From Lysobacter sp. K5869 (GTDB lineage Bacteria > Pseudomonadota > Gammaproteobacteria > Xanthomonadales > Xanthomonadaceae): 64,000 bases of DNA. The translations under genes and the position numbers were made by a program. This document shows positions 1 to 64,000 of this stretch, piece by piece. Where the stretch lies: contig NZ_CP072597.1 in NCBI RefSeq assembly GCF_018847975.1, forward strand, positions 620,001 to 684,000. The letters run 5' to 3'. The notes under the pieces were generated by a model. The model was not told the DNA's origin and did no database searches. It saw only the letters and a program-made list of their open reading frames with translations. Positions within the stretch are counted from its first letter, which is position 1; every line of letters starts with the position of its first letter.

Positions 1-451
1 GCTCGACGCCGAACGGCGTTTCCAGCTTCACCGGCAAGCGCGTCGGCATCAGATCGCTGCCGCCCACCGCCAACGGCGACAGCGGCAGATTCGGTTTGTA
101 GCTGTGCGCGCGCAGGAAATAGCGGCTGAAGCCAGCCACGTCGGTCGGGTCTTGCCAGTACGGCACCGATTCGGCCGCGGGCTCGGCGTAGCGGCGCGCG
201 CGTTCGAGAATCTGCCGGGTCCAGTCCAGATCGCTGGCGCGGCTGCGTTCGATCGCCCGATCCTGGCCGCGATGCAGCGCCGCGCCGCTGTGCGCGCCCC
301 ACAGCATCGCCGCGAACAGCAGGCCCAGCACGGTCCACAGCAAGCGGCTGCGGCCGATGTGGCGCAGTTCCCAACGCAACAGTTCGGCGAAACCGGCGGT
401 GCGCGCGGCCGGCAATGCGAGCGCGTCGGCGTATCCCGCGGGAGCGCTCAT
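1..451 (-). CDS. ABC-2 permease, DUF3526 type (partial, C-terminus off window)
   Basis: Membrane subunit of an ABC-2 type transporter, the last readable gene of the operon running from 4861 down to 1. About 150 N-terminal residues are present; the rest lies beyond base 1. A first membrane segment (about residues 38-50, LLWTVLGLLFAAMLWG) is followed by a polar, probably periplasmic stretch, the arrangement of the DUF3526 (NosY-like) permeases. It resembles the next gene in layout, so the two probably form a heterodimer. The start ATG at 451 overlaps the upstream stop by 4 nt (ATGA), implying translational coupling. The substrate cannot be read from sequence; the TonB receptor in the operon suggests an envelope or metal-related task (inference). 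Confidence 0.8.
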   Translation of the reverse strand, partial: MSAPAGYADALALPAARTAGFAELLRWELRHIGRSRLLWTVLGLLFAAMLWGAHSGAALHRGQDRAIERSRASDLDWTRQILERARRYAEPAAESVPYWQDPTDVAGFSRYFLRAHSYKPNLPLSPLAVGGSDLMPTRLPVKLETPFGVE

Positions 452-1847
452 GGCCGCAGCCTCCGCGCCGCCAGCGCCAGCAAGCCGGCGGCCAAGGCGC
501 TCCAGCCGAGCAGGCCGAACAACGCCGGCGCCGCGTTGCGCCAGTTCGCCGCCAGCGCCGGCGCCGGCGCGACGAACTGCGGCACCTGCGCCCACAGCGT
601 TTCGTCGCTGGTGTGGCGCGGCTGCGCGCCGTTCAACGGATGCGCCATCACGTCCTCGTTCATGCGGTTGACCAACGCGCGCCGGTACTGCTCGGCGGCG
701 TCGATGAAACGGCGGTGGTGGCCGAAGTCGCTGCCGGCGAGCATCGGCGACAGGCTCTGCATCGCGGTGGCCGGACTCAGCCAGCCCCAGGCGGCGAAAG
801 CGCGGTCCTGCGCGGCGACGCGGTCGTAGAAACCGCCGAGCACGCGGTCGAACACTTCGTGCGAATGGCGTTCGCTCAGATCGAGTTCGGCGCCGCGCGC
901 GTCCACCCGCATATCGCTCACGTCCTTGGCGCCGTAGCGCGCGAGCAAGGTCTCGCGGTGTTTCTTGGCTTCCTCGGCGGTCCAGAACGAGGGCGCTTCG
1001 TCCTGCAATTGCTGCTTGACCTGTTGGCTCGACGGCAACGGCAACGACGCATCGACCGCGCTGCTGGCCCAACGTGGCAGGGCCAGCGCCAGCACGATCC
1101 ACAACCCGAACAACAGCGCCAATGCGCCGCGGACGCTGCGCGTCAGCAGCGATACCGCCACGCCCAGCGCGGTCAACACGCCCAAATAGGCCGCCATCGC
1201 CGCCGCCCACAGCGCCAACCGCAATGCCACATCCGCGCTCAATCCGCCCAAGGCCGCGCTGGCGACGGCCGCCGCCAGCGTCACCGGCGCCAGCAACGCC
1301 AGCAGCAAGGCCGACCAGATCGCCGACGCCTTGGCCGCGACGATCGCGCGCGGCCGCAGCGCCGCGCCCAGCGCGAGGCGCAACGTGCCGCGTTCGCGAT
1401 CCATCGCCACCGCGGTGAAGGCGAGCAGGAACGCCACCAGCGGCGCGAACGCGATCAACAGGCTCGCCGGACTCGCCAATCCCGCGCGCTGCAACGCCGA
1501 AGCCTCGCCTTGCGGGCGATACAGCATGTCGTTCTGCACATGCGCTTCCAGCCACACGGTTTGGCCGACGAAGGGCTGCGCGCCGGGATCGAGCGCGGCC
1601 AGCGGCGGCGCCGGCTTGAACGCGAAGATGCTGTAGTGCGCGGCCGAGTGCGGGTCCTTCTCGCCCTGCCCGAGCCAACGCGCGCGTTCGGCGCGCGCGG
1701 CGTCGGACTTGGCCGCGTTGCCCGCGGCCACCGTCGCCAAGTCGAAGGAAAACGCCAGCAACACCAGCGCGGCCAGCGCCAGCAGCGCCCACCACGCGCG
1801 GCGGTCGCGGCGCAGCAGGGTCCATTCGTAAGCAGTCAGCGCAGCGC

Positions 1848-1851
<4 letters not shown>
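448..1851 (-). CDS. ABC-2 permease, DUF3526 domain
   Basis: 467-aa integral membrane permease. One segment lies at about residues 20-40 (WALLALAALVLLAFSFDLA), then a long periplasmic loop to about residue 125. A cluster of hydrophobic helices follows between about 130 and 260, then a second large soluble region rich in charged residues (about 265-430), and a last helix near the C-terminus. This is the two-loop topology of DUF3526 permeases, which pair with a NatA/NosF-like ATPase. Both ends overlap neighbours by 4 nt (ATPase gene at 1848-1851, second permease at 448-451), so all are surely one transcript. Family call is confident; substrate unknown. Confidence 0.85.
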
Positions 1852-2590
<739 letters not shown>

Positions 2591-2594
<4 letters not shown>

Positions 2595-4861
2595 AGGTTC
2601 ACCCTCAAGGTCAGCTCGACGCTGCGCGGCGCGCCGAGCACGAATTGGTCGGCGGCGCCGCCGCTCCAGTCGGCGTAGAGCGCGTCGCCGAGGTTGCGGC
2701 CGTACAGCGCGAGTTCGCCGAACGGCAGGCGGTACGCGACGCTGGCGTCCCACACCGTGCGGCCGGCGACGCGCAGGCGGTTGGCGTTGTCGGAATACCA
2801 AGGCCCGACGTAGCGGGCGCCGGCGCCGACGGTCAGCGGCAGCGCGTCGAAGCGATAGCTCGCGTGCAGCTGCGCCAGTCGTTCGGGCACGTTCGGCGGC
2901 ACGTTGCCGGCGCGGTCGATGCCGCCGGCCTCGCGCAGTTTGTCGAAACGCGCGTCCAAGGCCGACACGCTCGCGTCGATGCGCAAGGCGCGGGTCAGCG
3001 ACGCCGCGGCGGTGAGTTCGATGCCGCGCGACGATTGGGTTCCGCCCTGCACCGACAGATTGGCGTTGCGCGGATCGCGGGTGACGATGTCGTCCTGCTC
3101 GATCCAGTACGCGCTCGCGCCCAGATCGACGCGGCCGCCCCACACGCTGCTCTTGATCCCGGCCTCGGCCGAGCGGCCATGAGTCAGCTCGAAGCGCGAA
3201 TTCGCCAGCGACAGCAGCGGCAAGCTGCCGACCGGCGCTACCGCGGTGCTGTACTGCGCGTACAACTGGGTCGCGGGCGCGAGATCGTAGACCGTGCCCA
3301 ATCGCCACGACAGTGGCTCGTAACTGCGCTCGAAACGGGTGCGCGCACCGGTGTTGCGGTCGTCGATGCGGCGTTCGAGTTCGATCCGGTCGTAGCGCAG
3401 GCCGGCCAGCAGCAGCCAACGTTCGCTGAGGTTGAACGCGTCCTCGGCGAACAACGAGTACACCCGGGTGCGCGAATCGAAATCGACCCGGTTGCCGGCG
3501 CCGGGGAAGTTCGCCGCGGTGTCGGCGAAGCCGGCGATACCGCGCAGCGGCGCGAACGGATCGACCGCCGCAGTCGTGCCGAAGCGGCGCATCACTGCGA
3601 AATCGCTGTTACTGATCTCCACGCCGAGCGCGGCGCGGTTGCGGCGGCCGCCCCAATCGCGGTCGGCCGACAGCGTCGCGCGTTCGACCCAGAAGCGCTG
3701 ATCGTGCTCGATCCGCGTGGTGCCGCGGTCGAGCAAGCCGCTGCGCGCGTTGAAGGCGTAGGTTTCCGAGTTCCACCAACGGCGCTGCGCGTCGTAATAG
3801 CTGAATTCGTTGGAGAAGCGCAGCCCGTCGCCGATCTGCCAGCCGACGCGGGTGCGCAGCCAATCGCCGCGCGAATCCTGCAAGCCGTTGTCGACGTTGT
3901 AGTTGCGCCGGCGCAGCGAGCGGTCGAGCACGCGGCCGTCGGCGCTGCGCACCAGCGAACTCGGGTCGCGGGCGAGCGCGGCGGAAATCAGCGGCGTGCC
4001 CCAGTACGCGGTGTCGTAGTCGTCCTCGAAGTGATCGAGCGCGATATCGACTTCGACCGTGTCGCTGGGCCGCCAGCGCGCGGCGACGGTGGCCGAGGTC
4101 GCCGAACTCGCGGTGCCGTCGACATAACCGTCGCCGCTGCGATGGCTGGCGATCGCGCGCAGCGCCAAGCGCTCGCCGATGGGTTCGTTGAAATCGACCG
4201 CGTAACGGCGGCCGCCGAAACTGCCGGCGCCGATCAAACCCGCGAACGCGCGGCCGTCGAAGTCGGGGCGCTTGGGCACCAGATTGATCGCGCCGGCCAG
4301 CGCGCCCTCGCCGTACAGCACCGAGGCCGGGCCTTTGAGCACTTCGATGCGCTCGAAGCTCCAACTGTCGAAGTCGCGGGTGATCAGCGGCGCCGCGCTT
4401 TGGCGCACGCCGTCGTAGAGCAGCGCGATCGCGCCGCCGCTGAAGCCGCGCATCGAGGCCATGCCGGGCGAGGACGGCAATTGCCCGGCGAGCACGCCCG
4501 GCGCGGCGTTGAGCGCCTCGACGCTGCCGCGCAGGCCGCGTGCCTGGAGCTGTTCTTGGGTCAGGGTTTCGACCGTGGCCGGCGTCTCGCGCGCGCTCAG
4601 GCCCAGGCGCGAGGCGGTCGGCGCGGGCCGGTCCCAGGGCGCGACAGGCGCGCCTTCGACGGTGATCTTGTCGAGCAGCTTGGGCGCGGCGCCGCCGGCG
4701 CCTTCGGCCGGAGCAGTCTGGGCGAACGCGGGGGCCCACGCCAACGCGGCCAGCACCGCGCCCGCGAGCCAGCGCGGCCCGGACGGGCCCGTCGCCGCGC
4801 GTCGCCGTTGCTCCGCACCCGCCGCCGCTGCCGCGCGGCTTTCCCGACTGCCTGTGTTCAC
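2591..4861 (-). CDS. TonB-dependent outer-membrane receptor
   Basis: 756-aa outer-membrane receptor heading a four-gene operon. A basic n-region then a hydrophobic core (LAGAVLAALAWAPAFAQ, ending near residue 48) forms the signal peptide. The plug domain follows with PATVETLTQEQLQARG, MRGFSGG, LYDGVRQ and the IEVLKGPASVLYGEGALAGAINLV block. The rest is a siderophore-receptor-like beta-barrel ending in ELTLRVNL with a terminal non-polar residue. I place the start at GTG 4861: AGGGGGG sits 4 nt upstream, while the in-frame TTG at 4882 has no ribosome site. There is no STN domain, so signalling to an anti-sigma factor is not expected. The ligand is unknown; control through the palindrome at 4890-4915 is likely. 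Confidence 0.88.
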
Positions 4862-4889
4862 CCCGCCCCCCTGCTGACCCAAAAGTGTG

Positions 4890-4915
4890 AAATGAAACGA
4901 TATATCATTTCATTT
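4890..4915. promoter_or_regulatory. 26-bp palindromic operator upstream of TonB/ABC operon
   Basis: AT-rich near-perfect palindrome: 13-nt half-sites AAATGAAACGATA and TATCATTTCATTT differ from perfect symmetry at one pair. It lies 29 bp upstream of the GTG start of the receptor in otherwise GC-rich DNA, where a promoter would be. The half-site GAAATG/CRTTTC recalls Zur- and Fur-family operators, but the spacing differs from the E. coli Zur consensus as I remember it. Regulator identity is therefore open. Confidence 0.6.
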
Positions 4916-4984
4916 AACGCACAAGGTAAGCGGGCAAACGGAGGCCGTCAATACGGCATGAAGGCGAATCGTTCGGAAGGCAGA

Positions 4985-5007
4985 CGGCTCCGCCGGCGGC
5001 GGAGCCG
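4985..5007 (-). terminator. Hairpin after cysteine hydrolase gene
   Basis: Perfect 10-bp stem (CGGCTCCGCC / GGCGGAGCCG) with a 3-nt loop, beginning 17 nt past the stop codon at 5024. There is no clear U-run, so it may need help to terminate. Confidence 0.4.
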
Positions 5008-5023
5008 ATACGCGCGGCCGGAC

Positions 5024-5809
5024 TCAGCCCAGGCGGATGAAATCGCAGGCCGAGGTCTTGCGCGCGCGCTGCGCGACCTCGAAGCCGTTGGCCGAGCCTT
5101 TGTGGTCGGTGTTGCCCTCGATGCTGAGGAAACTGTCGGCGTTGCCGTCGAAAGCGAAGCCGGTGTGGATCCAGTCGCTGGCGCTCTTGCGCACCAGGAA
5201 CACGCCGCAGGCGCCGAGCGCGCCGAACCCCGGGCTGGCGCCAGCGACTGCGCGCCCCGGCAGGAAGCGGCCCGCCGCCTTGGCCTGCGCCGCCAATTCG
5301 TCGCAGCCGAAGCTGCCGGCGATGGGCATCGCCCGCCCGGCTTGTTCGGCCGCCTGCCGCAGCACGGTGCTGACGAAGCCCGCGCACCACAGCATGCTCT
5401 CGCCCTCGCTGCCCTTCATGTAGAAGCGCACCCACGGCCCGCGGTTGGCGCCGCCCAGTTCGATCGGATGCGCGGCCAGATGCTGCTCGGCGAACCAGCG
5501 CACCAGTTGCGGATACGGCTTGTTGGCCGGCGCCTTCGCGCCCGCCGCGACGATCCGCGCCAACGGTTCGACCAACGCCGCCCACAGCGCCGGCCCGACT
5601 TCGCCCGCGTAGGCGATGCGCTTGCGCGCGGCGAAGCCTTGCAGCGCGCGGTCGGTGCCCGGCCCGAACTTGCCGTCGATCGGCGTGCCGTTGCCGTGAT
5701 AGCCCAGCCACTCCTGCACGCGTTTCGCCGCCGCGCTGCTGGCGCCTTGGCGCAGGGCGCCGGGGAAGTCGAGTTCGCGGCGAACGAAAGACTGATCCTG
5801 CAATGGCAT
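5024..5809 (-). CDS. Peptidoglycan-binding protein with CHAP/NlpC-like cysteine hydrolase domain
   Basis: 261-aa predicted cell-wall amidase or peptidase. Residues about 15-85 form a peptidoglycan_binding_1-type domain (AAKRVQEWLGYHGNGTPIDG, then KFGPGTDRALQGF). The rest resembles CHAP-type domains: Cys142 in MLWCAGFVS, His215 in DWIHTGFAF and the polar EGNT at 231-234 are in the right order for a Cys-His-Asn/Glu set. No signal peptide or transmembrane helix is visible at the N-terminus, so it acts in the cytoplasm or leaves by a dedicated secretion system. A good ribosome site (GGGAG) precedes the ATG. Monocistronic. It could be an interbacterial effector or a lysis enzyme; no immunity-like gene adjoins it. 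Confidence 0.7.
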   Translation of the reverse strand: MPLQDQSFVRRELDFPGALRQGASSAAAKRVQEWLGYHGNGTPIDGKFGPGTDRALQGFAARKRIAYAGEVGPALWAALVEPLARIVAAGAKAPANKPYPQLVRWFAEQHLAAHPIELGGANRGPWVRFYMKGSEGESMLWCAGFVSTVLRQAAEQAGRAMPIAGSFGCDELAAQAKAAGRFLPGRAVAGASPGFGALGACGVFLVRKSASDWIHTGFAFDGNADSFLSIEGNTDHKGSANGFEVAQRARKTSACDFIRLG

Positions 5810-6009
5810 GACGGAGCTCCCTGACGTCGGTTCGTCCTTGGATCGCGGCCGCGGGGGCGGCGCGCATCGGTCGCGGGCCGGTCTCGGGCCGGCGACGTAG
5901 GAGCCAACGCCGCGAACGCGCCGATGCGGTCAGCGGTCCGCGATGCGCGGATGCAACAGCGGATTGGCCGGAGCTTGCGGCGCGGCGCGTTGTGCGGCGT
6001 GCGCGCGCG

Positions 6010-6774
6010 TCACTGCGCGTCGTGGAAGATCACGCCCAGGGTATGCCGCGTTCCCGCACGCAGCGCGCTGACGCCGTGGCGCAAGTGGACCCGATAGAAC
6101 CCGCGCGCGCCGCGATGCGGCCGATGGCGCACCGCGAACGCCACCGCATCGCCCTGTCGCAGCGGCACCACCTGCGCGCGCGACTGCATGCGCGGGCGCT
6201 GCTCGGTCAGAACGAATTCGCCGCCTTCGAAATCGCGGCCCGGTTGCGAGAGCAAGATCGCGGTCTGCAGCGGGAACACGTGTTCGCCGTAGACGTCTTG
6301 ATGCAGGCAGTTGTAATCGCCCTCGGCGTAGCGCAACAGCAGCGGCGTCGGCCGCGGCTGGCCGGCGGCGTGGCAGCGCGCGAGGAACGCGTCGAGCGAA
6401 TCGGGGTATTCGCCGCTCTCGCCCAAGGCCGCGCCCCAACGCGCCGCCACCGGCGCCAGGCGCGGATACAAGCCTTCGCGCAAGGCCTGCACCATCGGCG
6501 GCAAGGGATAGCGGTAGTAGCGGTACTCGCCGCGGCCGAAACCGTGGCGCTGCATCACCACGCGGCTGCGATAGCGTTCGTCTTCGCCGTAAGCGTCCGC
6601 CAACGCGGCGCATTGGCGCGCGCTCAGCAGATTCGGCAGCACCGCCCAACCCTGCGCATCGAGCGCGGCGCCGAGCGCGTCCCAGTCGTAGCCGGCGATG
6701 CGCCGGCGCAGGCGTTCGCGCGCATCGGTACGGTCGGGCGTCGCCCCGTCGGCGTTTTCGGCATCGGCTTTCAT
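6010..6774 (-). CDS. 2OG-Fe(II) oxygenase, PF09859-like
   Basis: 254-aa oxygenase. His158 and Asp160 in NCLHQDVYGEH, His233 in VHLRHGVSA and Arg243 in GTRHTLGVIFHDA give the complete Fe(II)/2-oxoglutarate facial triad plus the co-substrate arginine. The block LPLPPMVQALREGLYPRL and the run PLLLRYAEGDYNCLHQD are what I recall of the Pfam family named as an oxygenase acting on damaged DNA (PF09859), often found beside ada-type genes; no such gene adjoins it here. The start is uncertain: ATG 6774 fits the family, while an in-frame ATG at 6816 adds 14 residues. Cytoplasmic. The true substrate is not established by this sequence. Confidence 0.8.
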   Translation of the reverse strand: MKADAENADGATPDRTDARERLRRRIAGYDWDALGAALDAQGWAVLPNLLSARQCAALADAYGEDERYRSRVVMQRHGFGRGEYRYYRYPLPPMVQALREGLYPRLAPVAARWGAALGESGEYPDSLDAFLARCHAAGQPRPTPLLLRYAEGDYNCLHQDVYGEHVFPLQTAILLSQPGRDFEGGEFVLTEQRPRMQSRAQVVPLRQGDAVAFAVRHRPHRGARGFYRVHLRHGVSALRAGTRHTLGVIFHDAQ

Positions 6775-6947
6775 GGAATGTTGCGTCCCGCGGCATGGAT
6801 GGATGACTAACGTCATGCTGGCGATGCGCGCATCGCCGCGCCATCCGATTCTTGCGCCGTCGCGGTTTGCCGATCGTGCGCGGCGATGTTCAGCCACGAG
6901 CAAGACTATCGCTCGAAAAACGCCAAAAACCCCTTGAAAACCATGAC

Positions 6948-6963
6948 TTCAGACATGTCTGAA
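6948..6963. promoter_or_regulatory. 16-bp perfect palindrome upstream of ax21-like gene
   Basis: TTCAGACA/TGTCTGAA is a perfect inverted repeat in a conspicuously AT-rich stretch (about 6900-7030) between the oxygenase and the outer-membrane protein gene, about 160 bp before the latter's ATG. It could be an operator; I cannot assign a regulator or map the promoter elements. Confidence 0.35.
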
Positions 6964-7125
6964 TCTCCAAGTACCGTAAACAGAACGTTTAGTTCCCATA
7001 AAAAACTGAGAAAAATTCAGGCGCGATTGAAGCGCGATGACGATACTGCGCACACCGATCCACACGGACGCCTTACCCCGAGGCGCGTGGAAACGGAATA
7101 AGACCAATAAGAGGCTGAGACCTTT

Positions 7126-7776
7126 ATGAAGCGTGCATTGCTTGCCCTGACCCTCGCCGCTGCGCTGCCGTTTACCGCTTCGGCCGCAGAAGGCGTCTCC
7201 TACAACTACGTCGAAGCCGGCTACGCCAAGATCGACGCCAAGAACAAGTTCGCCGATTCCGATGGCTGGACCATCGCCGGTTCGTACGCGTTCCACCCGA
7301 ACTTCCACGTCTTCGGCAGCTACAGCAAGCAGGAGACCGATTCGCACACCTACAACCTCGGCAACGGCAGCTCGCTGCGCATCCGCAGCACCGACCTCGA
7401 CCGTTGGAACGTCGGCGTGGGCTACAACCACGAGCTGAGCAGCCGCGTCGACCTGGTCACCCGCATCGCCTACGAGCAGAACAAGTACGACTTCGGCAAC
7501 GTCATCGGCGGTTCGGACAAGTTCAAGGGCGGCTTCGTCGAAGCCGGCGTGCGCGGTTCGCTGGCGCCGAACTGGGAGGGCTACGCCTTCGCCGGTTACC
7601 AGGACTTCGACAACACCCGCAACTACGGCGATCTGGCCGACAAGTACGACAGCAAGTTCTACGCCCGTCTGGGCACCCAGGTGAAGTTCAACAAGAACTG
7701 GGGCATCACCGCCGACGCCAAGTTCCTCGACGGCGGCGAAAAGGAATTCTTCATCGGTCCGCGCTTCAGCTTCTAA
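7126..7776 (+). CDS. ax21: Ax21-family outer-membrane beta-barrel protein
   Basis: 216-aa outer-membrane protein. The signal peptide is MKRALLALTLAAALPFTASA, with cleavage before AEGVSYNYVEAGYAK. That mature N-terminus matches the Ax21 family as I know it from Xanthomonas (a similar AxxxSYNxVExxY start). The remainder alternates polar and aromatic residues in eight-strand barrel style and ends in GPRFSF with C-terminal Phe, the usual outer-membrane sorting signal. Earlier claims that Xanthomonas Ax21 is a secreted signal or the XA21 ligand were retracted; treat it as a small porin-like protein shed in vesicles. It is monocistronic, has a long AT-rich leader (6904-7125) and ends in a strong terminator, suggesting high expression. 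Confidence 0.85.
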   Translation: MKRALLALTLAAALPFTASAAEGVSYNYVEAGYAKIDAKNKFADSDGWTIAGSYAFHPNFHVFGSYSKQETDSHTYNLGNGSSLRIRSTDLDRWNVGVGYNHELSSRVDLVTRIAYEQNKYDFGNVIGGSDKFKGGFVEAGVRGSLAPNWEGYAFAGYQDFDNTRNYGDLADKYDSKFYARLGTQVKFNKNWGITADAKFLDGGEKEFFIGPRFSF

Positions 7777-7844
7777 GAAAAGCGCGTCCGGAAGAACTCC
7801 GGCAACAATCGCGAATTCTCTCTCTCCCCCGAAAAGTCGCGATG

Positions 7845-7875
7845 GAGCCCGGCCGCAAGGTCGGGCTCTTTTTTT
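7845..7875 (+). terminator. Intrinsic terminator of ax21-like gene
   Basis: A 10-bp stem GAGCCCGGCC/GGTCGGGCTC (one G-U pair) with a GCAA tetraloop, followed by seven T. It is 69 bp past the stop: a textbook rho-independent terminator. Confidence 0.92.
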
Positions 7876-7935
7876 GTCCGCGATTCGCGGCGCGCGCCTT
7901 GCGCCAGCGCCGATGCGCCGCGTCGCCGCCGGACG

Positions 7936-7981
7936 GCGCAACGCGAAAAGCCCGGCCTCGGCCGGGCTTTTCGCGTTGCGC
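7936..7981. terminator. Bidirectional terminator, 22-bp perfect stem
   Basis: Perfect 22-bp inverted repeat around a TC centre (core AAAAGCCCGGCC / GGCCGGGCTTTT). It lies between the convergent ax21-like gene and the minus-strand effector gene (stop at 8006), so it can end transcripts from both sides. The symmetric A4/T4 supplies a U-run in either direction. Confidence 0.85.
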
Positions 7982-8005
7982 GGCGCCGCTGTGCGCGGCG
8001 CGCGG

Positions 8006-8893
8006 TCACGCCCTGGAGAACGAGGGCTGCGACGAAGTCTGCTGCTGTTGCTGCTCCTGCGCGAGCGCCTGCTGCGGCGCCTGCGCCTGACGGTGCGCGG
8101 CCAGCTGCGCGTCGACCTCGGCCGGCGCGGGAATCGGCTGCTTCATGTCCACCGCGGCGACGAACCCCGGCGTCTGGCCGGCGACGAACAGCTTGTCGTC
8201 GCGCACCGCGACCGCGCCGACGTCGCCGGGCTTGGTCACGCCCGCGTCCTGATTGGCCTTGAGCACCGCATAAGCGACGGCTTCGTCGGGCACGCCGGCC
8301 GGCGCCTTGTCGCGGATCGCCTTGAATACGGCGTTGTCCTGCGCGTCCTTGAGCGGGCCGGCCGGATCGGCGGCGGACAGCGAACTGGAGCCGTGCTCGC
8401 CCGGCTTGAGCGGCGGCGCGCCCTTGTCCGGCGCGGTCGGCTGCTTCTTCTCCAGTTCGTTGATGCTTTCGTACAACTGACGCGGCGTGCCGGTGGCGCC
8501 GAGCAACTCGCTGGCGCTGATGCGCTGGCCGGTGACCTTCTCGGTGACGTCGCTGGCCCAGGACGCGCAGGTATTGGTGTAGCCCCAGGTGACTTTTTCC
8601 TTCAGGGCCGCATCGAGTTTTTTCTCTTGCTCGGGCGTGAGCTCGATGTAGCGGCTGGCGGTCGGCTCGAAGCCGCGCCCCACTTCGATGCCCTGGCGGA
8701 TATTGCTTTCCGGGTGCGGACTTTCGTTGGCGAAGCGCGGGTGTCCGTTCGGCCACAGGCCGTACACCTCGGTGTGCCCGTTGCGGGTCACGGAAATCCA
8801 GGCGTGGCCGTCGGTGAGTCCGGCCGGCTCGCCGTTCGGCCCGGGGCCGGCATTGGTGTGTATTCCCAGTACGGTCTTAGCGGGGTCGCCCAT
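8006..8893 (-). CDS. Predicted X-T4SS effector: His/Cys hydrolase domain plus XVIPCD-like tail
   Basis: 295-aa protein of two parts. Residues 1-150 look like a circularly permuted papain/NlpC-P60-type domain, with His30 in GHAWIS and Cys109 in NTCASWASD (His before Cys). From about 185 to 265 the pattern FKAIRDKAP, AVAYAVLKANQDAG, KLFVAGQTPGFVAAVDM, PAPAEV resembles the XVIPCD domain that targets effectors to VirD4 of the Xanthomonadales T4SS, and a Gln-rich tail follows, as in many of those effectors. No signal peptide. A lipoprotein gene sits 45 bp upstream in the same direction, the usual immunity arrangement. Predicted role: peptidoglycan attack in rival cells. Domain assignments are by eye; the XVIPCD call is the less certain. 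Confidence 0.6.
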   Translation of the reverse strand: MGDPAKTVLGIHTNAGPGPNGEPAGLTDGHAWISVTRNGHTEVYGLWPNGHPRFANESPHPESNIRQGIEVGRGFEPTASRYIELTPEQEKKLDAALKEKVTWGYTNTCASWASDVTEKVTGQRISASELLGATGTPRQLYESINELEKKQPTAPDKGAPPLKPGEHGSSSLSAADPAGPLKDAQDNAVFKAIRDKAPAGVPDEAVAYAVLKANQDAGVTKPGDVGAVAVRDDKLFVAGQTPGFVAAVDMKQPIPAPAEVDAQLAAHRQAQAPQQALAQEQQQQQTSSQPSFSRA

Positions 8894-8938
8894 GGCTCGT
8901 TCGCTCCATCGATCGTGTCGGCACGGCTTGCGCTCGGA

Positions 8939-9313
8939 TTACGGGTAGATTTGCTCTTCCTGATCGGCGTGGACCAGCACGACTTTTTCGCCGTGGTAGG
9001 GCACGTGCACTTCGGCCTGCCATTTTTCGTCGAGCGGGATCACGCTCTTGGCCATCGGCGCGCAGGTCTCGCTGATGCCGCAGCGGTCGATCACGACCTT
9101 CAGCGTGTCGCCGGCCTTCTCGTAGTTGATGCCGCCGGAGTAGTACGAGCTTTCCGGGAACACGCTGTAGCGGATGCTCAGCTCATCGCCCTGCAGTTTC
9201 TGCACGACGACCGGCTCGACCGACGACTTGGCGTAACGTGGCTTCATATTCACTCCTGTGCATGCGGCTAGGAAAGGGAACAGCGCGAGCAGAGCCGTCG
9301 ATCTCTTCCACAT
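8939..9313 (-). CDS. Lipoprotein, putative immunity partner of the effector
   Basis: 124-aa lipoprotein. The signal peptide ends in the lipobox LAAC (Cys18), and the +2 residue is Thr, so outer-membrane periplasmic anchoring is likely. The mature part has two cysteines (Cys78 and Cys84, in DRCGISETCAP) that could form a disulfide. I recognise no enzyme motif. It precedes the effector gene by 45 bp on the same strand, and periplasmic lipoproteins encoded just upstream are the standard immunity proteins of X-T4SS effectors. ATG 9313 is preferred over ATG 9325 because GGAG lies 6 nt upstream. The effector partnership is inferred from context only. Confidence 0.65.
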   Translation of the reverse strand: MWKRSTALLALFPFLAACTGVNMKPRYAKSSVEPVVVQKLQGDELSIRYSVFPESSYYSGGINYEKAGDTLKVVIDRCGISETCAPMAKSVIPLDEKWQAEVHVPYHGEKVVLVHADQEEQIYP

Positions 9314-9537
9314 AGGACGCTCCATCGATGCGGCGATACGGCCGCGCGCGAAGCGCATGCGCGCCGGCGCGGCGCCCCGCGACGCGCGCGGCGCGGTGGC
9401 TGATGCATAGAGTGAACGAAAAAACCGCGCGGAACCTGACAATCGGCACGCATTAACGGGAAAAGCGTCGCAGGCGTCGCCGCGATGCGCAGGGCCGGAC
9501 AATCTGAATCGGCGGCGGATACGGCGGCCGCCGCGGC

Positions 9538-10575
9538 TCAACCGAACAGATCGGTCGGGTATTCGGGCTTCTGCTCGCGCGCGAGCAATTGGCGCAGGCC
9601 GTCGGACGGAGTGATGCGGCCGTGCAGCACTTCGCGCACGGCGCTGGAGATCGGCAGTTCGATGCCGTGGCGTTCGGCCTGGCGCATGACTTCGTCGGCG
9701 GTCTGCACCGATTCCACCACTTGGCCGATTTCGCGCACCGCGTCCTCGATCGACTGGCCGCGGCCCAGGGCCAGGCCCAGGCGGCGGTTGCGCGAGAGGT
9801 CGCCGGTGCAGGTCAGCACCAGATCGCCGAGGCCGGCGAGGCCCATCAAGGTCTCCGGCTGGCCGCCGATGGCCTGATTGAGGCGCAGCATTTCGTTGAG
9901 GCCGCGGGTGATCAGGCCGGCGCGGGCGTTGAGGCCCAGCTGCATGCCGTCGGCCACGCCGGTGGCCACCGCGAGCACGTTCTTCATCGCGCCGCCGAGT
10001 TCGGCGCCGAGCATGTCGTCGCCGGTGTAGGCGCGGAACGCCGGGCCGTGCAGCGCGTCGGCCACCGACTGGGCGAAGGCCTCGTCGTCGGAGTGCACGG
10101 TCAGCGCGGTCGGCAGGCCCTGCGCGACTTCCTTGGCGAACGAGGGGCCGGTGACGACCGCCAGCGGCACGCCGGCGCCCAACACCTCTTCGGCGACTTC
10201 GTGCAGGAAGCGGCCGCTGCCGGGCTCGAAGCCCTTGGTCGCCCAAGCCACGCCGGCGTGCGCGGGCCGGTGCGGAGCGAGCTCGCGCAGGGTTTCGGCG
10301 AAGGCGTGCGAGGGCGTCACCACCAGGACCAGATCGGCCTCGGCGAGCGCGGCCGGCAGGTCGGTGGTGGCGCGCAGCGCGTCCGGCAGGGCGATGCCCG
10401 GCAGGTAGCGCGGATTTTCGTGGCGGGTGTCGATGGCCGCGGCGATGTCGCCGTTACGGCCCCACAGCACGGTCGGATGACCGTGCCGTGCGATCAGCGC
10501 GGCCAGCGCGGTGCCCCAGGAACCGGCACCGAGCACCGCCACGCGCGGCTTGGAAGTCGTGGTCTGCGAAGTCAT
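9538..10575 (-). CDS. gpsA: Glycerol-3-phosphate dehydrogenase [NAD(P)+]
   Basis: 345-aa cytoplasmic enzyme that reduces dihydroxyacetone phosphate to sn-glycerol-3-phosphate for phospholipid synthesis. The N-terminal Rossmann motif [10 protein letters not shown] (15-24), the substrate-lysine segment [24 protein letters not shown] and [12 protein letters not shown] are all present, and the length is normal for the family. It follows secB by 29 bp on the same strand. Rhodanese-secB-gpsA matches the yibN-(grxC)-secB-gpsA order of enteric bacteria, so this is an old conserved block. No anomalies. Confidence 0.97.
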
Positions 10576-10604
10576 GCGCGCGCGGCGGTCCGGTGTGCCC
10601 GGAA

Positions 10605-11117
10605 TCAGGCGTTGCCGGCGGTTTCCGCGTCGGCGAGGCTCTCGCCCTGGCCGGCGCGCTGACGCAGGCCTTCGGCGTAGAGCGCGTCGAAGTTGATCGG
10701 CTGCAGGAAGAACGGCGGGAAGCCGCCGGCCTGGATCAGGTCGCTGATGAGCTGGCGCGCGTAGGGGTAGAGCACGTTCGGGCAGTGGGTGCCGAGCATC
10801 GCGTCCAGGGTCTGGCCGTCGAAGCCGATCAGGCCGAACACGCCGGCCTGCTTCACTTCGGCCAGGTACATCGGCTTGTCGCCGGCGGTGCAGGTCAGGG
10901 TCACGCCGAGCACGACCTCGAAGGCGTTGTCGCCGACGCGCTGGACGTTCTGCGACAGGTTCAGCTGCAGCTGCGGCTGCTGGGTTTCGGCGAACACGGC
11001 CGGCGCGCCGGGGACCTCGAAGGAGACGTCCTTGACGTAGATCTTTTCGACGGTGAACGCGGGACCGGTTGCGGCTTCGGCCGACGCGACAGCGCCGTTG
11101 ACGTTTTCTTCGGACAT
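10605..11117 (-). CDS. secB: Protein-export chaperone SecB
   Basis: 170-aa tetrameric cytosolic chaperone that keeps preproteins unfolded and hands them to SecA. Recognisable family blocks include [43 protein letters not shown] and [19 protein letters not shown]. The N-terminal acidic extension and short variable tail are usual. A GGGGAG ribosome site precedes ATG 11117. It lies between a YibN-type rhodanese gene (325 bp upstream) and gpsA (29 bp downstream); secB and gpsA are probably co-transcribed. Confidence 0.97.
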
Positions 11118-11442
11118 CGTGGTACTCCCCCAACGAGATGAAATTCGGAAAAGAGGCCGATTATGCCCGCTCGTCCGCGCCTGGACCAAACGGCCCGGCG
11201 CGTCGACGCGGGTTCGGCCGCGGAACACAGTGGATTGAGGCGATTGCGGCGCGATCAAGCCCCGAGGCGGCGGGCGAACGGTTCGCCGCGCCGGAATCCC
11301 GGCGCGCCTCACACATTGCCCGGCCGCGGTCGCCGGCGGCGAGACCGCAGCCTAGCCGGCGCGCATGGCGGCGGCGCGACAGCGCGCGGCGGGACGCCGG
11401 TTCAGACGCGGGCGACGGCGCGCCCGCGCTCCGGCGACGGGC
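11118..11442. other. Non-coding stretch between rhodanese and secB
   Basis: 325 bp with no convincing gene on either strand. In enteric bacteria grxC lies here, but I find no glutaredoxin CxxC motif. The stretch presumably holds the secB-gpsA promoter; I could not recognise its elements. Confidence 0.5.
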
Positions 11443-11880
11443 TCAGTTGCGGCCCTTGACCAGCGGCAGTTCGGCCTGCTGCCACGCGGCGATGCCGCCG
11501 TCGAGCCAATAGACCTGCTCGAAACCGGCCTTCTTCAGGCGCTTGGCGGCGTCGGCCGAGGCCTGACCGTTGCGGCACACCGCGACCACCGGCAGTTGCT
11601 TGGCGCCGGCCAGCAGCTTGCTTTCCGGGTCGAACTGGCTGGGCTGGACCGAGCGACTGCCCGGGATGTGGCCCTTTTCGTATTCGCCGATCGCCGACAG
11701 GTCGATGACCAGGGCGTTGTCGCGGTTGATGAGCTGGGTCAGCTCGGCCGGGCGCAGCGCCTTGTAGCCGCGGAACAGGCGCGCGGTTTCGGTGTAGATC
11801 AGCGCCACGGTCAAGCCGACCAGGCCCAGCGACAGGTACAGGTGGCGGCCGGCGAACGCCAGCAATTCGTCGAAACTCAC
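11443..11880 (-). CDS. Membrane-anchored rhodanese-like sulfurtransferase (YibN type)
   Basis: 145-aa protein with one N-terminal transmembrane helix (about residues 13-30, HLYLSLGLVGLTVALIYT) and a single rhodanese domain. That domain shows LVIDLSAIGEYEKGHIPGS, catalytic Cys102 in the loop CRNGQAS and the closing WLDGGIAAW. It matches E. coli YibN in size, topology and position upstream of secB. Likely a membrane-associated sulfur- or redox-handling protein; the physiological substrate is unknown even for the family. The start is GTG 11880 with only a weak ribosome site; an ATG a few bases upstream runs straight into a stop. Confidence 0.85.
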   Translation of the reverse strand: MSFDELLAFAGRHLYLSLGLVGLTVALIYTETARLFRGYKALRPAELTQLINRDNALVIDLSAIGEYEKGHIPGSRSVQPSQFDPESKLLAGAKQLPVVAVCRNGQASADAAKRLKKAGFEQVYWLDGGIAAWQQAELPLVKGRN

Positions 11881-11986
11881 GGAGTCAGCTCATGCACGGG
11901 CGGGGCCGGCACGGCCCTCGCGGGGCCGCGATTGTCGCCCAGGCGGGGCTTGGGCGCAAAAAAGGGGTCGACGCAGCTGCGGACTA

Positions 11987-12067
11987 GGAGATAGCGGATA
12001 GGAGTTAGGAGGTAGCGGAAGGCCGCTTTCGCTATCTCCTAACTCCTAACTCCTATCCGCTATCTCC
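11987..12067. repeat. Long hairpin with 25-bp perfect arms built of GGAGATAG/GGAGTTAG units
   Basis: The left arm 11987-12011 is the exact reverse complement of 12043-12067. The arms consist of short purine-rich units (GGAGATAGCGGATA, GGAGTTA), and the right side carries extra tandem CTCCTAA units. The 31-nt centre contains a smaller AGCGG/CCGCT pairing. It lies 6 bp past the stop of the lipoprotein gene at 12073 and before the rhodanese gene, both on the minus strand, so it may act as a terminator. The unit structure looks like a repetitive element. Confidence 0.85.
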
Positions 12068-12072
12068 CTGCT

Positions 12073-12495
12073 TCACTCGCCTTGCCAGAAATCCGGCAGG
12101 CCGCCGATCACCCACCAGGTCTTGGCGACCGGATCCCACTCCCAGGCCTCGAGGTAGCGCACGCTGCGCTCGGCCATGGTGTGGCGGTTGATCACGTTGA
12201 TGTTGACGATGCGCACCGCCGAGCCCTTGGCCTTGCTGACCTCGCTGCCGACGTCGTTGTAGCCGGACACCTGGATCTGCTTGTAGCGCTCCATCTGCAT
12301 CGGCGTGGGCGCCAGCTTCTTGCGCAGCTCGGGCTTGATCAGGTTGGCGGCGCCCTCGAAATCGCCCCAGCGGATCGCCGCGGAATAGGCGTATTGCAAC
12401 TCCGACAGGCGGTTGTTCTGGGTGCCGGTGGTCTGGCAACCGGCCAGGACGAACGCGAACAGGCAGGACAGCAGCAGGTACTTCAACAGGCGCAT
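12073..12495 (-). CDS. Conserved lipoprotein of unknown function
   Basis: 140-aa lipoprotein. Signal peptide MRLLKYLLLSCLFAFVLAG with lipobox LAGC (Cys20), followed by QTTGTQNN. The mature part (AAIRWGDFEGAANLIKPELRK and VSKAKGSAVRIVNINVINRHT, ending in WDPVAKTWWVIGGLPDFW) resembles small NTF2/SnoaL-like periplasmic folds found in Xanthomonadaceae; no catalytic motif is visible. GGAG sits 6 nt before the ATG. A 25-bp-arm hairpin follows the stop. Function unknown. Confidence 0.85.
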   Translation of the reverse strand: MRLLKYLLLSCLFAFVLAGCQTTGTQNNRLSELQYAYSAAIRWGDFEGAANLIKPELRKKLAPTPMQMERYKQIQVSGYNDVGSEVSKAKGSAVRIVNINVINRHTMAERSVRYLEAWEWDPVAKTWWVIGGLPDFWQGE

Positions 12496-12554
12496 CGCGG
12501 GCTCCGGCTCGGGGGCGGTTTGGCGTGCATCCTAACCGCCCCGCCCGCGCCGCG

Positions 12555-13013
12555 TCAGGCTTTGACGATGGCCACGTAGCGCGCGGTGAACTCGGTCGCG
12601 ACCCCGCCCTCGGGCAGCAGCGCGCGCGCGATCAGGCCGGTGCGGGCGCGGCCGCGGGCGCGCAGGGTCTGCACGAACACGCTCCAGTCGGCGTCGGCGG
12701 CCAGTTCGGCCTGCACTTCCAGGTCGCCGAACAGCGGCGCCAGGTAGCGGATCTGGCTGTCGGCGACGAACACCTCCGCGCGCAGTTCGGCGATTTCCAG
12801 CCCCAGCGAGACCAGCCCCCACGAGGCCAGGGTCATCACCGAGGCGAGGCTGCCGCCGAACGCGCAGCCCTTGTCGTTGACGTGGTGGGTCAGCGGCGCG
12901 CGCAAGCGCAGGCGCTTGCCGTCGTAGCCGGCGATGCCGACGTTCATCGCCGCGACCGGCGGCATGGACTGGTAGTGAGTGTGCAGGCGTTGCAGAGCGG
13001 CGTCGAAAGTCAT
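12555..13013 (-). CDS. Hotdog-fold thioesterase, YiiD C-terminal-domain type
   Basis: 152-aa cytoplasmic protein of the PF09500-like thioesterase group. Key features are AMNVGIAGYDGKRLRLRAPLTHHVNDKGCAFGGSL-type residues around 23-55, with the HVNDKGCAFGGS segment corresponding to the hotdog active-site helix, and IRYLAPLFGDLEVQAEL further on. It probably hydrolyses an acyl-CoA; substrate unknown. The ATG at 13013 is chosen because homologous blocks start right after it; upstream in-frame residues are low-complexity. Divergent from hemD. Confidence 0.8.
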   Translation of the reverse strand: MTFDAALQRLHTHYQSMPPVAAMNVGIAGYDGKRLRLRAPLTHHVNDKGCAFGGSLASVMTLASWGLVSLGLEIAELRAEVFVADSQIRYLAPLFGDLEVQAELAADADWSVFVQTLRARGRARTGLIARALLPEGGVATEFTARYVAIVKA

Positions 13014-13228
13014 CAGCGGAAAGCGCGGTGCGTGGGGGAAAGGAGGCGTGCGGAACGCGTGGGTACGGCGGCGGATCGAAACGAAACGGCAAACCCGGAA
13101 CAAACCACAAAACTACGAACCGCTCATGAAACGAGCCGGCTTGGAATCTGCGCGACGCGAAGCGGCGAGGCCGGCGCCGCGACCTGCGGCCGCTGCCGCC
13201 GTGCGCTGCGGTATGCGAAGCTGCGCGC

Positions 13229-14035
13229 ATGAGCCGCGAGTCGCCGACACCGCCGCGATGGTACGTGATCTCGTTACGTCCTAGTGACGAACACGAGGCG
13301 CTACGCTGTATCGCAGCGCAATACGCCAGCGAATTGATCGAGCTGTCGCCGTGGTCGATCCGCAGCGACAACACCATTGCGACGCGTATGGCCTTGGCCG
13401 AGGCGTTGCGGGCGACGCGCATCGTCGTCACCAGTCCGAACGCGGTGCGCGCGCTGCGCGATCTGTGCGCGGCCGATGCGCGCGCGGCGTCGCCGTCGTT
13501 GCCGCGGCCGCCGCAACGCGCGGGACAGACGTGGTTCGCGGTCGGCGCCGGCACCGCGCAGGCGTTGAGCGACTTCGGCATCGCCGAGGTTCGATGGCCC
13601 GAACGCATGGACAGCGAAGGCTTGCTCGCGTTGCCCGGTCTGCAAAGTTTCGCGGCCGGCGAATCGGTCGGCTTGCTGACCGCGCCGGGCGGCCGCGGCG
13701 TGATCGCGCCGAGCTTGTCCGCGCGCGGCGCGCAGGTGATTCGCGCCGACATCTATCGGCGCGAACCGGCGCCGCTGTCCCGATTCATGATCGCGCGGCT
13801 GAGCGATGCGCGCGCGCCGCTGCTGTTGGCGCTGTCCAGCGGCGAAGCCTTGCAGCGCGTGCTCGACGAGTTGCCGGCGCAGGCGGCGGCGCGGCTGCGG
13901 CAAGCGCGGGTCAGCGCGGCCAGCGAGCGCTTGGCGCAACTCGCGCGCGAGGCCGGGTTCGCCGATGTCGGCGTCGCCGCCGGGCCGGGGGCGCGCGAGT
14001 TGTTGGCGCCGTTGAGCGAGGCGGCGTCGGGGTGA
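13229..14035 (+). CDS. hemD: Uroporphyrinogen-III synthase
   Basis: 268-aa cytosolic enzyme that cyclises hydroxymethylbilane with D-ring inversion, in tetrapyrrole/heme synthesis. HemD sequences diverge strongly, but ATRIVVTSPNAVRAL, FAVGAGTAQAL, MDSEGLLALPGL, LLTAPGGRGVIAPSL, IYRREPAPL and LALSSGEALQRVL are the expected two-domain blocks. The placement before hemX and hemY confirms it. hemC, often just upstream in other bacteria, is not here; a divergent thioesterase gene adjoins instead. A 16-bp tandem repeat separates it from hemX. Confidence 0.92.
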   Translation: MSRESPTPPRWYVISLRPSDEHEALRCIAAQYASELIELSPWSIRSDNTIATRMALAEALRATRIVVTSPNAVRALRDLCAADARAASPSLPRPPQRAGQTWFAVGAGTAQALSDFGIAEVRWPERMDSEGLLALPGLQSFAAGESVGLLTAPGGRGVIAPSLSARGAQVIRADIYRREPAPLSRFMIARLSDARAPLLLALSSGEALQRVLDELPAQAAARLRQARVSAASERLAQLAREAGFADVGVAAGPGARELLAPLSEAASG

Positions 14036-14051
14036 AGCGCCCGGGTCGTTC

Positions 14052-14179
14052 GGATCGGTCTGGTTTTGGACCGGTCTGGTTTTGGATCCATCCGGTTTTG
14101 GATCCGTCCGGCTTTGGATCCGTCCGGCTTTGGATCCGTCTGACTTCGGACCGGTCTGATTCCGGATCCGCCCGATCGG
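14052..14179. repeat. 16-bp tandem repeat, 8 copies, between hemD and hemX
   Basis: Eight consecutive 16-nt units of the form GGATCCGTCCGGCTTT. Units 4 and 5 are identical; the others differ at several positions (for example GGATCGGTCTGGTTTT and GGACCGGTCTGGTTTT). The array starts 17 bp after the hemD stop and is non-coding. The remaining gap to hemX (14180-14449) is low-complexity GC-rich DNA in which I see no gene. Copy number probably varies between strains. Confidence 0.92.
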
Positions 14180-14449
14180 GCGAACCGGTTCCGACCCAGC
14201 CGCGAGCCCCCATCCGACCCGCGCGACACGGCGAGCCCGATCGAACGCGCTCGATCCGACGCGCTCGAACGAGCCCCGCAAGAACGCGGCCGCGCCGCCC
14301 CTCGCGAACGCCGCCCGAATCGGATCGCCCCACCCCGTCGCCCACCCGCGCAACGCCGCGCCGCCCGCCCCCGCAAACCGCCCGGCCGCGGCGAAACGCG
14401 ATGGCGTCAAGGCTGTCTTGATCCGTTCATCCGGTAGCATGGCCGGGTC

Positions 14450-15442
14450 ATGAGCGCCCCCTTCGATTCCGTGCCCACGCCCCCTTCCTCCGCCGCGCCG
14501 CGCCGCGGTTCCTCCGTCTGGCTGTGGCTGGCGCTGTTGGTCTTGATCGCCGCCGGCGGCTGGTTCGGTTGGCGCCAGTGGCAGCAGCGCGAAGCGCTCG
14601 AGCAAGAAGCCGCGGCCGACGACGCGCAACGCCTGGACGCGCTGGAGCAACGCCTGGACACCCTGCGCACCAACCAGGACGCGCAGAACCGCCGCATCGT
14701 CCAGGCCGACAGCACCAACCGGGTGCTGCGCGACGAACTGCACGGCATCGGCCAGCGCGCGGCGCTGATCGAAGACAGCGTCTCCAAGCTCGCCGATCCC
14801 AACCGCCACGGCGCCCAGGCCATGCGCCTGGACGAGACCGAGCTGCTGCTGACCCTGGGCCAGCAGCGCCTGCTGATCGCCGGCGACCTGGAAGGCGCGC
14901 GCCGCGCCTACATCCTGGCCGGCGGCGTGCTCGACGGCATCGACGACCCGGCCTACCTCAGCCTGCGCCAGACCCTGCTGCAGGAAACCGCCGCGCTCAA
15001 GGAGCTGGGCATCGAACCGCGCATGCAAGCGATGGCCAAGCTCGACGCGCTGGCGCAGACGCTGACCCTGCCCGAAGACACCGCCAAGCCCGCCGCCGCC
15101 GAGCCGGCGCCGTGGTGGCGGCGCGCGTTCGGCACCCTGATCGACACCCAGCCGGTCGACCGCACCGTCGCCTCGCATCCGGCCGACCGCGCCGCCGCGC
15201 TGGCCGCGCTGCAACTGGAAATCTCGCTGGCGCGCGCGGCCGCCGAACGCCGCGACGCGGCCGGCTACAAGATCGCGCTCAAGCGCGCCGAACGTTGGGT
15301 GCAACGTTTGTCGCCGCCGTCGCCGGCGCAGGAAAAACAACTGGCGAGCCTGCGCGAACTGGCGGCGATGCCGCTTTCACTGACGGTTCCCACCCTCGGC
15401 ACCACACTGCAGCAGCTGCGTCAGCTGCGCACGGCCCATTGA
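14450..15442 (+). CDS. hemX: HemX-family membrane protein (PF04375)
   Basis: 330-aa inner-membrane protein. A Pro-rich cytoplasmic start leads to one transmembrane helix (about residues 23-41, VWLWLALLVLIAAGGWFGW). A long helical coiled-coil-like periplasmic domain follows (QQREALEQEAAADDAQRLDALEQRL onward) with the family blocks DETELLLTLGQQRLLIAGD and LQLEISLARAAAERRDAAGY. Often annotated as uroporphyrin-III C-methyltransferase, but it lacks the SAM methyltransferase fold; a role in heme pathway organisation is suspected for the family. Lies between hemD and hemY (42-bp gap). Confidence 0.92.
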   Translation: MSAPFDSVPTPPSSAAPRRGSSVWLWLALLVLIAAGGWFGWRQWQQREALEQEAAADDAQRLDALEQRLDTLRTNQDAQNRRIVQADSTNRVLRDELHGIGQRAALIEDSVSKLADPNRHGAQAMRLDETELLLTLGQQRLLIAGDLEGARRAYILAGGVLDGIDDPAYLSLRQTLLQETAALKELGIEPRMQAMAKLDALAQTLTLPEDTAKPAAAEPAPWWRRAFGTLIDTQPVDRTVASHPADRAAALAALQLEISLARAAAERRDAAGYKIALKRAERWVQRLSPPSPAQEKQLASLRELAAMPLSLTVPTLGTTLQQLRQLRTAH

Positions 15443-15484
15443 CGGCCGCCCGCACGATTCGGCTCTGAGGAAGGAGGCGCCGCG

Positions 15485-16735
15485 ATGAATCTGTTCCGCA
15501 ATCTGCTGTTTTGGATCGTGTTGGCCTTGGTCGGCGCCTTGGTCGCGCAACTGCTGCTGCAGGACCCCGGCCGCGTGGTCGTCACCTACGGCGGCTACGA
15601 CTACCTCACCAACGTGCCCAAGGCGCTGCTGATGCTGGTCGGCGGGCTGATCGCGCTGTGGCTGGTGTGGAAAGCGCTGAGCCTGCCGTTCGTGGCGATG
15701 CGCCGGCACCGCAAGAAGCAGGCGCGGGCGCGCTTGATCGACGGCCTCGACGCCTTGCATCAGGGCCATTGGGCCCGCGCCGAGAAATCGCTGGCGCAGG
15801 CGGCGCGCGGCCGCGATGTGGCGGCGATCGCCGGCATCGGCGCCGCACGCGCCGCAGCCGCGCGCGGCGACGCTGCGGCGCAGGCGCAACACCTCGACGC
15901 CATCGCCGCCGACCACCCGGCCGCGCGCGCGCTGACCGTCGCCGAACACGCGCTCGCCGACGGCCGCGCCGACGAGGCGCTGGCCGCGCTCGACGCGACC
16001 GCCGCGCAACCGCTGCCGCCGCGCGGGCTGGCCTTGCGCGCGCAGGCGCTGGCCGCGCTCGGCCGCGCCGGCGAGGCCTACGGTTTGCTCGGCGCGCTGC
16101 GCCAGAGCAACGCCTGGCCGGCCGCGCGCTTGAGCCAGTTGGAAGCGCAGTGGGCCGAGGCCGCGCTGCGCGAAGCCGCCGACGCCAACGTGCTGGCCGA
16201 CCTGTGGGAAAGCCTGCCCAAGCCGCTCAAGAACGAGCCGGCCGCGGTCGCCGCCTACGCCGGCCGCGCCGCCGAAATGCGTTGGGAAGAAGCCGCCGCC
16301 AAGAGCCTGGAGCAGGCGCTGGACGCGCGCTGGGACGAATCGCTGGCGGCGCTGTACGGACGCCTGCCGATCGGCCGCCTCGACGCGCGCCGCGCCCAGG
16401 CCGAACGCTGGCTGGCCGGCCATCCGGGCAGCCCCGGTTTGCTGTTGAGTCTGGCCCGGCTCGCGCGCGCGCAAGGCCAATGGCCGCAGGCCGAGACCTA
16501 CCTGCACCGCGCGCTGGCCCAGGGCGCCGGCAGCGAAGCCTGGGAAGAACTCGGCCACGGCTTCGCCCAGGCCGGCGACGAAAGCCGCGCGCGCCTGAGC
16601 TACCTCAACGCGCTGCGCGCCGCGCGCGGCGAAGCGCCGAGCGAACTGCCCGGCCGCGATCTGCGCCAGAAGCTGTTCGACGAGGCGGTGGTCGAGGAAC
16701 GCGACGAATTCGGCATGCCGCGCCTGCGCGGCTGA
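15485..16735 (+). CDS. hemY: HemY-family TPR membrane protein
   Basis: 416-aa inner-membrane protein of the proteobacterial HemY family (not the Bacillus protoporphyrinogen oxidase of the same name). Two N-terminal transmembrane helices (about residues 6-25 and 44-65) flank the conserved DPGRVVVTYGGYDY segment. The remainder is Ala-rich TPR-like helices (HWARAEKSLAQAARG, QWPQAETYLHRALAQ, WEELGHGFAQAGDESRARLSY). AAGGAGG precedes ATG 15485. Thought to help heme-biosynthesis assembly; mechanism unknown. Ends in a strong convergent terminator. Confidence 0.93.
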   Translation: MNLFRNLLFWIVLALVGALVAQLLLQDPGRVVVTYGGYDYLTNVPKALLMLVGGLIALWLVWKALSLPFVAMRRHRKKQARARLIDGLDALHQGHWARAEKSLAQAARGRDVAAIAGIGAARAAAARGDAAAQAQHLDAIAADHPAARALTVAEHALADGRADEALAALDATAAQPLPPRGLALRAQALAALGRAGEAYGLLGALRQSNAWPAARLSQLEAQWAEAALREAADANVLADLWESLPKPLKNEPAAVAAYAGRAAEMRWEEAAAKSLEQALDARWDESLAALYGRLPIGRLDARRAQAERWLAGHPGSPGLLLSLARLARAQGQWPQAETYLHRALAQGAGSEAWEELGHGFAQAGDESRARLSYLNALRAARGEAPSELPGRDLRQKLFDEAVVEERDEFGMPRLRG

Positions 16736-16757
16736 GCGCGCCCGCATCGCCATCGGC

Positions 16758-16790
16758 GAACGGCCGCGGCGACGCGGCCGTTCGGGTTTT
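16758..16790. terminator. Terminator after hemY
   Basis: Perfect 11-bp stem GAACGGCCGCG/CGCGGCCGTTC with a GCGA loop, then GGGTTTT. It lies 22 bp after the hemY stop and 10 bp from the convergent gene's stop at 16800. Confidence 0.85.
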
Positions 16791-16799
16791 CCGCCGCGC

Positions 16800-17360
16800 T
16801 CAAATCCCCGGTTCGCGGAACGCCGGCAAGGTGGCGAGGAACTCGCGCCCGCCGCCGCCGAAGCGCGCATAGCGTTCGGTGATGCGCTTGGGGTACAGCG
16901 TGCGTCCGGCGATCACGCCGACGACGATCCCCACCAGCATCATCAGCCCCGCGGCCAGGAGCAACGGCCCCGAGTCGTTGGCGATGCCGAGTCCCAGCGC
17001 CAGCGCGAACCCGCCCAGGCAGGCGAGCGCGGCCGCGATCAGGCGCGAGCGGTGGCGGGCGTGGCGCTCGCACAGGCTGGCTTCCAAGCGGCATTTCTTG
17101 CGCACGATCATCGCGGCGAGCGCGTAGACCAGCAGATTGAACAGGATCAGCAGCAGCCACCACGCGCTGTGCCAGTAATAGATTTTCTTCAGCCGCGTCT
17201 TGCCCGGCGCGTTGCATTTGACGCAGCGGCCCGGCAGGTGCGAATCGCGCAAGGCGATCAAATCCGCGCCGTCGCGCCACGGGCCGTGGCGGTCGTCGGA
17301 TTCGGTGGACGTGTCGGCGAACGCGCTTTGCGGCGCTTCGTACGGATTGAAGGTTTGCAT
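16800..17360 (-). CDS. Membrane protein of unknown function with CxxC motif
   Basis: 186-aa protein. The N-terminus MQTFNPYEAPQSAFAD is of the NPYxxP type seen in several small bacterial membrane-protein families. A CVKCNAPG motif at about residues 46-49 could bind zinc or be redox active. A long helix (WWLLLILFNLLVYALAAMIV) is followed by a Cys/His-containing loop and two more helices (ALACLGGFALALGLGIA, LLLAAGLMMLVGIVVGVIAG). Good ribosome site (GGGGGCAGG) before ATG 17360. I do not recognise a function. Confidence 0.75.
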   Translation of the reverse strand: MQTFNPYEAPQSAFADTSTESDDRHGPWRDGADLIALRDSHLPGRCVKCNAPGKTRLKKIYYWHSAWWLLLILFNLLVYALAAMIVRKKCRLEASLCERHARHRSRLIAAALACLGGFALALGLGIANDSGPLLLAAGLMMLVGIVVGVIAGRTLYPKRITERYARFGGGGREFLATLPAFREPGI

Positions 17361-17639
17361 CCTGCCCCCGGTGGCCGCGCGTCCGGTCCCGGGCCCCCTG
17401 CCCGGCGCGGCGTCCGCGCGCTTGCGCTCGCGCTCGCGGCGGCGGCCCGCGTGCGCGGCGCGCGCGGGCCGCGGCGATTGCAGCGGCCATCGTATCGCCG
17501 CCGCGTCGATGCGCAACCGACGCGATGTCCGTCGGTCTGGGTCGATCTTCTCTTCATCGGCACGGCGCCCGATATCGCGGCACGAATGCGGCGGATCGTG
17601 ATCGCGTCGCGCCGATAAGGCGCCGCCGCGCTCGCCGGT

Positions 17640-17674
17640 GGCGAAAACGAAAACGGCGCCTCGCGGCGCCGTTT
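17640..17674 (-). terminator. Terminator after CocE-type hydrolase gene
   Basis: Perfect 10-bp stem AAACGGCGCC/GGCGCCGTTT with a TCGC-type loop. Read on the minus strand it is followed by TTTTCGTTTTCGC. It begins 22 bp past the stop at 17696. Confidence 0.85.
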
Positions 17675-17695
17675 CCGCATCGCCGCGAGCCGGAC

Positions 17696-19282
17696 TCAGC
17701 GCAAAGGCACGGTCAAGGTCGCCGGCGCCGAGGCCGGCGAACTGAAGCTCACCGTGCCGCCCAAGCGGCTCGCGCCGGCGTAGCGCGGATCGGTTGTGTC
17801 GATCACCAGCACCAGGCGGCGGCCCGGCGCGATGTCCCAACTGGTCGCCTCCAAGCGCAGGTCCAGGGTCTGGGCCACGCCCGGCCGCGCGCCGCGCAGC
17901 GACACCGGCTTATGGCTGAGCAACTGGCCGGTGCCGAGCAGGTCGACGCTGTAGAGATAGGCGAACAAGCTCACCTCGCTCTGGCTCGGCGTCACCGTGA
18001 TGCGCAGCTGCGGCATGCCGCTGAGCTGGGCGCCGCTCCAGTACACCGGCGACTGCCACACGCCGGCGCCGGCGCGCGCCACCAGCGGGATCGACGCGGT
18101 CGGCGCGACCTGCAGCGACTGCAGGAAGCCGCTGACCATCGCCACGCCCGAATCGGCCACGGTCGGCAGGCCGGTCAGGATCGAATGGCTCCAGCCCACG
18201 CTCGGCGCGTCGCGCAGCTCGCCGGTCGGCGCGATCAGGCCGCTGGGCTTGCTCAGCGCGAACACGGTCGCGCCGCGCTGCACCGCGGCCCAATCGGCGT
18301 AGCCGCGCCAATCGCCGTCCTGCGACTTCAGCCGCACCGCCGGTTCGCGCGGCACGCCATTGTCGATGCCCTTGAGGTGATGGTCGAACCAGCGCTCGAC
18401 CGCGGTGTAGGTTTCGCTCGGCAAGCCCAGCGCGCCGGGCGCTTCGATCGTGGCGTGGTCGCCGTGGGCGAACAGCAACTGCTTCGGCCCGCTCAGCGCG
18501 TTGTAGAAATCCACGAATTGGCCGGGCGGGAACAGGCTGTCGTTGAAGGCGTTGGCCAACAGCACCGCGGTGCGGTTGCGGTTGAGCGCGGCGACCTCGG
18601 TCATCGCGCTGCGCTGCGGCACGATCGGCAGCAAGCCGGCGACGGCACCGTCGAAATCGCCGAACGCGATGCGCGCGGTGGCTTCGGCCAGTTCCGGACC
18701 CGGACGGCCGGTCAAGGCGCCCGCCACCACCAACAGCGCCGCGCCCTGCTGGCTCACGGTGCGGTTGGCGTAGAGCGACGCCTCCAGATCCGCCCAGCCG
18801 CTCAACGCGGCCACCGCCTTGATGCGCGGATCGCGCTCGGCGGCGAGCAGGCTGATGCCGGCGCCGTAGGAAATGCCGCTGGCGCCGATCCGGTTCGGGT
18901 CGGCCGGGGTGTTGGCCAGCGCCCAATCGATCACCGAGCTGACGTCCTCGACCGTGCCCGGCCCGGCGATGTCGATCTGCCCGGCCGAATCCCAGAACCC
19001 GCGCGAGGTGTAGCTCACCACCACGTAGCCCTTGGCCGCCAGTTGGCCGGCGCGGCCGACGTACTCCAGGTTCGGCACGCCCCAGCTGGCCGGCATCACC
19101 AGCAGCGGGAACGGGCCCGGGCCCTGGTCCTTGGGCACCATCACGAAGGCGCCCATCTCCGCCCCGTCCCAGCCGGCGATGCGCTGGTATTGGCCGCTGA
19201 AGCCGCCGGCGTACGCCGCCGGGGCCAGGACGCTGAGCAACAGCAACAACAACGACAGCCACCACGAATGGATCCTGCGCAT
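17696..19282 (-). CDS. Exported CocE/NonD-family alpha/beta hydrolase
   Basis: 528-aa secreted hydrolase. Signal peptide about MRRIHSWWLSLLLLLLSVLA to PAAYA. Residues about 30-300 are an alpha/beta-hydrolase core of the X-Pro dipeptidyl-peptidase/CocE group (S15-like): nucleophile Ser138 in GISYGAG, acid in LANAFNDSLFPP and His in FAHGDHATIE. The C-terminal third (LPLVARAGAGVWQSPVY, then LRITVTPSQSEVSLFAYLY) is the jelly-roll domain that closes such enzymes. Could be a peptidase, acylase or esterase; substrate not readable. ATG 19282 is preferred over an in-frame GTG 33 nt upstream because the signal peptide starts there. Divergence and its own terminator make it monocistronic. Confidence 0.88.
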   Translation of the reverse strand: MRRIHSWWLSLLLLLLSVLAPAAYAGGFSGQYQRIAGWDGAEMGAFVMVPKDQGPGPFPLLVMPASWGVPNLEYVGRAGQLAAKGYVVVSYTSRGFWDSAGQIDIAGPGTVEDVSSVIDWALANTPADPNRIGASGISYGAGISLLAAERDPRIKAVAALSGWADLEASLYANRTVSQQGAALLVVAGALTGRPGPELAEATARIAFGDFDGAVAGLLPIVPQRSAMTEVAALNRNRTAVLLANAFNDSLFPPGQFVDFYNALSGPKQLLFAHGDHATIEAPGALGLPSETYTAVERWFDHHLKGIDNGVPREPAVRLKSQDGDWRGYADWAAVQRGATVFALSKPSGLIAPTGELRDAPSVGWSHSILTGLPTVADSGVAMVSGFLQSLQVAPTASIPLVARAGAGVWQSPVYWSGAQLSGMPQLRITVTPSQSEVSLFAYLYSVDLLGTGQLLSHKPVSLRGARPGVAQTLDLRLEATSWDIAPGRRLVLVIDTTDPRYAGASRLGGTVSFSSPASAPATLTVPLR

Positions 19283-19321
19283 GAGCTCGTCCCCTCCCAA
19301 GGACCGGTCCCGCACGGTTAG

Positions 19322-19335
19322 ATACGTTTGCGTAT
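19322..19335. promoter_or_regulatory. Short inverted repeat upstream of hydrolase gene
   Basis: ATACG-TTTG-CGTAT, 40 bp upstream of the hydrolase ATG in a locally AT-rich patch. Possible operator; the arms are only 5 bp, so chance cannot be excluded. The remainder of 19283-19659 holds one repeat element (19567-19611) and no gene. Confidence 0.25.
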
Positions 19336-19566
19336 GGTTTAACGCTCAGCGACCGTACCATCGCGAATGGATGCACAACAACCGCGACTTCGGCGCAACG
19401 GCGTGAACCGCGACGACGCGGGTCACGGAATGGAAAAGGTGCGGTTAGGCGGCTTATTCGGTGCCGGGGAGGCAGGCCGTCCGGCGGCTTCGGGGAGGCA
19501 GGCGGCTCGGCCCTGGCGCCGCCGGCCCAGCCGCGTCGCGCCTTCATCGCGGCGGGCCGAAAAGCA

Positions 19567-19611
19567 TCGGGCCCGAAAGCCCCTCCCGGCAGAGAGCGGT
19601 TTCAGGCCCGA
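19567..19611. repeat. Palindromic repeat family A, copy 1
   Basis: Imperfect inverted repeat: TCGGGCCCGAAAGCCCCTC pairs with GAGCGGTTTCAGGCCCGA. It shares the GGCTTnnGnCCCGA core with copies at 20587-20632 and 23645-23668. Lies 49 bp past the stop of the minus-strand gene at 19660. Confidence 0.6.
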
Positions 19612-19659
19612 CGATCCGGAGCGCGCCGTGGCCACGGGCTCGGCGCCCGCGGCGAACGC

Positions 19660-20388
19660 TCAGAAATCCACGATCTCGCCGTTCTCGTCCAGGCGCGCAT
19701 GCGCCACGCTGCGGTCGCGGATCAGCTGCAACTGCGCCGCGACGATCTTGCGCAGGTACTCGGCGTCCTTGGCGTCGAGCTTCGCGCCCGGAAAGCCGCG
19801 GTCGGCGCGCAAGGCCTCGAAGGTCGCGCGCGCCTCGTCGAAGCGGCCGAGCCGGCGCTGCAATTCGCCGATCAACAAGCGCGCCTCATGGCCGGCTTCG
19901 CCGCCGCCTTCGCGCGCGGCGCGCTTGCGCCACGCGGCCAAGGCTTCCTCGGCATAGCGCGGATACCGCTGCGCGCCGGCTTCCCAGGTCGCGACCAGCA
20001 GCAGCTGCGCGAGCTTGTCCTCGGAGTCGCCGAAGAACGCGCGCTGCTTGGCGAGGCGGTAGTACGGCGTGTCCTTGGCCGCCCAGCCGCGGTACTCGGG
20101 CGTGTCGACGAAGGCGCGCAGCCGCGCCAGTTCGGGCTCGCTGTAGCTGCGTTTTTCGTCGACGACGAAGCCGTTGCCCGGACACACCGGCAGCGGCCAG
20201 GGCGAGGCGATGGGGCCGTATTCCTGGCCGTCGAAGTAGCGGCCGAACGAGGTGCCCGAAGCGGCGAGGCGGGCCGAGAACGGCTTGCCGTCGATGGGGC
20301 AGACGATCTGCTCGTCCATGAAGGTCATCGCTGGGGCGGACAGGGGCAACAAGCCCAGGACGAACCAGACAGCGGCGTGGCGGCGCAT
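19660..20388 (-). CDS. Exported protein of unknown function
   Basis: 242-aa secreted protein. Signal peptide MRRHAAVWFVLGLLPLSAPA; ATG 20388 is chosen for the AAGGA ribosome site and because the signal starts there. The mature N-terminus MTFMDEQIVCPIDGKPFSARL carries a CPIDG element, with a second Cys in LPVCPGNGFVV, like small CPxxG...C zinc-binding or DUF2225-like segments. The C-terminal half is TPR-like helical repeats (EARLLIGELQRRLGRFDEARATFEALRAD). Function unknown. Followed by a family-A repeat. Confidence 0.75.
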   Translation of the reverse strand: MRRHAAVWFVLGLLPLSAPAMTFMDEQIVCPIDGKPFSARLAASGTSFGRYFDGQEYGPIASPWPLPVCPGNGFVVDEKRSYSEPELARLRAFVDTPEYRGWAAKDTPYYRLAKQRAFFGDSEDKLAQLLLVATWEAGAQRYPRYAEEALAAWRKRAAREGGGEAGHEARLLIGELQRRLGRFDEARATFEALRADRGFPGAKLDAKDAEYLRKIVAAQLQLIRDRSVAHARLDENGEIVDF

Positions 20389-20586
20389 GACAAATCCTTG
20401 TCGTGACGGAGCGCGCATTGTGCATCAAACCGCGCGGGGCGGCCGCCGCGCGCGGCGATGGCGAATGGTTCCAGCTGAAACAAAACGTCGGCCTGGAGCC
20501 CGCGAGCGGAACGCGGCGGCCTCGATGCGGATCGCAGGCGTCCGGATCGGCGGCCGCGACCCGTCGTTCCGACCGGCGCAAACGAA

Positions 20587-20632
20587 TCGGGGCCGAAGCG
20601 CTCCCACGCATCGTGGAGTGCTTCAGCCCCGG
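20587..20632. repeat. Palindromic repeat family A, copy 2
   Basis: TCGGGGCCGAAGCGCTCCC pairs with TGGAGTGCTTCAGCCCCGG around ACGCATCG; the stem is about 16 bp with one mismatch and one G-U. It lies 39 bp past the fadI stop and may act as its terminator. Confidence 0.65.
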
Positions 20633-20670
20633 TGGTTCGCATGCGTCCGCGGCCGAGCGGCCGCCGCCGC

Positions 20671-21948
20671 TCAGCGCTCCAGAATCGCCACCACGCCCAT
20701 GCCGCCGGCGGTGCAGATCGAAATCAGGCACCGCCCGCCGCCGCGCTGCTTGAGCTCCTTGGCGGCGGTGGCGACGATGCGCGCGCCGGTCGCGGCGAAG
20801 GGATGGCCGGCGGCCAGCGACGAGCCGTTCGGATTGATCTTGGCCGGATCGATCTTGCCCAGCGGCGCGTCCAGGCCGAGGCGGTTCTTGCAGTAGTCCT
20901 CGCTCTCCCACGCGCGCAGCGTGCACAGCACCTGCGCGGCGAAGGCTTCGTGGATTTCGTAGATGTCGAAATCCTGCAAGCTCAGGCCGTTGCGCTTGAG
21001 CATCTCCGGCACCGCCACGGTCGGCGCCATCAGCAGGCCCTCGCCGTGGACGAAGTCGACCGCCGCCACCTGCGCGTCGCGCAGATAGCACAGCACTTCC
21101 TGGTTATGCGCCTGCGCCCACTCTTCCGAAGCCAGCAAGCACGCGGCGGCGCCGTCGGTCAGCGGAGTCGAGTTGGCGGCGGTGAGGGTGCCGCGGCCGG
21201 AGGTCTTGTCGAACGCCGGCTTCAGCGTCGCCAGTTTTTCCAGCGAGGAATCCGCGCGCAGGATGTTGTCGCGCGCCACGCCGCGGAAGCTCACCACCAG
21301 ATCGTCGAAGAAGCCGCGCTCGTAGGCGGCGGCGAGCTTCTGGTGCGAGGACAGCGCCCACTCGTCCTGCGAATCGCGCGAGATGTTCCACTGCTTGGCC
21401 ATGTCCTCGCAGTGATCGCCCATGCTCTTGCCGGTGCGCGGCTCGGCCACGCCGGGGAACTCGGGCTTGAGCTCGCGCAGGTGGAAGCCCTTGAACGCGG
21501 CGATCTTGTCCTTGGTGGTCTTGGCCCGCGCGGCCTGCAACAAACGCCGGCGCAGGCTCTTGCCGTAGACGATCGGCACGTCGGAGGTGGTGTCCGAACC
21601 GCCGCCGATGCCGGCCTCGATCTGCCCGGTGGCGATCTTGTTGGCGATGGTGATGATCGAATCCAGCGAGGTGCCGCAGGCGCGCTGCAAGGTGATGCCC
21701 GGGGTCAGCGGCGACAGGCCCGAGGACAGCGCGGCCTCGCGGCCGAGGTTCCAGTCGCTGCTGTGCTTGATCACCGCGCCCATCGCCACTTCGCCGAGCT
21801 GCTGGCCGTGCAGGCCGAACTTCTCGACCAACGCGCCCAGCGTGCGCACCGACATGCCCAGGTTGCCGACGTCCGCATAGGCGGTGTTCTGCCGGCAGAA
21901 CGGGATTCGCACGCCGCCGAGCACGGCGACGGGACGGTTTTGACGCAT
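20671..21948 (-). CDS. fadI: Acetyl-CoA C-acyltransferase (thiolase), FadI type
   Basis: 425-aa thiolase catalysing the last step of fatty-acid beta-oxidation. Nucleophile Cys91 in LQRACGTSLDS, His in YEIHEAFAAQVL and the second Cys in CTAGGMG near the C-terminus are all present. The length and the IPFCRQNTAYADVGNLGM N-terminus fit FadI (trifunctional-complex beta chain) rather than short acetoacetyl-CoA thiolases. GAGGTG precedes ATG 21948. No fadJ-like partner lies next to it; the divergent neighbour is a protein of unknown function. Confidence 0.92.
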   Translation of the reverse strand: MRQNRPVAVLGGVRIPFCRQNTAYADVGNLGMSVRTLGALVEKFGLHGQQLGEVAMGAVIKHSSDWNLGREAALSSGLSPLTPGITLQRACGTSLDSIITIANKIATGQIEAGIGGGSDTTSDVPIVYGKSLRRRLLQAARAKTTKDKIAAFKGFHLRELKPEFPGVAEPRTGKSMGDHCEDMAKQWNISRDSQDEWALSSHQKLAAAYERGFFDDLVVSFRGVARDNILRADSSLEKLATLKPAFDKTSGRGTLTAANSTPLTDGAAACLLASEEWAQAHNQEVLCYLRDAQVAAVDFVHGEGLLMAPTVAVPEMLKRNGLSLQDFDIYEIHEAFAAQVLCTLRAWESEDYCKNRLGLDAPLGKIDPAKINPNGSSLAAGHPFAATGARIVATAAKELKQRGGGRCLISICTAGGMGVVAILER

Positions 21949-22087
21949 CGGCAGCACCTCTGAAGACCGGGTTTCGGGGAAATTCGTGCGGTTTTTGACG
22001 CGGGCCCACTGGGCAGAGCGGGCATAATGGGCCTCAGTGTAGCGCCGCCAGCGCGCTCTACCAAACGCCAGCGTATCCTCGGTGACC

Positions 22088-23005
22088 ATGACCTCCGAAA
22101 GCCCCTCCGCCCGCGGCCCGGCCGCGCCCCTGCACGTCCTCGGCGCGCTCGCCCTGGAGCTCAAGGGCGACGCCGCCGTGCAACGCAGCGCCCTGGCCCG
22201 CCAGGACGCCGGCGCCCTGTCGGAGAAGATCGCCCGCGATCTGGCCGGCTTCGCCGCCGACACCGCGGCGCTGGATCTGGTCACCATCGGCGCCCACTAC
22301 GACCCGGTCGAACTGCTGCGCCCGGGCTGGCCGCTGCACCGCGAGCTCGACGAACTCGCCGCGCGCGCGCCGCGCGACCGCGGCGCCGAGCAGGCCGGCC
22401 GGGTCATCGCCTTCGGCGCCCACGAAGACCAATTGCCCGGCGCGCTGACGCCCTCGCCCGACTTCGCCGGCGGCCCGCTGCGGCTGGTGCCGTTCGCGCT
22501 CAGCGGTTCGGCCGAACTGGTCGCCCGGGTCGGCGAGATCCTCGAATCCAGCCTGCTCGAACGCGGCATGGCCCACGCCGACACCGCGCTGGCCGCGCAG
22601 GACGCGTTCGGCCTGCAGATCGAACACGCGCGCTACCTCACCGTGCACGACCTCGCCGCGATGATGGCGATGCAGTACGACCACGCCGGCCTCGGCCCGC
22701 TGTGGCCGCTGCTGGAAACCGCGCTGCTGCAGCCCGACGGCGAGCAGTGGCTGGACGCGCCGCCCGAGCCGCTGGTGCATTACGCCGACGGCGAAGCGCG
22801 CATCGCCCTGTTCTCGCCGGCCGCCTGGCATGCGCGCTACGCGCCCGAAGCGCCGTGCGACACGGCCGAATGCCGCGACAAGCTCAACCGCCGCTATCAG
22901 CACTTCGAAGCGCGGCTGCGGCAGATGTCGGCGGTGCTGGGCGCGCACGGGGTGCCGGTGACGTTCGTGCATTGCGACGACGAAAAGCCGCGCGAGGCGA
23001 TGTAA
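22088..23005 (+). CDS. Conserved protein of unknown function
   Basis: 305-aa soluble protein with no signal peptide or membrane helix. Recurrent elements include LDLVTIGAHYDPVELLRPGWPL, RVIAFGAHEDQLPG, YLTVHDLAAMMAMQYDHAG and a Cys pair in EAPCDTAECRDKLNRRY followed by HFEARLRQMSAVL. I know similar proteins only as uncharacterised Xanthomonadaceae proteins. ATG 22088 is chosen over GTG 22082, which is 6 nt earlier. Divergent from fadI across 139 bp, so co-regulation with fatty-acid metabolism is possible but unsupported. Confidence 0.8.
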   Translation: MTSESPSARGPAAPLHVLGALALELKGDAAVQRSALARQDAGALSEKIARDLAGFAADTAALDLVTIGAHYDPVELLRPGWPLHRELDELAARAPRDRGAEQAGRVIAFGAHEDQLPGALTPSPDFAGGPLRLVPFALSGSAELVARVGEILESSLLERGMAHADTALAAQDAFGLQIEHARYLTVHDLAAMMAMQYDHAGLGPLWPLLETALLQPDGEQWLDAPPEPLVHYADGEARIALFSPAAWHARYAPEAPCDTAECRDKLNRRYQHFEARLRQMSAVLGAHGVPVTFVHCDDEKPREAM

Positions 23006-23078
23006 GCCGGACGCGGCGCGCGGCCGCGCCGCTTGCCGCCATCGATCTGTCGCGCGCCGATCTCGGCGCGCCGCGCAC

Positions 23079-23594
23079 TCAACCGGCGCCGCCGTCGCCC
23101 GCCGCGCCGCGGCCGAATTCCTGCTCGAACAGGTCGTAGCCCGCGTCGCTCATCCCCTGTCCCCGATAGGTGCGCTGCGCCGACGCATTGCCGCGCTCGA
23201 CGTACAAGCGCAGCCCGATCACGCCGGCGGTGGCCTGCGCCAGCGCGGCGACATGGCTGTGCAAGGCGTCGTACACGCCCTGGCGCCGATGCTCCTCGGC
23301 GACGTACACGCTTTGAATCCACCACCACTCGCCGTTGCGCCAATCGCTCCATTCGCGGGTCAGCATCAAGGTGCCGGCGGGAACCGCGATGGTTTCGTGG
23401 CCGGCGGTTTCCGCCTCGCGCATGGCGATGAAGTAGCGCGCCTTGGCCGGATCGGCCAAGCCGGCGGCGACGCCGGCGTGCACGGTCGGCGGGTCCAGGC
23501 GCTTGTGCTCGGTTTCCCAGGCCATCGCGATCATCCATTGGGCGATGAGGTCGTTGTCGGCGGGAGCGGCGTCGCGGATGCGCAGGCGGGTCAT
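23079..23594 (-). CDS. GNAT-family N-acetyltransferase
   Basis: 171-aa cytosolic acetyltransferase. The acetyl-CoA-binding motif A is AEEHRRQGVYDALHSHV (R/Q-x-x-G-x-x type), preceded by strand IQSVYV and followed by GLRLYVERGNASAQRTYRGQGM, the usual motif B and bulge strand. It starts in the GNAT manner, MTRLRIRDAAPADNDLI. Substrate unknown. Convergent with the gene ending at 23005. Confidence 0.9.
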   Translation of the reverse strand: MTRLRIRDAAPADNDLIAQWMIAMAWETEHKRLDPPTVHAGVAAGLADPAKARYFIAMREAETAGHETIAVPAGTLMLTREWSDWRNGEWWWIQSVYVAEEHRRQGVYDALHSHVAALAQATAGVIGLRLYVERGNASAQRTYRGQGMSDAGYDLFEQEFGRGAAGDGGAG

Positions 23595-23644
23595 GGCGGC
23601 GGGGTCGGTGGTGTCGGTGCGGAAAATCGGATCGGGCGTGGCGT

Positions 23645-23668
23645 GGGAGAGGCTTCAGTCCCGATGCG
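23645..23668. repeat. Palindromic repeat family A, single arm
   Basis: GGGAGAGGCTTCAGTCCCGA followed by TGCG, one arm of the family seen at 19567 and 20587. GATGCGTT here and AACGCATC at about 23708-23716 form a wider inverted pair. Confidence 0.45.
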
Positions 23669-23760
23669 TTCGCCCCGGCGCCGATGAGGACCGGTCGCGA
23701 AGGATCGAAACGCATCGGATCCGACCGCCTGGCCGCGAGGTCTCGCGACCTGCGCGGCGC

Positions 23761-23806
23761 GCGTTCGGCTCAACGCGACGAGACTTCGTCGCGCCGCGCC
23801 GAACGC
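23761..23806 (-). terminator. Large two-step hairpin after sodC
   Basis: Outer 9-bp arms GCGTTCGGC/GCCGAACGC enclose an 8-bp perfect inner stem CGCGACGA/TCGTCGCG with a GACT loop. It starts 11 bp past the sodC stop. It lacks a U-run, so the terminator role is inferred from position. Confidence 0.55.
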
Positions 23807-23816
23807 GATGCACGAC

Positions 23817-24398
23817 TCAACGGCCGACCTTGATGACGCCGCAAGCCAAACGCGCGCCGGCATTGCCGGCCGGCTGGCTCTTGTAGTCGTCGGGCGAGGC
23901 GTGGACGATCACCGCGCGGCCGGCGACGTCGTTCGGCGCGCCGCCGCCGAGGGTCACGCCGCTGGCGTGCGCATCGACCTTGGCCACGCCCTGCGCGTCG
24001 GCGACCAGATTGTCCATGTCGCCGGCGTGGTGCGCGCCGTGATCGACTTGGCCGTGCGGCTGTCCGGCCGGATTGAAGTGGCCGCCCGCGCTGCTGGCGT
24101 CGGCGGCGCTGCAATCGCCTTTCTCGTGGATGTGGATCGCGTGGGTGCTGTTCGGCGTCAGCCCGCCGATCTCGCCGGTGAGATGCACGCCGTCGCCCAT
24201 CGGACGCAACGTCAGCTTGCCGCTGACCAACGAGCCCGACGCCGAGGCCAACACCACGTTGGCCGAACTGGCGGTGGACACCGGACGAGCGCCCGCGCCC
24301 GCGTTCGCAGGCGGCGTGGGTTTGACGGCCTGGCCGCCGCACGCGGCGAGCGCGGCGGTGGCGGCGGCGAGTACGGCGATGCGAAGAGTCGCGTTCAT
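23817..24398 (-). CDS. sodC: Cu/Zn superoxide dismutase, lipoprotein
   Basis: 193-aa periplasmic superoxide dismutase. Signal peptide MNATLRIAVLAAATAALAAC with lipobox LAAC (Cys20), so it is membrane-anchored. Copper and zinc ligands are recognisable in HAIHIHEKGDCSA, GGHFNPAGQPHGQVDHGAHHAGD and VIVHASPDDYKSQPAGNAGARLACGVI; the two Cys (GDC and LAC) form the conserved intrasubunit disulfide. The length is typical for bacterial sodC. AGGAGC precedes ATG 24398. It protects against external superoxide. Single gene with its own hairpin. Confidence 0.95.
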   Translation of the reverse strand: MNATLRIAVLAAATAALAACGGQAVKPTPPANAGAGARPVSTASSANVVLASASGSLVSGKLTLRPMGDGVHLTGEIGGLTPNSTHAIHIHEKGDCSAADASSAGGHFNPAGQPHGQVDHGAHHAGDMDNLVADAQGVAKVDAHASGVTLGGGAPNDVAGRAVIVHASPDDYKSQPAGNAGARLACGVIKVGR

Positions 24399-24660
24399 GG
24401 CGGTGCTCCTGGTCGGCGGCGTCGCGCGGCGACGCCCGGTCGTGGAGCCGACGCTAGCTGGGCCTGGGTTCAGCGCGGGTGAAGCGCGAACGGCGTGGCA
24501 GCGCGGCGTGAGTGGTGGCCTTGCCGCGCGATTATGGCGGCGATGCGCGCGTTCGCGCCACGGCGTTCGCGATTCGCCAAGGCGCGCATCGTTGCGATGC
24601 GGCATCGGTTGGTTTTCGCGCGGCGCGGGTTCCGTTGCGCCGGCGCGAAGACCACGCCGC

Positions 24661-26067
24661 TCAACCGCGGGGACGGCCCGGACCGAGCTTGCGGGTCAAG
24701 GTATTGCGCCCCAGCCCCAAGCGCGCCGCCGCTTCGGTGCGGCGGCCGCCGGTGTGGGCGAGCGCGGCTTCGAGCAAGGCGCGGTCGAAACGTTCGCGCG
24801 CCTCGGCATGCAGATTGGCGCGGCCCTCGGCCAACTGCGCGCGCGCCCACGCCGACAGCAGCGCTTCCCATTCCTCGCCCGCGCCCGCCGCGTTCGCGGG
24901 CGGGGCGCCGAGCGCTTCGTCGAGATCCTCGCGCGCGATCGCATCGCCCGGCGCCAGCGCGGCCAGACGCCAGCACACGTTCTCCAACTCGCGCACGTTG
25001 CCGGGCCAATCGTGCGCCATCAGCCGTTCCAGCGCGGGTTTCGACAAGCGCTTGAGCGGCGTGCCGAAGCGCTGCGCGGCGGCGGCGAGAAAACGCTCGG
25101 CCAGTTGCGGCACGTCGCCGCGGCGCTCGCGCAGCGGCGGCAGGCGCAGGCGCACCACGTCGAGACGGTGCAGCAAGTCGGCGCGGAATTTTCCTTGCGC
25201 GACCAAGCCTTCCAAATCTTGGTGGGTCGCGGCGATCACCCGCACATCGACCCGGATCAGTTCGCGCCCGCCGACGCGGAAGAACTCGCCTTCGGCCAGC
25301 ACGCGCAGCAAGCGCGTCTGCAGCGGCAACGGCATGTCGCCGATTTCGTCGAGGAACAAGCTGCCGCCGTGGGCCTGCTCGAAGCGGCCGACATGGCGGC
25401 GCTGCGCGCCGGTGAACGCGCCGGCCTCGTGGCCGAACAACTCGCTTTCCAGCAATTCGGCCGGAATCGCCGCGGTGTTGAGCGCGACGAAGGGCTTGTG
25501 CGAACGCGGCGATTCGCGGTGCAGCGCGCGCGCGACCAATTCCTTGCCGGTGCCGGTCTCGCCGGTGATCAGCACCGACAGCGGCGCCTGCGCGAGCCGG
25601 CCGATGGCGCGGAACAAGGTCAGCATCGCCGGGGTGTCGCCGATCAAGGTGTCGGCGGCGGCCGCTTCGGCGTCCGGCTCGGCCGGCGCTTGCGGCGCGC
25701 TGGTCGCCAGCGTGCGCGCGGCCAGCGCGACGGCCTCGTCGAGATCGAACGGCTTGGACAAGAATTCCTGCGCGCCGCCGCGGAACGCGCCGGCGGTGCT
25801 GGCGACGTCGGTGTAGGCGCTCATCACCACCACCGGCAGCGACGGCGCGCGCGCCTTGAGTTTTTCCAGCAACGCCAAACCGCCGTCGCCGGGCATGCGC
25901 ACGTCGGTGAACAACAGGGCCGGCGCGCCGCGCTCCTCCAGCGCGCTCAACGCGTCGGCGGCGTTCTCGAATCCATCCACTTGATAACCGGCCTCGCGCA
26001 GCGCGGTGGCGAGCACGAAGCGGACCGAACGGTCGTCGTCGACGACCCACACGCGCGCCGCGCTCAT
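24661..26067 (-). CDS. ntrC: Nitrogen regulation response regulator NtrC
   Basis: 468-aa sigma-54 enhancer-binding protein. The receiver domain has phospho-acceptor Asp55 in LLFTDVRMPGD. A central AAA+ domain carries Walker A GETGTGKE (169-176), GAFTGA (215-220, the sigma-54 contact) and GGSLFLDEIGDMPL. A Fis-type helix-turn-helix lies at the C-terminus (RTEAAARLGLGRNTLTRKL). All three domains are intact. It overlaps the ntrB stop by 4 nt, so the pair is translationally coupled. Controls nitrogen-starvation genes with NtrB; glnA is not in the window. Confidence 0.95.
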   Translation of the reverse strand: MSAARVWVVDDDRSVRFVLATALREAGYQVDGFENAADALSALEERGAPALLFTDVRMPGDGGLALLEKLKARAPSLPVVVMSAYTDVASTAGAFRGGAQEFLSKPFDLDEAVALAARTLATSAPQAPAEPDAEAAAADTLIGDTPAMLTLFRAIGRLAQAPLSVLITGETGTGKELVARALHRESPRSHKPFVALNTAAIPAELLESELFGHEAGAFTGAQRRHVGRFEQAHGGSLFLDEIGDMPLPLQTRLLRVLAEGEFFRVGGRELIRVDVRVIAATHQDLEGLVAQGKFRADLLHRLDVVRLRLPPLRERRGDVPQLAERFLAAAAQRFGTPLKRLSKPALERLMAHDWPGNVRELENVCWRLAALAPGDAIAREDLDEALGAPPANAAGAGEEWEALLSAWARAQLAEGRANLHAEARERFDRALLEAALAHTGGRRTEAAARLGLGRNTLTRKLGPGRPRG

Positions 26068-27137
26068 GCCTGCGTCTCCCCGGGCGCTTGCCCGTCGTTG
26101 TCTTCGATGTGCATCGGCAGCAACAGCGTGAACACCGTGTGGCCGGGACGCGAGCGATAAGTCAGCGACCCGCGATGCTCGCGCGCGACCTGCTGCGCCA
26201 GCGCCAGCCCGAGCCCGCTGCCTTCGGCGCGGCCGGACACCAGCGGCAGGAACAGTTGCTCGGCCAGTTCCTCGGGCACGCCGCGGCCGTCGTCGATGAT
26301 CTCCAGGCGCAGCGCGATCGGATGCGCGCTGTCGCCGATGCGCGCGCCGTGCTCGACCCGGGTGCGCAGATGGACGTGATTGGCGCCGGCCTCGATGGCG
26401 TTGCGCGCCAGATTCCACACTGCCTGCATCAAGCGGTCGGCGTCGCCGGCGAACTCGGGCAGGCTGGGGTCGTAGTCGCGCACCAGGCGCACCGCCCAAC
26501 CGGCGTCGGCTTCGGCCAGACGCAGCACGCGTTCGAGCACGGCGTGGATGTTGAGCGGCGCGTGCGGCCGCGGCGGCGCCGGCGTCAGCAAGCGGTCGAC
26601 CAAGCCGGTGAGGCGCTCGACTTCGCTGTCGATCAGTTCGATCAACTCGCGCGAATCGGCGTCGTCGACGCGGCGCGCGAGCAATTGCGAAGCGCCCTTC
26701 AAGCCGGCGAGCGGATTGCGCAGTTCGTGCGCGAGCCCCTTGAGCGAGGCCGACAACGCCGACGGCAACAACAGCGCCGGATCGTCGCCGGGAAACTCGT
26801 CGACCGGATGCGCTTCCAGCAACCAGCCGCCGTCCTCGCGCCGGCTCAGCCACAGATCGGCGAAACGCTCTTCGCCGTCGCCGTAACGCAAGCGCATGCG
26901 GCGCATGCGCAACGGCGCTTCGTCGCCGCCCGCGCGCGCCACCGCCAGCGCCAAACGGCCGTCGCCCGCATCGAGCCCGGCCAGCGGCCAGCCCAGTAAG
27001 CGCCGCGCGCCGACGCCGAACCAGCGCGAGAACGCGAGGTTGCAGCCGGTCAGGCTGCCGGCCGCGTCGCTCCAGGCGATGGGCGTGGTCAGGCCGTCGA
27101 GGCCGAGGTCGGGAGCGGGCTGGGGGTCGGAGGGCAT
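26064..27137 (-). CDS. ntrB: Nitrogen regulation sensor kinase NtrB
   Basis: 357-aa soluble histidine kinase. An N-terminal PAS-like domain (PIAWSDAAGSLTGCNLAFSRWFG) is followed by the H-box with His137 in GLAHELRNPLAGLKGA and the ATPase N-box NLARNAIEAGANHV, then DDGRGVP and GSGLGLALAQQ. No membrane helix, as expected for NtrB/GlnL, which senses nitrogen status through PII. ATG 27137 is chosen because upstream in-frame sequence is unrelated to the family. First gene of ntrBC; divergent from an SDR-like gene. Confidence 0.94.
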   Translation of the reverse strand: MPSDPQPAPDLGLDGLTTPIAWSDAAGSLTGCNLAFSRWFGVGARRLLGWPLAGLDAGDGRLALAVARAGGDEAPLRMRRMRLRYGDGEERFADLWLSRREDGGWLLEAHPVDEFPGDDPALLLPSALSASLKGLAHELRNPLAGLKGASQLLARRVDDADSRELIELIDSEVERLTGLVDRLLTPAPPRPHAPLNIHAVLERVLRLAEADAGWAVRLVRDYDPSLPEFAGDADRLMQAVWNLARNAIEAGANHVHLRTRVEHGARIGDSAHPIALRLEIIDDGRGVPEELAEQLFLPLVSGRAEGSGLGLALAQQVAREHRGSLTYRSRPGHTVFTLLLPMHIEDNDGQAPGETQA

Positions 27138-27298
27138 TGCACCATCATAGTGCAGCGCCTCGCCGCGATTACGGGGCCAATCGGCCCCTTTATTATTTAA
27201 CCAATCAGTTGACAACAAGGCCCGACAAGGCTTTAGATGGCCATCCCCGGCGCCGCCTCAACGCGGACGCCGCACCGTCATGGCTCATCGGAGGCTCT

Positions 27299-28096
27299 AT
27301 GCAAGGCGAACTCGCAGGCAAGGTAGCGGTGGTTCACGGCGGCAGCGGCGCCATCGGCGGCGCGGTGGCGCGGGCGTTCGCGCGCGAAGGCGCACGGGTG
27401 TTCCTGGCCGCGCGCGGACGCGAGCGGCTCGACGCGACGGCAGCGGCGATCGTCGCCGCGGGCGGTTCGGCCGAGGCCGACAGCGTCGACGCGCTCGATC
27501 CCGCCGCGGTCGCGGCCCACGCCGACGCCGTCGCCGCGCGCGCCGGCGGCATCGACATCGTGTTCAACGCGGTCGGCTACGTGCACGTGCAAGGCGTGCC
27601 GCTGGCCGAGTTGAGCGTGGACGCGTTCGAGCTACCGGTGCATCGCTACATCCGCAGCCAATACCTGATCGCGCAAGCCGCCGCCCAGCACATGCGCGAA
27701 GGCGGCGCGGTGCTCGCGCTGACCACGCCGGCCGGACGCATGACCGGCCCCGGCTACCTCGGCCACTGCGTCGCCTGCGCGGGCGTGGAAGCGCTGTCGC
27801 GGCACATGGCCGGCGAACTCGGCGCGCGCGGCATCCGCGCAGTCTGCCTGCGCGCGCATGTGATTCCCGAAACCTTGCAACACGGCTCGCATGCGCGCGA
27901 AGTGTTCCAACCGCTGGCCGACGCCGCCGGCATGAGCATCGAGACCATGCTGCAAGGCGCGGCCGAAGGCACGCCGCTCAAGCGCTTGCCGACCTTGGAC
28001 GACATCGCCGGCGCGGCGGTGTTTGCGGCGTCGCCGCGCTCGTCGGCGCTGACCGGCGCGATCCTCAACCTCACCAGCGGGTTTGTGCTGGATTGA
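27299..28096 (+). CDS. SDR-fold protein lacking the catalytic Tyr/Lys
   Basis: 265-aa Rossmann-fold short-chain dehydrogenase/reductase relative. The nucleotide motif is GGSGAIGGAVA (about residues 15-25), FNAVGYVHV replaces the usual NNAG region, and the C-terminus ends in a normal LTGAILNLTSGFVLD. At the active site the YxxxK pair is replaced: the segment PGYLGHCVACAGVEALSR has His and Cys at the expected Tyr and Lys positions (about 159-163), and the usual catalytic Ser is Thr in ALTTPAGR. It may therefore bind NAD(P) without classical SDR catalysis. ATG 27299 has GGAGG 5 nt upstream. Divergent from ntrB. Confidence 0.85.
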   Translation: MQGELAGKVAVVHGGSGAIGGAVARAFAREGARVFLAARGRERLDATAAAIVAAGGSAEADSVDALDPAAVAAHADAVAARAGGIDIVFNAVGYVHVQGVPLAELSVDAFELPVHRYIRSQYLIAQAAAQHMREGGAVLALTTPAGRMTGPGYLGHCVACAGVEALSRHMAGELGARGIRAVCLRAHVIPETLQHGSHAREVFQPLADAAGMSIETMLQGAAEGTPLKRLPTLDDIAGAAVFAASPRSSALTGAILNLTSGFVLD

Positions 28097-28097
28097 A

Positions 28098-28124
28098 CCG
28101 TCGCGGCCATCGCGGCCGCGACGG
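28098..28124. terminator. Convergent hairpin
   Basis: Perfect 11-bp stem CCGTCGCGGCC/GGCCGCGACGG with a 5-nt loop, directly after the SDR-like stop and 9 bp from the convergent gene's stop at 28133. No U-run. Confidence 0.5.
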
Positions 28125-28132
28125 CGCAGGGA

Positions 28133-28537
28133 TCAGGGCTGTTTCACCGCGGTGGACGAACCGTTGGCGACATAGACGCTGGTGCAATTGCCGGCGCCGT
28201 CGCGGGCGAAGTCGATATACGAATCGGGACCGACCGATTGCACCGCGGCGATGACGCCGGCGTTGGAGCTCAAGCACATCGTGTTGGCACCGGCCGCGTT
28301 CTGCGCCTCGCAACCGGCTTGCAGCGAGTTGCCGGCTGCGCCGATGAAGCAACCGATCAGCTGCTTGGTGTCGGCGCTGTTGCGCGCCGTGCCCATCATG
28401 CCGAACGCGCGGACCACCTGACCCGAGGCGTTGGTTTCCAACGTCACCGGCACGTTGCCTTTTTCGCCAGCGAATGCCGTGCCGCACAGCACTGCCAAAA
28501 TCGTGGCGGCCCACGCCGCCGAAGCCGAACGCTTCAT
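28133..28537 (-). CDS. Small exported protein of unknown function
   Basis: 134-aa secreted protein. Signal peptide MKRSASAAWAATILAVLCGTAFA, then a compact domain with four cysteines (IGCFIG, AGCEAQ, TMCLSS, GNCTSV) that could form two disulfides. The pattern VPVTLETNASGQVVRAFGMMGTARNSAD is seen, in my memory, only in uncharacterised Lysobacter/Xanthomonas exported proteins. AAGGAGG lies 7 nt before ATG 28537, which settles the start. Confidence 0.8.
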   Translation of the reverse strand: MKRSASAAWAATILAVLCGTAFAGEKGNVPVTLETNASGQVVRAFGMMGTARNSADTKQLIGCFIGAAGNSLQAGCEAQNAAGANTMCLSSNAGVIAAVQSVGPDSYIDFARDGAGNCTSVYVANGSSTAVKQP

Positions 28538-28748
28538 GGTGTTTCCTCCTTGAAAGCCCGCCGGAATGGCGGGCGTGGGCGGACTGGAACACGGGGGCGA
28601 GCGCGCCACAATCGCGACCGCGCCGTCGCAACGCTGGATTGCGCGCGGCATCGCGCGGAGTTCGTGTCAGCCATCGCAACCGCGGCGTGTTGCGTCCCGC
28701 GTGCGGCGTCTCCACTCTGTCCCTATTCCGCGCCGCCGCAGGCCCACG

Positions 28749-29165
28749 ATGCCCGCCGCCCATCCGCCCGTCCCCGCCGCGATCCTGACCCGCCTCAACG
28801 CGATCTGCCTGGGCCTGCCCGAGGCCTACGAAGAAACCGCCTGGGCCGGCGTGCGCTGGATGGTGGCGAAGAAGAACTTCGCGCATGCGGTGCGGATCGA
28901 GAGCGGCTGGCCGCCGGCGTATGCCGAGGCGGCCGCCACGGCGGGGCCTGCGACGGTAGTGACGTTCCGCTTGCCGGTGGAGCGGCTGGCGACGCCGCGG
29001 TTCAAGCGGGCCCCGTTTTTTCGGCCGGTTTGGTTCGCGAATATCGCGGGGCTGATCGTGGGCGAGGACAGCGATTGGGACGAAATCGCCGATCTCATCG
29101 TTGCGAGTTATCGCGTGCTGGCACCGAAGCGGTTGGCGCTGCTGGTGGATAGCGCCGGGCTTTAA
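28749..29165 (+). CDS. MmcQ/YjbR-family protein
   Basis: 138-aa cytosolic protein of PF04237 type. The family signature is ICLGLPEAYEETAWAGVRWMVAKKNFAHA near the N-terminus, with a later LVASYRVLAPKRLALLV. The fold is related to a double-wing DNA-binding shape and many relatives are annotated as MmcQ-like, but no function is established. ATG 28749 is picked because homologous sequence begins shortly after it. The tam gene follows after 126 bp on the same strand. Confidence 0.85.
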   Translation: MPAAHPPVPAAILTRLNAICLGLPEAYEETAWAGVRWMVAKKNFAHAVRIESGWPPAYAEAAATAGPATVVTFRLPVERLATPRFKRAPFFRPVWFANIAGLIVGEDSDWDEIADLIVASYRVLAPKRLALLVDSAGL

Positions 29166-29291
29166 GGCCGTGCGAAAAGTTCGGGATCGAACACGGCGCC
29201 GCCCCGTTTCGACGCAGCAACCACAGCCGGCACACCGCCACGACGAGCGCGGGCCTATAGTGCCGCCACCCCCGCCCCCGGAGCCGTTCGC

Positions 29292-30059
29292 ATGTGGGAC
29301 CCCGCCAAGTACCTCGACTTCGCCGACCTGCGCGGCCGGCCGTTCTTCGATCTCACCGGCCGCATCGGCGCGACCGCGCCGCGCCGGGTCGTCGATCTGG
29401 GCTGCGGCCCGGGCAATCTGACCGCCGCGCTGGCGCAGCGCTGGCCGCACGCGGCGTTGGAGGCGAGCGACAACTCGCCGGAGATGGTCGCCGCGGCGCG
29501 CAAGCTCGGTATCGACGCCGAGTTGATCGATGTGCGCGATTGGGCGCCCAAGCCCGATACCGATGTGGTCGTGTCGAACGCGGTGTTGCAGTGGGTGCCG
29601 GAGCATCGCGAGTTGCTGGAGCGCTGGGTGCGCGAGTTGCCGGCCGGGGCGTGGATCGCGATCCAGGTGCCGGGGAATTTCGATGCGCCGTCGCATGCGC
29701 TGACGCGCAAGCTCGCGGCCAGTCCCGCGTGGGCGGGCAAGCTCGGCGCGGTCGGGTTGCGCGACGACGAGGCGGTGGATGCGCCGACGCAGTACGCGGA
29801 GCGTTTGGCGCGATCGGGTTGCCAGGTCGATGCGTGGGAGACGACGTACACCCAGCGCTTGCAGGGCGAGAGCGCGGTGCTGGAGTGGATCACCGGGACG
29901 GCGTTGCGGCCGGTCAAGGCGGCGCTGGGGCCGGACGATTGGCAGCGCTTCCGCGTCGAGCTGGCGGCGATGTTGGATGAAGCGTATCCGCCGCGCGGGG
30001 ATGGGACGACGTGGTTCGAATTTCGGCGGATTTTCGTGGTGGCGCGGACGCCGGGGTGA
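29292..30059 (+). CDS. tam: Trans-aconitate 2-methyltransferase
   Basis: 255-aa SAM-dependent methyltransferase. The start MWDPAKYLDFADLRGRPFFDL is characteristic of Tam, which methylates trans-aconitate and so relieves inhibition of aconitase. SAM motif I is VVDLGCGPGNLT (about 34-45); DTDVVVSNAVLQWVPEH is the post-I segment. The C-terminal WFEFRRIFVVARTPG matches family ends. GGAG precedes ATG 29292 by 8 nt. Cytosolic. No disruptions. Confidence 0.93.
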   Translation: MWDPAKYLDFADLRGRPFFDLTGRIGATAPRRVVDLGCGPGNLTAALAQRWPHAALEASDNSPEMVAAARKLGIDAELIDVRDWAPKPDTDVVVSNAVLQWVPEHRELLERWVRELPAGAWIAIQVPGNFDAPSHALTRKLAASPAWAGKLGAVGLRDDEAVDAPTQYAERLARSGCQVDAWETTYTQRLQGESAVLEWITGTALRPVKAALGPDDWQRFRVELAAMLDEAYPPRGDGTTWFEFRRIFVVARTPG

Positions 30060-30121
30060 TGGGTTGGGGCGGTTTGGGGCTCGGCTTCGGGAGGCTGCGG
30101 CGGGGCTGCGTAACTTCGGTT

Positions 30122-30209
30122 GGTCGCAGCTTACGCAGCTCCTACGCGCGGTGTAACGAAGTTGCGGCGTTGGTGTTTCGGCGAGGTCGCGGCGTGCGCC
30201 GCTCCTACA
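30122..30209. repeat. Two GTAG-type REP arms in tandem
   Basis: GGTCGCAGCTTACGCAGCTCCTACG (30122-30146) and GGTCGCGGCGTGCGCCGCTCCTACA (30185-30209), arms of the ~86-bp palindromic family found intact at 37864, 38021 and 43223, but here both in the same orientation. Each can fold GCGGC/GCCGC-type stems beside the GTAG (here CTAC) foot. The gap 30060-30395 holds these arms and a terminator; no gene is seen. Confidence 0.75.
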
Positions 30210-30313
30210 GGGAGCGGGCGCGACTGGCGCCGAGATGGAAGATCGCATCGATCGCCATCGGCGCGACCGCCGATTGCCGCGGAAGGATCGGCCGACACTG
30301 CGAAGCCGCCGGA

Positions 30314-30352
30314 ATAAAAAGCCCCCCGCCACCATCCTTGTGGCGAGAAGCC
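30314..30352 (-). terminator. Terminator after STN-domain TonB receptor gene
   Basis: On the minus strand GGCTTCTCGCCAC pairs with GTGGCGGGGGGCTT (several G-U pairs) and is followed by TTTTTATT. It lies 44 bp past the receptor stop at 30396. Confidence 0.8.
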
Positions 30353-30395
30353 AAACCGTCGCCGCGCGCCGCCGGGGCGGGCGCGGGCGGCGCGC

Positions 30396-33300
30396 TTACA
30401 GCGGCGCGCCGCCGAACTTGTGGGTGTATTGCACGAACACTTGCCGGCCCAGGGCGTCGAACCAGGACACGTCGTAGTACGGGTAGCTGGTGTAGCCCTT
30501 GTCGCGCGGCGGCATCTTGTCGAACAGGTTGGTCACCGACACCGACAGCTGGTTGTGGTCGGTGAAGCGGTATTGCAGCGACAGGTTGTAACGATAGGTC
30601 GCGCCGATCCACGGGCTGTCGCCGTCGGCGGGATCGTAGTTTTCGCTGTAGGACGCGTAGTTGGGCAGCTTGCCCAGACGCTCGCCGTGCACGGTCGCGG
30701 TCCAGCGGTCGCGTTCCCAACTCACGCTGGCGCTGGCCTTGCTGCGCGGGATGTCGAAGCCGCTGTTGACCGCGAACTGGTCCTCGACGCGGTCGCCGGC
30801 GTACTGCTGGCTCTCGTGTTCGCGCACCCAGCTGTAGTTGCCGCTGAAGCGGAACGTGCCGACCGAGGTTTCCCAGCGCCAGCGCGCGGTGAAGTCCACG
30901 CCGCTGGTGCGTTCGCTGGCGATGTTGATCGGGTTGACGTAGGCGCCGTACAAACGGCCGTCGGCGCCGCGGGTGACCCGCGCGCGCGCGTCCACGCAGG
31001 TCGGCGAGTTCGCGTCCAGCGCGCTGCCGTCGGCGCGCTGGCCCAGGCGGCAATCGGCTTCGTCGCGCAGCACGCTGTCCAGGCGCAGGTCCTGGACCTG
31101 GCGGCGCAGATCGATGTCGTAGTAATCCAGCGAGAAATCCAGGTTCGGCAGCGGCGACCACACCACGCCGGCGGTCCACGCGGTGCTGGTTTCCGGATCG
31201 AGCTTGCGGTTGCCGCGCCGCGTCACGATCACGTTCTCGTCGGAATACGAGCAATCCGCGTAATCCACGCCCGGCTCTTCGCTGCGGCAACGGTAGTAAT
31301 CGATGCCCGTCGCCTCGCTGTTGCCTTCGCCGGCGAACACGTAATGCAGGTCCGGCGCGCGGAACGCGGTGCCGTAGGAGCCGCGCAGCAGCAAGGTGTC
31401 CAGCGGCCGCCATTCCAGGCCGGCGCTGTAGGTGAACTTGTCGATGGTGTTGCCGCTGTAGCGGTATTCGTCGTAACGGCCGGCGACGCTGAGGTTCAGG
31501 CGTTCGAACAGCGGCAGGCGCAGTTCGCCGGCCGCGGCCCAGCGGTCGCGGCTGCCGTGGCCGTCGGAATCGCGCCAGCTGTAGTAGTAGTACTGCGTGG
31601 CCAGCGGATCCGGGCGCAGGTTGTAGCTCTGGTTGCCCACTTCCACGGTGCCGGCGAAACCGGCGGCGCCGGCCGGCATCTGGAACAGCTCGGTGTTGGT
31701 GAAGGTCAGCGACAGCGTGTCGGTGCGCGACTTGGGCTGGTACACGGTGCGCTGCGCGATCGAGTCGTACTCGCTGCGCGTCAGCGGCCGGTACAGGCGC
31801 GAGGGATCGGCGTCGAACACCGGGAAGCCGTCGTCGTCGGTGCCCAGCTGCGGGCCGAGGAACAGCGCGTTGGCCTTGGCCGCGACGATCTGCGGCCAGC
31901 TGATGCTGGACTGGTACTGCGAATGGCTCAGCGCCGCTTCCCAATCCCAGTTCGCGCCCCAGCGGCCCTTGAAGCCGGTGGTGAGGCTGAAGGTCTTTTG
32001 CCGAGTGCGGATGTCGCCATTGGTGAGGCCGCCCATCTCTTCCGGAGTGAACTGGCGCTGCCAGAACTCGACCTGCTCGGTGGCCCGGTTGTAGAAGTAG
32101 CCGCTCTCGTCGCCGTTGGGCGCCTGATAGCTCCAGCCGGTCACGTCGCGGAACATCGACAGTTCGTGATAGCCCAGCTGCACGTCGGCGAACCACTCGG
32201 TGTCGTTGCCGAAGCGGTAGCTCAGCGAGCCGTAGGCATTGAGCCCGCGGCGCTTGCTGATGATGGTGCCGTAGCCGATGGAACGGTCGCTACCGCAGTA
32301 ATAGCCGGGCTCGCCGTCGGCGCCGTAGTTGGCGCGCGAGGCACGGTAGGTGCTGCCGCCGTTGAGCGAGGACAGGCCGTCGCAGGCCGCGCCCGGGTCG
32401 AGGTATTCGTCGTCCCAGTTGGTGCGCAGGAACACCCGACGCGGCGCGCGGCTGCCGGCGGTGGGGCCGTCCAGGGTCGAATCCTGGCGCGAGCGGTCGT
32501 AGGCCCACAGCGGGTTCTGCACCTGCAGTTCGGCGCCGTAGATCGCGGTGAAGCGGTCGTTGCTGAAGCCGCTGGACACGCTCAGGTCGAACGATTCGGC
32601 GCCGCCGCGGGTGGCGTCGCCCATGCGCACGTCGACCGTGGTGCCGTCGGCCTGCTTCTTGAGGATGAAGTTGACCACGCCGGAAATCGCGTCGGAGCCG
32701 TAGATGGCCGAGGCGCTGCCGGTCAGGATCTCGATCCGCTCGACCATGCCCAGCGGAATATTGGAAATGTCGGTGAAGTTGCTGCGGCCCTTGAACGGCA
32801 TCGGAAAGTCGGCGATGCGGCGGCCGTTGACCAAGACCAGGGTGTGGTTCGGGCCGAGGCCACGCAGATCGACCTGCTGCGCGCCGGGCGAGAAGTCGGC
32901 GCCGCTGGCCGATTGCTGGCTCTGGGTTTCGCCGCCGTTCTGGGTCATCGCCCGCAGCACGTCGGGCACCGAGGTGAAGCCGTTGGCTTTGATTTCCTGC
33001 GCGGTCATCACCGTGACCGGCGCCGGGCCTTCGATCTGCGCGCGCGGAATGCGCGAACCGGTGACCTGGATGGTTTCCAGGTCGGTGGCCGATACCGGCT
33101 CCGGCGAAGCGCCGCCGGTGGCGGCCTGCGCGCGCGGCGCGGCCGCGGCCGGCTTGGGCTTGGGTTTGGCGGCGTCCTTGACGATCACCATGCCGCCGGA
33201 CGGATCGCGGCGGGCGACGAAGCCGCTGCCGTGCAGCAGCCGGTCGAGCGCGTCGCCGGCCGGCATCGTGCCGCTGACGCCGGCCGTGCGCAGGCCGCGC

Positions 33301-33482
33301 AGCTGATCGGCGGAATAGACGAACTGCGCGCCGGACTGGCGCGCCAACGCATCCAGCGCGGCCGACAGATCGCCGGCCGGGACATCCACCCGCGCCGGCG
33401 TCCCCTGCGCCTGCGCGGACAAAGCGGCGGAACACGCCAAGGTCAACAGCAGTACACGCAACCCACGAACGCCACGCAGCAT
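30396..33482 (-). CDS. TonB-dependent receptor with N-terminal STN signalling domain
   Basis: 1028-aa outer-membrane receptor. Signal peptide to about residue 26 (LSAQAQG), then an STN domain (about 30-100: VDVPAGDLSAALDALARQSG, FVYSADQLRGLRTAGVSG) that contacts a FecR-type anti-sigma protein, a Pro/Ala linker, a plug domain (IQVTGSRIPRA, QQVDLRGLGPNHTLVLVNG, VERIEILTGSASAIYGSDAISGVVNF) and a long barrel ending in FVQYTHKFGGAPL. Large plugs of the GSRIPR type are typical of oligomer or peptide receptors in Xanthomonadaceae. It follows FecR and sigma genes on the same strand and faces a divergent cyanophycinase/isoaspartyl-peptidase pair, suggesting uptake of Asp-Arg polymer fragments (inference). 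GGGGAG precedes the ATG. Confidence 0.92.
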   Translation of the reverse strand: MLRGVRGLRVLLLTLACSAALSAQAQGTPARVDVPAGDLSAALDALARQSGAQFVYSADQLRGLRTAGVSGTMPAGDALDRLLHGSGFVARRDPSGGMVIVKDAAKPKPKPAAAAPRAQAATGGASPEPVSATDLETIQVTGSRIPRAQIEGPAPVTVMTAQEIKANGFTSVPDVLRAMTQNGGETQSQQSASGADFSPGAQQVDLRGLGPNHTLVLVNGRRIADFPMPFKGRSNFTDISNIPLGMVERIEILTGSASAIYGSDAISGVVNFILKKQADGTTVDVRMGDATRGGAESFDLSVSSGFSNDRFTAIYGAELQVQNPLWAYDRSRQDSTLDGPTAGSRAPRRVFLRTNWDDEYLDPGAACDGLSSLNGGSTYRASRANYGADGEPGYYCGSDRSIGYGTIISKRRGLNAYGSLSYRFGNDTEWFADVQLGYHELSMFRDVTGWSYQAPNGDESGYFYNRATEQVEFWQRQFTPEEMGGLTNGDIRTRQKTFSLTTGFKGRWGANWDWEAALSHSQYQSSISWPQIVAAKANALFLGPQLGTDDDGFPVFDADPSRLYRPLTRSEYDSIAQRTVYQPKSRTDTLSLTFTNTELFQMPAGAAGFAGTVEVGNQSYNLRPDPLATQYYYYSWRDSDGHGSRDRWAAAGELRLPLFERLNLSVAGRYDEYRYSGNTIDKFTYSAGLEWRPLDTLLLRGSYGTAFRAPDLHYVFAGEGNSEATGIDYYRCRSEEPGVDYADCSYSDENVIVTRRGNRKLDPETSTAWTAGVVWSPLPNLDFSLDYYDIDLRRQVQDLRLDSVLRDEADCRLGQRADGSALDANSPTCVDARARVTRGADGRLYGAYVNPINIASERTSGVDFTARWRWETSVGTFRFSGNYSWVREHESQQYAGDRVEDQFAVNSGFDIPRSKASASVSWERDRWTATVHGERLGKLPNYASYSENYDPADGDSPWIGATYRYNLSLQYRFTDHNQLSVSVTNLFDKMPPRDKGYTSYPYYDVSWFDALGRQVFVQYTHKFGGAPL

Positions 33483-33801
33483 CAGGCTCCCCTCCCCATC
33501 GGCGCTCGTGAAGCGCCGTTGTGTATGTCAGACGAACGAAGTCGGCAAATCCCGCATGCGGCGGCGGAAAAGGTTCCGGGCCGCGAGGGGCGCGTAGTGT
33601 GCCGGGGCGGTGTCGGGGCGAACAGAGACGCGGGCCTCATCCGCTCCCTGCTTTCGCAAGCGCAGGCGGTTCGGGCGCCTTCTCCCGCGAGCGGGGCGAG
33701 CCGCCGCCTCGCGCGGCCGCGAGCGCGCGAGCGCTACGCGTTCGGGCCGGGGAACCAGTCTCGGAACTCGACGAACCCCGCCAACGGCCCTAGCCGTCGC
33801 C
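33483..33801. other. Intergenic stretch before TonB receptor
   Basis: 319 bp between the FecR-like stop and the receptor start, without a credible gene. It should hold a promoter for the ECF sigma factor encoded just upstream, but I could not pick -35/-10 elements with confidence. Confidence 0.5.
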
Positions 33802-34881
33802 TCAGCGACTGCGCAGCACGATCCGATCCGGCAACCGCTCCGCCTTCACCGGCATCGCCTGCTCCACCAGCCCGACGAACATCTCCGCGTTCGACCAGCG
33901 GAAATTCCCGCCCACGCGCAGCTCCCCCGCGGCCGCGTCGGCGATCACCAGCTTGCGCGCGCTGTAGCGGTTGAACTCGGCCGCGGCCTGCGCCAGCGGC
34001 GTGTCGCGGAACACCAAATACCCGTGACGCCAATCGACGTAACGCTCGGCTTCCTCGACCGGCACGCTGCGCACCAGCACGCCGTTGGGCCCGGCCAGGG
34101 CGATGCTGCCGGCCGGCAGCAGCGTGGTCGGCTGCGGATGCCCGCCGACCGGTTCGGACTCCAGGCGCACCGTACCCTCGGTCACCACCACGCGCAGGTC
34201 GGCGCCGTCGCGCCGGACCGAGAAATGCGTGCCCACCGCGACCACCCGGCGCGCGCCGGCTTCGACCGCGAACGGCCGGCCCGGATCCTTGGCCACGTCG
34301 AAGAAGGCTTCGCCCTGGGCCAACTCGACCCGCCGCCGCGCGCCCGACAGCGCGACCTCGATGCGGCTGTCGCTGCTCAGGGTCGCGCGCGAGCCGTCGG
34401 CCAGCGCTACTTCGTCGGTCTTGCCCAACGCGGTGCGGTAACTCGACCGTTCGACCGCGCCGTAATGCAGCCACGCCCAACCCAATCCCACCGCCAGCGC
34501 GGCGACCGCGGCGGCGGCCGCGAACGGCCAGCGCGAGGCGCGCGTCGGCGCCGGGCGCGGCTGGAAACTCAGGGCATCGGCGCGCAGCGGCGACGCCGGC
34601 GCGAACGCGTCCGCCGTGACGGCCCGGTGCGCGGGCGCGGCGTCGTCCCAGGCCACGCGCGCGGGCACGCCCGGCTCGTCGCCGGCCAAGGCGCGCAAGC
34701 GCTCGGCTTGCGTCCACGCCGCGCGCAGACGCAGGTACGCGACCCGGTGCGCGGTCGCGCGCGCCAGCCAGTCGTCGAGTTCGGCCTGCGCCGCGGCGGT
34801 CCACTCGCCGCTTTCGCGACGGGCCAACCACTGCGCGGCGATGCCTTCAATCTGCTTGCTGCTTGCCGCCATGTCCACCAT
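33802..34881 (-). CDS. FecR-like anti-sigma factor
   Basis: 359-aa inner-membrane regulator. The cytoplasmic N-terminal part has the DUF4880-type start IAAQWLARRESGEWTAAAQAELDDWLA. One transmembrane helix (about residues 127-145, WPFAAAAAVAALAVGLGWAW) leads to a periplasmic FecR domain (YRTALGKTDEVALADGSRATLSSDSRIEVAL, GEAFFDVAKDPGRPFAVEAG, VAVGTHFSVRR). A C-terminal STN-like segment (FNRYSARKLVIADAAAGELRVGGNF) resembles the region that meets the receptor. It overlaps the sigma gene by 35 nt. ATG 34881 and ATG 34872 are both possible starts. Confidence 0.92.
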   Translation of the reverse strand: MVDMAASSKQIEGIAAQWLARRESGEWTAAAQAELDDWLARATAHRVAYLRLRAAWTQAERLRALAGDEPGVPARVAWDDAAPAHRAVTADAFAPASPLRADALSFQPRPAPTRASRWPFAAAAAVAALAVGLGWAWLHYGAVERSSYRTALGKTDEVALADGSRATLSSDSRIEVALSGARRRVELAQGEAFFDVAKDPGRPFAVEAGARRVVAVGTHFSVRRDGADLRVVVTEGTVRLESEPVGGHPQPTTLLPAGSIALAGPNGVLVRSVPVEEAERYVDWRHGYLVFRDTPLAQAAAEFNRYSARKLVIADAAAGELRVGGNFRWSNAEMFVGLVEQAMPVKAERLPDRIVLRSR

Positions 34882-35503
34882 GTCCGTGCGTCCCGTCCTC
34901 CGCCGCCGGACGCCGCGCGGGCGCCTCGCGCCGCGCCCGGCCGTCCGCGGCCTTCCTGACTTCGCCGTCCTCGCCCGCCTCCAGCAACGCCGCGTCGCCG
35001 CCGAAGTAGTGCTCGGCCAACAGGCGCATGCCCTTGGCGATCTGCTTCTCGACGGTCTTCTCGGTGATGCCCATGCGCTGCGCCACCTGTTTCTGCGGCA
35101 ATTCCTCGACCCGACGCAACCACACCGCCTCACGGCAGCGCTCGGGCAGACGGTCGAAGGCTTCGGCCAGGCGGCGCAGGTTCTGGCGCGCGCCGAGCCG
35201 GCGCTCGGGCGAGCACTCATCTATCAAGACGTTCAAGGACTCGAAATCACCCACCGGCTCGATCGACACCACCCGCCCGCGGCGCAAACGGTCGGTCATC
35301 AGATGCCGGGCGGTGGCGAACAGGAACGATTTGGGCTGGTGCGGACGCGCCTTGCCGGCCGCCTCGTAGACGCGCACATAGACTTCCTGGCGCAGGTCGT
35401 GGACCTCGTCCGGATGCGGCCAGGCCCGGCGCAAATACTGCACCAGCGCCGCTTCGTGGGTCAGGATGTCGGCGGCGAACCACGCGTCCAGATCGTTGTC
35501 CAT
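34847..35503 (-). CDS. ECF sigma factor, FecI-like
   Basis: 218-aa extracytoplasmic-function sigma factor. Region 2 is recognisable (YLRRAWPHPDEVHDLRQEVYVRVYEAA, FLFATARHLMTDRLRR) and region 4 is a helix-turn-helix (LPERCREAVWLRRVEELPQKQVAQRMGITEKTVEKQIAKGM). The tail past about residue 165 is long, charged and Gly/His-rich (HGHGGHGGKQQ), longer than in FecI and overlapping the next gene. It should direct transcription of the TonB receptor at 30396-33482 when FecR is relieved. Divergent from the cyanophycinase gene, 121 bp apart. Confidence 0.92.
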   Translation of the reverse strand: MDNDLDAWFAADILTHEAALVQYLRRAWPHPDEVHDLRQEVYVRVYEAAGKARPHQPKSFLFATARHLMTDRLRRGRVVSIEPVGDFESLNVLIDECSPERRLGARQNLRRLAEAFDRLPERCREAVWLRRVEELPQKQVAQRMGITEKTVEKQIAKGMRLLAEHYFGGDAALLEAGEDGEVRKAADGRARREAPARRPAAEDGTHGHGGHGGKQQAD

Positions 35504-35624
35504 GCGCCGACATTAGCCCAGCCCCGCGCGCCGCGCATCCGTCCGCCGCGGCGCGCGCGGCGATGGGGGATCGCGCCGCCCTGCTTCGTCGTGATGTAGA
35601 GATCCCAGTTTCGGAGAGCGTGCG

Positions 35625-36770
35625 ATGCGCGGTTCGTCGATGTGGTCCTGGTCCGCGCTGCGGCGCAAAACCCTGGCCGGGCTGTGGCTCGCCGCGGGAC
35701 TGGCCTGCGCCGGCCTGAACGCGCACGCGCAAGCGCCCGCCGGCGGCGTCGATCCAGCCCAGCGCGACGGTTACCTGTATTACGACATCGGCCGCCTCGA
35801 CGCGCCGCGCCCGCAGCCCACCCGCGCCGGACTGATGCTGGTCGGCGGCGGCGACTGGCCGCGCGAGGCCTTCGCCTGGATGGTCGAACGCGCCGGCCAC
35901 GGCCGCATCGTGATCCTGCGCGCGTCCGGCACGGTCGAGGCGCAGAACGAGTTCTATCACGACATCGGCGGCATCACCGGCGCGCAGACGCTGGTGTTCC
36001 AGGACCGCCGCGCCGCCAGCGACCCGCAGGTGCTCGACATCGTCCGCCGCGCCGACGGCATCTTCATCGCCGGCGGCGATCAATCGCGCTACGTGCGCTA
36101 TTGGAAGGACACGCCGCTGGCGCGCGCGCTCGACGCGCACGTGCGCGCGGGCAAGCCGATCGGCGGCACCAGCGCGGGGCTGGCGATCCTCGGCGCGTAT
36201 TCCTACGGCGCGATGGACGGCGGCAGCGTGGTCTCGCAAGCCGCGCTGGACGATCCGGCCGGGCCGAAGCTGACCATGGTCGACGACTTCCTGCACCTGC
36301 CCTACCTGCACAACGTCGTCACCGACAGCCACTTCGGCAAGCGCCAGCGGCTCGGCCGGCTGATCGCGTTCCTGGCGCGGCTGTCCAACGAACACGGCCG
36401 CCGCGATCTGGTCGGCCTGGGCGTGGACGAATACACCGCGCTGTGCATCGACGCGCACGGCGAAGGCAGCGTGTTCAGCGGCAACGGCGGCAAGGTCTGG
36501 CTGGTCAAGCCGCGCCAGCCGGCGCGCGGGTTCGCCCAGGGCGGACCCTTGAACCAGCGCGCGGTGCCGGTGATCGGCATCGGCGAGGGCAGCGCGCTGC
36601 GCATGCGCGATTTCAAGGTCGAGCGGCCGGCGTTCGTCGAGCTTTATGATGTCGAGTCCGGGCAGTTGATCCTGCGCGAGGACCCCGCCGACGGCGACGC
36701 CGCGCGCGAGGGCTTGCGGCTGCCGAACTTGTCTGATGGAGCCGATGATGACGAACTCGTTGCGCCGTAA
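35625..36770 (+). CDS. Exported cyanophycinase (peptidase family S51)
   Basis: 381-aa secreted serine peptidase. Signal peptide to about residue 36 (LAAGLACAGLNAHAQ). S51 features: LMLVGGGDWP at about 70-79, FIAGGDQSRYVRYWKDTPL, nucleophile Ser183 in GKPIGGTSAGLAILG, and LGVDEYTALCIDAHG. The YVRYWKDTPL segment and GDQ turn fit cyanophycinase better than alpha-aspartyl dipeptidase. It would cut multi-L-arginyl-poly-L-aspartate to beta-Asp-Arg dipeptides outside the cytoplasm. Its stop overlaps the following isoaspartyl peptidase by 23 nt. GGAG precedes the ATG. A wider S51 specificity cannot be excluded. Confidence 0.82.
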   Translation: MRGSSMWSWSALRRKTLAGLWLAAGLACAGLNAHAQAPAGGVDPAQRDGYLYYDIGRLDAPRPQPTRAGLMLVGGGDWPREAFAWMVERAGHGRIVILRASGTVEAQNEFYHDIGGITGAQTLVFQDRRAASDPQVLDIVRRADGIFIAGGDQSRYVRYWKDTPLARALDAHVRAGKPIGGTSAGLAILGAYSYGAMDGGSVVSQAALDDPAGPKLTMVDDFLHLPYLHNVVTDSHFGKRQRLGRLIAFLARLSNEHGRRDLVGLGVDEYTALCIDAHGEGSVFSGNGGKVWLVKPRQPARGFAQGGPLNQRAVPVIGIGEGSALRMRDFKVERPAFVELYDVESGQLILREDPADGDAAREGLRLPNLSDGADDDELVAP

Positions 36771-37803
36771 TCTGCAGCACTCGTGTTGCGCCGTGTTGTT
36801 GGGATCGATGGCGCTGGCGCCCGCCGCCTGGGCCCTGGAACCCGCCGCGCCCAAGCCGGTCCTGGTGATCCACGGCGGTGCCGGCGTCGAACGCGCCGGC
36901 CTCAGCGAACAAGACCAGAAGGACGCGCGCGCCGCGCTGGAAAGCGCGCTGCGCGCCGGCCACGCCGCGCTCGCCGCGGGCAAGCCGGCGCTGGACGCGG
37001 TGAGCGCGGCGATCGTGGTGCTGGAAGACGCGCCGATGTTCAACGCCGGCCGCGGCGCGGTGTTCACCCACGACGGCAAGAACGAACTCGATTCGGCGGT
37101 GATGGACGGCGCCAGCGGCCGCGCCGGCGCGGTCGCCGGCGTGCACCGGGTCAAGAACCCTATCGTGCTGGCGCGCGCGGTCATGGAAAAATCCAAGCAC
37201 GTGATGCTGGTCGGCGACGGCGCCGAGGTCTTCGCCAAGGAAGCCGGCGTGAGCTTGGTCGATCCGTCCTACTTCCGCACCGAAAAGCGCTGGCAGCAGT
37301 TGCAGAAGGCGCTCAAGGAAGAGGCCTCGGGCCAGGCCCACGCCGACCTCGAAACCGCCAAGCACTTCGGCACCGTCGGCGCGGTCGCGCTGGATGCCGA
37401 CGGCCATCTCGCCGCGGGCACCTCGACCGGCGGCATGACCAACAAGCGCTACGGCCGCGTCGGCGACTCGCCGATCATCGGCGCCGGCACCTACGCCGAC
37501 GCGCGCTGCGCGGTCTCGGGCACCGGCTGGGGCGAGTACTACATCCGCGCGGTGGCCGCGCACGAGATCTGCGCGCGCATGCGCTACGCCGGCCAGAGCG
37601 TGCGCGAAGCCGCCGAGGGCGTGATCGACAACGACATCCCCAAGGCCGGCGGCGACGGCGGCGCGATCGTGCTCGGCGCCAACGGCGAGTTCGCCCTGCC
37701 GTTCAACACCGAAGGCATGTACCGCGGCTGGATCGGCGCCGACGGCGTGCCGCACGTGGCCTTGTTCAAGGACGAAAAGCTGGCGGAGCCGGCGGGGCGC
37801 TGA
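36748..37803 (+). CDS. iaaA: Exported isoaspartyl peptidase / L-asparaginase (Ntn type, family T2)
   Basis: 351-aa Ntn hydrolase made as an autocleaving precursor. Signal peptide about residues 1-30 (CCAVLLGSMALAPAAWA). Alpha-subunit block PVLVIHGGAGVERAGL and FNAGRGAVFTHDGKNELDSAVMDG; catalytic Thr209 in HFGTVGAVALD becomes the new N-terminus after cleavage; TSTGGMTNKRYGRVGDSPIIGAGTYAD and TGWGEYYIR complete the site. It splits beta-aspartyl dipeptides such as beta-Asp-Arg, the product of cyanophycinase encoded just before it. Start chosen at ATG 36748 (GGAG 6 nt upstream); ATG 36736 and 36745 are alternatives. Periplasmic location is predicted. Confidence 0.9.
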   Translation: MTNSLRRNLQHSCCAVLLGSMALAPAAWALEPAAPKPVLVIHGGAGVERAGLSEQDQKDARAALESALRAGHAALAAGKPALDAVSAAIVVLEDAPMFNAGRGAVFTHDGKNELDSAVMDGASGRAGAVAGVHRVKNPIVLARAVMEKSKHVMLVGDGAEVFAKEAGVSLVDPSYFRTEKRWQQLQKALKEEASGQAHADLETAKHFGTVGAVALDADGHLAAGTSTGGMTNKRYGRVGDSPIIGAGTYADARCAVSGTGWGEYYIRAVAAHEICARMRYAGQSVREAAEGVIDNDIPKAGGDGGAIVLGANGEFALPFNTEGMYRGWIGADGVPHVALFKDEKLAEPAGR

Positions 37804-37863
37804 AGCGTCGCCTGCGGATCGCGTAGCGGCGGCAGCGCCATCGATGCGGCCGCGGATGCTGGT

Positions 37864-37949
37864 CGTAGGCGCTGCGTAAGCTGCGACCGCGACATCGGGC
37901 TTACGACGCGACCGGCTGCCCCGCGGTCGCGGCTCGCGCCGCTCCTACA
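37864..37949. repeat. 86-bp GTAG-type palindromic repeat, copy 1 of tandem pair
   Basis: Left arm CGTAGGCGCTGCGTAAGCTGCGACC, central CGGGCTTACGACGCGACCGG segment, right arm GCGGTCGCGGCTCGCGCCGC ending CTCCTACA. Same size and layout as the copy at 38021. Resembles REP/SMAG elements of related bacteria with their GTAG foot. Confidence 0.8.
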
Positions 37950-38020
37950 GGGAGCGGACGCGGCTTGCATCGTGGCTGAAGATCGCGTTGCCCGACACCG
38001 GCGAAACCGTCGATTCCGAC

Positions 38021-38106
38021 TGTAGGAGCTGCGCAAGCTGCGACCGCGATACCTCGCTTACGGCGCGACCGGCTACCCCGCGGTCGCGGCTCACGCCGCT
38101 CCTACA
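38021..38106. repeat. 86-bp GTAG-type palindromic repeat, copy 2 of tandem pair
   Basis: Starts TGTAGGAGCTGCGCAAGCTGC and ends GGCTCACGCCGCTCCTACA, giving a near-palindrome with internal stem-loops (GCAGC.., GCGGC..GCCGC). With copy 1 it fills most of the gap 37804-38159, which holds no gene. Confidence 0.85.
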
Positions 38107-38159
38107 ACCGCAGGCCGCCGCGACGGCGATGCCGCGGCCACGCGCCGACACGCATCGCC

Positions 38160-40811
38160 TCAGCGATTCGCCATCCGCATCCGATTGACCATCACCTGCA
38201 ACTCATCGCGCGGCATAGCGTTGATGTAATCGATCGCCTCCTGCCCGTCCAACGGCCGCCCCGCGCCGATGCGGTTGTCGCGCGCGGCCTGCATGATCAA
38301 AGGCACCGTCGGCACCGACAGGTAATACTCGTCCTCGCCCTGATCGCTCAGCACCGCCGCGGCGTCGGCGTCGAAGCCGGCGTTCTTCAGGAATTCGATC
38401 GAACCGTTGATCTTCTGCTGATGGTCGCGGTAATCGCCGAGCGAAGCCTGGCCGAACACCGACACACCGATCATCACCGAACCCACCAGCGCGCCGACCG
38501 GCCCGGTCGACAAGGCCATCACCACGGTGCCGGTCGCGCCCAAACCGTACAAGCCGGCTTCCACGCCCTTGAGCGGACGATCCGACAGCAGCGCATCGAC
38601 CAGCTTGGCCACGTCGCCCACCGCCGACACCACGCCCAACACCTTGTTGACGTTCTCGAAACGCTTGAGCCCGTTCTCCAGCGCTTCCATCGCCGCCGGC
38701 GAATTGCGGTCGACGGCTTGCATGGCCGGGTTGCTCAGCAGATCGCGCGCGTCCTTGACCAAACCGGCGGCGTCGCCGAACGCGCCGATCTGATTGGCCC
38801 AGGTCGGGTCGCTGATCGCATCGGACGTGGACTTGGCGAACGCCAAACCCGCCGCCGCCACGCCCAGCGCGCGGAAGGTGATGCCGGCCGGCTGCTTCGC
38901 GCCGAAGCCTTCGATGCCCTGCAATTCGGTGTGGAAGCGGTTGAGCTGGGTCGCCATCGCCTGGGTGTCGCCGGCGGGCACGTCGAGCAGTTTCTCCAAC
39001 TCGCCGATCGCGCGGCCGTACTGCTCGGCGTCCTTGCCCAGCGCGCCGGCGTATTGGCGGCTCAGCCCTTCCAGCTTGGTCTTGCCGTCGGCGATGCTGG
39101 CCGGATCGGCCGGATCGACATCGGCGAACACGCTCATCGCGTTCTGGTTGATCGCCTGACTGGCGAGGCGCTTCAAGTATTCGGCGCCTTCCTTCGACAC
39201 CTTGGTCGTGTCGAACAGCGCCGCCGTCGAATCGGCGTCGCGCCCGACCAGGAAGCGGTCGTCGCTGCCGGCGGCGAGGCCGAAGGCCTGCAAGGTGTCG
39301 TCGTCGTTGGCGATGGACTTGATCTTGTCCATCAGCCCCGGATTCGTCGCCTTGACGCTCTCGGGCAACGAATTCAAACCGGCCAACGCTTCCTGCAGGC
39401 TGCGCGCGTCGGCGCCGAGGTTCTTCTCCAGCGATTGGTACTTGCTCAGCCAATCCGGATCGTCCTTGCCCTTGGCGGCGAGGTAATCGTTGACCGCTTT
39501 GTTCAACTTGTCCGGCGGCAACCCTTCCGAATACTTCAGCAGGCGCGCCAGCTCGCCCATCATGTCCTTGTAGTCGCCGAGGTTGCCCTCGATGCGCTGC
39601 TGCAACAGCTCCGCGCCGTGGCTCACGCCGCCGAGGAAGGCGCCGGCCAGTTCGTTCTCGCCCTTGGCCTGCAGCTGCTTGGCCATGTCCAGCGCCAGCC
39701 CGGGGCCGATGCCGTCGCGCACCGCGTTGGCGATGTTCTCCTGGAACGGAATGCCTTGCCCGCGCCAATCGCCGGAATGGGCGACGTACGAGGCCGCGAT
39801 GTCGGAACGCAGGCTCAGGCCTTCGGGCGTGTCTCCGAGCGATTCGGCGATCCTGGCCATGTTGGCGTAGGAGCTGCCGCCGAACTTCTCGCCGGCGTAC
39901 ATCGGCTTGACGTCGGTGATGCGCATCACCGTGTCGATGTTCTGGGTCACCACGGCTTGGGCCAGCGCGGGCGGCAAGCCGTCGACCAGTTCGGCCAAGC
40001 GCTTGGACGATTCGTCGGCCGGGCCTTGCAGCGCCTTGGGATCGCGGTTGCCGGCGTCGACGCCCTTGAACGGCTCGCTCACGTACGGCTTGATCTTCTC
40101 GTTGATCAGCTGGCCCAACTCGACGCTGGTGGACAGCCGCTGCTGCGCCTCGGGCGAAATCTTCGACCACTGATCCTTGAGGAGGCTGACCACCGACTTC
40201 GGATCGCCGGCCTTGGCGACCATCACCGTGAACTCGACTTCGTAATCGATGCGGATGTCCTTGCTCACCGCCTCGATGCCGGCGCGCGCGGCCGGGTTGT
40301 CGGCGTAGCGCTCGGCGATGCTGCGGCCGTAGCCGTCGATGGCGGCGGTGTCGTAGACCGCGCCGGTCGGGCGCGCGTCGAACTCGGCCTGATAGCGCGA
40401 CTGCATTTCCGCCTTCACCGCGGCCTTGAGCTCGGCGCGGGTTTGCGGCGTGGAATGCGCTGCGTCGGCCTGCACCGCGGTGTCCACGCGCTGCACTTCC
40501 GGCGACTTGGCCGGCGCGCCGGGCGCTTGCTCGGTGTAAGCGACGGTCTGCACCTGCGGGTCGTCGTGCTCGGCCGGCGGCAGTTCGATCTGAGTATCGG
40601 GGTACAGCGCCTCCCAGTTCAGCACCTGCGGATTGGCGTCCTTGATGCGCTGCTCGTACAGCGCCTGCGGCACCGCGCCGCGGTACTGCGCGGCGATCTG
40701 CGGCAGCGTCTCGTCGCGGGCGATGGTATGCACCGGCGGCACCGGCTTGGGCGGCGCGGCCAGTTGCTGGACGGTGCGCGAAACCGAGTCGAGGAAGCTG
40801 AAGAGGGACAT
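38160..40811 (-). CDS. Large LysM-domain protein of unknown function
   Basis: 883-aa protein. After a short N-terminus (MSLFSFLDSVSRTVQQLAAPPKP) comes a LysM-like module at about residues 28-77 (HTIARDETLPQIAAQYRG, LNWEALYPDTQIELPP). A very long, mostly helical, Asp/Ala/Lys-rich body follows. Near the C-terminus two hydrophobic stretches stand out: about 640-665 (FRALGVAAAGLAFAKSTSDA) and about 753-788 (GLYGLGATGTVVMALSTGPV onward to SVFGQ), a possible membrane-inserting hairpin. No Sec signal peptide. LysM plus a long helical body and late hydrophobic hairpin suits a secreted toxin- or translocator-like protein, but I recognise no family. No clear ribosome site is seen at 40811. Monocistronic. 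Confidence 0.8.
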   Translation of the reverse strand: MSLFSFLDSVSRTVQQLAAPPKPVPPVHTIARDETLPQIAAQYRGAVPQALYEQRIKDANPQVLNWEALYPDTQIELPPAEHDDPQVQTVAYTEQAPGAPAKSPEVQRVDTAVQADAAHSTPQTRAELKAAVKAEMQSRYQAEFDARPTGAVYDTAAIDGYGRSIAERYADNPAARAGIEAVSKDIRIDYEVEFTVMVAKAGDPKSVVSLLKDQWSKISPEAQQRLSTSVELGQLINEKIKPYVSEPFKGVDAGNRDPKALQGPADESSKRLAELVDGLPPALAQAVVTQNIDTVMRITDVKPMYAGEKFGGSSYANMARIAESLGDTPEGLSLRSDIAASYVAHSGDWRGQGIPFQENIANAVRDGIGPGLALDMAKQLQAKGENELAGAFLGGVSHGAELLQQRIEGNLGDYKDMMGELARLLKYSEGLPPDKLNKAVNDYLAAKGKDDPDWLSKYQSLEKNLGADARSLQEALAGLNSLPESVKATNPGLMDKIKSIANDDDTLQAFGLAAGSDDRFLVGRDADSTAALFDTTKVSKEGAEYLKRLASQAINQNAMSVFADVDPADPASIADGKTKLEGLSRQYAGALGKDAEQYGRAIGELEKLLDVPAGDTQAMATQLNRFHTELQGIEGFGAKQPAGITFRALGVAAAGLAFAKSTSDAISDPTWANQIGAFGDAAGLVKDARDLLSNPAMQAVDRNSPAAMEALENGLKRFENVNKVLGVVSAVGDVAKLVDALLSDRPLKGVEAGLYGLGATGTVVMALSTGPVGALVGSVMIGVSVFGQASLGDYRDHQQKINGSIEFLKNAGFDADAAAVLSDQGEDEYYLSVPTVPLIMQAARDNRIGAGRPLDGQEAIDYINAMPRDELQVMVNRMRMANR

Positions 40812-41001
40812 GGGGGAGTCTCGGGAGTAGACCTGTCGACCCTAGCACCGGCGCGTCGGCGGCGATGCTGGGGGCGGCCCCAGGTCGCGCGGCTCGCGCG
40901 CGCGAAAGCCCTGTTTAAGCGGCGAAATCGTCCGTTCGTGCACATCCGCCGAGGCGACGCGGCATGGACGCGCGCCGGCCGCGGCGGCGCCTTTCGCTGG
41001 C

Positions 41002-41856
41002 TCAGCCTTGCCGCGCCAAACGCCGCATCGCCGCCGCGCCGTTGAGTTCGCGCAACGCGTCCTTGCCGTTCCAGCGCGGCGCGGCGTCCTGGGACGCGGC
41101 CAGACGCGTCGCAGTTTTCAGCGCCGCGGCACGCAGCGCGACATTGCGCTTGCCGACCGAACGCAGCGCCCAGTTGACCGCTTTCTTGACGAAGTTGCGC
41201 TCGTCGAACGCATACGTTTCGACCAGCTCCAGCCCGCGCAGGAACGGCGCGTCGCCGGCCTGCTTGTCGTGCACGCTCTTGCTCGCCAGCAGCGCGAACG
41301 CGGCGCGGCGGACGAATTCGTCCTCGCGCCGGGCCCATTGCTCGATCTTGCGCCACGCCAGCGGGCTGCGGTCGAACAACGCGAAGCAGACGGTGTCGCA
41401 CACCGCCCAGTTGTCGAAGCCGCGCGCCCAGCGATCCATCTGCGCGGCGCTCACCAGCGCGGGGTCGTCGAGATAAGCGGCGAGCAAACGCGCTTCGTAC
41501 CAGCCGCTGTCCCACAGCGCTTCGGCCAGCGCATGGTCGCGGCCCAGGCGCTTGGCCACGGCCTGGATGTTCGCCATCGGCACGCCGAAAGCGCGGTCGT
41601 TCGGAATCGCGAAGCGGGCCATGCCATCGCGGTAATCGGCGCTGGCATCGGCGCGCAGCGCGTCCAAGGCCTGGGCGAGGCGTTGCGGCAAGGGCAAGGC
41701 GGCGAACGCGGCTTGCGCGGCCTTGCGTTCGCTGGCCGGGGTACGCGGTTTGGCCGCGACCTTCTTTACCGGCGTCGTTTTAGCGGCCGCCTTCTTCGCC
41801 GCCGGCGTCTTGCCCGCGGCGCGCGAGATCGCATCGGTGGTAGCGGTTCGGGCCAC
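41002..41856 (-). CDS. AlkD-like DNA alkylation repair protein with H1-like N-terminal tail
   Basis: 284-aa protein. Residues 1-45 are an Ala/Lys/Pro/Thr tail (AAGKTPAAKKAAAKTTPVKK, KPRTPASERKAA) like bacterial histone-H1-type tails. The rest is a HEAT-like helical repeat protein of the DNA alkylation repair family (PF08713): MARFAIPNDRAFGVPMANIQ, LWDSGWYEARLLAAYLDDP, WARGFDNWAVCDTVC, WARREDEFVRRAAFALLA, FVKKAVNWALRSVGKRN. Family enzymes excise alkylated bases by binding bent DNA; the tail should add sequence-independent DNA binding. Start GTG 41856 is supported by GGGAGG 5 nt upstream. Single gene. Confidence 0.85.
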   Translation of the reverse strand: MARTATTDAISRAAGKTPAAKKAAAKTTPVKKVAAKPRTPASERKAAQAAFAALPLPQRLAQALDALRADASADYRDGMARFAIPNDRAFGVPMANIQAVAKRLGRDHALAEALWDSGWYEARLLAAYLDDPALVSAAQMDRWARGFDNWAVCDTVCFALFDRSPLAWRKIEQWARREDEFVRRAAFALLASKSVHDKQAGDAPFLRGLELVETYAFDERNFVKKAVNWALRSVGKRNVALRAAALKTATRLAASQDAAPRWNGKDALRELNGAAAMRRLARQG

Positions 41857-41886
41857 GGCGGCCTCCCGGTGGACGCGGCCGCAACG

Positions 41887-41927
41887 AAAAAGGCCGCGAC
41901 GCCAATGTATCCATCGGCGCCGCGGCC
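41887..41927 (-). terminator. Intrinsic terminator of TerC-family gene
   Basis: Stem of 12 bp (GGCCGCGGCGCC with GGCGTCGCGGCC on the minus strand, one G-U) and then TTTTT, 33 bp past the stop at 41961. Confidence 0.88.
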
Positions 41928-41960
41928 CGCTATCGGCTAATCAGTGTTGCCCGGCGCGAA

Positions 41961-42926
41961 TTAGGCCTTCGCGCTCGGCTCAGGCTTCGGCGGCAGCATC
42001 AGGCTGGCCGCGATCGAGGTGCCGATGATGGCCGCCACGCCCAGCAGCGAGACCAGGATCGGGATCTTGTAGACGTCGATCAGCAGCATCTTCGCGCCGA
42101 TGAACACCAGCACCGCGGCCAAACCGTAAGGCAGCAAGTGGAAGCGGTCGGCCATGCCCTGCAGCAGGAAGAACATCGCGCGCAGGCCCAGCACCGCGAA
42201 CACGTTGGAGGTCAGCACGATGAAGGGATCGGCGGTGATGGCGAAGATCGCCGGGATCGAATCCACCGCGAAGATCACGTCGGTCACGCCGATCAGCGCG
42301 ATCACCGCGAACAGCGGGGTGAACCAGCGCTTGCCGTCGCGCACGATCGACAGCTTGCTGTCGTGGTAGTCGTCGGTCAGGCGCAGGTGGCCGCGCATCC
42401 ATTTCAGCACCGGGTTCTGTTCCAGGTCCGGACTCTTACCCGCGGCCATCAGCATCTTGATGCCGGTGAAGACCAGGAACGCGCCGAACACGTACAAGAT
42501 CCAGTGGAACTTGGCCAGCAGCAACGCGCCGGCGAAGATCAGGACCGAGCGCAGCACGATCGCGCCGAGGATGCCGATCACCAACACGCGCTGGCGCTGC
42601 TCCTCCGGCACCGCGAAGTACGAGAACAACATCAGGAACACGAAGATGTTGTCGACCGCGAGCGACTTCTCGACGAGGTAGCCGGTCAGGAATTCCAGGC
42701 CGATGCGGTTGCCGACTTCGGCGCCGGATTCGCGGCTCACGTACCACCACAGCGCCGCATTGAACACCAACGCCAGGGCGATCCAGCCCACGCTCCACCA
42801 CGCCGCTTCCTTGAACGTGACTTTGTGCGGCCCGCCGTGGCGCATCAGCACCAGATCGACGAGCAGCGCGACGACGACGAAGGCGGCGAACGCGCCCCAC
42901 AGCATCGGACTGCCGATGGTTTCCAT
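41961..42926 (-). CDS. TerC-family membrane protein, probable Mn2+ exporter
   Basis: 321-aa polytopic membrane protein with about nine hydrophobic segments. The TerC/Alx hallmarks are the acidic motifs EKSLAVDNIFVFLML and TDVIFAVDSIPAIFAIT, each within a helix. METIGSPMLWGAFAAFVVVA is the expected N-terminus. Members of this family export Mn2+ or help metallate exported proteins. The gene is preceded by a yybP-ykoY riboswitch (43021-43144), whose ligand is Mn2+, which strongly supports a manganese role. ATG 42926 has GGGAG nearby; an in-frame ATG at 43019 abuts the riboswitch hairpin with no proper ribosome site and is rejected. Confidence 0.93.
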   Translation of the reverse strand: METIGSPMLWGAFAAFVVVALLVDLVLMRHGGPHKVTFKEAAWWSVGWIALALVFNAALWWYVSRESGAEVGNRIGLEFLTGYLVEKSLAVDNIFVFLMLFSYFAVPEEQRQRVLVIGILGAIVLRSVLIFAGALLLAKFHWILYVFGAFLVFTGIKMLMAAGKSPDLEQNPVLKWMRGHLRLTDDYHDSKLSIVRDGKRWFTPLFAVIALIGVTDVIFAVDSIPAIFAITADPFIVLTSNVFAVLGLRAMFFLLQGMADRFHLLPYGLAAVLVFIGAKMLLIDVYKIPILVSLLGVAAIIGTSIAASLMLPPKPEPSAKA

Positions 42927-43020
42927 TTGACTCTCCCGCAAGACGATTTGGAGGCGCAAGCGCGCCGGTTTCGAGGCCGCAGGCCGCGAAGCGTCGTCCG
43001 GAGGGAATTCGGGAGACATG

Positions 43021-43144
43021 CCTTCGCCGCTGCGGCGAAGGTCTTGCTCATATCCGGCCGACCGTTCGGTGGTCCGGATACCTGTCGCACCGGGGTGGTG
43101 AGCCCGTAGTGACGATGGCGACAGCGGGAGCTACTCCCCTTCTG
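43021..43144 (-). promoter_or_regulatory. yybP-ykoY manganese riboswitch
   Basis: On the minus strand the 5' hallmark AAGGGGAGTAGC (43141-43130) is followed by a 7-bp stem CTGTCGC/GCGACAG (43124-43118 with 43088-43082) enclosing CGTCA, a second 7-bp stem TATCCGG/CCGGATA (43080-43074 with 43057-43051), and the 3' hallmark TGAGCAAGACCTT (43050-43038). P1 pairs AAGG with CCTT. A competing 10-bp hairpin CCTTCGCCGC/GCGGCGAAGG (43041-43021) would take the CCTT strand, giving the usual switch. No U-run follows that hairpin, so control may be translational or Rho-linked. Confidence 0.9.
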
Positions 43145-43222
43145 CGGGCAACGATAGCACGGTGGCCGCTGAACTGCCGTTCAGGTTGGTTTCGATTTGT
43201 AGTTCGCGTCGGCCAATCCTTG

Positions 43223-43309
43223 TAGGAGCGGCGTAAGCCGCGACCGCGGCATCGCGGTTACGGCGCGAGCTGGCGATCCCGCGGTCGCGGCTTACGCCGC
43301 TCCTACAGG
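43223..43309. repeat. 87-bp GTAG-type palindromic repeat
   Basis: TGTAGGAGCGGCGTAAGCCGC at the left and GCGGCTTACGCCGCTCCTACA at the right are exact reverse complements, with a TTACGGCGCGAGCTGGCGATC centre. It is the most symmetric copy of the family, 18 bp past the fucosidase stop at 43328, and could serve as its terminator. Confidence 0.9.
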
Positions 43310-43327
43310 GGGATCGCGCGACGACGA

Positions 43328-44761
43328 TCAGACCGGGCTGCGATACACCGCCACCGTCGCGATCCGCGCCGGCGCGTACGCATGCTCGATCGCCAGCCGC
43401 AGCCGTCGCGCCCGCACCGGCTCGAACCGCTCCAGGCGCTTGTGGCCGATGGTCGTGCCCCAGGCGACGGTCTGCCAGCCGCCGTCGCGCCACGCCTCGA
43501 AGCGATGGTTGGCGACGTGCTGCCCGTGCGCGATCGCTTCCTGCAGGCACAGCAGGTCGAATTCGACCGCCTCGTCCAATTCGAACTCCAGCCACGCCTC
43601 GCCCGCCCCGGCCTGCCAGAACGACTCCGCGTCGCCGTCGAGCGCGCGCTCGGGCGCGGCGCCGCCGCTGGCGCGCACGCGCGCGCCGGCGAGGCGGTTG
43701 CCGCCGGCGAACAGCGCTTCGCGCTTGCGCCCGAACTCGGCCAGACGCGCGACGTCGGTGTCGTGGAAGCGGCCCGCGCGCGTCGGCGGCACGTTGAGCA
43801 GCAGCTTGCTGTTGCGGCCCACCGAACTGCAGTACAGATCGATCAGGTTGTCGGCGCTGCGCACCTTGGCGTCCTCGGCCGCGTGCCAGAACCAGCCGGG
43901 CCGGATCGACACGTCGGTCTCGCCGGGCCGCCACGCCGCGCCGTGCGGGTCGCCTTGCTGCAGCGCTTCGCCGACCCAGGGCCGGTCGTAGCCGGGATAC
44001 GGCACCCGCGCCGGATCCACCGTCGCCCAACAGGTGCTGCCGGCGACGCCGCGCTCGTTGCCGATCCAGCGCACGTCGGGGCCAGCGTCGGAGAAGATCA
44101 CCGCGTCGGGCTGCAAGGCGCGCACGGTGCGGTGGATGCGCGGCCAGTCGTAGGCCTGACGCCGCCCGTTCGGCCCTTCGCCGTTGGCGCCGTCGAACCA
44201 CACCTCGACCACCGGCCCGTAGTTCGTCAGCAACTCGGTGAGTTGGGCGATGTAGTAATCGTCGTAGGCCTGGCCGCTGCCGTAGCGCGGTTCGTGCCGG
44301 TCCCACGGCGAGAGATAGAAACCGACGCCGAGATTCTCGGCGCGGCAGGCATCGACGAATTCGCGCACCACGTCGCCTCGTCCGTCGCGCCACGGGCTGC
44401 TGCGCACGCTGTGCGCGGTGGTCGCGGTCGGCCACAGGCAGAAGCCGTCGTGATGCTTGGCGGTGAGGATCAGGCTGCGGAATCCTCCGGCTTTCGCCGC
44501 GCGCGCCCATTGCCGCGCGTCCAGGTCGGTCGGCGCGAACACGCGCGGGCTTTCGTCGCCCTCGCCCCATTCGCGGTCGGTGTAGGTGTTGACCGTGTAG
44601 TGGACGAACAACGCGAGTTCTTCGCGTTGCCAGCGCAACTGCTGCGGCGTCGGCCGCGGGCGCGCGGCGGGCTCGGCCGGATCCGCGGCTGCGGCCGCGG
44701 CGGGCGCGCTCAAGGCGAGCGCGGAGGCGGAGCTGGCGAGCAGGAAGCGGCGACGATCCAT
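43328..44761 (-). CDS. Alpha-L-fucosidase, GH29, with C-terminal F5/8-type domain
   Basis: 477-aa exported glycosidase. The Tat-type signal DRRRFLLASSASALALSAPA has twin arginines. The GH29 core is at about 40-345: ELALFVHYTVNTYTDREWG, LILTAKHHDGFCLWP, nucleophile Asp190 in VVEVWFDGANG, and LLLNVPPTRAGRFH. The last 125 residues (ERALDGDAESFWQAGAGEAWLE onward, AVEFDLLCLQEAI, RFEAWRDGGWQTVAWGTTIGHKR) form a discoidin/F5-8C-like carbohydrate-binding domain. It removes terminal fucose from glycans outside the cytoplasm. Divergent from a second GH29 gene, 240 bp apart. Confidence 0.92.
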   Translation of the reverse strand: MDRRRFLLASSASALALSAPAAAAAADPAEPAARPRPTPQQLRWQREELALFVHYTVNTYTDREWGEGDESPRVFAPTDLDARQWARAAKAGGFRSLILTAKHHDGFCLWPTATTAHSVRSSPWRDGRGDVVREFVDACRAENLGVGFYLSPWDRHEPRYGSGQAYDDYYIAQLTELLTNYGPVVEVWFDGANGEGPNGRRQAYDWPRIHRTVRALQPDAVIFSDAGPDVRWIGNERGVAGSTCWATVDPARVPYPGYDRPWVGEALQQGDPHGAAWRPGETDVSIRPGWFWHAAEDAKVRSADNLIDLYCSSVGRNSKLLLNVPPTRAGRFHDTDVARLAEFGRKREALFAGGNRLAGARVRASGGAAPERALDGDAESFWQAGAGEAWLEFELDEAVEFDLLCLQEAIAHGQHVANHRFEAWRDGGWQTVAWGTTIGHKRLERFEPVRARRLRLAIEHAYAPARIATVAVYRSPV

Positions 44762-45001
44762 GGCGATGAGAAAACGGCGGCGACACCGCAGTCTAGTGGC
44801 GCGGCCGCGCCGCGCAACGCCGCGCTGGCGATTGCCGCGATTTGGATTTGTTTGGATTTTTGGCTTTCGCGCCGCCGTTCGCGCAATCCGAAAGCAAACC
44901 CGCGCGCGCCGCGGCGAAACGAAAGCGCGCCGGCTTCAGCGCGGTTGACCGCATCCCGCGCGGTCTGCTGGGATGCATCGATCCGCCCCGAGGACACGCC
45001 A

Positions 45002-46432
45002 ATGACGCCGCTGCGCGCCGCCTTGCTCTCCTGCCTGTTCGCGCTCGCCGGCGCCGCGCACGCGGCCGTGCCGGCCCAGGACATCCCCAAGCCGACGGTC
45101 GCCGCGCCGAACGAATCGCAGGCCGCGTTCGACGCGCGCATGCGCTGGTGGCGCGAAGCCCGCTTCGGCCTGTTCGTGCATTGGGGCCTGTACTCCGGCG
45201 CGGCCGGGCGCTGGAACGGCGAGCCGGTGAAAGGCTCGGCCGAATGGATCCAGCGCAACGCCCACGTGCCCACCGACGAGTACGCGCGGCAGATGCTGCC
45301 GCTGTTCAAGCCCAAGCCCGGCTTCGCCCGCGAATGGGCCCAGCTCGCCAAGCAGGCCGGCGCCAAGTATCTGGTGTTCACCAGCAAGCACCACGAAGGC
45401 TTCGCCCTGCACGACAGCGCGGTCAGCGACTTCGACGCCAAGGACGCCACCGGCCGCGATCTGGTGCGCGAGATCGTCGACGCCGCGCGCGCCGAGGGGC
45501 TCAAGGTCGGGCTCTATCACTCGGTGATCGACTGGCATCATCCGGCCTATCCGTACCGCGACTTCGCTCGTCTCGAACATCCCTTGCCGCATCCGCTGGA
45601 GAAAGCCGGCGACAAGGACGACCCGGGTTACGCGCAACGCGCGAACCTCGCGCAGTACCAGGATTTCCTTCAGGCCCAGGTGCGCGAGCTGATCGAGCAC
45701 TACGGCCCCATCGACGTGCTGTGGTGGGATTACTCCAACCCCGGGGCCGAAGGCGAAACCTGGCGCGCGCAGGAACTCATGGCGATGGTGCGCAAGGACC
45801 AGCCCAAGATCGTCATGAACAACCGTCTGTACCGCTCGCTCGGTTACGACGATCCGCAAGGCAGCCTGCAATGGTTCGACCGCGCGCACGGCGACTTCAC
45901 CACGCCCGAGCAGGCGATTCCGGCGCGCGGCGTGGCCGGCGTGGATTGGGAAGCGTGCATGACCATGAACGGCACCTGGGGCTACAGCGCGCTGGACACG
46001 AACTGGAAATCCACGCGCGAACTGGTGCGCGATCTGGTCGACACCGCGAGCAAGGGCGGCAACCTGCTGCTCAACATCGGGCCGATGGCCGACGGCAGCG
46101 TGCCGCAAGCCAGCGTCGAGCGGCTGCAAGCGATGGGCGAGTGGCTGCGGCGCAACGGCGATTCGATCTACGCCACCACCGCCAATCCGCTTGGCGAGGC
46201 GGCGTGGGGACGCATCACCGCGAAAGGCGAGCGCCTGTACCTGCACGTGTTCGAGCGCCCCGCCGACGGCGAGCTGCGCGTGAACGCGCCCGGCCGCTGG
46301 CGCGCGCGCCTGCTCGACGGCGGCGGCGCGCTGCGCGCGCGGCGCGACGGCGAGACGCTGCGCGTCGCGTTGCCCGAGACGCTCGCCGATAGCATCGACA
46401 CCGTGATCGAGCTGGCTCCGGAAAAATCCTGA
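45002..46432 (+). CDS. Alpha-L-fucosidase, GH29
   Basis: 476-aa exported glycosidase with a Sec signal peptide (MTPLRAALLSCLFALAGAAHA). GH29 core: REARFGLFVHWGLYSGAAGRW, YLVFTSKHHEGFALHDSAVSDFD, LKVGLYHSVIDWHHPAYP, nucleophile Asp243 in IDVLWWDYSNPG, GTWGYSALDTNWKS, and GGNLLLNIGPMADGSVP. A short beta-rich C-terminal domain closes it. It lacks the F5/8 domain of its divergent neighbour, so the pair may act on different linkages. Secreted or periplasmic. Confidence 0.93.
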   Translation: MTPLRAALLSCLFALAGAAHAAVPAQDIPKPTVAAPNESQAAFDARMRWWREARFGLFVHWGLYSGAAGRWNGEPVKGSAEWIQRNAHVPTDEYARQMLPLFKPKPGFAREWAQLAKQAGAKYLVFTSKHHEGFALHDSAVSDFDAKDATGRDLVREIVDAARAEGLKVGLYHSVIDWHHPAYPYRDFARLEHPLPHPLEKAGDKDDPGYAQRANLAQYQDFLQAQVRELIEHYGPIDVLWWDYSNPGAEGETWRAQELMAMVRKDQPKIVMNNRLYRSLGYDDPQGSLQWFDRAHGDFTTPEQAIPARGVAGVDWEACMTMNGTWGYSALDTNWKSTRELVRDLVDTASKGGNLLLNIGPMADGSVPQASVERLQAMGEWLRRNGDSIYATTANPLGEAAWGRITAKGERLYLHVFERPADGELRVNAPGRWRARLLDGGGALRARRDGETLRVALPETLADSIDTVIELAPEKS

Positions 46433-46456
46433 GGGCGTCCGGGCCAATTCGTTCAT

Positions 46457-46526
46457 CAAACTGATCCGCCCGCGTCACAAGCGGGTGTCGCGCCGCGTTA
46501 TGCATCTGCCGCGGCGGGTCAGTTTG
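46457..46526. repeat. Inverted repeat with 14-bp arms downstream of fucosidase
   Basis: CAAACTGATCCGCC (46457-46470) and GGCGGGTCAGTTTG (46513-46526) pair with one G-U; the 42-nt loop contains CCGC..GCGG pairings. It lies 24 bp past the fucosidase stop and before an AT-rich patch (46560-46660). Could be a terminator without a U-run or a boundary of inserted DNA. Confidence 0.55.
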
Positions 46527-46682
46527 TCATCCCATGTCATCGCCGCGACGCCGGGCATCACAGTTCAGACGGTACGAACGGCAAGAAATACCCGTTATTT
46601 TTCAATCTATTACATGATTTTCCGTCACGCCGTTTTTACGTAATGCCCTCGTAAATAGCAAGGACGTCAGGGGGCGTCATCC

Positions 46683-47150
46683 ATGAAAAACATCGAGGTT
46701 TTCAGCATTGCCACCGCGCGGATCTGCGCGGCGGCGCTTGAGCAGCATCCCGTCGTGGCCCGCTTCAACGCCGAGGAATCGGCGCGTCATCTGCCGGGCG
46801 TGGACCCGTCCAACCGCGAAGCGATGGCGCAGGCGGTGCTCGCCTGCGGCGCGACCTTCGAATGGCTGCTCGACGAGGGCTACGTGCGCAGCACGGCCTG
46901 CGTCAAGGAGTCGTTGAACGGCGTTCCGTTCGTGCATCTGGCCTTGCGTTACCGGCTCACCGAGAAAGGCCTGGCCATTCTCGGCGCGCACGCCGCCAGC
47001 AGCGCCGACGAAAGCAGGACGATCGGCGAGCGCTTGATCGCCGCGGTCAAGCTCGGCGGCGCCGAGCGCATCAAGGAATCGGTCAAGCTGATGATCGGCG
47101 CGGGCGCGGGCACGCATGCCGCGCGTCCGATGTTGCAAGCCACCGGCTGA
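46683..47150 (+). CDS. Small protein of unknown function
   Basis: 155-aa soluble protein with no signal peptide. MKNIEVFSIATARICAAALEQHPV is followed by a helical segment with two Cys (ACGATFEWLLDEG, STACVKESLN), a strand-like FVHLALRYRLTEKGLAILG that recalls a winged-helix end, and an Ala/Gly-rich tail. I do not recognise the family. The DNA before it (about 46560-46660) is clearly more AT-rich than its surroundings and should hold the promoter. GGGGG lies 9 nt before the ATG. It ends before a strong bidirectional terminator. Acquisition by transfer is possible. Confidence 0.7.
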   Translation: MKNIEVFSIATARICAAALEQHPVVARFNAEESARHLPGVDPSNREAMAQAVLACGATFEWLLDEGYVRSTACVKESLNGVPFVHLALRYRLTEKGLAILGAHAASSADESRTIGERLIAAVKLGGAERIKESVKLMIGAGAGTHAARPMLQATG

Positions 47151-47226
47151 GCGGCCGGTTTCGCCGTCGAAGAACGCGATTCAGTACGCTGCAAGCGGGC
47201 ACGCGGCAAACGAGCACGCTGCAAAA

Positions 47227-47257
47227 GAAAAAGCCCGCGGACGCCGCGGGCTTTTTC
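47227..47257. terminator. Bidirectional terminator
   Basis: Perfect 14-bp stem GAAAAAGCCCGCGG/CCGCGGGCTTTTTC with a 3-nt loop, giving five T in either direction. It separates the convergent genes ending at 47150 and 47302. Confidence 0.93.
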
Positions 47258-47301
47258 GTTCCCCTCGTGCGCCCCGAGCGCGCGGCCCGGGGCGCGTTCG
47301 C

Positions 47302-49050
47302 TTACGGCGAGTAGGTCAGGATCAGCTGCGGCGCGTTGGCGCCTTCGCGCGAAGACCAGTCCACGCCGTCGCTGGAGCTCGACGACAGCACCACGCCGTT
47401 GTTGGTCGCCGCGCCCGAAGCCCAATCCTTCACCAGTTGCAAGCCGGCGGCGTTGAGCGTGATGTACTGCGCGCCGGTCGCGTTCGGCACGACCGAACCG
47501 ATCTTGGTGCCCAGGCTCACGCCGCTGTAGGTCGCGTTCGATTCGGTCCAAGCGGCGCCGGCGCGATACAGATCGTAGGTGCCGCCCGAGCGGTCGCTGA
47601 CCTGCAGCTTGATCTGCGCGCCGGTGATGTTCTTGCCCGCGGCCGACGACAGATCCCATGCCATCAGACCGCGCAGCACCTGACCGCCGTCGCTGCCGTC
47701 GGCGTAGAGCGTGGCGCTGTTGTCGCGGCTGCCGCCGGACTTCACCGTCGCGTCGCGCACGCTGTTGAGGGTCAGCGTCTGCGCCGGCGGATTGCCGCCG
47801 CCCTTGGCGTTGCAGGTGCCGGTGAAGTGGTCGGTGTAGCTGCTGCCGGCGCGCGGCACGAAATCGCCGGTGTAGCCGGTCGCGGTCAAAGTCAGCTTGA
47901 GCACGCCGAAGGTGCTGGCGTTGCTGGCTTCCAGCAGCGCGTGGCTGCCGCTGATGCTGTAGAACGCGCGGCCGCCGGTGCCGACCAGCACTTGGCGGAT
48001 GCCGTCGCTGGCCGCGCCTTGAGTCGGGTTCATCTTGCCGTAGCGCTGGTAGTTGTGATCGTGGCCGACCAGCACGAGGTCGGCCTTGGCCGCGTACAGC
48101 GCGTCCCAGAACGGCTTGACCTGGGTGTAGCCGGAGTAGCTGCCGCGGCTCACCAGCGGGTGATGGAAATAGGCCGCGGTGCAGGGCTTGGTGCTGGCGG
48201 CGAGGTCGGCCTTGAGCCAGTCGATCTGCGACTGGGCGACGGTGCCGCCGCTCATGGTGTTGAGCGCGATGAAGTGCCAGTCGCCCACGTCCCAGCTGTA
48301 ATAGCCCTTGCTGCGGTCGCCGGCCGGGCCGGTCTGGTTGCCGACGCCGTTGAAGTAGTCGAAGTAGCCGGCGGCGCCGGTGGTGCTGTAGTCGTGGTTG
48401 CCGGGCGAGGGGCTGGTCAGCGCCTTGAAGCGGCCCCAGGTCGGCGCGTAGCGGTTGTTGTATTCGGTCAGGGTGCCGCTGCTGTAGGCGTTGTCGCCGG
48501 CGGTGAACACCGCGGTCGGGTTGATCGAGACGATCAGATCCGAGGTGCCCTGGCACGCGTTGCCGCTGGTGTCGCAGATGTCGCCCGCGCCGGCCACGAC
48601 CACCGAGGCCAGTTCCAGCGCGGTGGTGCCGAAGTCGTAGCGGTCGAGCTGGAAGGCGCTGTCGGGCTGGCTGAAGTACGGCTGCACGGTCACGCACTCG
48701 CCGCGCAGCGCGCGGGTGGTGAAGGCGCGGTCGTTCCAGTGCTTGCCTTCGAACACCAGCTTGTCGCCGCCGTCGCTGGTCAGCACCAGCGAGTCGTAGC
48801 CCGACAGCTTGAGCTGCTTGAAGCCCACGCGCAGCCACTTGGCGCCGGTTTCGCAGACGCGGTCGGCGGCGCCGGCCTTGGCCAGCGGGGTGCCGCGCAG
48901 CGAGGAGGAGGACACCGGCTTGCTCTGGGTGTTGTCTTCCGACAACTGCAGGGTGCGCTGGGCGGCGGACGCGGGCGCGAGCGCGGCGGCGCCGAGCAAG
49001 GCGGTGGCGAGAGCGGCGCAGATCGGCGCGCGCGAGGGCATGAGGTTCAC
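47302..49050 (-). CDS. Exported metallophosphatase with DNRLRE-type C-terminal domain
   Basis: 582-aa secreted phosphoesterase. Signal peptide around [28 protein letters not shown] beta-rich N-terminal region leads into a calcineurin-like core with the metal motifs [25 protein letters not shown] and [13 protein letters not shown], as in purple-acid-phosphatase-like enzymes. The last 160 residues ([47 protein letters not shown]) form a DNRLRE-type beta-sandwich found on secreted enzymes. GTG 49050 with GGAG 7 nt upstream is my start; ATG 49041 is the alternative. Probably releases phosphate from extracellular esters. Confidence 0.88.
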
Positions 49051-49733
49051 TGGCTGTCTCCGGCGGGAGTGGCTGAAAACGGGTCGGGTCGGGGCACGCA
49101 TCGCGGCCCGGCACGGCCGCGATGGCTGCGGAGTTTGGCCGGAAAACTGCTACACGATTGCGACGCAATGCGCGGCTGTGTCGGGGTTATCGCGCAGGGC
49201 GTCACAAGTCGCGATGCGGCTCGCGGCCGGCGGGCTGCATCGGCCGGCGAACGCCGCGATTCGCGACATCGCGCGGGCACAGCGGTTTTATCGATACCAA
49301 TCGCATTCGGGCGCGCGCGGCCTGCCGGCGTGGGCGCGGCCGCGCGACGACTGCGGTGGCGCCGCCGAAACGCCATCGCGATCCACGCGCATGCGACGGC
49401 GGCGATCCCGTGCGGGCGACGCAGCAGGCTTCGTTCAGCGCTCGCGCGAAAGATATGCACGTCTAATGCATTCGATAAACATGCGAATTACAGGCGATTC
49501 ATGCAGAAATTCGTAGCCCGAACTTCAATGCGTGCGCCGCTGCGGATTTTCGCACCGGGAAAGCGGATTTTCAGGCGCGAACTCGCTTGCGTTCCATGCT
49601 ATTTTCCGCGCCGCTTCATCATGGGGCCGCATGCGCGAGGGGAGTCGCCGCTGTGCGCCATCCCCTTTTCAGTCCCGCGAAGCTTGCGTGCAGTCCGGAC
49701 GCGCGCAAGGCTTCGCCCGCAAGAGATGCCTCG
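49051..49733. other. 683-bp divergent intergenic region
   Basis: Lies between the phosphatase and the M66 protease, transcribed outward. Open frames here lack ribosome sites and family resemblance. An AT-richer patch at about 49440-49520 is the likeliest promoter area for the protease; no specific elements identified. Confidence 0.5.
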
Positions 49734-52133
49734 ATGAAACTTCTTCGCTTCCGCGCGCTGGCGCTGTCCCTGCTCGCGGCCACGACGCTCGCCGCGTGCG
49801 GCGGCGGTGGCGGCGGCAAAGACGCGCCGCCCCCCGGCCCGAATCCCGGAACGCCGGGCACTCCGGGAACGCCCGGCCCCGCCGCGCCCGCGGCCCCGAC
49901 TCGCCTGATCGCAAGCGCCGGCGTGGGCAGCGTCGAACTGTCGTGGAACGCCGCGCCGGGCGCCACCGGCTACGAGATCTACCAAGGCCTCGCGCCCGGC
50001 GCGCAAGGCGCCGCGCCGGTGGTGCGCAACGTCGCCGGCACCACCGCGACCGTCGGCGGGCTCGCGCCGGGCAGCGCGTATTACTTCGTGGTTCGCGCCG
50101 TCAACGCCGGCGGCAGCAGCGCGGCGTCGAACGAGGCCAGCGCCACGCCGCTGGCGCAGGCGCCGACCGCCGCGCTCGACATCGCCGCGCTGGAACTGGC
50201 GCAAACCCATGTGTTGCCCGCGCAAGGCCTGAGCTGGACGCTGAGCGCGGCCAGCGAGTCCTACCACGCCATCGGCGGCCGCCCGGCGCTGGCGCTGCTG
50301 CGGCTGTCGGCCGCCAACGCGCGCAACGTGCGCCTGGAAGGCTGGGCCAACGGCGCGCTGCTCGGCGCGGTCGAAGTCGCGCCGCCCTCGGCGCTGCCGC
50401 CCACCGAAGGCGCCGGGCCGGCTTATGCCACCGACCGCTACAGCGCGGACATTCCCGCCGCGTGGATGACGCCGGCGCTTCAGCTGCGCGCGCGCGCCGA
50501 CAACTACCTGCCCGGCGCGGCGCAAACGCCGCTGATCGGCGCCGACAGTTTGGCGGTGCTGCGGGTGCTGCCGTTCTATCTGTTCGGCGCGACGCCCGAC
50601 AATTCGGTGCCGCTGTCCGCCTCCGGCTTGCCCGACGCCGCCACCGTGGACGAGATCTACGCGAAATGGCCGGTGGCGCGCCTGATCGCGCAGAACCATC
50701 CCGCGCGCGCGACAGTCTGGCCGACCCTGGTGATCCCGCCGAAAGACGGCAAGCCGGCGTATCTGGCGCGCGACGCCGATGCGGTGTCCGACAAGTTCCA
50801 TCTGATGTCGTCGGTGCTGGCCGTGCTCGGCGGCTTGATCGAGGCCAACGGCGAACGGCCGGCGCCGGTGCAGTTCTACGCGCCCTTGATCCTGTTCAAC
50901 GCCGCCGGCCGCGTCGTGTCGCCCGGCGGCGGCCTCGGCGGCGGCGAAGTCGGCACCGGCGATCACGCCTACAGCGGCATCTTCATTCACGAACAGGGCC
51001 ACGCCATGGGCCTGCCGCATCAGGGCGAGGCCTATCGCGCCGGCCGCTATCCCTATGTCGGCGGCAGCCTCGCCGGTTCGGTCTGGGGTTACGACGCGGT
51101 CGGCAAGCGCTTCCAGCCGCCGTTCATGCCGACCACCTCGACGCGCTACGCGCGCTGCCGCGGCGATACCTTCGACGGCGCCGCGCGGCAGATCGACGCG
51201 CAGGGCCGCTGCGTCAAGCAGGACCCGATGCAGAGCGGCTCCGGCGATCAAGCGCCGGAGTACCGCTTCAGCACCTTCTCCGACTACAGCACCGGCATGT
51301 ACCAGCGCTATTTCGAGGGCACGACCCAGCGCGCCGCCGACGGCAGCCGCAGCTACAGCGGCGGCAGCGTGATCCAGGACGCGGCGTTCGCCAGCGGCTA
51401 CCGGCGCTGGGACACGATCGACCGGCGTTGGGTCGAAGCGGCCACCGCCACCACCAGCGGCGGCCTGTTCGGCCTCGATCAGAACCTGCCGCAACGGCGC
51501 GACGTGCCGCTGTACGCGATCGCGCTGACGCTGAGCAACGCCGGCACGCCCGACGTCAGCCAGATCTATCCGCCGCTGAGCTACACCGGCAACCTGCTGC
51601 GCTACATCGATCCGACCGACGCGGCCCAGCGCGCCAGCATCGTGCCCGACACCAGCGTCAATTATTGGTACTGCCGCAACGGCGGCTGCGATTACACGCT
51701 GCGCGCGACGTATGCCGACGGCAGCGTCCGTCACGTGCTGATCCAGGACGGCTTCCGTCCGTTCAACCAACCGCGCGGCACCCCGCCGGCCAGCGCCAGC
51801 GATCCGCTCGACGGCGACAGCTTCCGCACCTGGGTCGTGCACGTGCCGGCCGACAAGGCGCTGCGCCGGATCGAGTTGCTGCACACGCCGATGGTCTGGG
51901 AGGGCTTTCCCGCCGCGCCGGCGGTGCTGGCCGCGCGCGACGTGACCGCGCCGCTGGCCCCGCGCGGTTTCGACGCGGCCGCGACCTCCTGCGCCGAACT
52001 GCCGACCCTCGCGGTTCCGGCCTCCGCATTGCCGCCGCCGCGTTGCGCCGACGAAGCCGCCGCCGCTGCGGCCGCCGTGTCGCAGGCGCAGTCGCGGCTG
52101 CGCGGTTTGTTGCGCGACGCGCTGCGGCGCTGA
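49734..52133 (+). CDS. M66-type (StcE-like) metalloprotease lipoprotein with FN3 domain
   Basis: 799-aa lipoprotein. Signal with lipobox LAAC (MKLLRFRALALSLLAATTLA then AC) is followed by a Gly/Pro linker with PGTPGTPGTP repeats. A fibronectin type III domain spans about 55-140 (APTRLIASAGVGSVELSWNA, YEIYQGLAPG, YYFVVRAVNAGGSS). The protease domain carries the zinc motif HEQGHAMGLPH at 419-429, the HExxHxxGxxH signature of M66/StcE-type enzymes, which cleave mucin-like glycoproteins. The Cys-containing region RCRGDTFDG..RCVKQDPMQSGSG is also typical. The last 40 residues are Ala/Glu helical. The ribosome site at 49734 is weak. Surface-anchored; fits with the fucosidases nearby. Confidence 0.85.
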   Translation: MKLLRFRALALSLLAATTLAACGGGGGGKDAPPPGPNPGTPGTPGTPGPAAPAAPTRLIASAGVGSVELSWNAAPGATGYEIYQGLAPGAQGAAPVVRNVAGTTATVGGLAPGSAYYFVVRAVNAGGSSAASNEASATPLAQAPTAALDIAALELAQTHVLPAQGLSWTLSAASESYHAIGGRPALALLRLSAANARNVRLEGWANGALLGAVEVAPPSALPPTEGAGPAYATDRYSADIPAAWMTPALQLRARADNYLPGAAQTPLIGADSLAVLRVLPFYLFGATPDNSVPLSASGLPDAATVDEIYAKWPVARLIAQNHPARATVWPTLVIPPKDGKPAYLARDADAVSDKFHLMSSVLAVLGGLIEANGERPAPVQFYAPLILFNAAGRVVSPGGGLGGGEVGTGDHAYSGIFIHEQGHAMGLPHQGEAYRAGRYPYVGGSLAGSVWGYDAVGKRFQPPFMPTTSTRYARCRGDTFDGAARQIDAQGRCVKQDPMQSGSGDQAPEYRFSTFSDYSTGMYQRYFEGTTQRAADGSRSYSGGSVIQDAAFASGYRRWDTIDRRWVEAATATTSGGLFGLDQNLPQRRDVPLYAIALTLSNAGTPDVSQIYPPLSYTGNLLRYIDPTDAAQRASIVPDTSVNYWYCRNGGCDYTLRATYADGSVRHVLIQDGFRPFNQPRGTPPASASDPLDGDSFRTWVVHVPADKALRRIELLHTPMVWEGFPAAPAVLAARDVTAPLAPRGFDAAATSCAELPTLAVPASALPPPRCADEAAAAAAAVSQAQSRLRGLLRDALRR

Positions 52134-52221
52134 GCGCGACGGCCCGCCGCGGCACACTCATCGCAATCGCAATCCCGGGCGCGTCCGCGCGGCGCGCCCG
52201 TCCATTCTGTAGAGGAAGTCC

Positions 52222-52887
52222 ATGTCCGTTTCGTCGAAATCCGTTGCATCGAAGTCCATGCTCGCCGCCGCACTTTGCCTGCTCGCCGCGGCCGCGGCCG
52301 CGCAAGAACGCAGCCACACCTATCTGGAAGCCGGCTACGTCGCGCAAAAGCTGGAATCCGGCGGCTCCGATCCGCTGCTGCGGCTGGACGACATCGACGT
52401 GAACGGCGCGTACGCCGCCGGCTCGGTCGAGCTGGGCTCGCAACTGTTCCTGACCGGCAGCCTGCACAAAGGCAGCGGCGACAACCGCCTGCGCTCCGGC
52501 CAGGACCTGCTTGCCAAGTTCGACGTGGACGCGCAGCAGGCCGGCATCGGCCTGGGCTATTACCGCGCGCTCGGCGAACGCGCCGAATGGACCGCCGAGG
52601 TCGGCTACCAGAACACCCGCATCGAGTTCGAGAACCGCGCGCTGAGCTTCAGCGACAAGCTCGACGGCAACGACTACCGCGTGTCGCTGGGCCTGCGCGG
52701 CGATCTGGCGCCGAACCTGGAAGGCTGGGCCCGGGTCAACTACATCGACGGCGACGTGTACGAGCGCGAATTCAGCGGCACGGTCGGCGCGCTGCTGAAG
52801 TTCAACGAACTGTGGGGCGTGAGCGCGGAAGCCAGCGCCGGCGCCGGCAATCACCGCTACCTCGTCGGCGTGCGCGCGAGCTTCTGA
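52222..52887 (+). CDS. Ax21-like outer-membrane beta-barrel protein, second copy
   Basis: 221-aa outer-membrane protein. Signal peptide ending LCLLAAAAAAQ. The mature start ERSHTYLEAGYVAQKLESGG and the repeated strands (GYYRALGERAEWTAEVGYQNTRIEF, RVSLGLRGDLAPNLEGWARVNYIDG, LLKFNELWGVSAEASAGAG) parallel the Ax21-family protein at 7126-7776, including the GLRG-LAPN-EG element. It ends in YLVGVRASF with C-terminal Phe. GAGGAAG precedes the ATG. The two share the same fold and motif order but little identity, so they are old paralogues. Role unknown. Confidence 0.82.
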   Translation: MSVSSKSVASKSMLAAALCLLAAAAAAQERSHTYLEAGYVAQKLESGGSDPLLRLDDIDVNGAYAAGSVELGSQLFLTGSLHKGSGDNRLRSGQDLLAKFDVDAQQAGIGLGYYRALGERAEWTAEVGYQNTRIEFENRALSFSDKLDGNDYRVSLGLRGDLAPNLEGWARVNYIDGDVYEREFSGTVGALLKFNELWGVSAEASAGAGNHRYLVGVRASF

Positions 52888-52893
52888 TCCATC

Positions 52894-52920
52894 GGCGGCG
52901 CCGGCACGGCCGGCGCCGCC
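52894..52920. terminator. Convergent terminator hairpin
   Basis: Perfect 12-bp stem GGCGGCGCCGGC/GCCGGCGCCGCC with an ACG loop, then GCGGTTT on the plus side. It fills the 39-bp gap between the barrel gene stop and the FKBP stop at 52927. Confidence 0.75.
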
Positions 52921-52926
52921 GCGGTT

Positions 52927-53703
52927 TCACTCGTCGTGCGTCGGCGCGCCCTGCCCCGCGACTTCCAGCAATTCCACCTCGAACGACAGCACCGAGTTCG
53001 GCTCGATCTGCCCGGCCAGGCCGCGCTCGCCGTAGGCGAGTTTCGCCGGCAGCCAGAAGCGGTACTTCGCGCCCGGCGCCATCAGCTGCACGCCTTCGGT
53101 CCAGCCCGGCATCACCTGCGCCAGCACGAATTCGGCCGGGTGGTCGGTGTCGTAGGTGCTCTCGAACTTGCTGCCGTCCAGCAGCGTGCCGACGTAGTTC
53201 ACCCGCACCGTGTCGCTGGCCTTCGGATGAGCGCCCTTGCCGTCCTTGAGCACGGCGTATTGCAGCCCCGAAGCGGTGGTCTTCACGCCCTCGGCCTTGG
53301 CGTTCTTGGCCAGGAAGGCTTCGCCCGCGGCCAGATTGCGCGCGGCCACCGCCTTGACCTCTTCGTCGCGCTTGTCGCGTAGATGGGCGCTGAAGCCGTC
53401 GCGGATGCGCTTGGTTTCGCCCTCGTCGAACAGCGACGGCCGCCCGGCCTGGGCGTCGCGGATCGCGCGCAGCACCAGTTCGGCATCGAGTTCGCCGCGG
53501 ATCGGCTCGACGCTGCGGGCGAAATCGCGGCCGACGACGTAGCTGATCTTCGCTTTCTCGCTGGCCACATCGCCCGCCGCCAACGGCGTGGAAGCGGCGG
53601 AGGAGGCGGCGCCCTGCTTGGCTCCGTCGCTGGGCGCGCAAGCGACCAAGGCGGCGGCGAGCGCGAGCGACAGCGCGGACAGAACGAGCAGGGAACGCGG
53701 CAT
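52927..53703 (-). CDS. FKBP-type peptidyl-prolyl isomerase lipoprotein (FkpA/Mip-like)
   Basis: 258-aa periplasmic PPIase. Signal with lipobox LVAC (Cys22). The N-terminal helical dimerisation domain (about 50-135: AKISYVVGRDFARSVEPI, FDEGETKRIRDGFSAHL) precedes the C-terminal FKBP domain (ASGLQYAVLKDGKGAHPKASD, RVNYVGTLLDGSKFESTY, VMPGWTEGVQLMAPGAKYRFWLPAKLAYGERG, PNSVLSFEVELLEV). All active-site aromatics of the FKBP fold are in place. It assists folding of envelope or secreted proteins. The multicopper oxidase gene lies 23 bp upstream on the same strand. Confidence 0.93.
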   Translation of the reverse strand: MPRSLLVLSALSLALAAALVACAPSDGAKQGAASSAASTPLAAGDVASEKAKISYVVGRDFARSVEPIRGELDAELVLRAIRDAQAGRPSLFDEGETKRIRDGFSAHLRDKRDEEVKAVAARNLAAGEAFLAKNAKAEGVKTTASGLQYAVLKDGKGAHPKASDTVRVNYVGTLLDGSKFESTYDTDHPAEFVLAQVMPGWTEGVQLMAPGAKYRFWLPAKLAYGERGLAGQIEPNSVLSFEVELLEVAGQGAPTHDE

Positions 53704-53726
53704 GGAAAGCTCCGGAGTGCGAAAAA

Positions 53727-55349
53727 TCAGTCGGCGACGGCGAAGGTCAGCATCATGCCCATGTCCTCGTGTTCGAGGTTGTGACAATGCAGCATGTAAC
53801 GCTGGACGCCGGAAAACGGCTGCGAGAAATCGATGGCCAGGCGCACGATTTCGCCGGGCCACACCACCACGGTGTCGCTCCAGCCCAAGTCCTGCGGCGT
53901 CAAACCGCCGGGCGCGACCTGGCGCCCGCGGATGTCCGGCGGGCTGATCGCGCGCGAGACCACCCGGAACTGGAAGCCGTGCAGATGCATCGGGTGCGGC
54001 ATGCTGGTCATGCTGTTGCGGATTTCCCAGACCTCGCGCGTTCCGCGCTTCACCGTGAACGCCGGCGCGTGGCCGCTGAGGTGGAAATTCCAGTCGTTGA
54101 TGAACCAGCGGCCTTGCTCGTCCATGCGCAGGCGCAGCGCGCGCACCGGCCAATCGGCGGTGTCCGGCGGCGGCGGCACCTGGGCCATCGCGTCGAGCGG
54201 CGGCAGCTTGGCGGGCGGGCGTTCGGTGGCGCACTCGATCACCCGCAGCTCCATCAGATCCAGCGGCGCGCCCATCGCCGCCGCGCCGGGATGGTCGCCC
54301 ATCGGGTCGGGCGCGAACGCGCCGGACTCGTCCTCGTTTTCCATCGCCACATAATCGAGGCTGCGCAGCACCGCCTTGGCGCCGGGCTTGAGCGCGCCGA
54401 AATCGACCAGCACGTCGGCGCGCTGGGCCGGCGCCAGGAACAGATCGTCGATCGGCCACGCGCGTTCGAGCAAACCGCCGTCGCTGCCGATCAGCAGCAT
54501 CGGCAATGGCTTGTCTTCGTGCAGGAAACACGGCCGCAGCAAACGCGCGTTCGACACGTTGGCGAGGCGGAAGCGATACCACGCCGGAATCACGTCGAGG
54601 TAAGGCTCCGGCGTCCAGTTGACCAGCACGCGGTTGCCGATCCAATCGTCGGCGCCGTCCTTGTAGACGATGGCGTTGCGCGCGTCGACCTGTTTGTCGG
54701 CGATCATCAGCGGCAAGTCGCGCTCGCCCCAGCGCAGGCCCAGGCGCTGGCGCAGCGCGAGTTCTTCCGCGTCCTCGACCAGCAACAACCCGGCCAGCCC
54801 GTGTTGCAGCTGCTTGCCGGTGCGGCCGTGCGGATGGGCGTGATACCAGTACAAGCCGGCGCGGTTGTCCACGCGCAAGCGATAGCGGCGCTGGCCGCCG
54901 GCCGCGACCGGATGCAGGCCGCTGCCGTCGTTGGCTTCGTCCACGTGCAGGCCGTGCCAGTGCACTGTGGTGTCTTCGCTCAGGCGGTTGCTCAGGCCGA
55001 CGTCGATGCTGTCGCCGCGGCGCGCGCGCAGCAGCGGGTTGAGCGCGGTGCCGGCGGCGTAGCTCCACAGCTGCGTCGGCGGGCCGGGAAACAAGGCTTG
55101 GCCGACGACCTGCGCCGACAGTTCCAGCGGCTTGCGCAGATCGATCTCGGCCATCAGGCCGTCGCCGCCGGGAATCCGCAGCGGCTGCACGAAGCGCGCG
55201 TCCGGCGGCAGCGATTGCAGATCCGGCAGCGGTCCCAGGCTGTGGCCGTGGCCGCCGGTGTAGCGCCACATCGCGATGGGTCCGGCGACGGTCGCGGCGC
55301 CGCCGACGGTGAGGCCGATGAGGAAGCGGCGGCGTTGCGGATCGGTCAT
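53727..55349 (-). CDS. Tat-exported multicopper oxidase
   Basis: 540-aa periplasmic oxidase. Tat signal PQRRRFLIGLTVGGAATVAG. The four copper-binding motifs are all present: HWHGLHVDEAND (T2/T3), YWYHAHPHGRTGKQLQHGLAG (T3), HPMHLHGFQFRV (T1/T2/T3) and HCHNLEHEDMGMM (T3/T1, axial Met). Cupredoxin blocks such as ARRGDSIDVGLSNRL complete three domains. Methionine-rich inserts of CueO are absent, so copper-detoxification is less likely than a laccase- or CotA/bilirubin-oxidase-like role. It lies 23 bp before the FKBP lipoprotein gene; the two may be co-transcribed. Confidence 0.92.
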   Translation of the reverse strand: MTDPQRRRFLIGLTVGGAATVAGPIAMWRYTGGHGHSLGPLPDLQSLPPDARFVQPLRIPGGDGLMAEIDLRKPLELSAQVVGQALFPGPPTQLWSYAAGTALNPLLRARRGDSIDVGLSNRLSEDTTVHWHGLHVDEANDGSGLHPVAAGGQRRYRLRVDNRAGLYWYHAHPHGRTGKQLQHGLAGLLLVEDAEELALRQRLGLRWGERDLPLMIADKQVDARNAIVYKDGADDWIGNRVLVNWTPEPYLDVIPAWYRFRLANVSNARLLRPCFLHEDKPLPMLLIGSDGGLLERAWPIDDLFLAPAQRADVLVDFGALKPGAKAVLRSLDYVAMENEDESGAFAPDPMGDHPGAAAMGAPLDLMELRVIECATERPPAKLPPLDAMAQVPPPPDTADWPVRALRLRMDEQGRWFINDWNFHLSGHAPAFTVKRGTREVWEIRNSMTSMPHPMHLHGFQFRVVSRAISPPDIRGRQVAPGGLTPQDLGWSDTVVVWPGEIVRLAIDFSQPFSGVQRYMLHCHNLEHEDMGMMLTFAVAD

Positions 55350-55505
55350 CGGGCGCGGGCGGTGGCGGGCGGAAGTCGGCGACGCCGGCGGGCGCGGGCG
55401 ACCCGCCATGATGTTCGCGCCCGATGGCAATTGCTTTGCGCGACGGCGGAAATTTGTGTGATGCCGATCATGGCTCGGCGATGCGGCGGCGCACCGGCGC
55501 GCCGC

Positions 55506-55994
55506 TCAGATCGAATCGTCGAGCTTGGATTGCCACACCCGGTCGCCCATTTCGTGTTCTTCGACCCCGGCGAAGAAGTCCTCGCCGAGCCGCGCGTAAT
55601 CGGGCTCGCCCTCGCCGCGCCAGTCCAGGAACTTCGGCCGGTGCACCGCGAAGCCGAGCGGGTGGGCGGCGTTGCGGTAGGGCACGGCCAGGGTCAGCGC
55701 GCCGTCGCCGGCGAAGTCGCGCACGCTCAGGATCAGCGCGTCGGTGCGGCCCGAGGGCAAGGTCAAGAAGCCGTCGTGGACCATCACCGCGTGGCGCGCC
55801 TCGTCCGGATTGGCGCCCAGCCGCGCGCGCGCCTCGGCCACGCCGTCCTCCGCGCGCTCGGCGGCGTAGCGGATCATCTTGCGTTCGCCGGCCGCGTCCT
55901 CGAAGGCGTAGATCGGAATCAGATCCTCGCCGTCGGCCACGCACCACACGCCGTGAGCGGCGAAGAAGCCGGCCAGTCGGATTGCTTGCTGCAC
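55506..55994 (-). CDS. Small soluble protein of unknown function
   Basis: 162-aa cytosolic protein. VQQAIRLAGFFAAHGVWCVADGEDLIPIYAF begins it; then RMIRYAAERAEDGVAEARARL-like helix, VMVHDGFLTLPSGRTDALIL, TLAVPYRNAAHPLGFAVHRPKFL and GEDFFAGVEEHEMGDRVWQSKL. I know such proteins only as uncharacterised. The start is GTG 55994, with GAGGGG 6 nt upstream. It follows the RND pump gene by 107 bp on the same strand and may be its operon partner. Confidence 0.75.
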   Translation of the reverse strand: MQQAIRLAGFFAAHGVWCVADGEDLIPIYAFEDAAGERKMIRYAAERAEDGVAEARARLGANPDEARHAVMVHDGFLTLPSGRTDALILSVRDFAGDGALTLAVPYRNAAHPLGFAVHRPKFLDWRGEGEPDYARLGEDFFAGVEEHEMGDRVWQSKLDDSI

Positions 55995-56101
55995 TTGGTT
56001 CCCCTCGGTGCGGTCGCCCCTGCGGCGCCCAATGTACAACCTGCAACGGACGATGCGGGCGACCTCCCTACTCCGGGCGCCGCCCGCATCGCCGGCCTCA
56101 C

Positions 56102-59100
56102 TCACGCCGCTTGCGCCGCCGCCGCGGCCGGACGCGCAGCCCGCCGCGTCGCCCAGCGCCGCAGCGCCACGTAGAACACCGGGGTCAGGAACAGGCCGAA
56201 CAGTGTGACGCCGAGCATTCCGGCGAACACCGTCGCACCGGTCGCCGCGCGCACCTCGCTGCCGGCGCCGTGGCCGAACAGCAGCGGCACGGTGCCGGCA
56301 ATGAAGGCCACCGAGGTCATCACGATCGGCCGCAGACGCAGGCGGCAAGCCTCCAGCGCGGCCTCGACGGTGCCGCGGCCTTGCAGCTCCAGTTCGCGCG
56401 CGAACTCGACGATCAGGATCGCGTTCTTGCACGCCAGACCCATCAGCACCACCAGCCCGACCTGCACGAACACGTTGTTGTCGCCGCCGTCGAGCCACAC
56501 CCCGACCAGTGCCGACAGCAGCGTCGCCGGCACGATCAGGATCACCGCCAGCGGCAGGGTCCAGCTCTCGTACAACGCCGCCAGCACCAGGAACGCCAAC
56601 AAGATCGCCAGCGGAAACACGATCAGCGCGGCGCGGCCCTGGGTCGCCTGCTGATAGCTCAGGTCGGTCCATTCGATCCGCATGCCGCGCGGCAGCGTCG
56701 TCTGCGCCAGCGATTCCAGCGCGCGCATCGCCTGTCCCGACGACAGCGCGCGCGGATCGGCTTCGCCGGCCAGATCGAAGGCGGGATACCCGTTGTAGCG
56801 GATCACCGGATCGGGGCCGTAGGTCTCGCGCAGCGTCACCAGCGACGCCAACGGGACCATCTCGCCGCGCCGGTTGCGCAGCTGCAGGCGGCCGACGTCT
56901 TCGACGCTGTCGCGATGGCTGCCGTCGGCCTGCGCGATCACCTGCCAGGTCCGGCCGAAGCGGTTGAAGTCGTTGACGTAAGCCGAGCCCAGATAGGTCT
57001 GCAAGGTGTCGAACACCTCGCTCAACGCGACGCCCTGCGCCTTGGCCTTGGTCCGGTCGACCTGCGCGTCGAGCTGCGGCACGTTGGCCTGATAGGTGCT
57101 GATCGGATAGCCGAGCCCGGGCGTTTGCGAGATCGCCGCGGTGTAGTCGTTGAGCGCGCTCTGCAAGGCGCCGTAGCCCTGGCCGTCGCGGTCCTGCACG
57201 TACAGCGCGTAGCCCGAACCGGTGCCCAGCCCGAGGATCGGCGGCGGCATGAACGAGAACGCCGCGCCGTCCTGCAAGGCGGCGAATTTCTGGTTGAGCT
57301 CGTCGTTGATCTGCGCCGCGCTGCGGCTGCGCGCGGCGAAGGGTTCGAGCTCGAAGAACAGCGTGCCGGTGTTGGGCGTGTTGGTGAACTGCAGCGGGTT
57401 GAGGCCGGGATAGGCCTCGGCCGCGTGCACGCCGGGCGTGCGCATCGCGATCGCGCTCATCTTGCGGATCGCCGCGTCCGTGCGCGACAGCGAGGCGCCT
57501 TCGGGCAGCTTGATGCCGCCGATCAGGTAGAGCTTGTCCTGAGTGGGGATGAAGCCGGCCGGCACCGCGTGGAACATCGCGCCGGTCGCCAGCAGCAGCG
57601 CCAGATACACCGCCGCCACGGCGCCGCGGCGGCCGAGCATGCGCGACACCGCGGCCTGATAGCGCTGCGCGCCGACGCCGAACATGCGATTGAACGCAGC
57701 GAACAGCCCACCGAACAACCGCTCGATCAAGCGGGTCGGCGCATCCTTCGCCGCGCCGTGCGGCCGCAGCAGGCGCGCGGCCAGCGCCGGCGACAAGGTC
57801 AGCGAATTGATCGCCGAGATCACCGTGGAAATGGCGATGGTGACCGCAAACTGGCGATAGAACTGGCCGGTGACGCCGGACAGGAACGCCATCGGCACGA
57901 ACACCGCGCACAGCACCAGGGCGATGGCGACGATGGGGCCGGACACTTCCCGCATCGCCTTATGCGCGGCGTCGAGCGGGCTCAGCCCCTGCTCGATGTT
58001 GCGCTCGACGTTCTCGACCACGACGATGGCGTCGTCGACCACGATGCCGATCGCCAACACCAAGCCGAACAAGCTCAACGTGTTGATCGAAAATCCCAGC
58101 ACGTACAGCGCCGCGAACGTGCCGACCACCGACACCGGCACCGCGATCAGCGGAATGATCGAAGCGCGCCAGGTCTGCAGGAACAAGATCACCACCAACA
58201 CGACCAACAGCACCGCTTCGGCCAGCGTGGTCGCGACGGCCTTGATCGAATCGCGCACGAACACGGTCGGGTCGTAGACGATGCGGTGCTGCATGCCCGG
58301 CGGAAAGCGTTCGGCCAGCTCGGCCATGCGCGCGCGCACCGCGTCGGAGAGCGCGATGGAATTGGCGCCGGGCGCCTCGAACACGCCGATGGCGACCGCG
58401 TCCAGATTGTCGAGCTGCGCGCGCATCGTGTAATCGCCGGCGTCGAGCTCGACCCGGGCCACGTCGGACAGGCGCACGATCTGGCCGTCGTCGCCGGCCT
58501 CGATCACGATGCGCTCGAACTCGGCCTCGCTCTGCAGCCGGCCCTGGCTGTTGATCGGAATCAGATAATCGCTGCCGCCCGGCATCGGCTCGGCGCCGAG
58601 CTGGCCGGCGGAGACCTGCACGTTCTGTTCGCGGATCGCGCGCACCACATCGCCGGCGGTCAGACCGCGCGCGGCGATCCGGCCCGGATCGAGCCACACG
58701 CGCATGGCGTAATCGCCGCTGCCGAACATCTGGGTCTGGCCGACGCCGGGCAATCGCGCGAGTTCGTCCTTGAGCTTGAGCGTGGCGTAGTTGCGCAGGT
58801 ACAGCGAGTCGTAGCGGCCGTCGGGCGAGACCAGATGCACCAACATCGTCAGCGTCGGCGATTGTTTCTGCGTGGTCACGCCTTGGCGGCGCACGTCTTC
58901 GGGCAAGCGCGCCAACGCCTGGCCGACGCGGTTTTGCACCTGCACCTGGGCTTGGTCGGGATCGGTGCCGGGCTTGAAGGTGACGGTGAGCACCAGCACG
59001 CCGTCGGTACCGGCCACCGATTTCATATACATCATGTCCTGCACGCCGTTGACCGCTTCCTCCAGCGGCGTGGCCACGGTCTGGGCGATGGCTTGCGGAT

Positions 59101-59263
59101 TGGCGCCGGGATAGACCGCGCGCACCACCACGGTCGGCGGCACCACGTCGGGGTATTCGCTGACCGGCAAGTTCGGCAGCGCGATCAGGCCGGCGGCGAA
59201 GATCAGGATCGACAGCACCGCGGCGAAGATCGGGCGGTCGATGAAGTAACGGGACAAGTCCAT
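56102..59263 (-). CDS. RND (HAE1) multidrug efflux pump, inner-membrane subunit
   Basis: 1053-aa proton-driven trimeric pump of the AcrB/MexB/OqxB superfamily, normal in length. N-terminus MDLSRYFIDRPIFAAVLSIL; twelve membrane helices in the 1 + 5 + 1 + 5 layout; the TM4 proton-relay pair in GIVVDDAIVVVENVERN; GGSDYLIPINSQGRL and GFSINTLSLFGLVLAIG as family blocks; TM10-12 with MGLACKNAILIVEFA. GGAGG lies 5 nt before the ATG. Unlike most such pumps there is no periplasmic adaptor or outer-membrane channel gene beside it; an NAD(P)-binding oxidoreductase gene precedes it on the same strand, after a strong hairpin. It would need adaptor proteins from elsewhere. Likely under the TetR protein at 60580. 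Confidence 0.94.
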   Translation of the reverse strand: MDLSRYFIDRPIFAAVLSILIFAAGLIALPNLPVSEYPDVVPPTVVVRAVYPGANPQAIAQTVATPLEEAVNGVQDMMYMKSVAGTDGVLVLTVTFKPGTDPDQAQVQVQNRVGQALARLPEDVRRQGVTTQKQSPTLTMLVHLVSPDGRYDSLYLRNYATLKLKDELARLPGVGQTQMFGSGDYAMRVWLDPGRIAARGLTAGDVVRAIREQNVQVSAGQLGAEPMPGGSDYLIPINSQGRLQSEAEFERIVIEAGDDGQIVRLSDVARVELDAGDYTMRAQLDNLDAVAIGVFEAPGANSIALSDAVRARMAELAERFPPGMQHRIVYDPTVFVRDSIKAVATTLAEAVLLVVLVVILFLQTWRASIIPLIAVPVSVVGTFAALYVLGFSINTLSLFGLVLAIGIVVDDAIVVVENVERNIEQGLSPLDAAHKAMREVSGPIVAIALVLCAVFVPMAFLSGVTGQFYRQFAVTIAISTVISAINSLTLSPALAARLLRPHGAAKDAPTRLIERLFGGLFAAFNRMFGVGAQRYQAAVSRMLGRRGAVAAVYLALLLATGAMFHAVPAGFIPTQDKLYLIGGIKLPEGASLSRTDAAIRKMSAIAMRTPGVHAAEAYPGLNPLQFTNTPNTGTLFFELEPFAARSRSAAQINDELNQKFAALQDGAAFSFMPPPILGLGTGSGYALYVQDRDGQGYGALQSALNDYTAAISQTPGLGYPISTYQANVPQLDAQVDRTKAKAQGVALSEVFDTLQTYLGSAYVNDFNRFGRTWQVIAQADGSHRDSVEDVGRLQLRNRRGEMVPLASLVTLRETYGPDPVIRYNGYPAFDLAGEADPRALSSGQAMRALESLAQTTLPRGMRIEWTDLSYQQATQGRAALIVFPLAILLAFLVLAALYESWTLPLAVILIVPATLLSALVGVWLDGGDNNVFVQVGLVVLMGLACKNAILIVEFARELELQGRGTVEAALEACRLRLRPIVMTSVAFIAGTVPLLFGHGAGSEVRAATGATVFAGMLGVTLFGLFLTPVFYVALRRWATRRAARPAAAAAQAA

Positions 59264-59300
59264 GGCGGCCTCCGGGGCGGCGCGGACAAAACCGGGGGAC

Positions 59301-59324
59301 GGCCGGCGCCGCGCGGCGCCGGCC
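59301..59324 (-). terminator. 24-bp perfect palindrome between oxidoreductase and RND genes
   Basis: Two identical-complement halves GGCCGGCGCCGC/GCGGCGCCGGCC, 49 bp past the oxidoreductase stop and 37 bp before the pump start. On the minus strand CGGTTTTG follows, a weak U-run. It may terminate or attenuate read-through into the pump gene. Confidence 0.55.
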
Positions 59325-59373
59325 GGGTTCGATGAGCGATGGATTCGGCGGCGCGCGACGGCGCCGCGCGCGC

Positions 59374-60438
59374 TCAGGCGGCGCGCGCGTCCTGCGCGGC
59401 GCGGCTGTTCACGCGCGTGCCGAACTCCTGCATGCGGCGCAGGAAATAAGCCGGGTCGATCAAGAGGTCCGGCGTATACAGCCCCGGCGCAGGTGCGGCG
59501 GCGCCGTCCAGGCCGAGCAGGCGCTCCACGCCGAGGGCGATGCCGAGCGCGGTCAACGGCGCTTGGCCTTGCGGATGCACCAGATCATGACGCTGGCGCA
59601 CGTAACGGCCTTGGCGATCTTCGCCTTCCAGTTCCAATGCGATCTCGGTCGAGAACGCTTCGCCGCGGCGGCGGCTGGCGCTTTCGCCCAAGGCCAGGTC
59701 GAGCCGGATCGAATGCGCGTCCGTGGCGGCGGCCAAACTCACCACGTCCATCGGCGAATACGCCGACGCCGCGATGCGCACGCCGTCGACGCTCTCGCCC
59801 ACGCTCGCCGCGTCCTCGCCGCGCACCCAACGCCATTGCCCGTCTTCGAGAATCTGCGCGGCCGCGGCCGTGGTCAGGCGTTCGTAATCGGCGGCCGCGG
59901 CCGGGCCGCCCATGTCTTCTTCGTCGAGCAGGGCGAAGATGCCGATGCGATCGACGCGGCGCAGCGCGCCGGCGAAATGCAGCGCCGGCAACGTCGCCGC
60001 GCCGGCCAGCCAATGGCTCGCCAGCAGCATCGGCGAACGGCCCGGATGGCGCAGATGGAAGCTCACTTCCGGCGCGATCTCGAACGAACCGCTGGAGGTG
60101 CTGATGTAAGGCAAGCGATGTCGCAGCGCGTATTTGAGCGTGTTCAAGCGCTCGTCCTTGAGGAACACGACCACGGCGCTGAAACGCGCGTCGGCCGGCA
60201 GGCCGAGGTCGGCGCGGCGCAGGTCCACGACGACCGCTTCGGCGTCGCCCAGCGACGCGGCGACGGCCTCGGCGCGGGCGAGGTCGCGACCGGCGACGGC
60301 GAGTTTCAGCTGCGGGTGCAGCCGGCGCAGCGCCCGCGCACCTTGCGCGCCGACCACGCCGGAACCGCCGACGATAAGCACGGGCGCCAGCGCGACGGCG
60401 GTTGGGGAGGATGGAGCGGAGGAAACGAGGGCGGTCAT
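59374..60438 (-). CDS. NAD(P)-binding oxidoreductase, saccharopine-dehydrogenase-like
   Basis: 354-aa cytosolic protein. The dinucleotide-binding motif VLIVGGSGVVGAQGARALRR is at about 20-39, followed by LKLAVAGRDLARAEAVAASLG, and the central YISTSSGSFEIAPEV / GALRRVDRIGIFALLDEEDMGG region resembles the catalytic half of saccharopine-dehydrogenase-family enzymes. The true reaction is unknown. It is divergent from the TetR gene across 141 bp holding a palindromic operator, and is followed by the RND gene, so it is probably the first member of the TetR-controlled unit. Confidence 0.82.
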   Translation of the reverse strand: MTALVSSAPSSPTAVALAPVLIVGGSGVVGAQGARALRRLHPQLKLAVAGRDLARAEAVAASLGDAEAVVVDLRRADLGLPADARFSAVVVFLKDERLNTLKYALRHRLPYISTSSGSFEIAPEVSFHLRHPGRSPMLLASHWLAGAATLPALHFAGALRRVDRIGIFALLDEEDMGGPAAAADYERLTTAAAAQILEDGQWRWVRGEDAASVGESVDGVRIAASAYSPMDVVSLAAATDAHSIRLDLALGESASRRRGEAFSTEIALELEGEDRQGRYVRQRHDLVHPQGQAPLTALGIALGVERLLGLDGAAAPAPGLYTPDLLIDPAYFLRRMQEFGTRVNSRAAQDARAA

Positions 60439-60501
60439 GATTCGCAGGTCCGGTGATCACCGCGCCCGCGCCGCGCCCCGATGGCCCGGCACAAGCTACG
60501 A

Positions 60502-60530
60502 TTGGTAAGTTACCAACAGTAGGATACAAT
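60502..60530 (+). promoter_or_regulatory. TetR operator-promoter: palindrome overlapping a sigma-70 -35
   Basis: TTGGTAA-G-TTACCAA (60502-60516) is a perfect palindrome. Its left end TTGGTA serves as a -35 hexamer, followed by a 17-bp spacer and TACAAT (60525-60530) as -10, driving the tetR gene whose ATG is at 60580. The operator lies in the region shared with the divergent oxidoreductase gene. Repressor binding here would block the tetR promoter and probably the divergent one. Confidence 0.82.
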
Positions 60531-60579
60531 CCCGCCACGCTGTCAAGCGCCTTTTTCGATTCCGCGGAGACCGCCCCCG

Positions 60580-61173
60580 ATGAACGCCACTACCGCTCCC
60601 GCCAAGCGCATGGCCAAGGCCGAGCGCCGCGAGCAATTGCTGGAAACGGCGATGGCGATCGTGCGCGAGCAAGGCACCGACGCCCTCACCCTGGGCTATC
60701 TGGCCGAGCGCGCCGGCGTCAGCAAACCCATCGCTTACGAACATTTCGGCACCCGCTCGGGCCTGCTCATCGCGCTGTACAAGCGCATCGACGAACGCCA
60801 AGCCGTCACCGTCGCGCAGGATTTCGAGCGCACGCCCAAGCGCCTGGGCGATGTCGCGCGGCTGATAGGCGAGAGCTACATGAGCTGCTTCCGCACCGCC
60901 GGCCCGGAATGCCACGCGATCTTCGCCGCGCTCAAGGGCGACGAGGAAATGGAGCGGGTGCAGCGCGAGCTCACCGCCGGTTACGTCGAGTTCTATCGCG
61001 GCTTGCTGGCGCCGTATGCGAAGGTCGGCGCGGGCGAACTGCAACGTCGCTGCATCGCCATCGTCGGCGCGGGCGAAGCGCTGTCGCGCGAGATGACGCA
61101 TGGGCGCATCGAGGAAGCCGACGCGGCGGCGACTTTGGCGGCGTTGATCGAGGCGACGATCGCGCGCGCTTGA
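60580..61173 (+). CDS. TetR-family transcriptional repressor
   Basis: 197-aa regulator. The N-terminal helix-turn-helix is classic TetR: RREQLLETAMAIVREQGTDALTLGYLAERAGVSKPIAYEHFGTRSGLLIALYKRID (residues about 16-71). The C-terminal ligand-binding helices carry a Cys pair (MSCFRTAGPECHAIF) that might sense oxidants or thiol-reactive compounds, though this is speculation. A perfect palindrome overlapping its own -35 implies autoregulation and control of the divergent oxidoreductase/RND unit. Confidence 0.93.
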   Translation: MNATTAPAKRMAKAERREQLLETAMAIVREQGTDALTLGYLAERAGVSKPIAYEHFGTRSGLLIALYKRIDERQAVTVAQDFERTPKRLGDVARLIGESYMSCFRTAGPECHAIFAALKGDEEMERVQRELTAGYVEFYRGLLAPYAKVGAGELQRRCIAIVGAGEALSREMTHGRIEEADAAATLAALIEATIARA

Positions 61174-61200
61174 AGGCGCGGCGGCGCGGGGCCGGGGTTT

Positions 61201-61277
61201 GTGTGGCGGCGCAAGTAGCGAAATCGGGCTTGCGGCGCGTGCGCGCTGGCGCGGTCGCGGCTTGCGCCGCTCCTACA
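61201..61277. repeat. Degenerate GTAG-type palindromic repeat
   Basis: The right arm GCGGTCGCGGCTTGCGCCGC..CTACA (61251-61277) is well preserved; the left arm (TGTGGCGGCGCAAGTAGCG) has decayed. It lies between the tetR gene and the convergent small membrane protein gene (stop at 61302). Confidence 0.7.
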
Positions 61278-61301
61278 GGGGGCTATGCGGCGACGATGCG
61301 G

Positions 61302-61598
61302 TCAGTCGCCGCTGCCGATGTCGGCGATTTCGGCGGTGCTGGTGGTCTGCGCGTAGCTCATGAACTCGCTGTCCGCTTCGCCGCGTTCGTCGCCGGCCGG
61401 CGCGTCTTGCGCATCGACGTCGAGCGTCAGCCGCGCGATCAGGGTCACGACCGCGCCGCACACCGGCAGCAGCCAGACCAGAAGCCATTGCCAATGGCGC
61501 ATCGACGGCGAGAGGTTTTCGTTGTCGCGGATGCGTGCGGTCGCCACCACGTTCAACACCAGCACCACGGCGATGATCGTCCAGGAAATCGGGTGCAT
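61302..61598 (-). CDS. Small membrane protein of unknown function
   Basis: 98-aa protein with two transmembrane helices: about residues 5-20 (SWTIIAVVLVLNVVAT) and 38-58 (WLLVWLLPVCGAVVTLIARL), separated by a basic/acidic loop, and an acidic C-terminal tail (DERGEADSEFMSY). The first-helix plus HWQWLLVWLLPVCGA pattern recalls small PLDc_N-like membrane segments. GGACGAAACGC precedes the ATG. Function unknown. Confidence 0.72.
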   Translation of the reverse strand: MHPISWTIIAVVLVLNVVATARIRDNENLSPSMRHWQWLLVWLLPVCGAVVTLIARLTLDVDAQDAPAGDERGEADSEFMSYAQTTSTAEIADIGSGD

Positions 61599-62204
61599 GC
61601 GTTTCGTCCTTTGTCGGTCGCGGGATTCGGTCCATCGGCGCGTACATCGAACCGCTTATCGGTCGGCTTATCGCATCCGCTTGCTCCCCCATCGTTTGCA
61701 ACCGCGTCCCATGGTGAGCGCAGTCGCGCCGCGCGCGCGTAAACGATTCGCTAAAAACCCGCGCTTTCGCGGTTTCGGCGCTCGTGAATTCCATCTCCGC
61801 AACGCCGCGGCCTCGGCCGCTGCAACCTTGTAACACCCGCCCGCCGCCCGACTGAACCGGTTCTGGCGGATCGCGCCGCCGTCGCGCGAACGGGGTTGAC
61901 CCGGCCGGATTCGGCGAGGATCATGCGCCCCGCAAGTTTCCCTTCCGCCCACCAGAGGCCCCCTTGGACAGTCGATCTAGACCTTCGCTGCAGCGCTTGC
62001 GCTGACGGATCGCTTCAGGTCTGGGATGTCCCAGGTCGGCTCCGTTCGCGCAGAACGAAGCCGAGTCGCACGCAACCCGCATCGCCCTCTCCGTCGCCCG
62101 CTTAGCGCGGCACGGGCGCGCGCTCGTTTTCCCATCGCACTGCAGTCCACTCGAAGACCGCTTCCGGGTGGCCTTTGGCGTTTCCGTTCGACCGGAGCGC
62201 GCCG
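61599..62204. other. 606-bp non-coding stretch
   Basis: No convincing gene on either strand. One imperfect hairpin is visible at 62037-62063 (CGGCTCCGTTC/GAACGAAGCCG, one mismatch), next to a short TGGGATGTCCCA palindrome at about 62022-62033. The promoter of the 62205 gene should lie here. Confidence 0.45.
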
Positions 62205-62867
62205 ATGCCCTTCCGTTTCGCCCTGTTTTGCCTGTTCGCGGCGTTGTCGCTGCACGCCGGCGCCGCGCGCGCCGGCGCCAGCCTGTACGTCGACGACGCC
62301 GCCACCGTCGCGCGCGGCCGTTGCCAGCTCGAAAGCTGGCTGCGCGGCGCCGCGCCGGCGCGCGAGTTCACCTTGGCGCCGGCCTGCGATGTCGCCGGCA
62401 CCGAACTCGGCCTGAGCCACAGCGATTACGCCGCGCCGCACGCGGCGGCCGCGCAGAGCCTGAGCGCCAAGCGCGTGCTGCGCGCCTCCGCGCAGGGTTG
62501 GGCGTTGGCCGCGTCGCTCAGCGCCAACTGGAGCGGCGGCCGCTACGACGGCTGGACCTTCAATCTGCCGCTGACGCTCGGCCCCGATCCGAACGGCCCG
62601 CGTTTGTGGCACCTCAATCTCGGCTGGAATCAGCCGCGCCAAGGCCGTGCGCGGCTCACCGGCGGCGTCGGCCTGGAGCAGGCGCTGAGCGCGCGCTGGA
62701 CCGCGCTGGCCGAGCTCTATGCCGACGCCCACGGCGATGCCGGCGGCCAACTCGGCCTGCGCCGCGCGCTGAGCGACGACGCCAGCTTCGACCTGCTGCT
62801 GGGCGACCGCGAACGCGATCCGCGCGGTCCCTGGCTGACCCTCGGTTTCAACCTCGCGCTGCGTTGA
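62205..62867 (+). CDS. Exported protein of unknown function
   Basis: 220-aa secreted protein. Signal peptide MPFRFALFCLFAALSLHAG ending AARA. The mature part begins GASLYVDDAATVARGRCQLE and contains alternating strands (GWALAASLSANWSGGRYDGW, FNLPLTLGPDPNGP, LWHLNLGWNQP) and ends GPWLTLGFNLALR, so a small outer-membrane or periplasmic beta-barrel is plausible. Two Cys (GRC, PAC) could pair. GGAG 5 nt before ATG 62205 fixes the start against the in-frame ATG 62175. It opens a plus-strand run with the two following genes. Confidence 0.75.
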   Translation: MPFRFALFCLFAALSLHAGAARAGASLYVDDAATVARGRCQLESWLRGAAPAREFTLAPACDVAGTELGLSHSDYAAPHAAAAQSLSAKRVLRASAQGWALAASLSANWSGGRYDGWTFNLPLTLGPDPNGPRLWHLNLGWNQPRQGRARLTGGVGLEQALSARWTALAELYADAHGDAGGQLGLRRALSDDASFDLLLGDRERDPRGPWLTLGFNLALR

Positions 62868-62913
62868 ACGCCGCGCTCCATCGACCGGTCGAACCCACCG
62901 CAAGGAGGACGCC

Positions 62914-63270
62914 ATGACCCTGCTGCACTTCCCCCTGCACCGCGCCCGCGCTCAACACCGCGGCCTCGCGCCGCTGCTGCGGCTGGCCTGCGCGCAACTG
63001 CGCGCGCGCGACGCCGCGCCGCCGGCCGGGCCGCTGATCGCGCAATGGCGCCGCTCGCTCGCGAGCGGCCGTCTGGAATGCCGCTGGGTGCGCGCCGACG
63101 CGGCCGACGAACCGCCGGGACGAAAACGCGACGACCGCTCTGCCCCGCGCGCGCTGCGCCGCGCGCGTCCGTTCCGTTCCGCCGAGGCCCGCCCCGATGT
63201 CCGTCTTCCGTCCCTTCTCGCTGCTGCCGCCGGCGCTGTTGCGCCAGCGCTGGTGGCCCAACGCTTATGA
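62914..63270 (+). CDS. Small arginine-rich protein overlapping ABC permease gene
   Basis: 118-aa unknown protein. AAGGAGG lies 5 nt before ATG 62914, one of the best ribosome sites in the window, so it is very likely translated. The first 60 residues (LLHFPLHRARAQHRGLAPLL, ARDAAPPAGPLIAQWRRSLASG) are basic and helical; the end is Ala-rich. The last 74 nt overlap the start of the ABC permease gene in another frame, so the natural protein is either coupled to the permease or its tail is unconstrained. Function unknown. Confidence 0.6.
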   Translation: MTLLHFPLHRARAQHRGLAPLLRLACAQLRARDAAPPAGPLIAQWRRSLASGRLECRWVRADAADEPPGRKRDDRSAPRALRRARPFRSAEARPDVRLPSLLAAAAGAVAPALVAQRL

Positions 63271-64000
63271 CCTGATCGCCTTCGCCCTGCTGATCGCCTG
63301 CGCCGTGGCGCTGGCGCACGCGGCGATGGAAACGCGCGCGCCGCTGTCGGCCTTGCACCTGGACCCGATCTCGTTGGATCCCGCACGCCTGCCCGATTAC
63401 GCGCTGCGCACCACGCTGCGCATGTTCGCCGCGATGCTGGCCTCGCTGTTGTTCACCTTCACCATCGCCACCTGGGCGGCCAAGAGCCCGCGCGCCGGGC
63501 GCTTGATCGTGCCGGCGCTGGACATCCTGCAATCGGTGCCGGTCCTGGGCTTTCTGAGCTTCACCGTGACCGCCTTCCTCGGCCTGTTCCCGGGCCGCCA
63601 GCTCGGCGCCGAATGCGCGGCGGTGTTCGCCATCTTCACCAGTCAGGCCTGGAACATGGCGTTCTCGTTCTACCAATCGCTGCGCACCTTGCCGCGCGAT
63701 CTCGACGAAGTCGCGCGCGGCTTCGGTCTGAGCGCGTGGCAACGGTTCTGGCGGCTGGAGGCGCCGTTCGCGATGCCCGGCCTGGTGTGGAACGCGATGA
63801 TGTCGATGTCCGGCGGCTGGTTCTTCATCGTCGCCTCCGAAGCGATCACCGTCGGCGACACCACGGTGACGTTGCCGGGCGTGGGCTCATACCTCGCCTT
63901 GGCGATCGCGCGCGAGGACTTCGCCGCGGTCGGCTGGGCGGTGGCGGCGATGGCGCTGACCATCGTGCTGTGCGATCAGTTGCTGTTCCGCCCGATCGTG
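63197..64000 (+). CDS. NitT/TauT-type ABC transporter permease (partial, C-terminus off window)
   Basis: 268 codons of a permease that continues past base 64000. After a short cytoplasmic start (MSVFRPFSLLPPALLRQRWW) come helices at about residues 24-42, 74-92, 104-132 and beyond. The ATPase-coupling EAA loop reads DEVARGFGLSAWQRFWRLEAPFAMPGL, as in nitrate/taurine/bicarbonate-type (BPD) importers; MFAAMLASLLFTFTIATWAA and SVPVLGFLSFTV match that family. Relatives of this type often contain two permease units in one chain. Substrate unknown. Overlaps the small gene at 62914 by 74 nt. Confidence 0.85.
   Translation, partial: MSVFRPFSLLPPALLRQRWWPNAYDLIAFALLIACAVALAHAAMETRAPLSALHLDPISLDPARLPDYALRTTLRMFAAMLASLLFTFTIATWAAKSPRAGRLIVPALDILQSVPVLGFLSFTVTAFLGLFPGRQLGAECAAVFAIFTSQAWNMAFSFYQSLRTLPRDLDEVARGFGLSAWQRFWRLEAPFAMPGLVWNAMMSMSGGWFFIVASEAITVGDTTVTLPGVGSYLALAIAREDFAAVGWAVAAMALTIVLCDQLLFRPIV

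Follow-up and report, generated by a model that had tools for sequence, protein, structure and literature searches.

A candidate cyanophycin-scavenging locus with a divergent TonB-dependent receptor and linked sigma/anti-sigma genes in Lysobacter sp. K5869

Described systems and the Lysobacter locus

Cyanophycin is a nitrogen-rich polymer that is stored by other bacteria. Cell-surface signaling sets composed of a FecI-like sigma factor, a FecR protein, and a TonB-dependent receptor with an STN domain are best known from iron uptake. Clusters that combine a cyanophycinase gene with iaaA, for an isoaspartyl peptidase, in genomes without cphA1 have already been published (PMC10206079), and that paper refers to Ben Hania 2017 for a “cyanophycin utilization locus.” In Citromicrobium sp. 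JLT1363, a TonB receptor is encoded beside a cyanophycinase and its substrate was guessed to be cyanophycin; the available portion of this account (PMC3400609) covers one genome and mentions no isoaspartyl peptidase, sigma factor, FecR, STN domain, or promoter. The secreted cyanophycinase CphE of Pseudomonas alcaligenes carries a Sec signal and is located outside the cell, and the part of its description at hand (PMC3235067) mentions no neighboring receptor, sigma, or isoaspartyl peptidase genes.

Here, we analyzed 64,000 nucleotides of the genome of the soil bacterium Lysobacter sp. K5869 (the window). Five genes are confirmed at the positions given in a preliminary description: an S51 peptidase-IaaA pair stands opposite genes for an ECF sigma factor, a FecR-like protein, and an STN-domain TonB receptor, divergent as that description had it (Table 1). 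It also put the overlap of the two peptidase genes at 23 nt, a figure that we reproduce with the IaaA start at 36748 and that becomes 35 nt with the upstream ATG at 36736; the sigma end and FecR start overlap by 35 nt as well. For comparison, we used 160 loci in two samples drawn from Lysobacterales, Sphingomonas, and Asticcacaulis, keeping in the counts L208 (S51 but no receptor), L092 (fusion but no receptor), and L202 (receptor remnant only).

Table 1. Genes and predicted promoters of the locus, in window coordinates
Feature	Position	Strand	Basis or remark
STN-domain TonB-dependent receptor, signaling-capable, 1028 aa	30396..33482	-	PF07660 STN, PF07715 Plug, PF00593 barrel
Predicted sigma promoter of receptor, GGGATTTGCCGACTTCGTTCGTC	33531..33553	-	48 nt 5' of receptor ATG; motif comparison
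FecR-type anti-sigma/sigma regulator	33802..34881	-	PF04773, 74.5 bits; ATG at 34881
FecI-like ECF sigma factor	34847..35503	-	PF08281 Sigma70_r4_2, PF04542 Sigma70_r2; TIGR02937
Predicted sigma promoter of peptidase genes, GGGATCGCGCCGCCCTGCTTCGTC	35567..35590	+	34 nt 5' of S51 ATG; motif comparison
Exported S51 peptidase, CphE-like cyanophycinase (predicted), 381 aa	35625..36770	+	PF03575, residues, modelled fold
Exported isoaspartyl peptidase (IaaA, Ntn hydrolase, Asparaginase_2), 351 aa	36748..37803	+	PF01112, 378.7 bits

The locus resembles the cyanophycin-scavenging clusters (cyanophycinase with iaaA or iadA, no cphA1) in its adjacent enzyme genes, in a nearby candidate transporter, and in the lack of a synthetase over cut-off. 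The combination that defines such clusters, a (predicted) cyanophycinase beside an isoaspartyl peptidase in a genome without cphA1 over cut-off, is found here. No genomic match to the cyanophycin synthetase model TIGR02068 exceeds the cut-off (best E value, 2.6e-16), and an S51 homologue search of the same genome returned only one match to this protein; on these two grounds an intracellular CphB/CphA storage system was rejected. Among 100 relatives tallied by hand, cphA over cut-off occurs in 10 of the 25 that carry the exported locus and in 31 of the 75 that lack it, showing no link. What differs from the scavenging clusters is that the constant partner is an outer-membrane TonB receptor, that a putative sigma/FecR controller is present, and that 62 of 160 loci encode both enzymes as a single fused protein. 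This receptor is the candidate transporter that adjoins the enzyme genes; no inner-membrane transporter was detected among the eight flanking proteins that were profile-scanned, four of which had no match of any kind.

Linked genes for an ECF sigma factor, FecR, and an STN-bearing TonB receptor, with a conserved motif before the receptor gene, are what the locus has in common with FecI/FecR/FecA-type signaling, but here the motif also lies 5' of the peptidase pair and the predicted substrate is a nitrogen polymer instead of iron. As far as the available text on Citromicrobium sp. JLT1363 goes, the likeness is a receptor near a cyanophycinase gene, and several Sphingomonas loci (L124, L128, and others) look like a sigma-less form of that pair. 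Given the published cyanophycinase/iaaA clusters (PMC10206079) and the receptor beside a cyanophycinase (PMC3400609, partial text), the five-gene arrangement was presented as more novel than it is. A limited literature search found no published description of the sigma/FecR-regulated form or of the S51-IaaA fusion.

Peptidases and conservation of the receptor-peptidase pair

The window S51 protein retains the catalytic Ser, His, and Glu together with pocket residues Gln101, Asp172, Arg178, Arg180, and Arg183 (roles as assigned in the accessible part of PMC3235067). These positions are conserved in all 160 loci, the arginine-rich cyanophycinase pocket included, except that Glu201 is Glu in 151 and Gln in 9. 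Gln173 of CphB is replaced by Ser in the window protein and by Thr (120) or Ser (40) across the loci; secreted CphE has Thr at this position (PMC3235067, partial text). Loss of cyanophycinase-specific residues had been named in advance as grounds for abandoning the proposal, and this check did not refute it, with Gln173 the only one replaced. With secreted Pseudomonas CphE, as partially described, the protein shares an apparent Sec signal, the Ser/His/Glu set, five of six pocket residues, and a hydroxyl in place of Gln173. It scores 101.8 bits against TIGR02069 (CphB-type intracellular cyanophycinase), under the curated equivalog cut-off of 126.6, and, with Gln173 also replaced, it is not classed as CphB. 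The modelled fold, in which residues 1 to 41 have largely low pLDDT, is nearest to cyanophycinase, with PepE-type dipeptidases farther away. Both S51 and IaaA have Sec-type N termini, as judged by eye. From the conserved residues and the fold, we infer that S51, probably exported, is a CphE-like cyanophycinase that would cleave cyanophycin.

In IaaA, the catalytic Thr209 is present along with T227, R237, D240, S241, T259, and G260; the equivalents of EcIaaA T179, T197, R207, D210, S211, T230, and G231 are thus all found. The protein reaches 327 bits against NF007589, the equivalog for the E. coli-type beta-aspartyl-peptidase (cut-off, 567), and is not filed there. IaaA is missing from 22 of the 160 loci, including all six named Sphingomonas.

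Of the 160 loci, 153 have a related receptor gene divergent to S51 at a distance of 65 to 2524 nt from the S51 start, and the gene order, whose absence in relatives was to have counted against the system, is thus conserved. By hand tally, the same 25 of 100 genomes (K5869 itself included) carry both the exported S51 (at least 44% identity) and the receptor (at least 54%). Flanking genes are shared with relatives only inside Lysobacter. A chance neighborhood of five genes is ruled out because the order is conserved whereas most flanking genes are missing outside that genus. The comparison suggests that the receptor-peptidase pair is the core of the locus and the sigma/FecR part an add-on.

The putative sigma/FecR controller and a shared motif

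The ECF sigma factor scores 85 bits against TIGR02937 (cut-off, 42.9), and FecR scores 21.7 bits against PF16220, under the cut-off of 25. Counted over loci, which are not phylogenetically independent, an STN match is present in 87 of the 88 receptors that are accompanied by FecR versus 0 of the 65 that are not; the motif 5' of the receptor in about 80 to 82 of 88 loci with FecR (38 of 40 in the first sample and 42 of 48 in the second) versus 0 of 65 without; and the motif 5' of S51 in about 87 to 90 of 92 loci with sigma/FecR versus 1 of 68 without (first sample, 43/44 versus 0/53; second sample, 44/48 versus 1/15). Independent pairs on the starred tree branches number three for STN and four for the S51 motif, which is not significant; all pairs that differ do so in one direction. 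Taken together, the pattern suggests that sigma, FecR, and STN form an optional controller, gained or lost as one unit.

When the K5869 genome was scanned with GGGATTTN6TTCGTTCGTC at receptor-type spacing, the receptor site was the sole perfect match; one further site with two mismatches (5234020-5234042) has no clear promoter context. In the second sample, the motif is also matched on the side facing sigma in two loci, L160 and L174. In one clade, with three loci here, the controller is an apparently non-orthologous sigma/FecR, accompanied by a different shared promoter motif.

Proposed mechanism and alternatives

We read the locus, in function and control, as serving to scavenge cyanophycin from outside the cell, or else a closely similar polyaspartate with beta-linked Arg or Lys, with a probability of about 0.72. 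The original proposal of a cyanophycin-use block under its own cell-surface signaling thus gains support from the conserved order, the residues present, and a shared promoter motif that tracks sigma. Basally expressed STN-receptor would bind cyanophycin chains or oligomers, which TonB energy would carry across the outer membrane. By analogy with FecA/FecR/FecI, the ligand signal would pass from the STN domain to FecR and free the sigma factor, which is predicted from comparative sequence to start transcription at two matching promoters, those of the receptor and of the S51-IaaA pair; its own gene is probably not among its targets. In the periplasm, the presumed location, S51 would clip the Asp backbone to beta-Asp-Arg, which IaaA would split into Asp and Arg, as residues and folds indicate.

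If so, a peptide storage polymer would join iron and glycans as a target of TonB-dependent “selfish” uptake and FecI/FecR signaling, and cyanophycin would be a regular soil and water food for Lysobacter, Stenotrophomonas, Rhodanobacter, Luteimonas, and Sphingomonas. The loci would also be a natural experiment in signaling wiring, in which receptor domain, regulator, and two promoters arise as a set, in one case around a different sigma. Both the predicted regulon of two promoters and the natural fusions of cyanophycinase with isoaspartyl peptidase are open to direct test and could help make Asp and Arg from cyanophycin. A larger claim, that a TonB receptor with no SusD-like gene next to it imports a branched amino-acid polymer, namely cyanophycin chains or oligomers, for private periplasmic digestion, often by one bifunctional protein, and that a complete sensing cassette (sigma, FecR, STN, and two matching promoters) was added more than once with non-orthologous sigmas, is tentative and falls somewhat short of even odds. 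The odds of this larger claim are lowered slightly by the weak STN domains of L212 (no Pfam match), L213 (26.6 bits), and L214 (25.6 bits; cut-off, 28.4).

The preliminary description had the polymer sensed, cut, and then imported, an order that the comparison does not support. Since S51 and IaaA share one polypeptide in 62 of 160 loci, both cuts should fall in one compartment; if that lay outside the cell, free amino acids would result, for which no receptor is needed. A sequence in which the polymer or its oligomers are first imported and then cut in the periplasm seems to fit better. We consider it the likelier order and give it somewhat over half of the weight of the scavenging reading. 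Cutting first, with secreted S51 making beta-Asp-Arg, the receptor importing dipeptides or short oligomers, and IaaA acting in the periplasm, overlaps with this explanation and seems unlikely to us, though worth weighing. Beyond the single-chain enzymes, beta-Asp-Arg is small enough for porins, which would make a TonB receptor devoted to it wasteful. The Sec-type N termini of both enzymes are in keeping with cutting first, as are the extracellular, Sec-dependent P. alcaligenes CphE (PMC3235067, partial text) and the poor solubility of cyanophycin (PMC10206079).

Scavenging of isoaspartyl peptides from damaged protein in general, and not of cyanophycin, would suit the promiscuity for beta-aspartyl dipeptides of IaaA enzymes, even those from cyanophycin clusters (PMC10206079). 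We judge it improbable because S51 keeps its arginine-rich pocket at every locus and is modelled closer to cyanophycinase than to PepE-type dipeptidases.

More improbable again is an iron or siderophore signaling receptor that merely neighbors two peptidase genes, or whose peptidases free iron from a peptide siderophore. The iron-uptake background of such signaling sets favors it, as does the receptor model (pLDDT, 73.8), whose closest solved folds belong to siderophore receptors, PfeA and FpvA for example. Siderophore receptors are abundant among solved receptors, which tempers this match. Against an iron role, the receptor stays linked to S51 with or without sigma and occurs in the same genomes, the sigma motif also precedes S51, and neither promoter region has a good Fur-box match (8/19 in the sigma-S51 gap and 9/19 before the receptor, with a whole-window best of 11, in a weak test against a 19-nt Fur box).

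Detoxification of peptidyl-nucleotide antibiotics, on which MccG-type S51 peptidases act, is very improbable, as it leaves the partner IaaA and receptor unexplained and the third triad residue of MccG is Asp (PMC9239234, partial text), whereas here it is Glu in 151 of 160 loci and Gln in 9.

Conservation of the locus

The five genes of the preliminary description are all present as described, including the 23-nt overlap between the genes for the exported S51 protein (a candidate CphE-like cyanophycinase) and the exported isoaspartyl peptidase (IaaA); FecR starts at 34881, and its gene shares 35 nt with the sigma gene. The locus is real and conserved, and it is probably a sensed cyanophycin-scavenging system. 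The host genome is a single contig of 5.97 Mb, of which the window is positions 620001-684000. In one scan, in which records of this genome itself may be absent, the nearest named relatives by S51 identity were Lysobacter sp. yr284 (94%) and L. enzymogenes ATCC 29487 (93%).

Among 100 relatives, counting the host genome itself, an initial search found S51 in 58, and 25 of these have the exported type (identity of at least 44%). By hand tally, the receptor of this locus, at 54% or more, was found in exactly the same 25, the next value down being 47%. The receptor and S51 lie on different contigs in the draft genomes G034 and G044, and G025 carries an extra receptor copy elsewhere. Wider sampling at E ≤1e-60 gave matches in 95 of 398 genomes at the level of the order and 10 of 398 at that of the phylum; for the class, at E ≤1e-30, 6 of 369 genomes matched.

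We compared two sets of loci: 97 made up of the window, 16 unnamed and 80 named loci (the best 80 of 521 relatives in the named scan), and a second 63, being 80 fetched minus 17 identical. A divergent receptor either adjoins S51 or is separated from it by sigma/FecR in 92/97 and 61/63, respectively. In four of the seven misses (L049, L070, L073, and L078) the contig ends there, with sigma and FecR present; L202 has only a receptor remnant, and among the 160 loci L092 and L208 have no receptor. One locus grouping inside Stenotrophomonas, and of Stenotrophomonas type, comes from a record titled Bacillus subtilis SK7B5 (L100), which is probably mislabelled or contaminated.

Within reach of the compared loci, no flanking gene of the window recurs outside Lysobacter or the genus of the window itself. 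This holds for the large protein downstream of IaaA: 59 long loci extend to its position, and 5 of them have it. The NtrC and NtrB-like kinase genes are separated from the receptor gene by about 3.2 kb; 0 of 60 long loci extend far enough to show such a neighbor.

Genes flanking the five-gene block
Feature	Window position	Strand	Evidence
NtrC	24661-26052	-	TIGR01818, 677.8 bits, over 558.6
NtrB-like kinase	26064-27218	-	PRK11073, 205 bits, below 240
Large protein, 883 aa	38160-40811	-	No NCBIfam match

Controller, STN domain and promoters

The controller, sigma plus FecR, is present in 44/97 loci of the first set; in the second, FecR is present in 48/63, 45 of them with the usual sigma. Pfam (E ≤0.01) matched the STN signalling domain in 40/40 and 47/48 receptors with FecR, versus 0/52 and 0/13 without it, counts that, like those for the motif, include many closely related loci in both sets.

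The usual motif, a predicted sigma promoter of 21 to 24 nt (GGGA[AT]-N12..16-CGTC, ending mostly in GTTCGTC), was derived from the receptor promoters together with the S51 promoter of the window. In the first set it precedes S51 in 43/44 loci that have sigma (shuffled expectation, 0.5) versus 0/53 that lack it (expectation, 0.3), and the receptor in 38/40 (expectation, 0.8); toward the sigma gene it was found in 0/44. With the pattern fixed beforehand, second-set loci with FecR have it before S51 in 44/48 and before the receptor in 42/48, versus 1/15 and 0/13 without FecR; two loci (L160 and L174) have a match toward the sigma gene. The single S51 match without FecR is the remnant locus L202. 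There the sigma and FecR genes are gone and a C-terminal receptor end is left beside an S51-IaaA fusion that retains the motif; it is a decayed locus.

Three loci, L212 to L214, are wired differently. Their ECF sigma scores 28 to 35 bits on the usual-sigma profile, where that of the nearby L210 reaches 276 bits, and their FecR is distant (146 to 156 bits); Pfam confirmed both domains in L212 and L214. Their receptors have N-termini of STN length, and these align with the STN region of the receptor profile; Pfam STN missed L212 and scored 26.6 bits in L213 and 25.6 in L214, under the cut-off of 28.4. The usual motif is missing from their S51 and receptor promoters. An alternative, TTTCAAAA-N10..17-CGTC, derived from these loci themselves, occurs before S51 in 3/3 and before the receptor in 2/3, and at either promoter in 0/156 other loci, the window not counted. 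A quick tree places them in one clade with the sigma-less L215 and L216 (SH-aLRT 100), and we read their controller as a separate acquisition or replacement.

With both motifs pooled, and search regions of 330 nt ahead of S51 and 200 nt ahead of the receptor, a match is present at the S51 promoter in 90/92 loci with FecR versus 1/68 without, and at the receptor promoter in 82/88 versus 0/65. FecR changes at least six times on the best tree, four changes being forced by starred branches; phylogenetically independent pairs are few (3 to 4), and those that differ all agree, a result not significant by itself.

Enzyme fusion and the proposed route

The window IaaA keeps the Thr nucleophile and every substrate residue listed in PMC10206079, and its N-terminus is, by eye, of export type. 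A second Asparaginase_2-like place lies elsewhere in the genome (39% identity). One open frame carries both active sites, S51 and IaaA, in 17/97 loci of the first set and 45/63 of the second; the two are separate genes in 63 and 9, IaaA is absent from 13 and 9, and 4 and 0 meet a contig edge. Seven aligned fusions span 647 to 690 aa, and fused members of the protein collection (e.g., P0053 and P0111) carry both Pfam domains. The fusion state changes at least nine times on the best tree, in which many branches are weakly supported.

At the level of sequence, the residue sets, modelled fold, gene order, fusion, and co-variation of sigma/FecR with STN and the two promoters are established. The substrate would be cyanophycin, imported through the receptor in a TonB-driven step, with the signal passing from STN to FecR to sigma and the enzymes acting in the periplasm. 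A fused protein puts the two cuts in the same compartment, a point in favor of import preceding cutting. The cyanophycin synthetase gene cphA was not found over cut-off in the host genome and showed no association with the locus among relatives, which argues for use of others' polymer.

In the open literature, with most subscription papers outside the search, we found no description of the sigma/FecR form, STN co-variation, shared promoters, or S51-IaaA fusion. Of 32 genomes that lack cphA1, 30 have cyanophycinase clustered with iaaA (PMC10206079, which also cites the “cyanophycin utilization locus” of Ben Hania 2017), and Citromicrobium JLT1363 has a cyanophycinase with a TonB receptor nearby (PMC3400609). 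L. capsici AZ78 carries cphA-cphB, a storage-type pair that differs from the window locus (PMC4742617), and other S51 enzymes appear in PMC6243061, PMC7564069, and PMC2536512.

Variant S51 proteins

Gln replaces the third catalytic residue, Glu201, in nine S51 proteins (L098, L099, L102, L170, L173, L182, L190, L210, and L211), three of them named Rhodanobacter; their other catalytic and pocket residues are kept. In the fetched stretches of L055, L056, and L057, no TonB receptor of the window's kind was found. Their S51 proteins are further relatives of the window protein, 30 to 31% identical to it across the aligned region, and have the same catalytic set as it; that of L057 has an export-type N-terminus.
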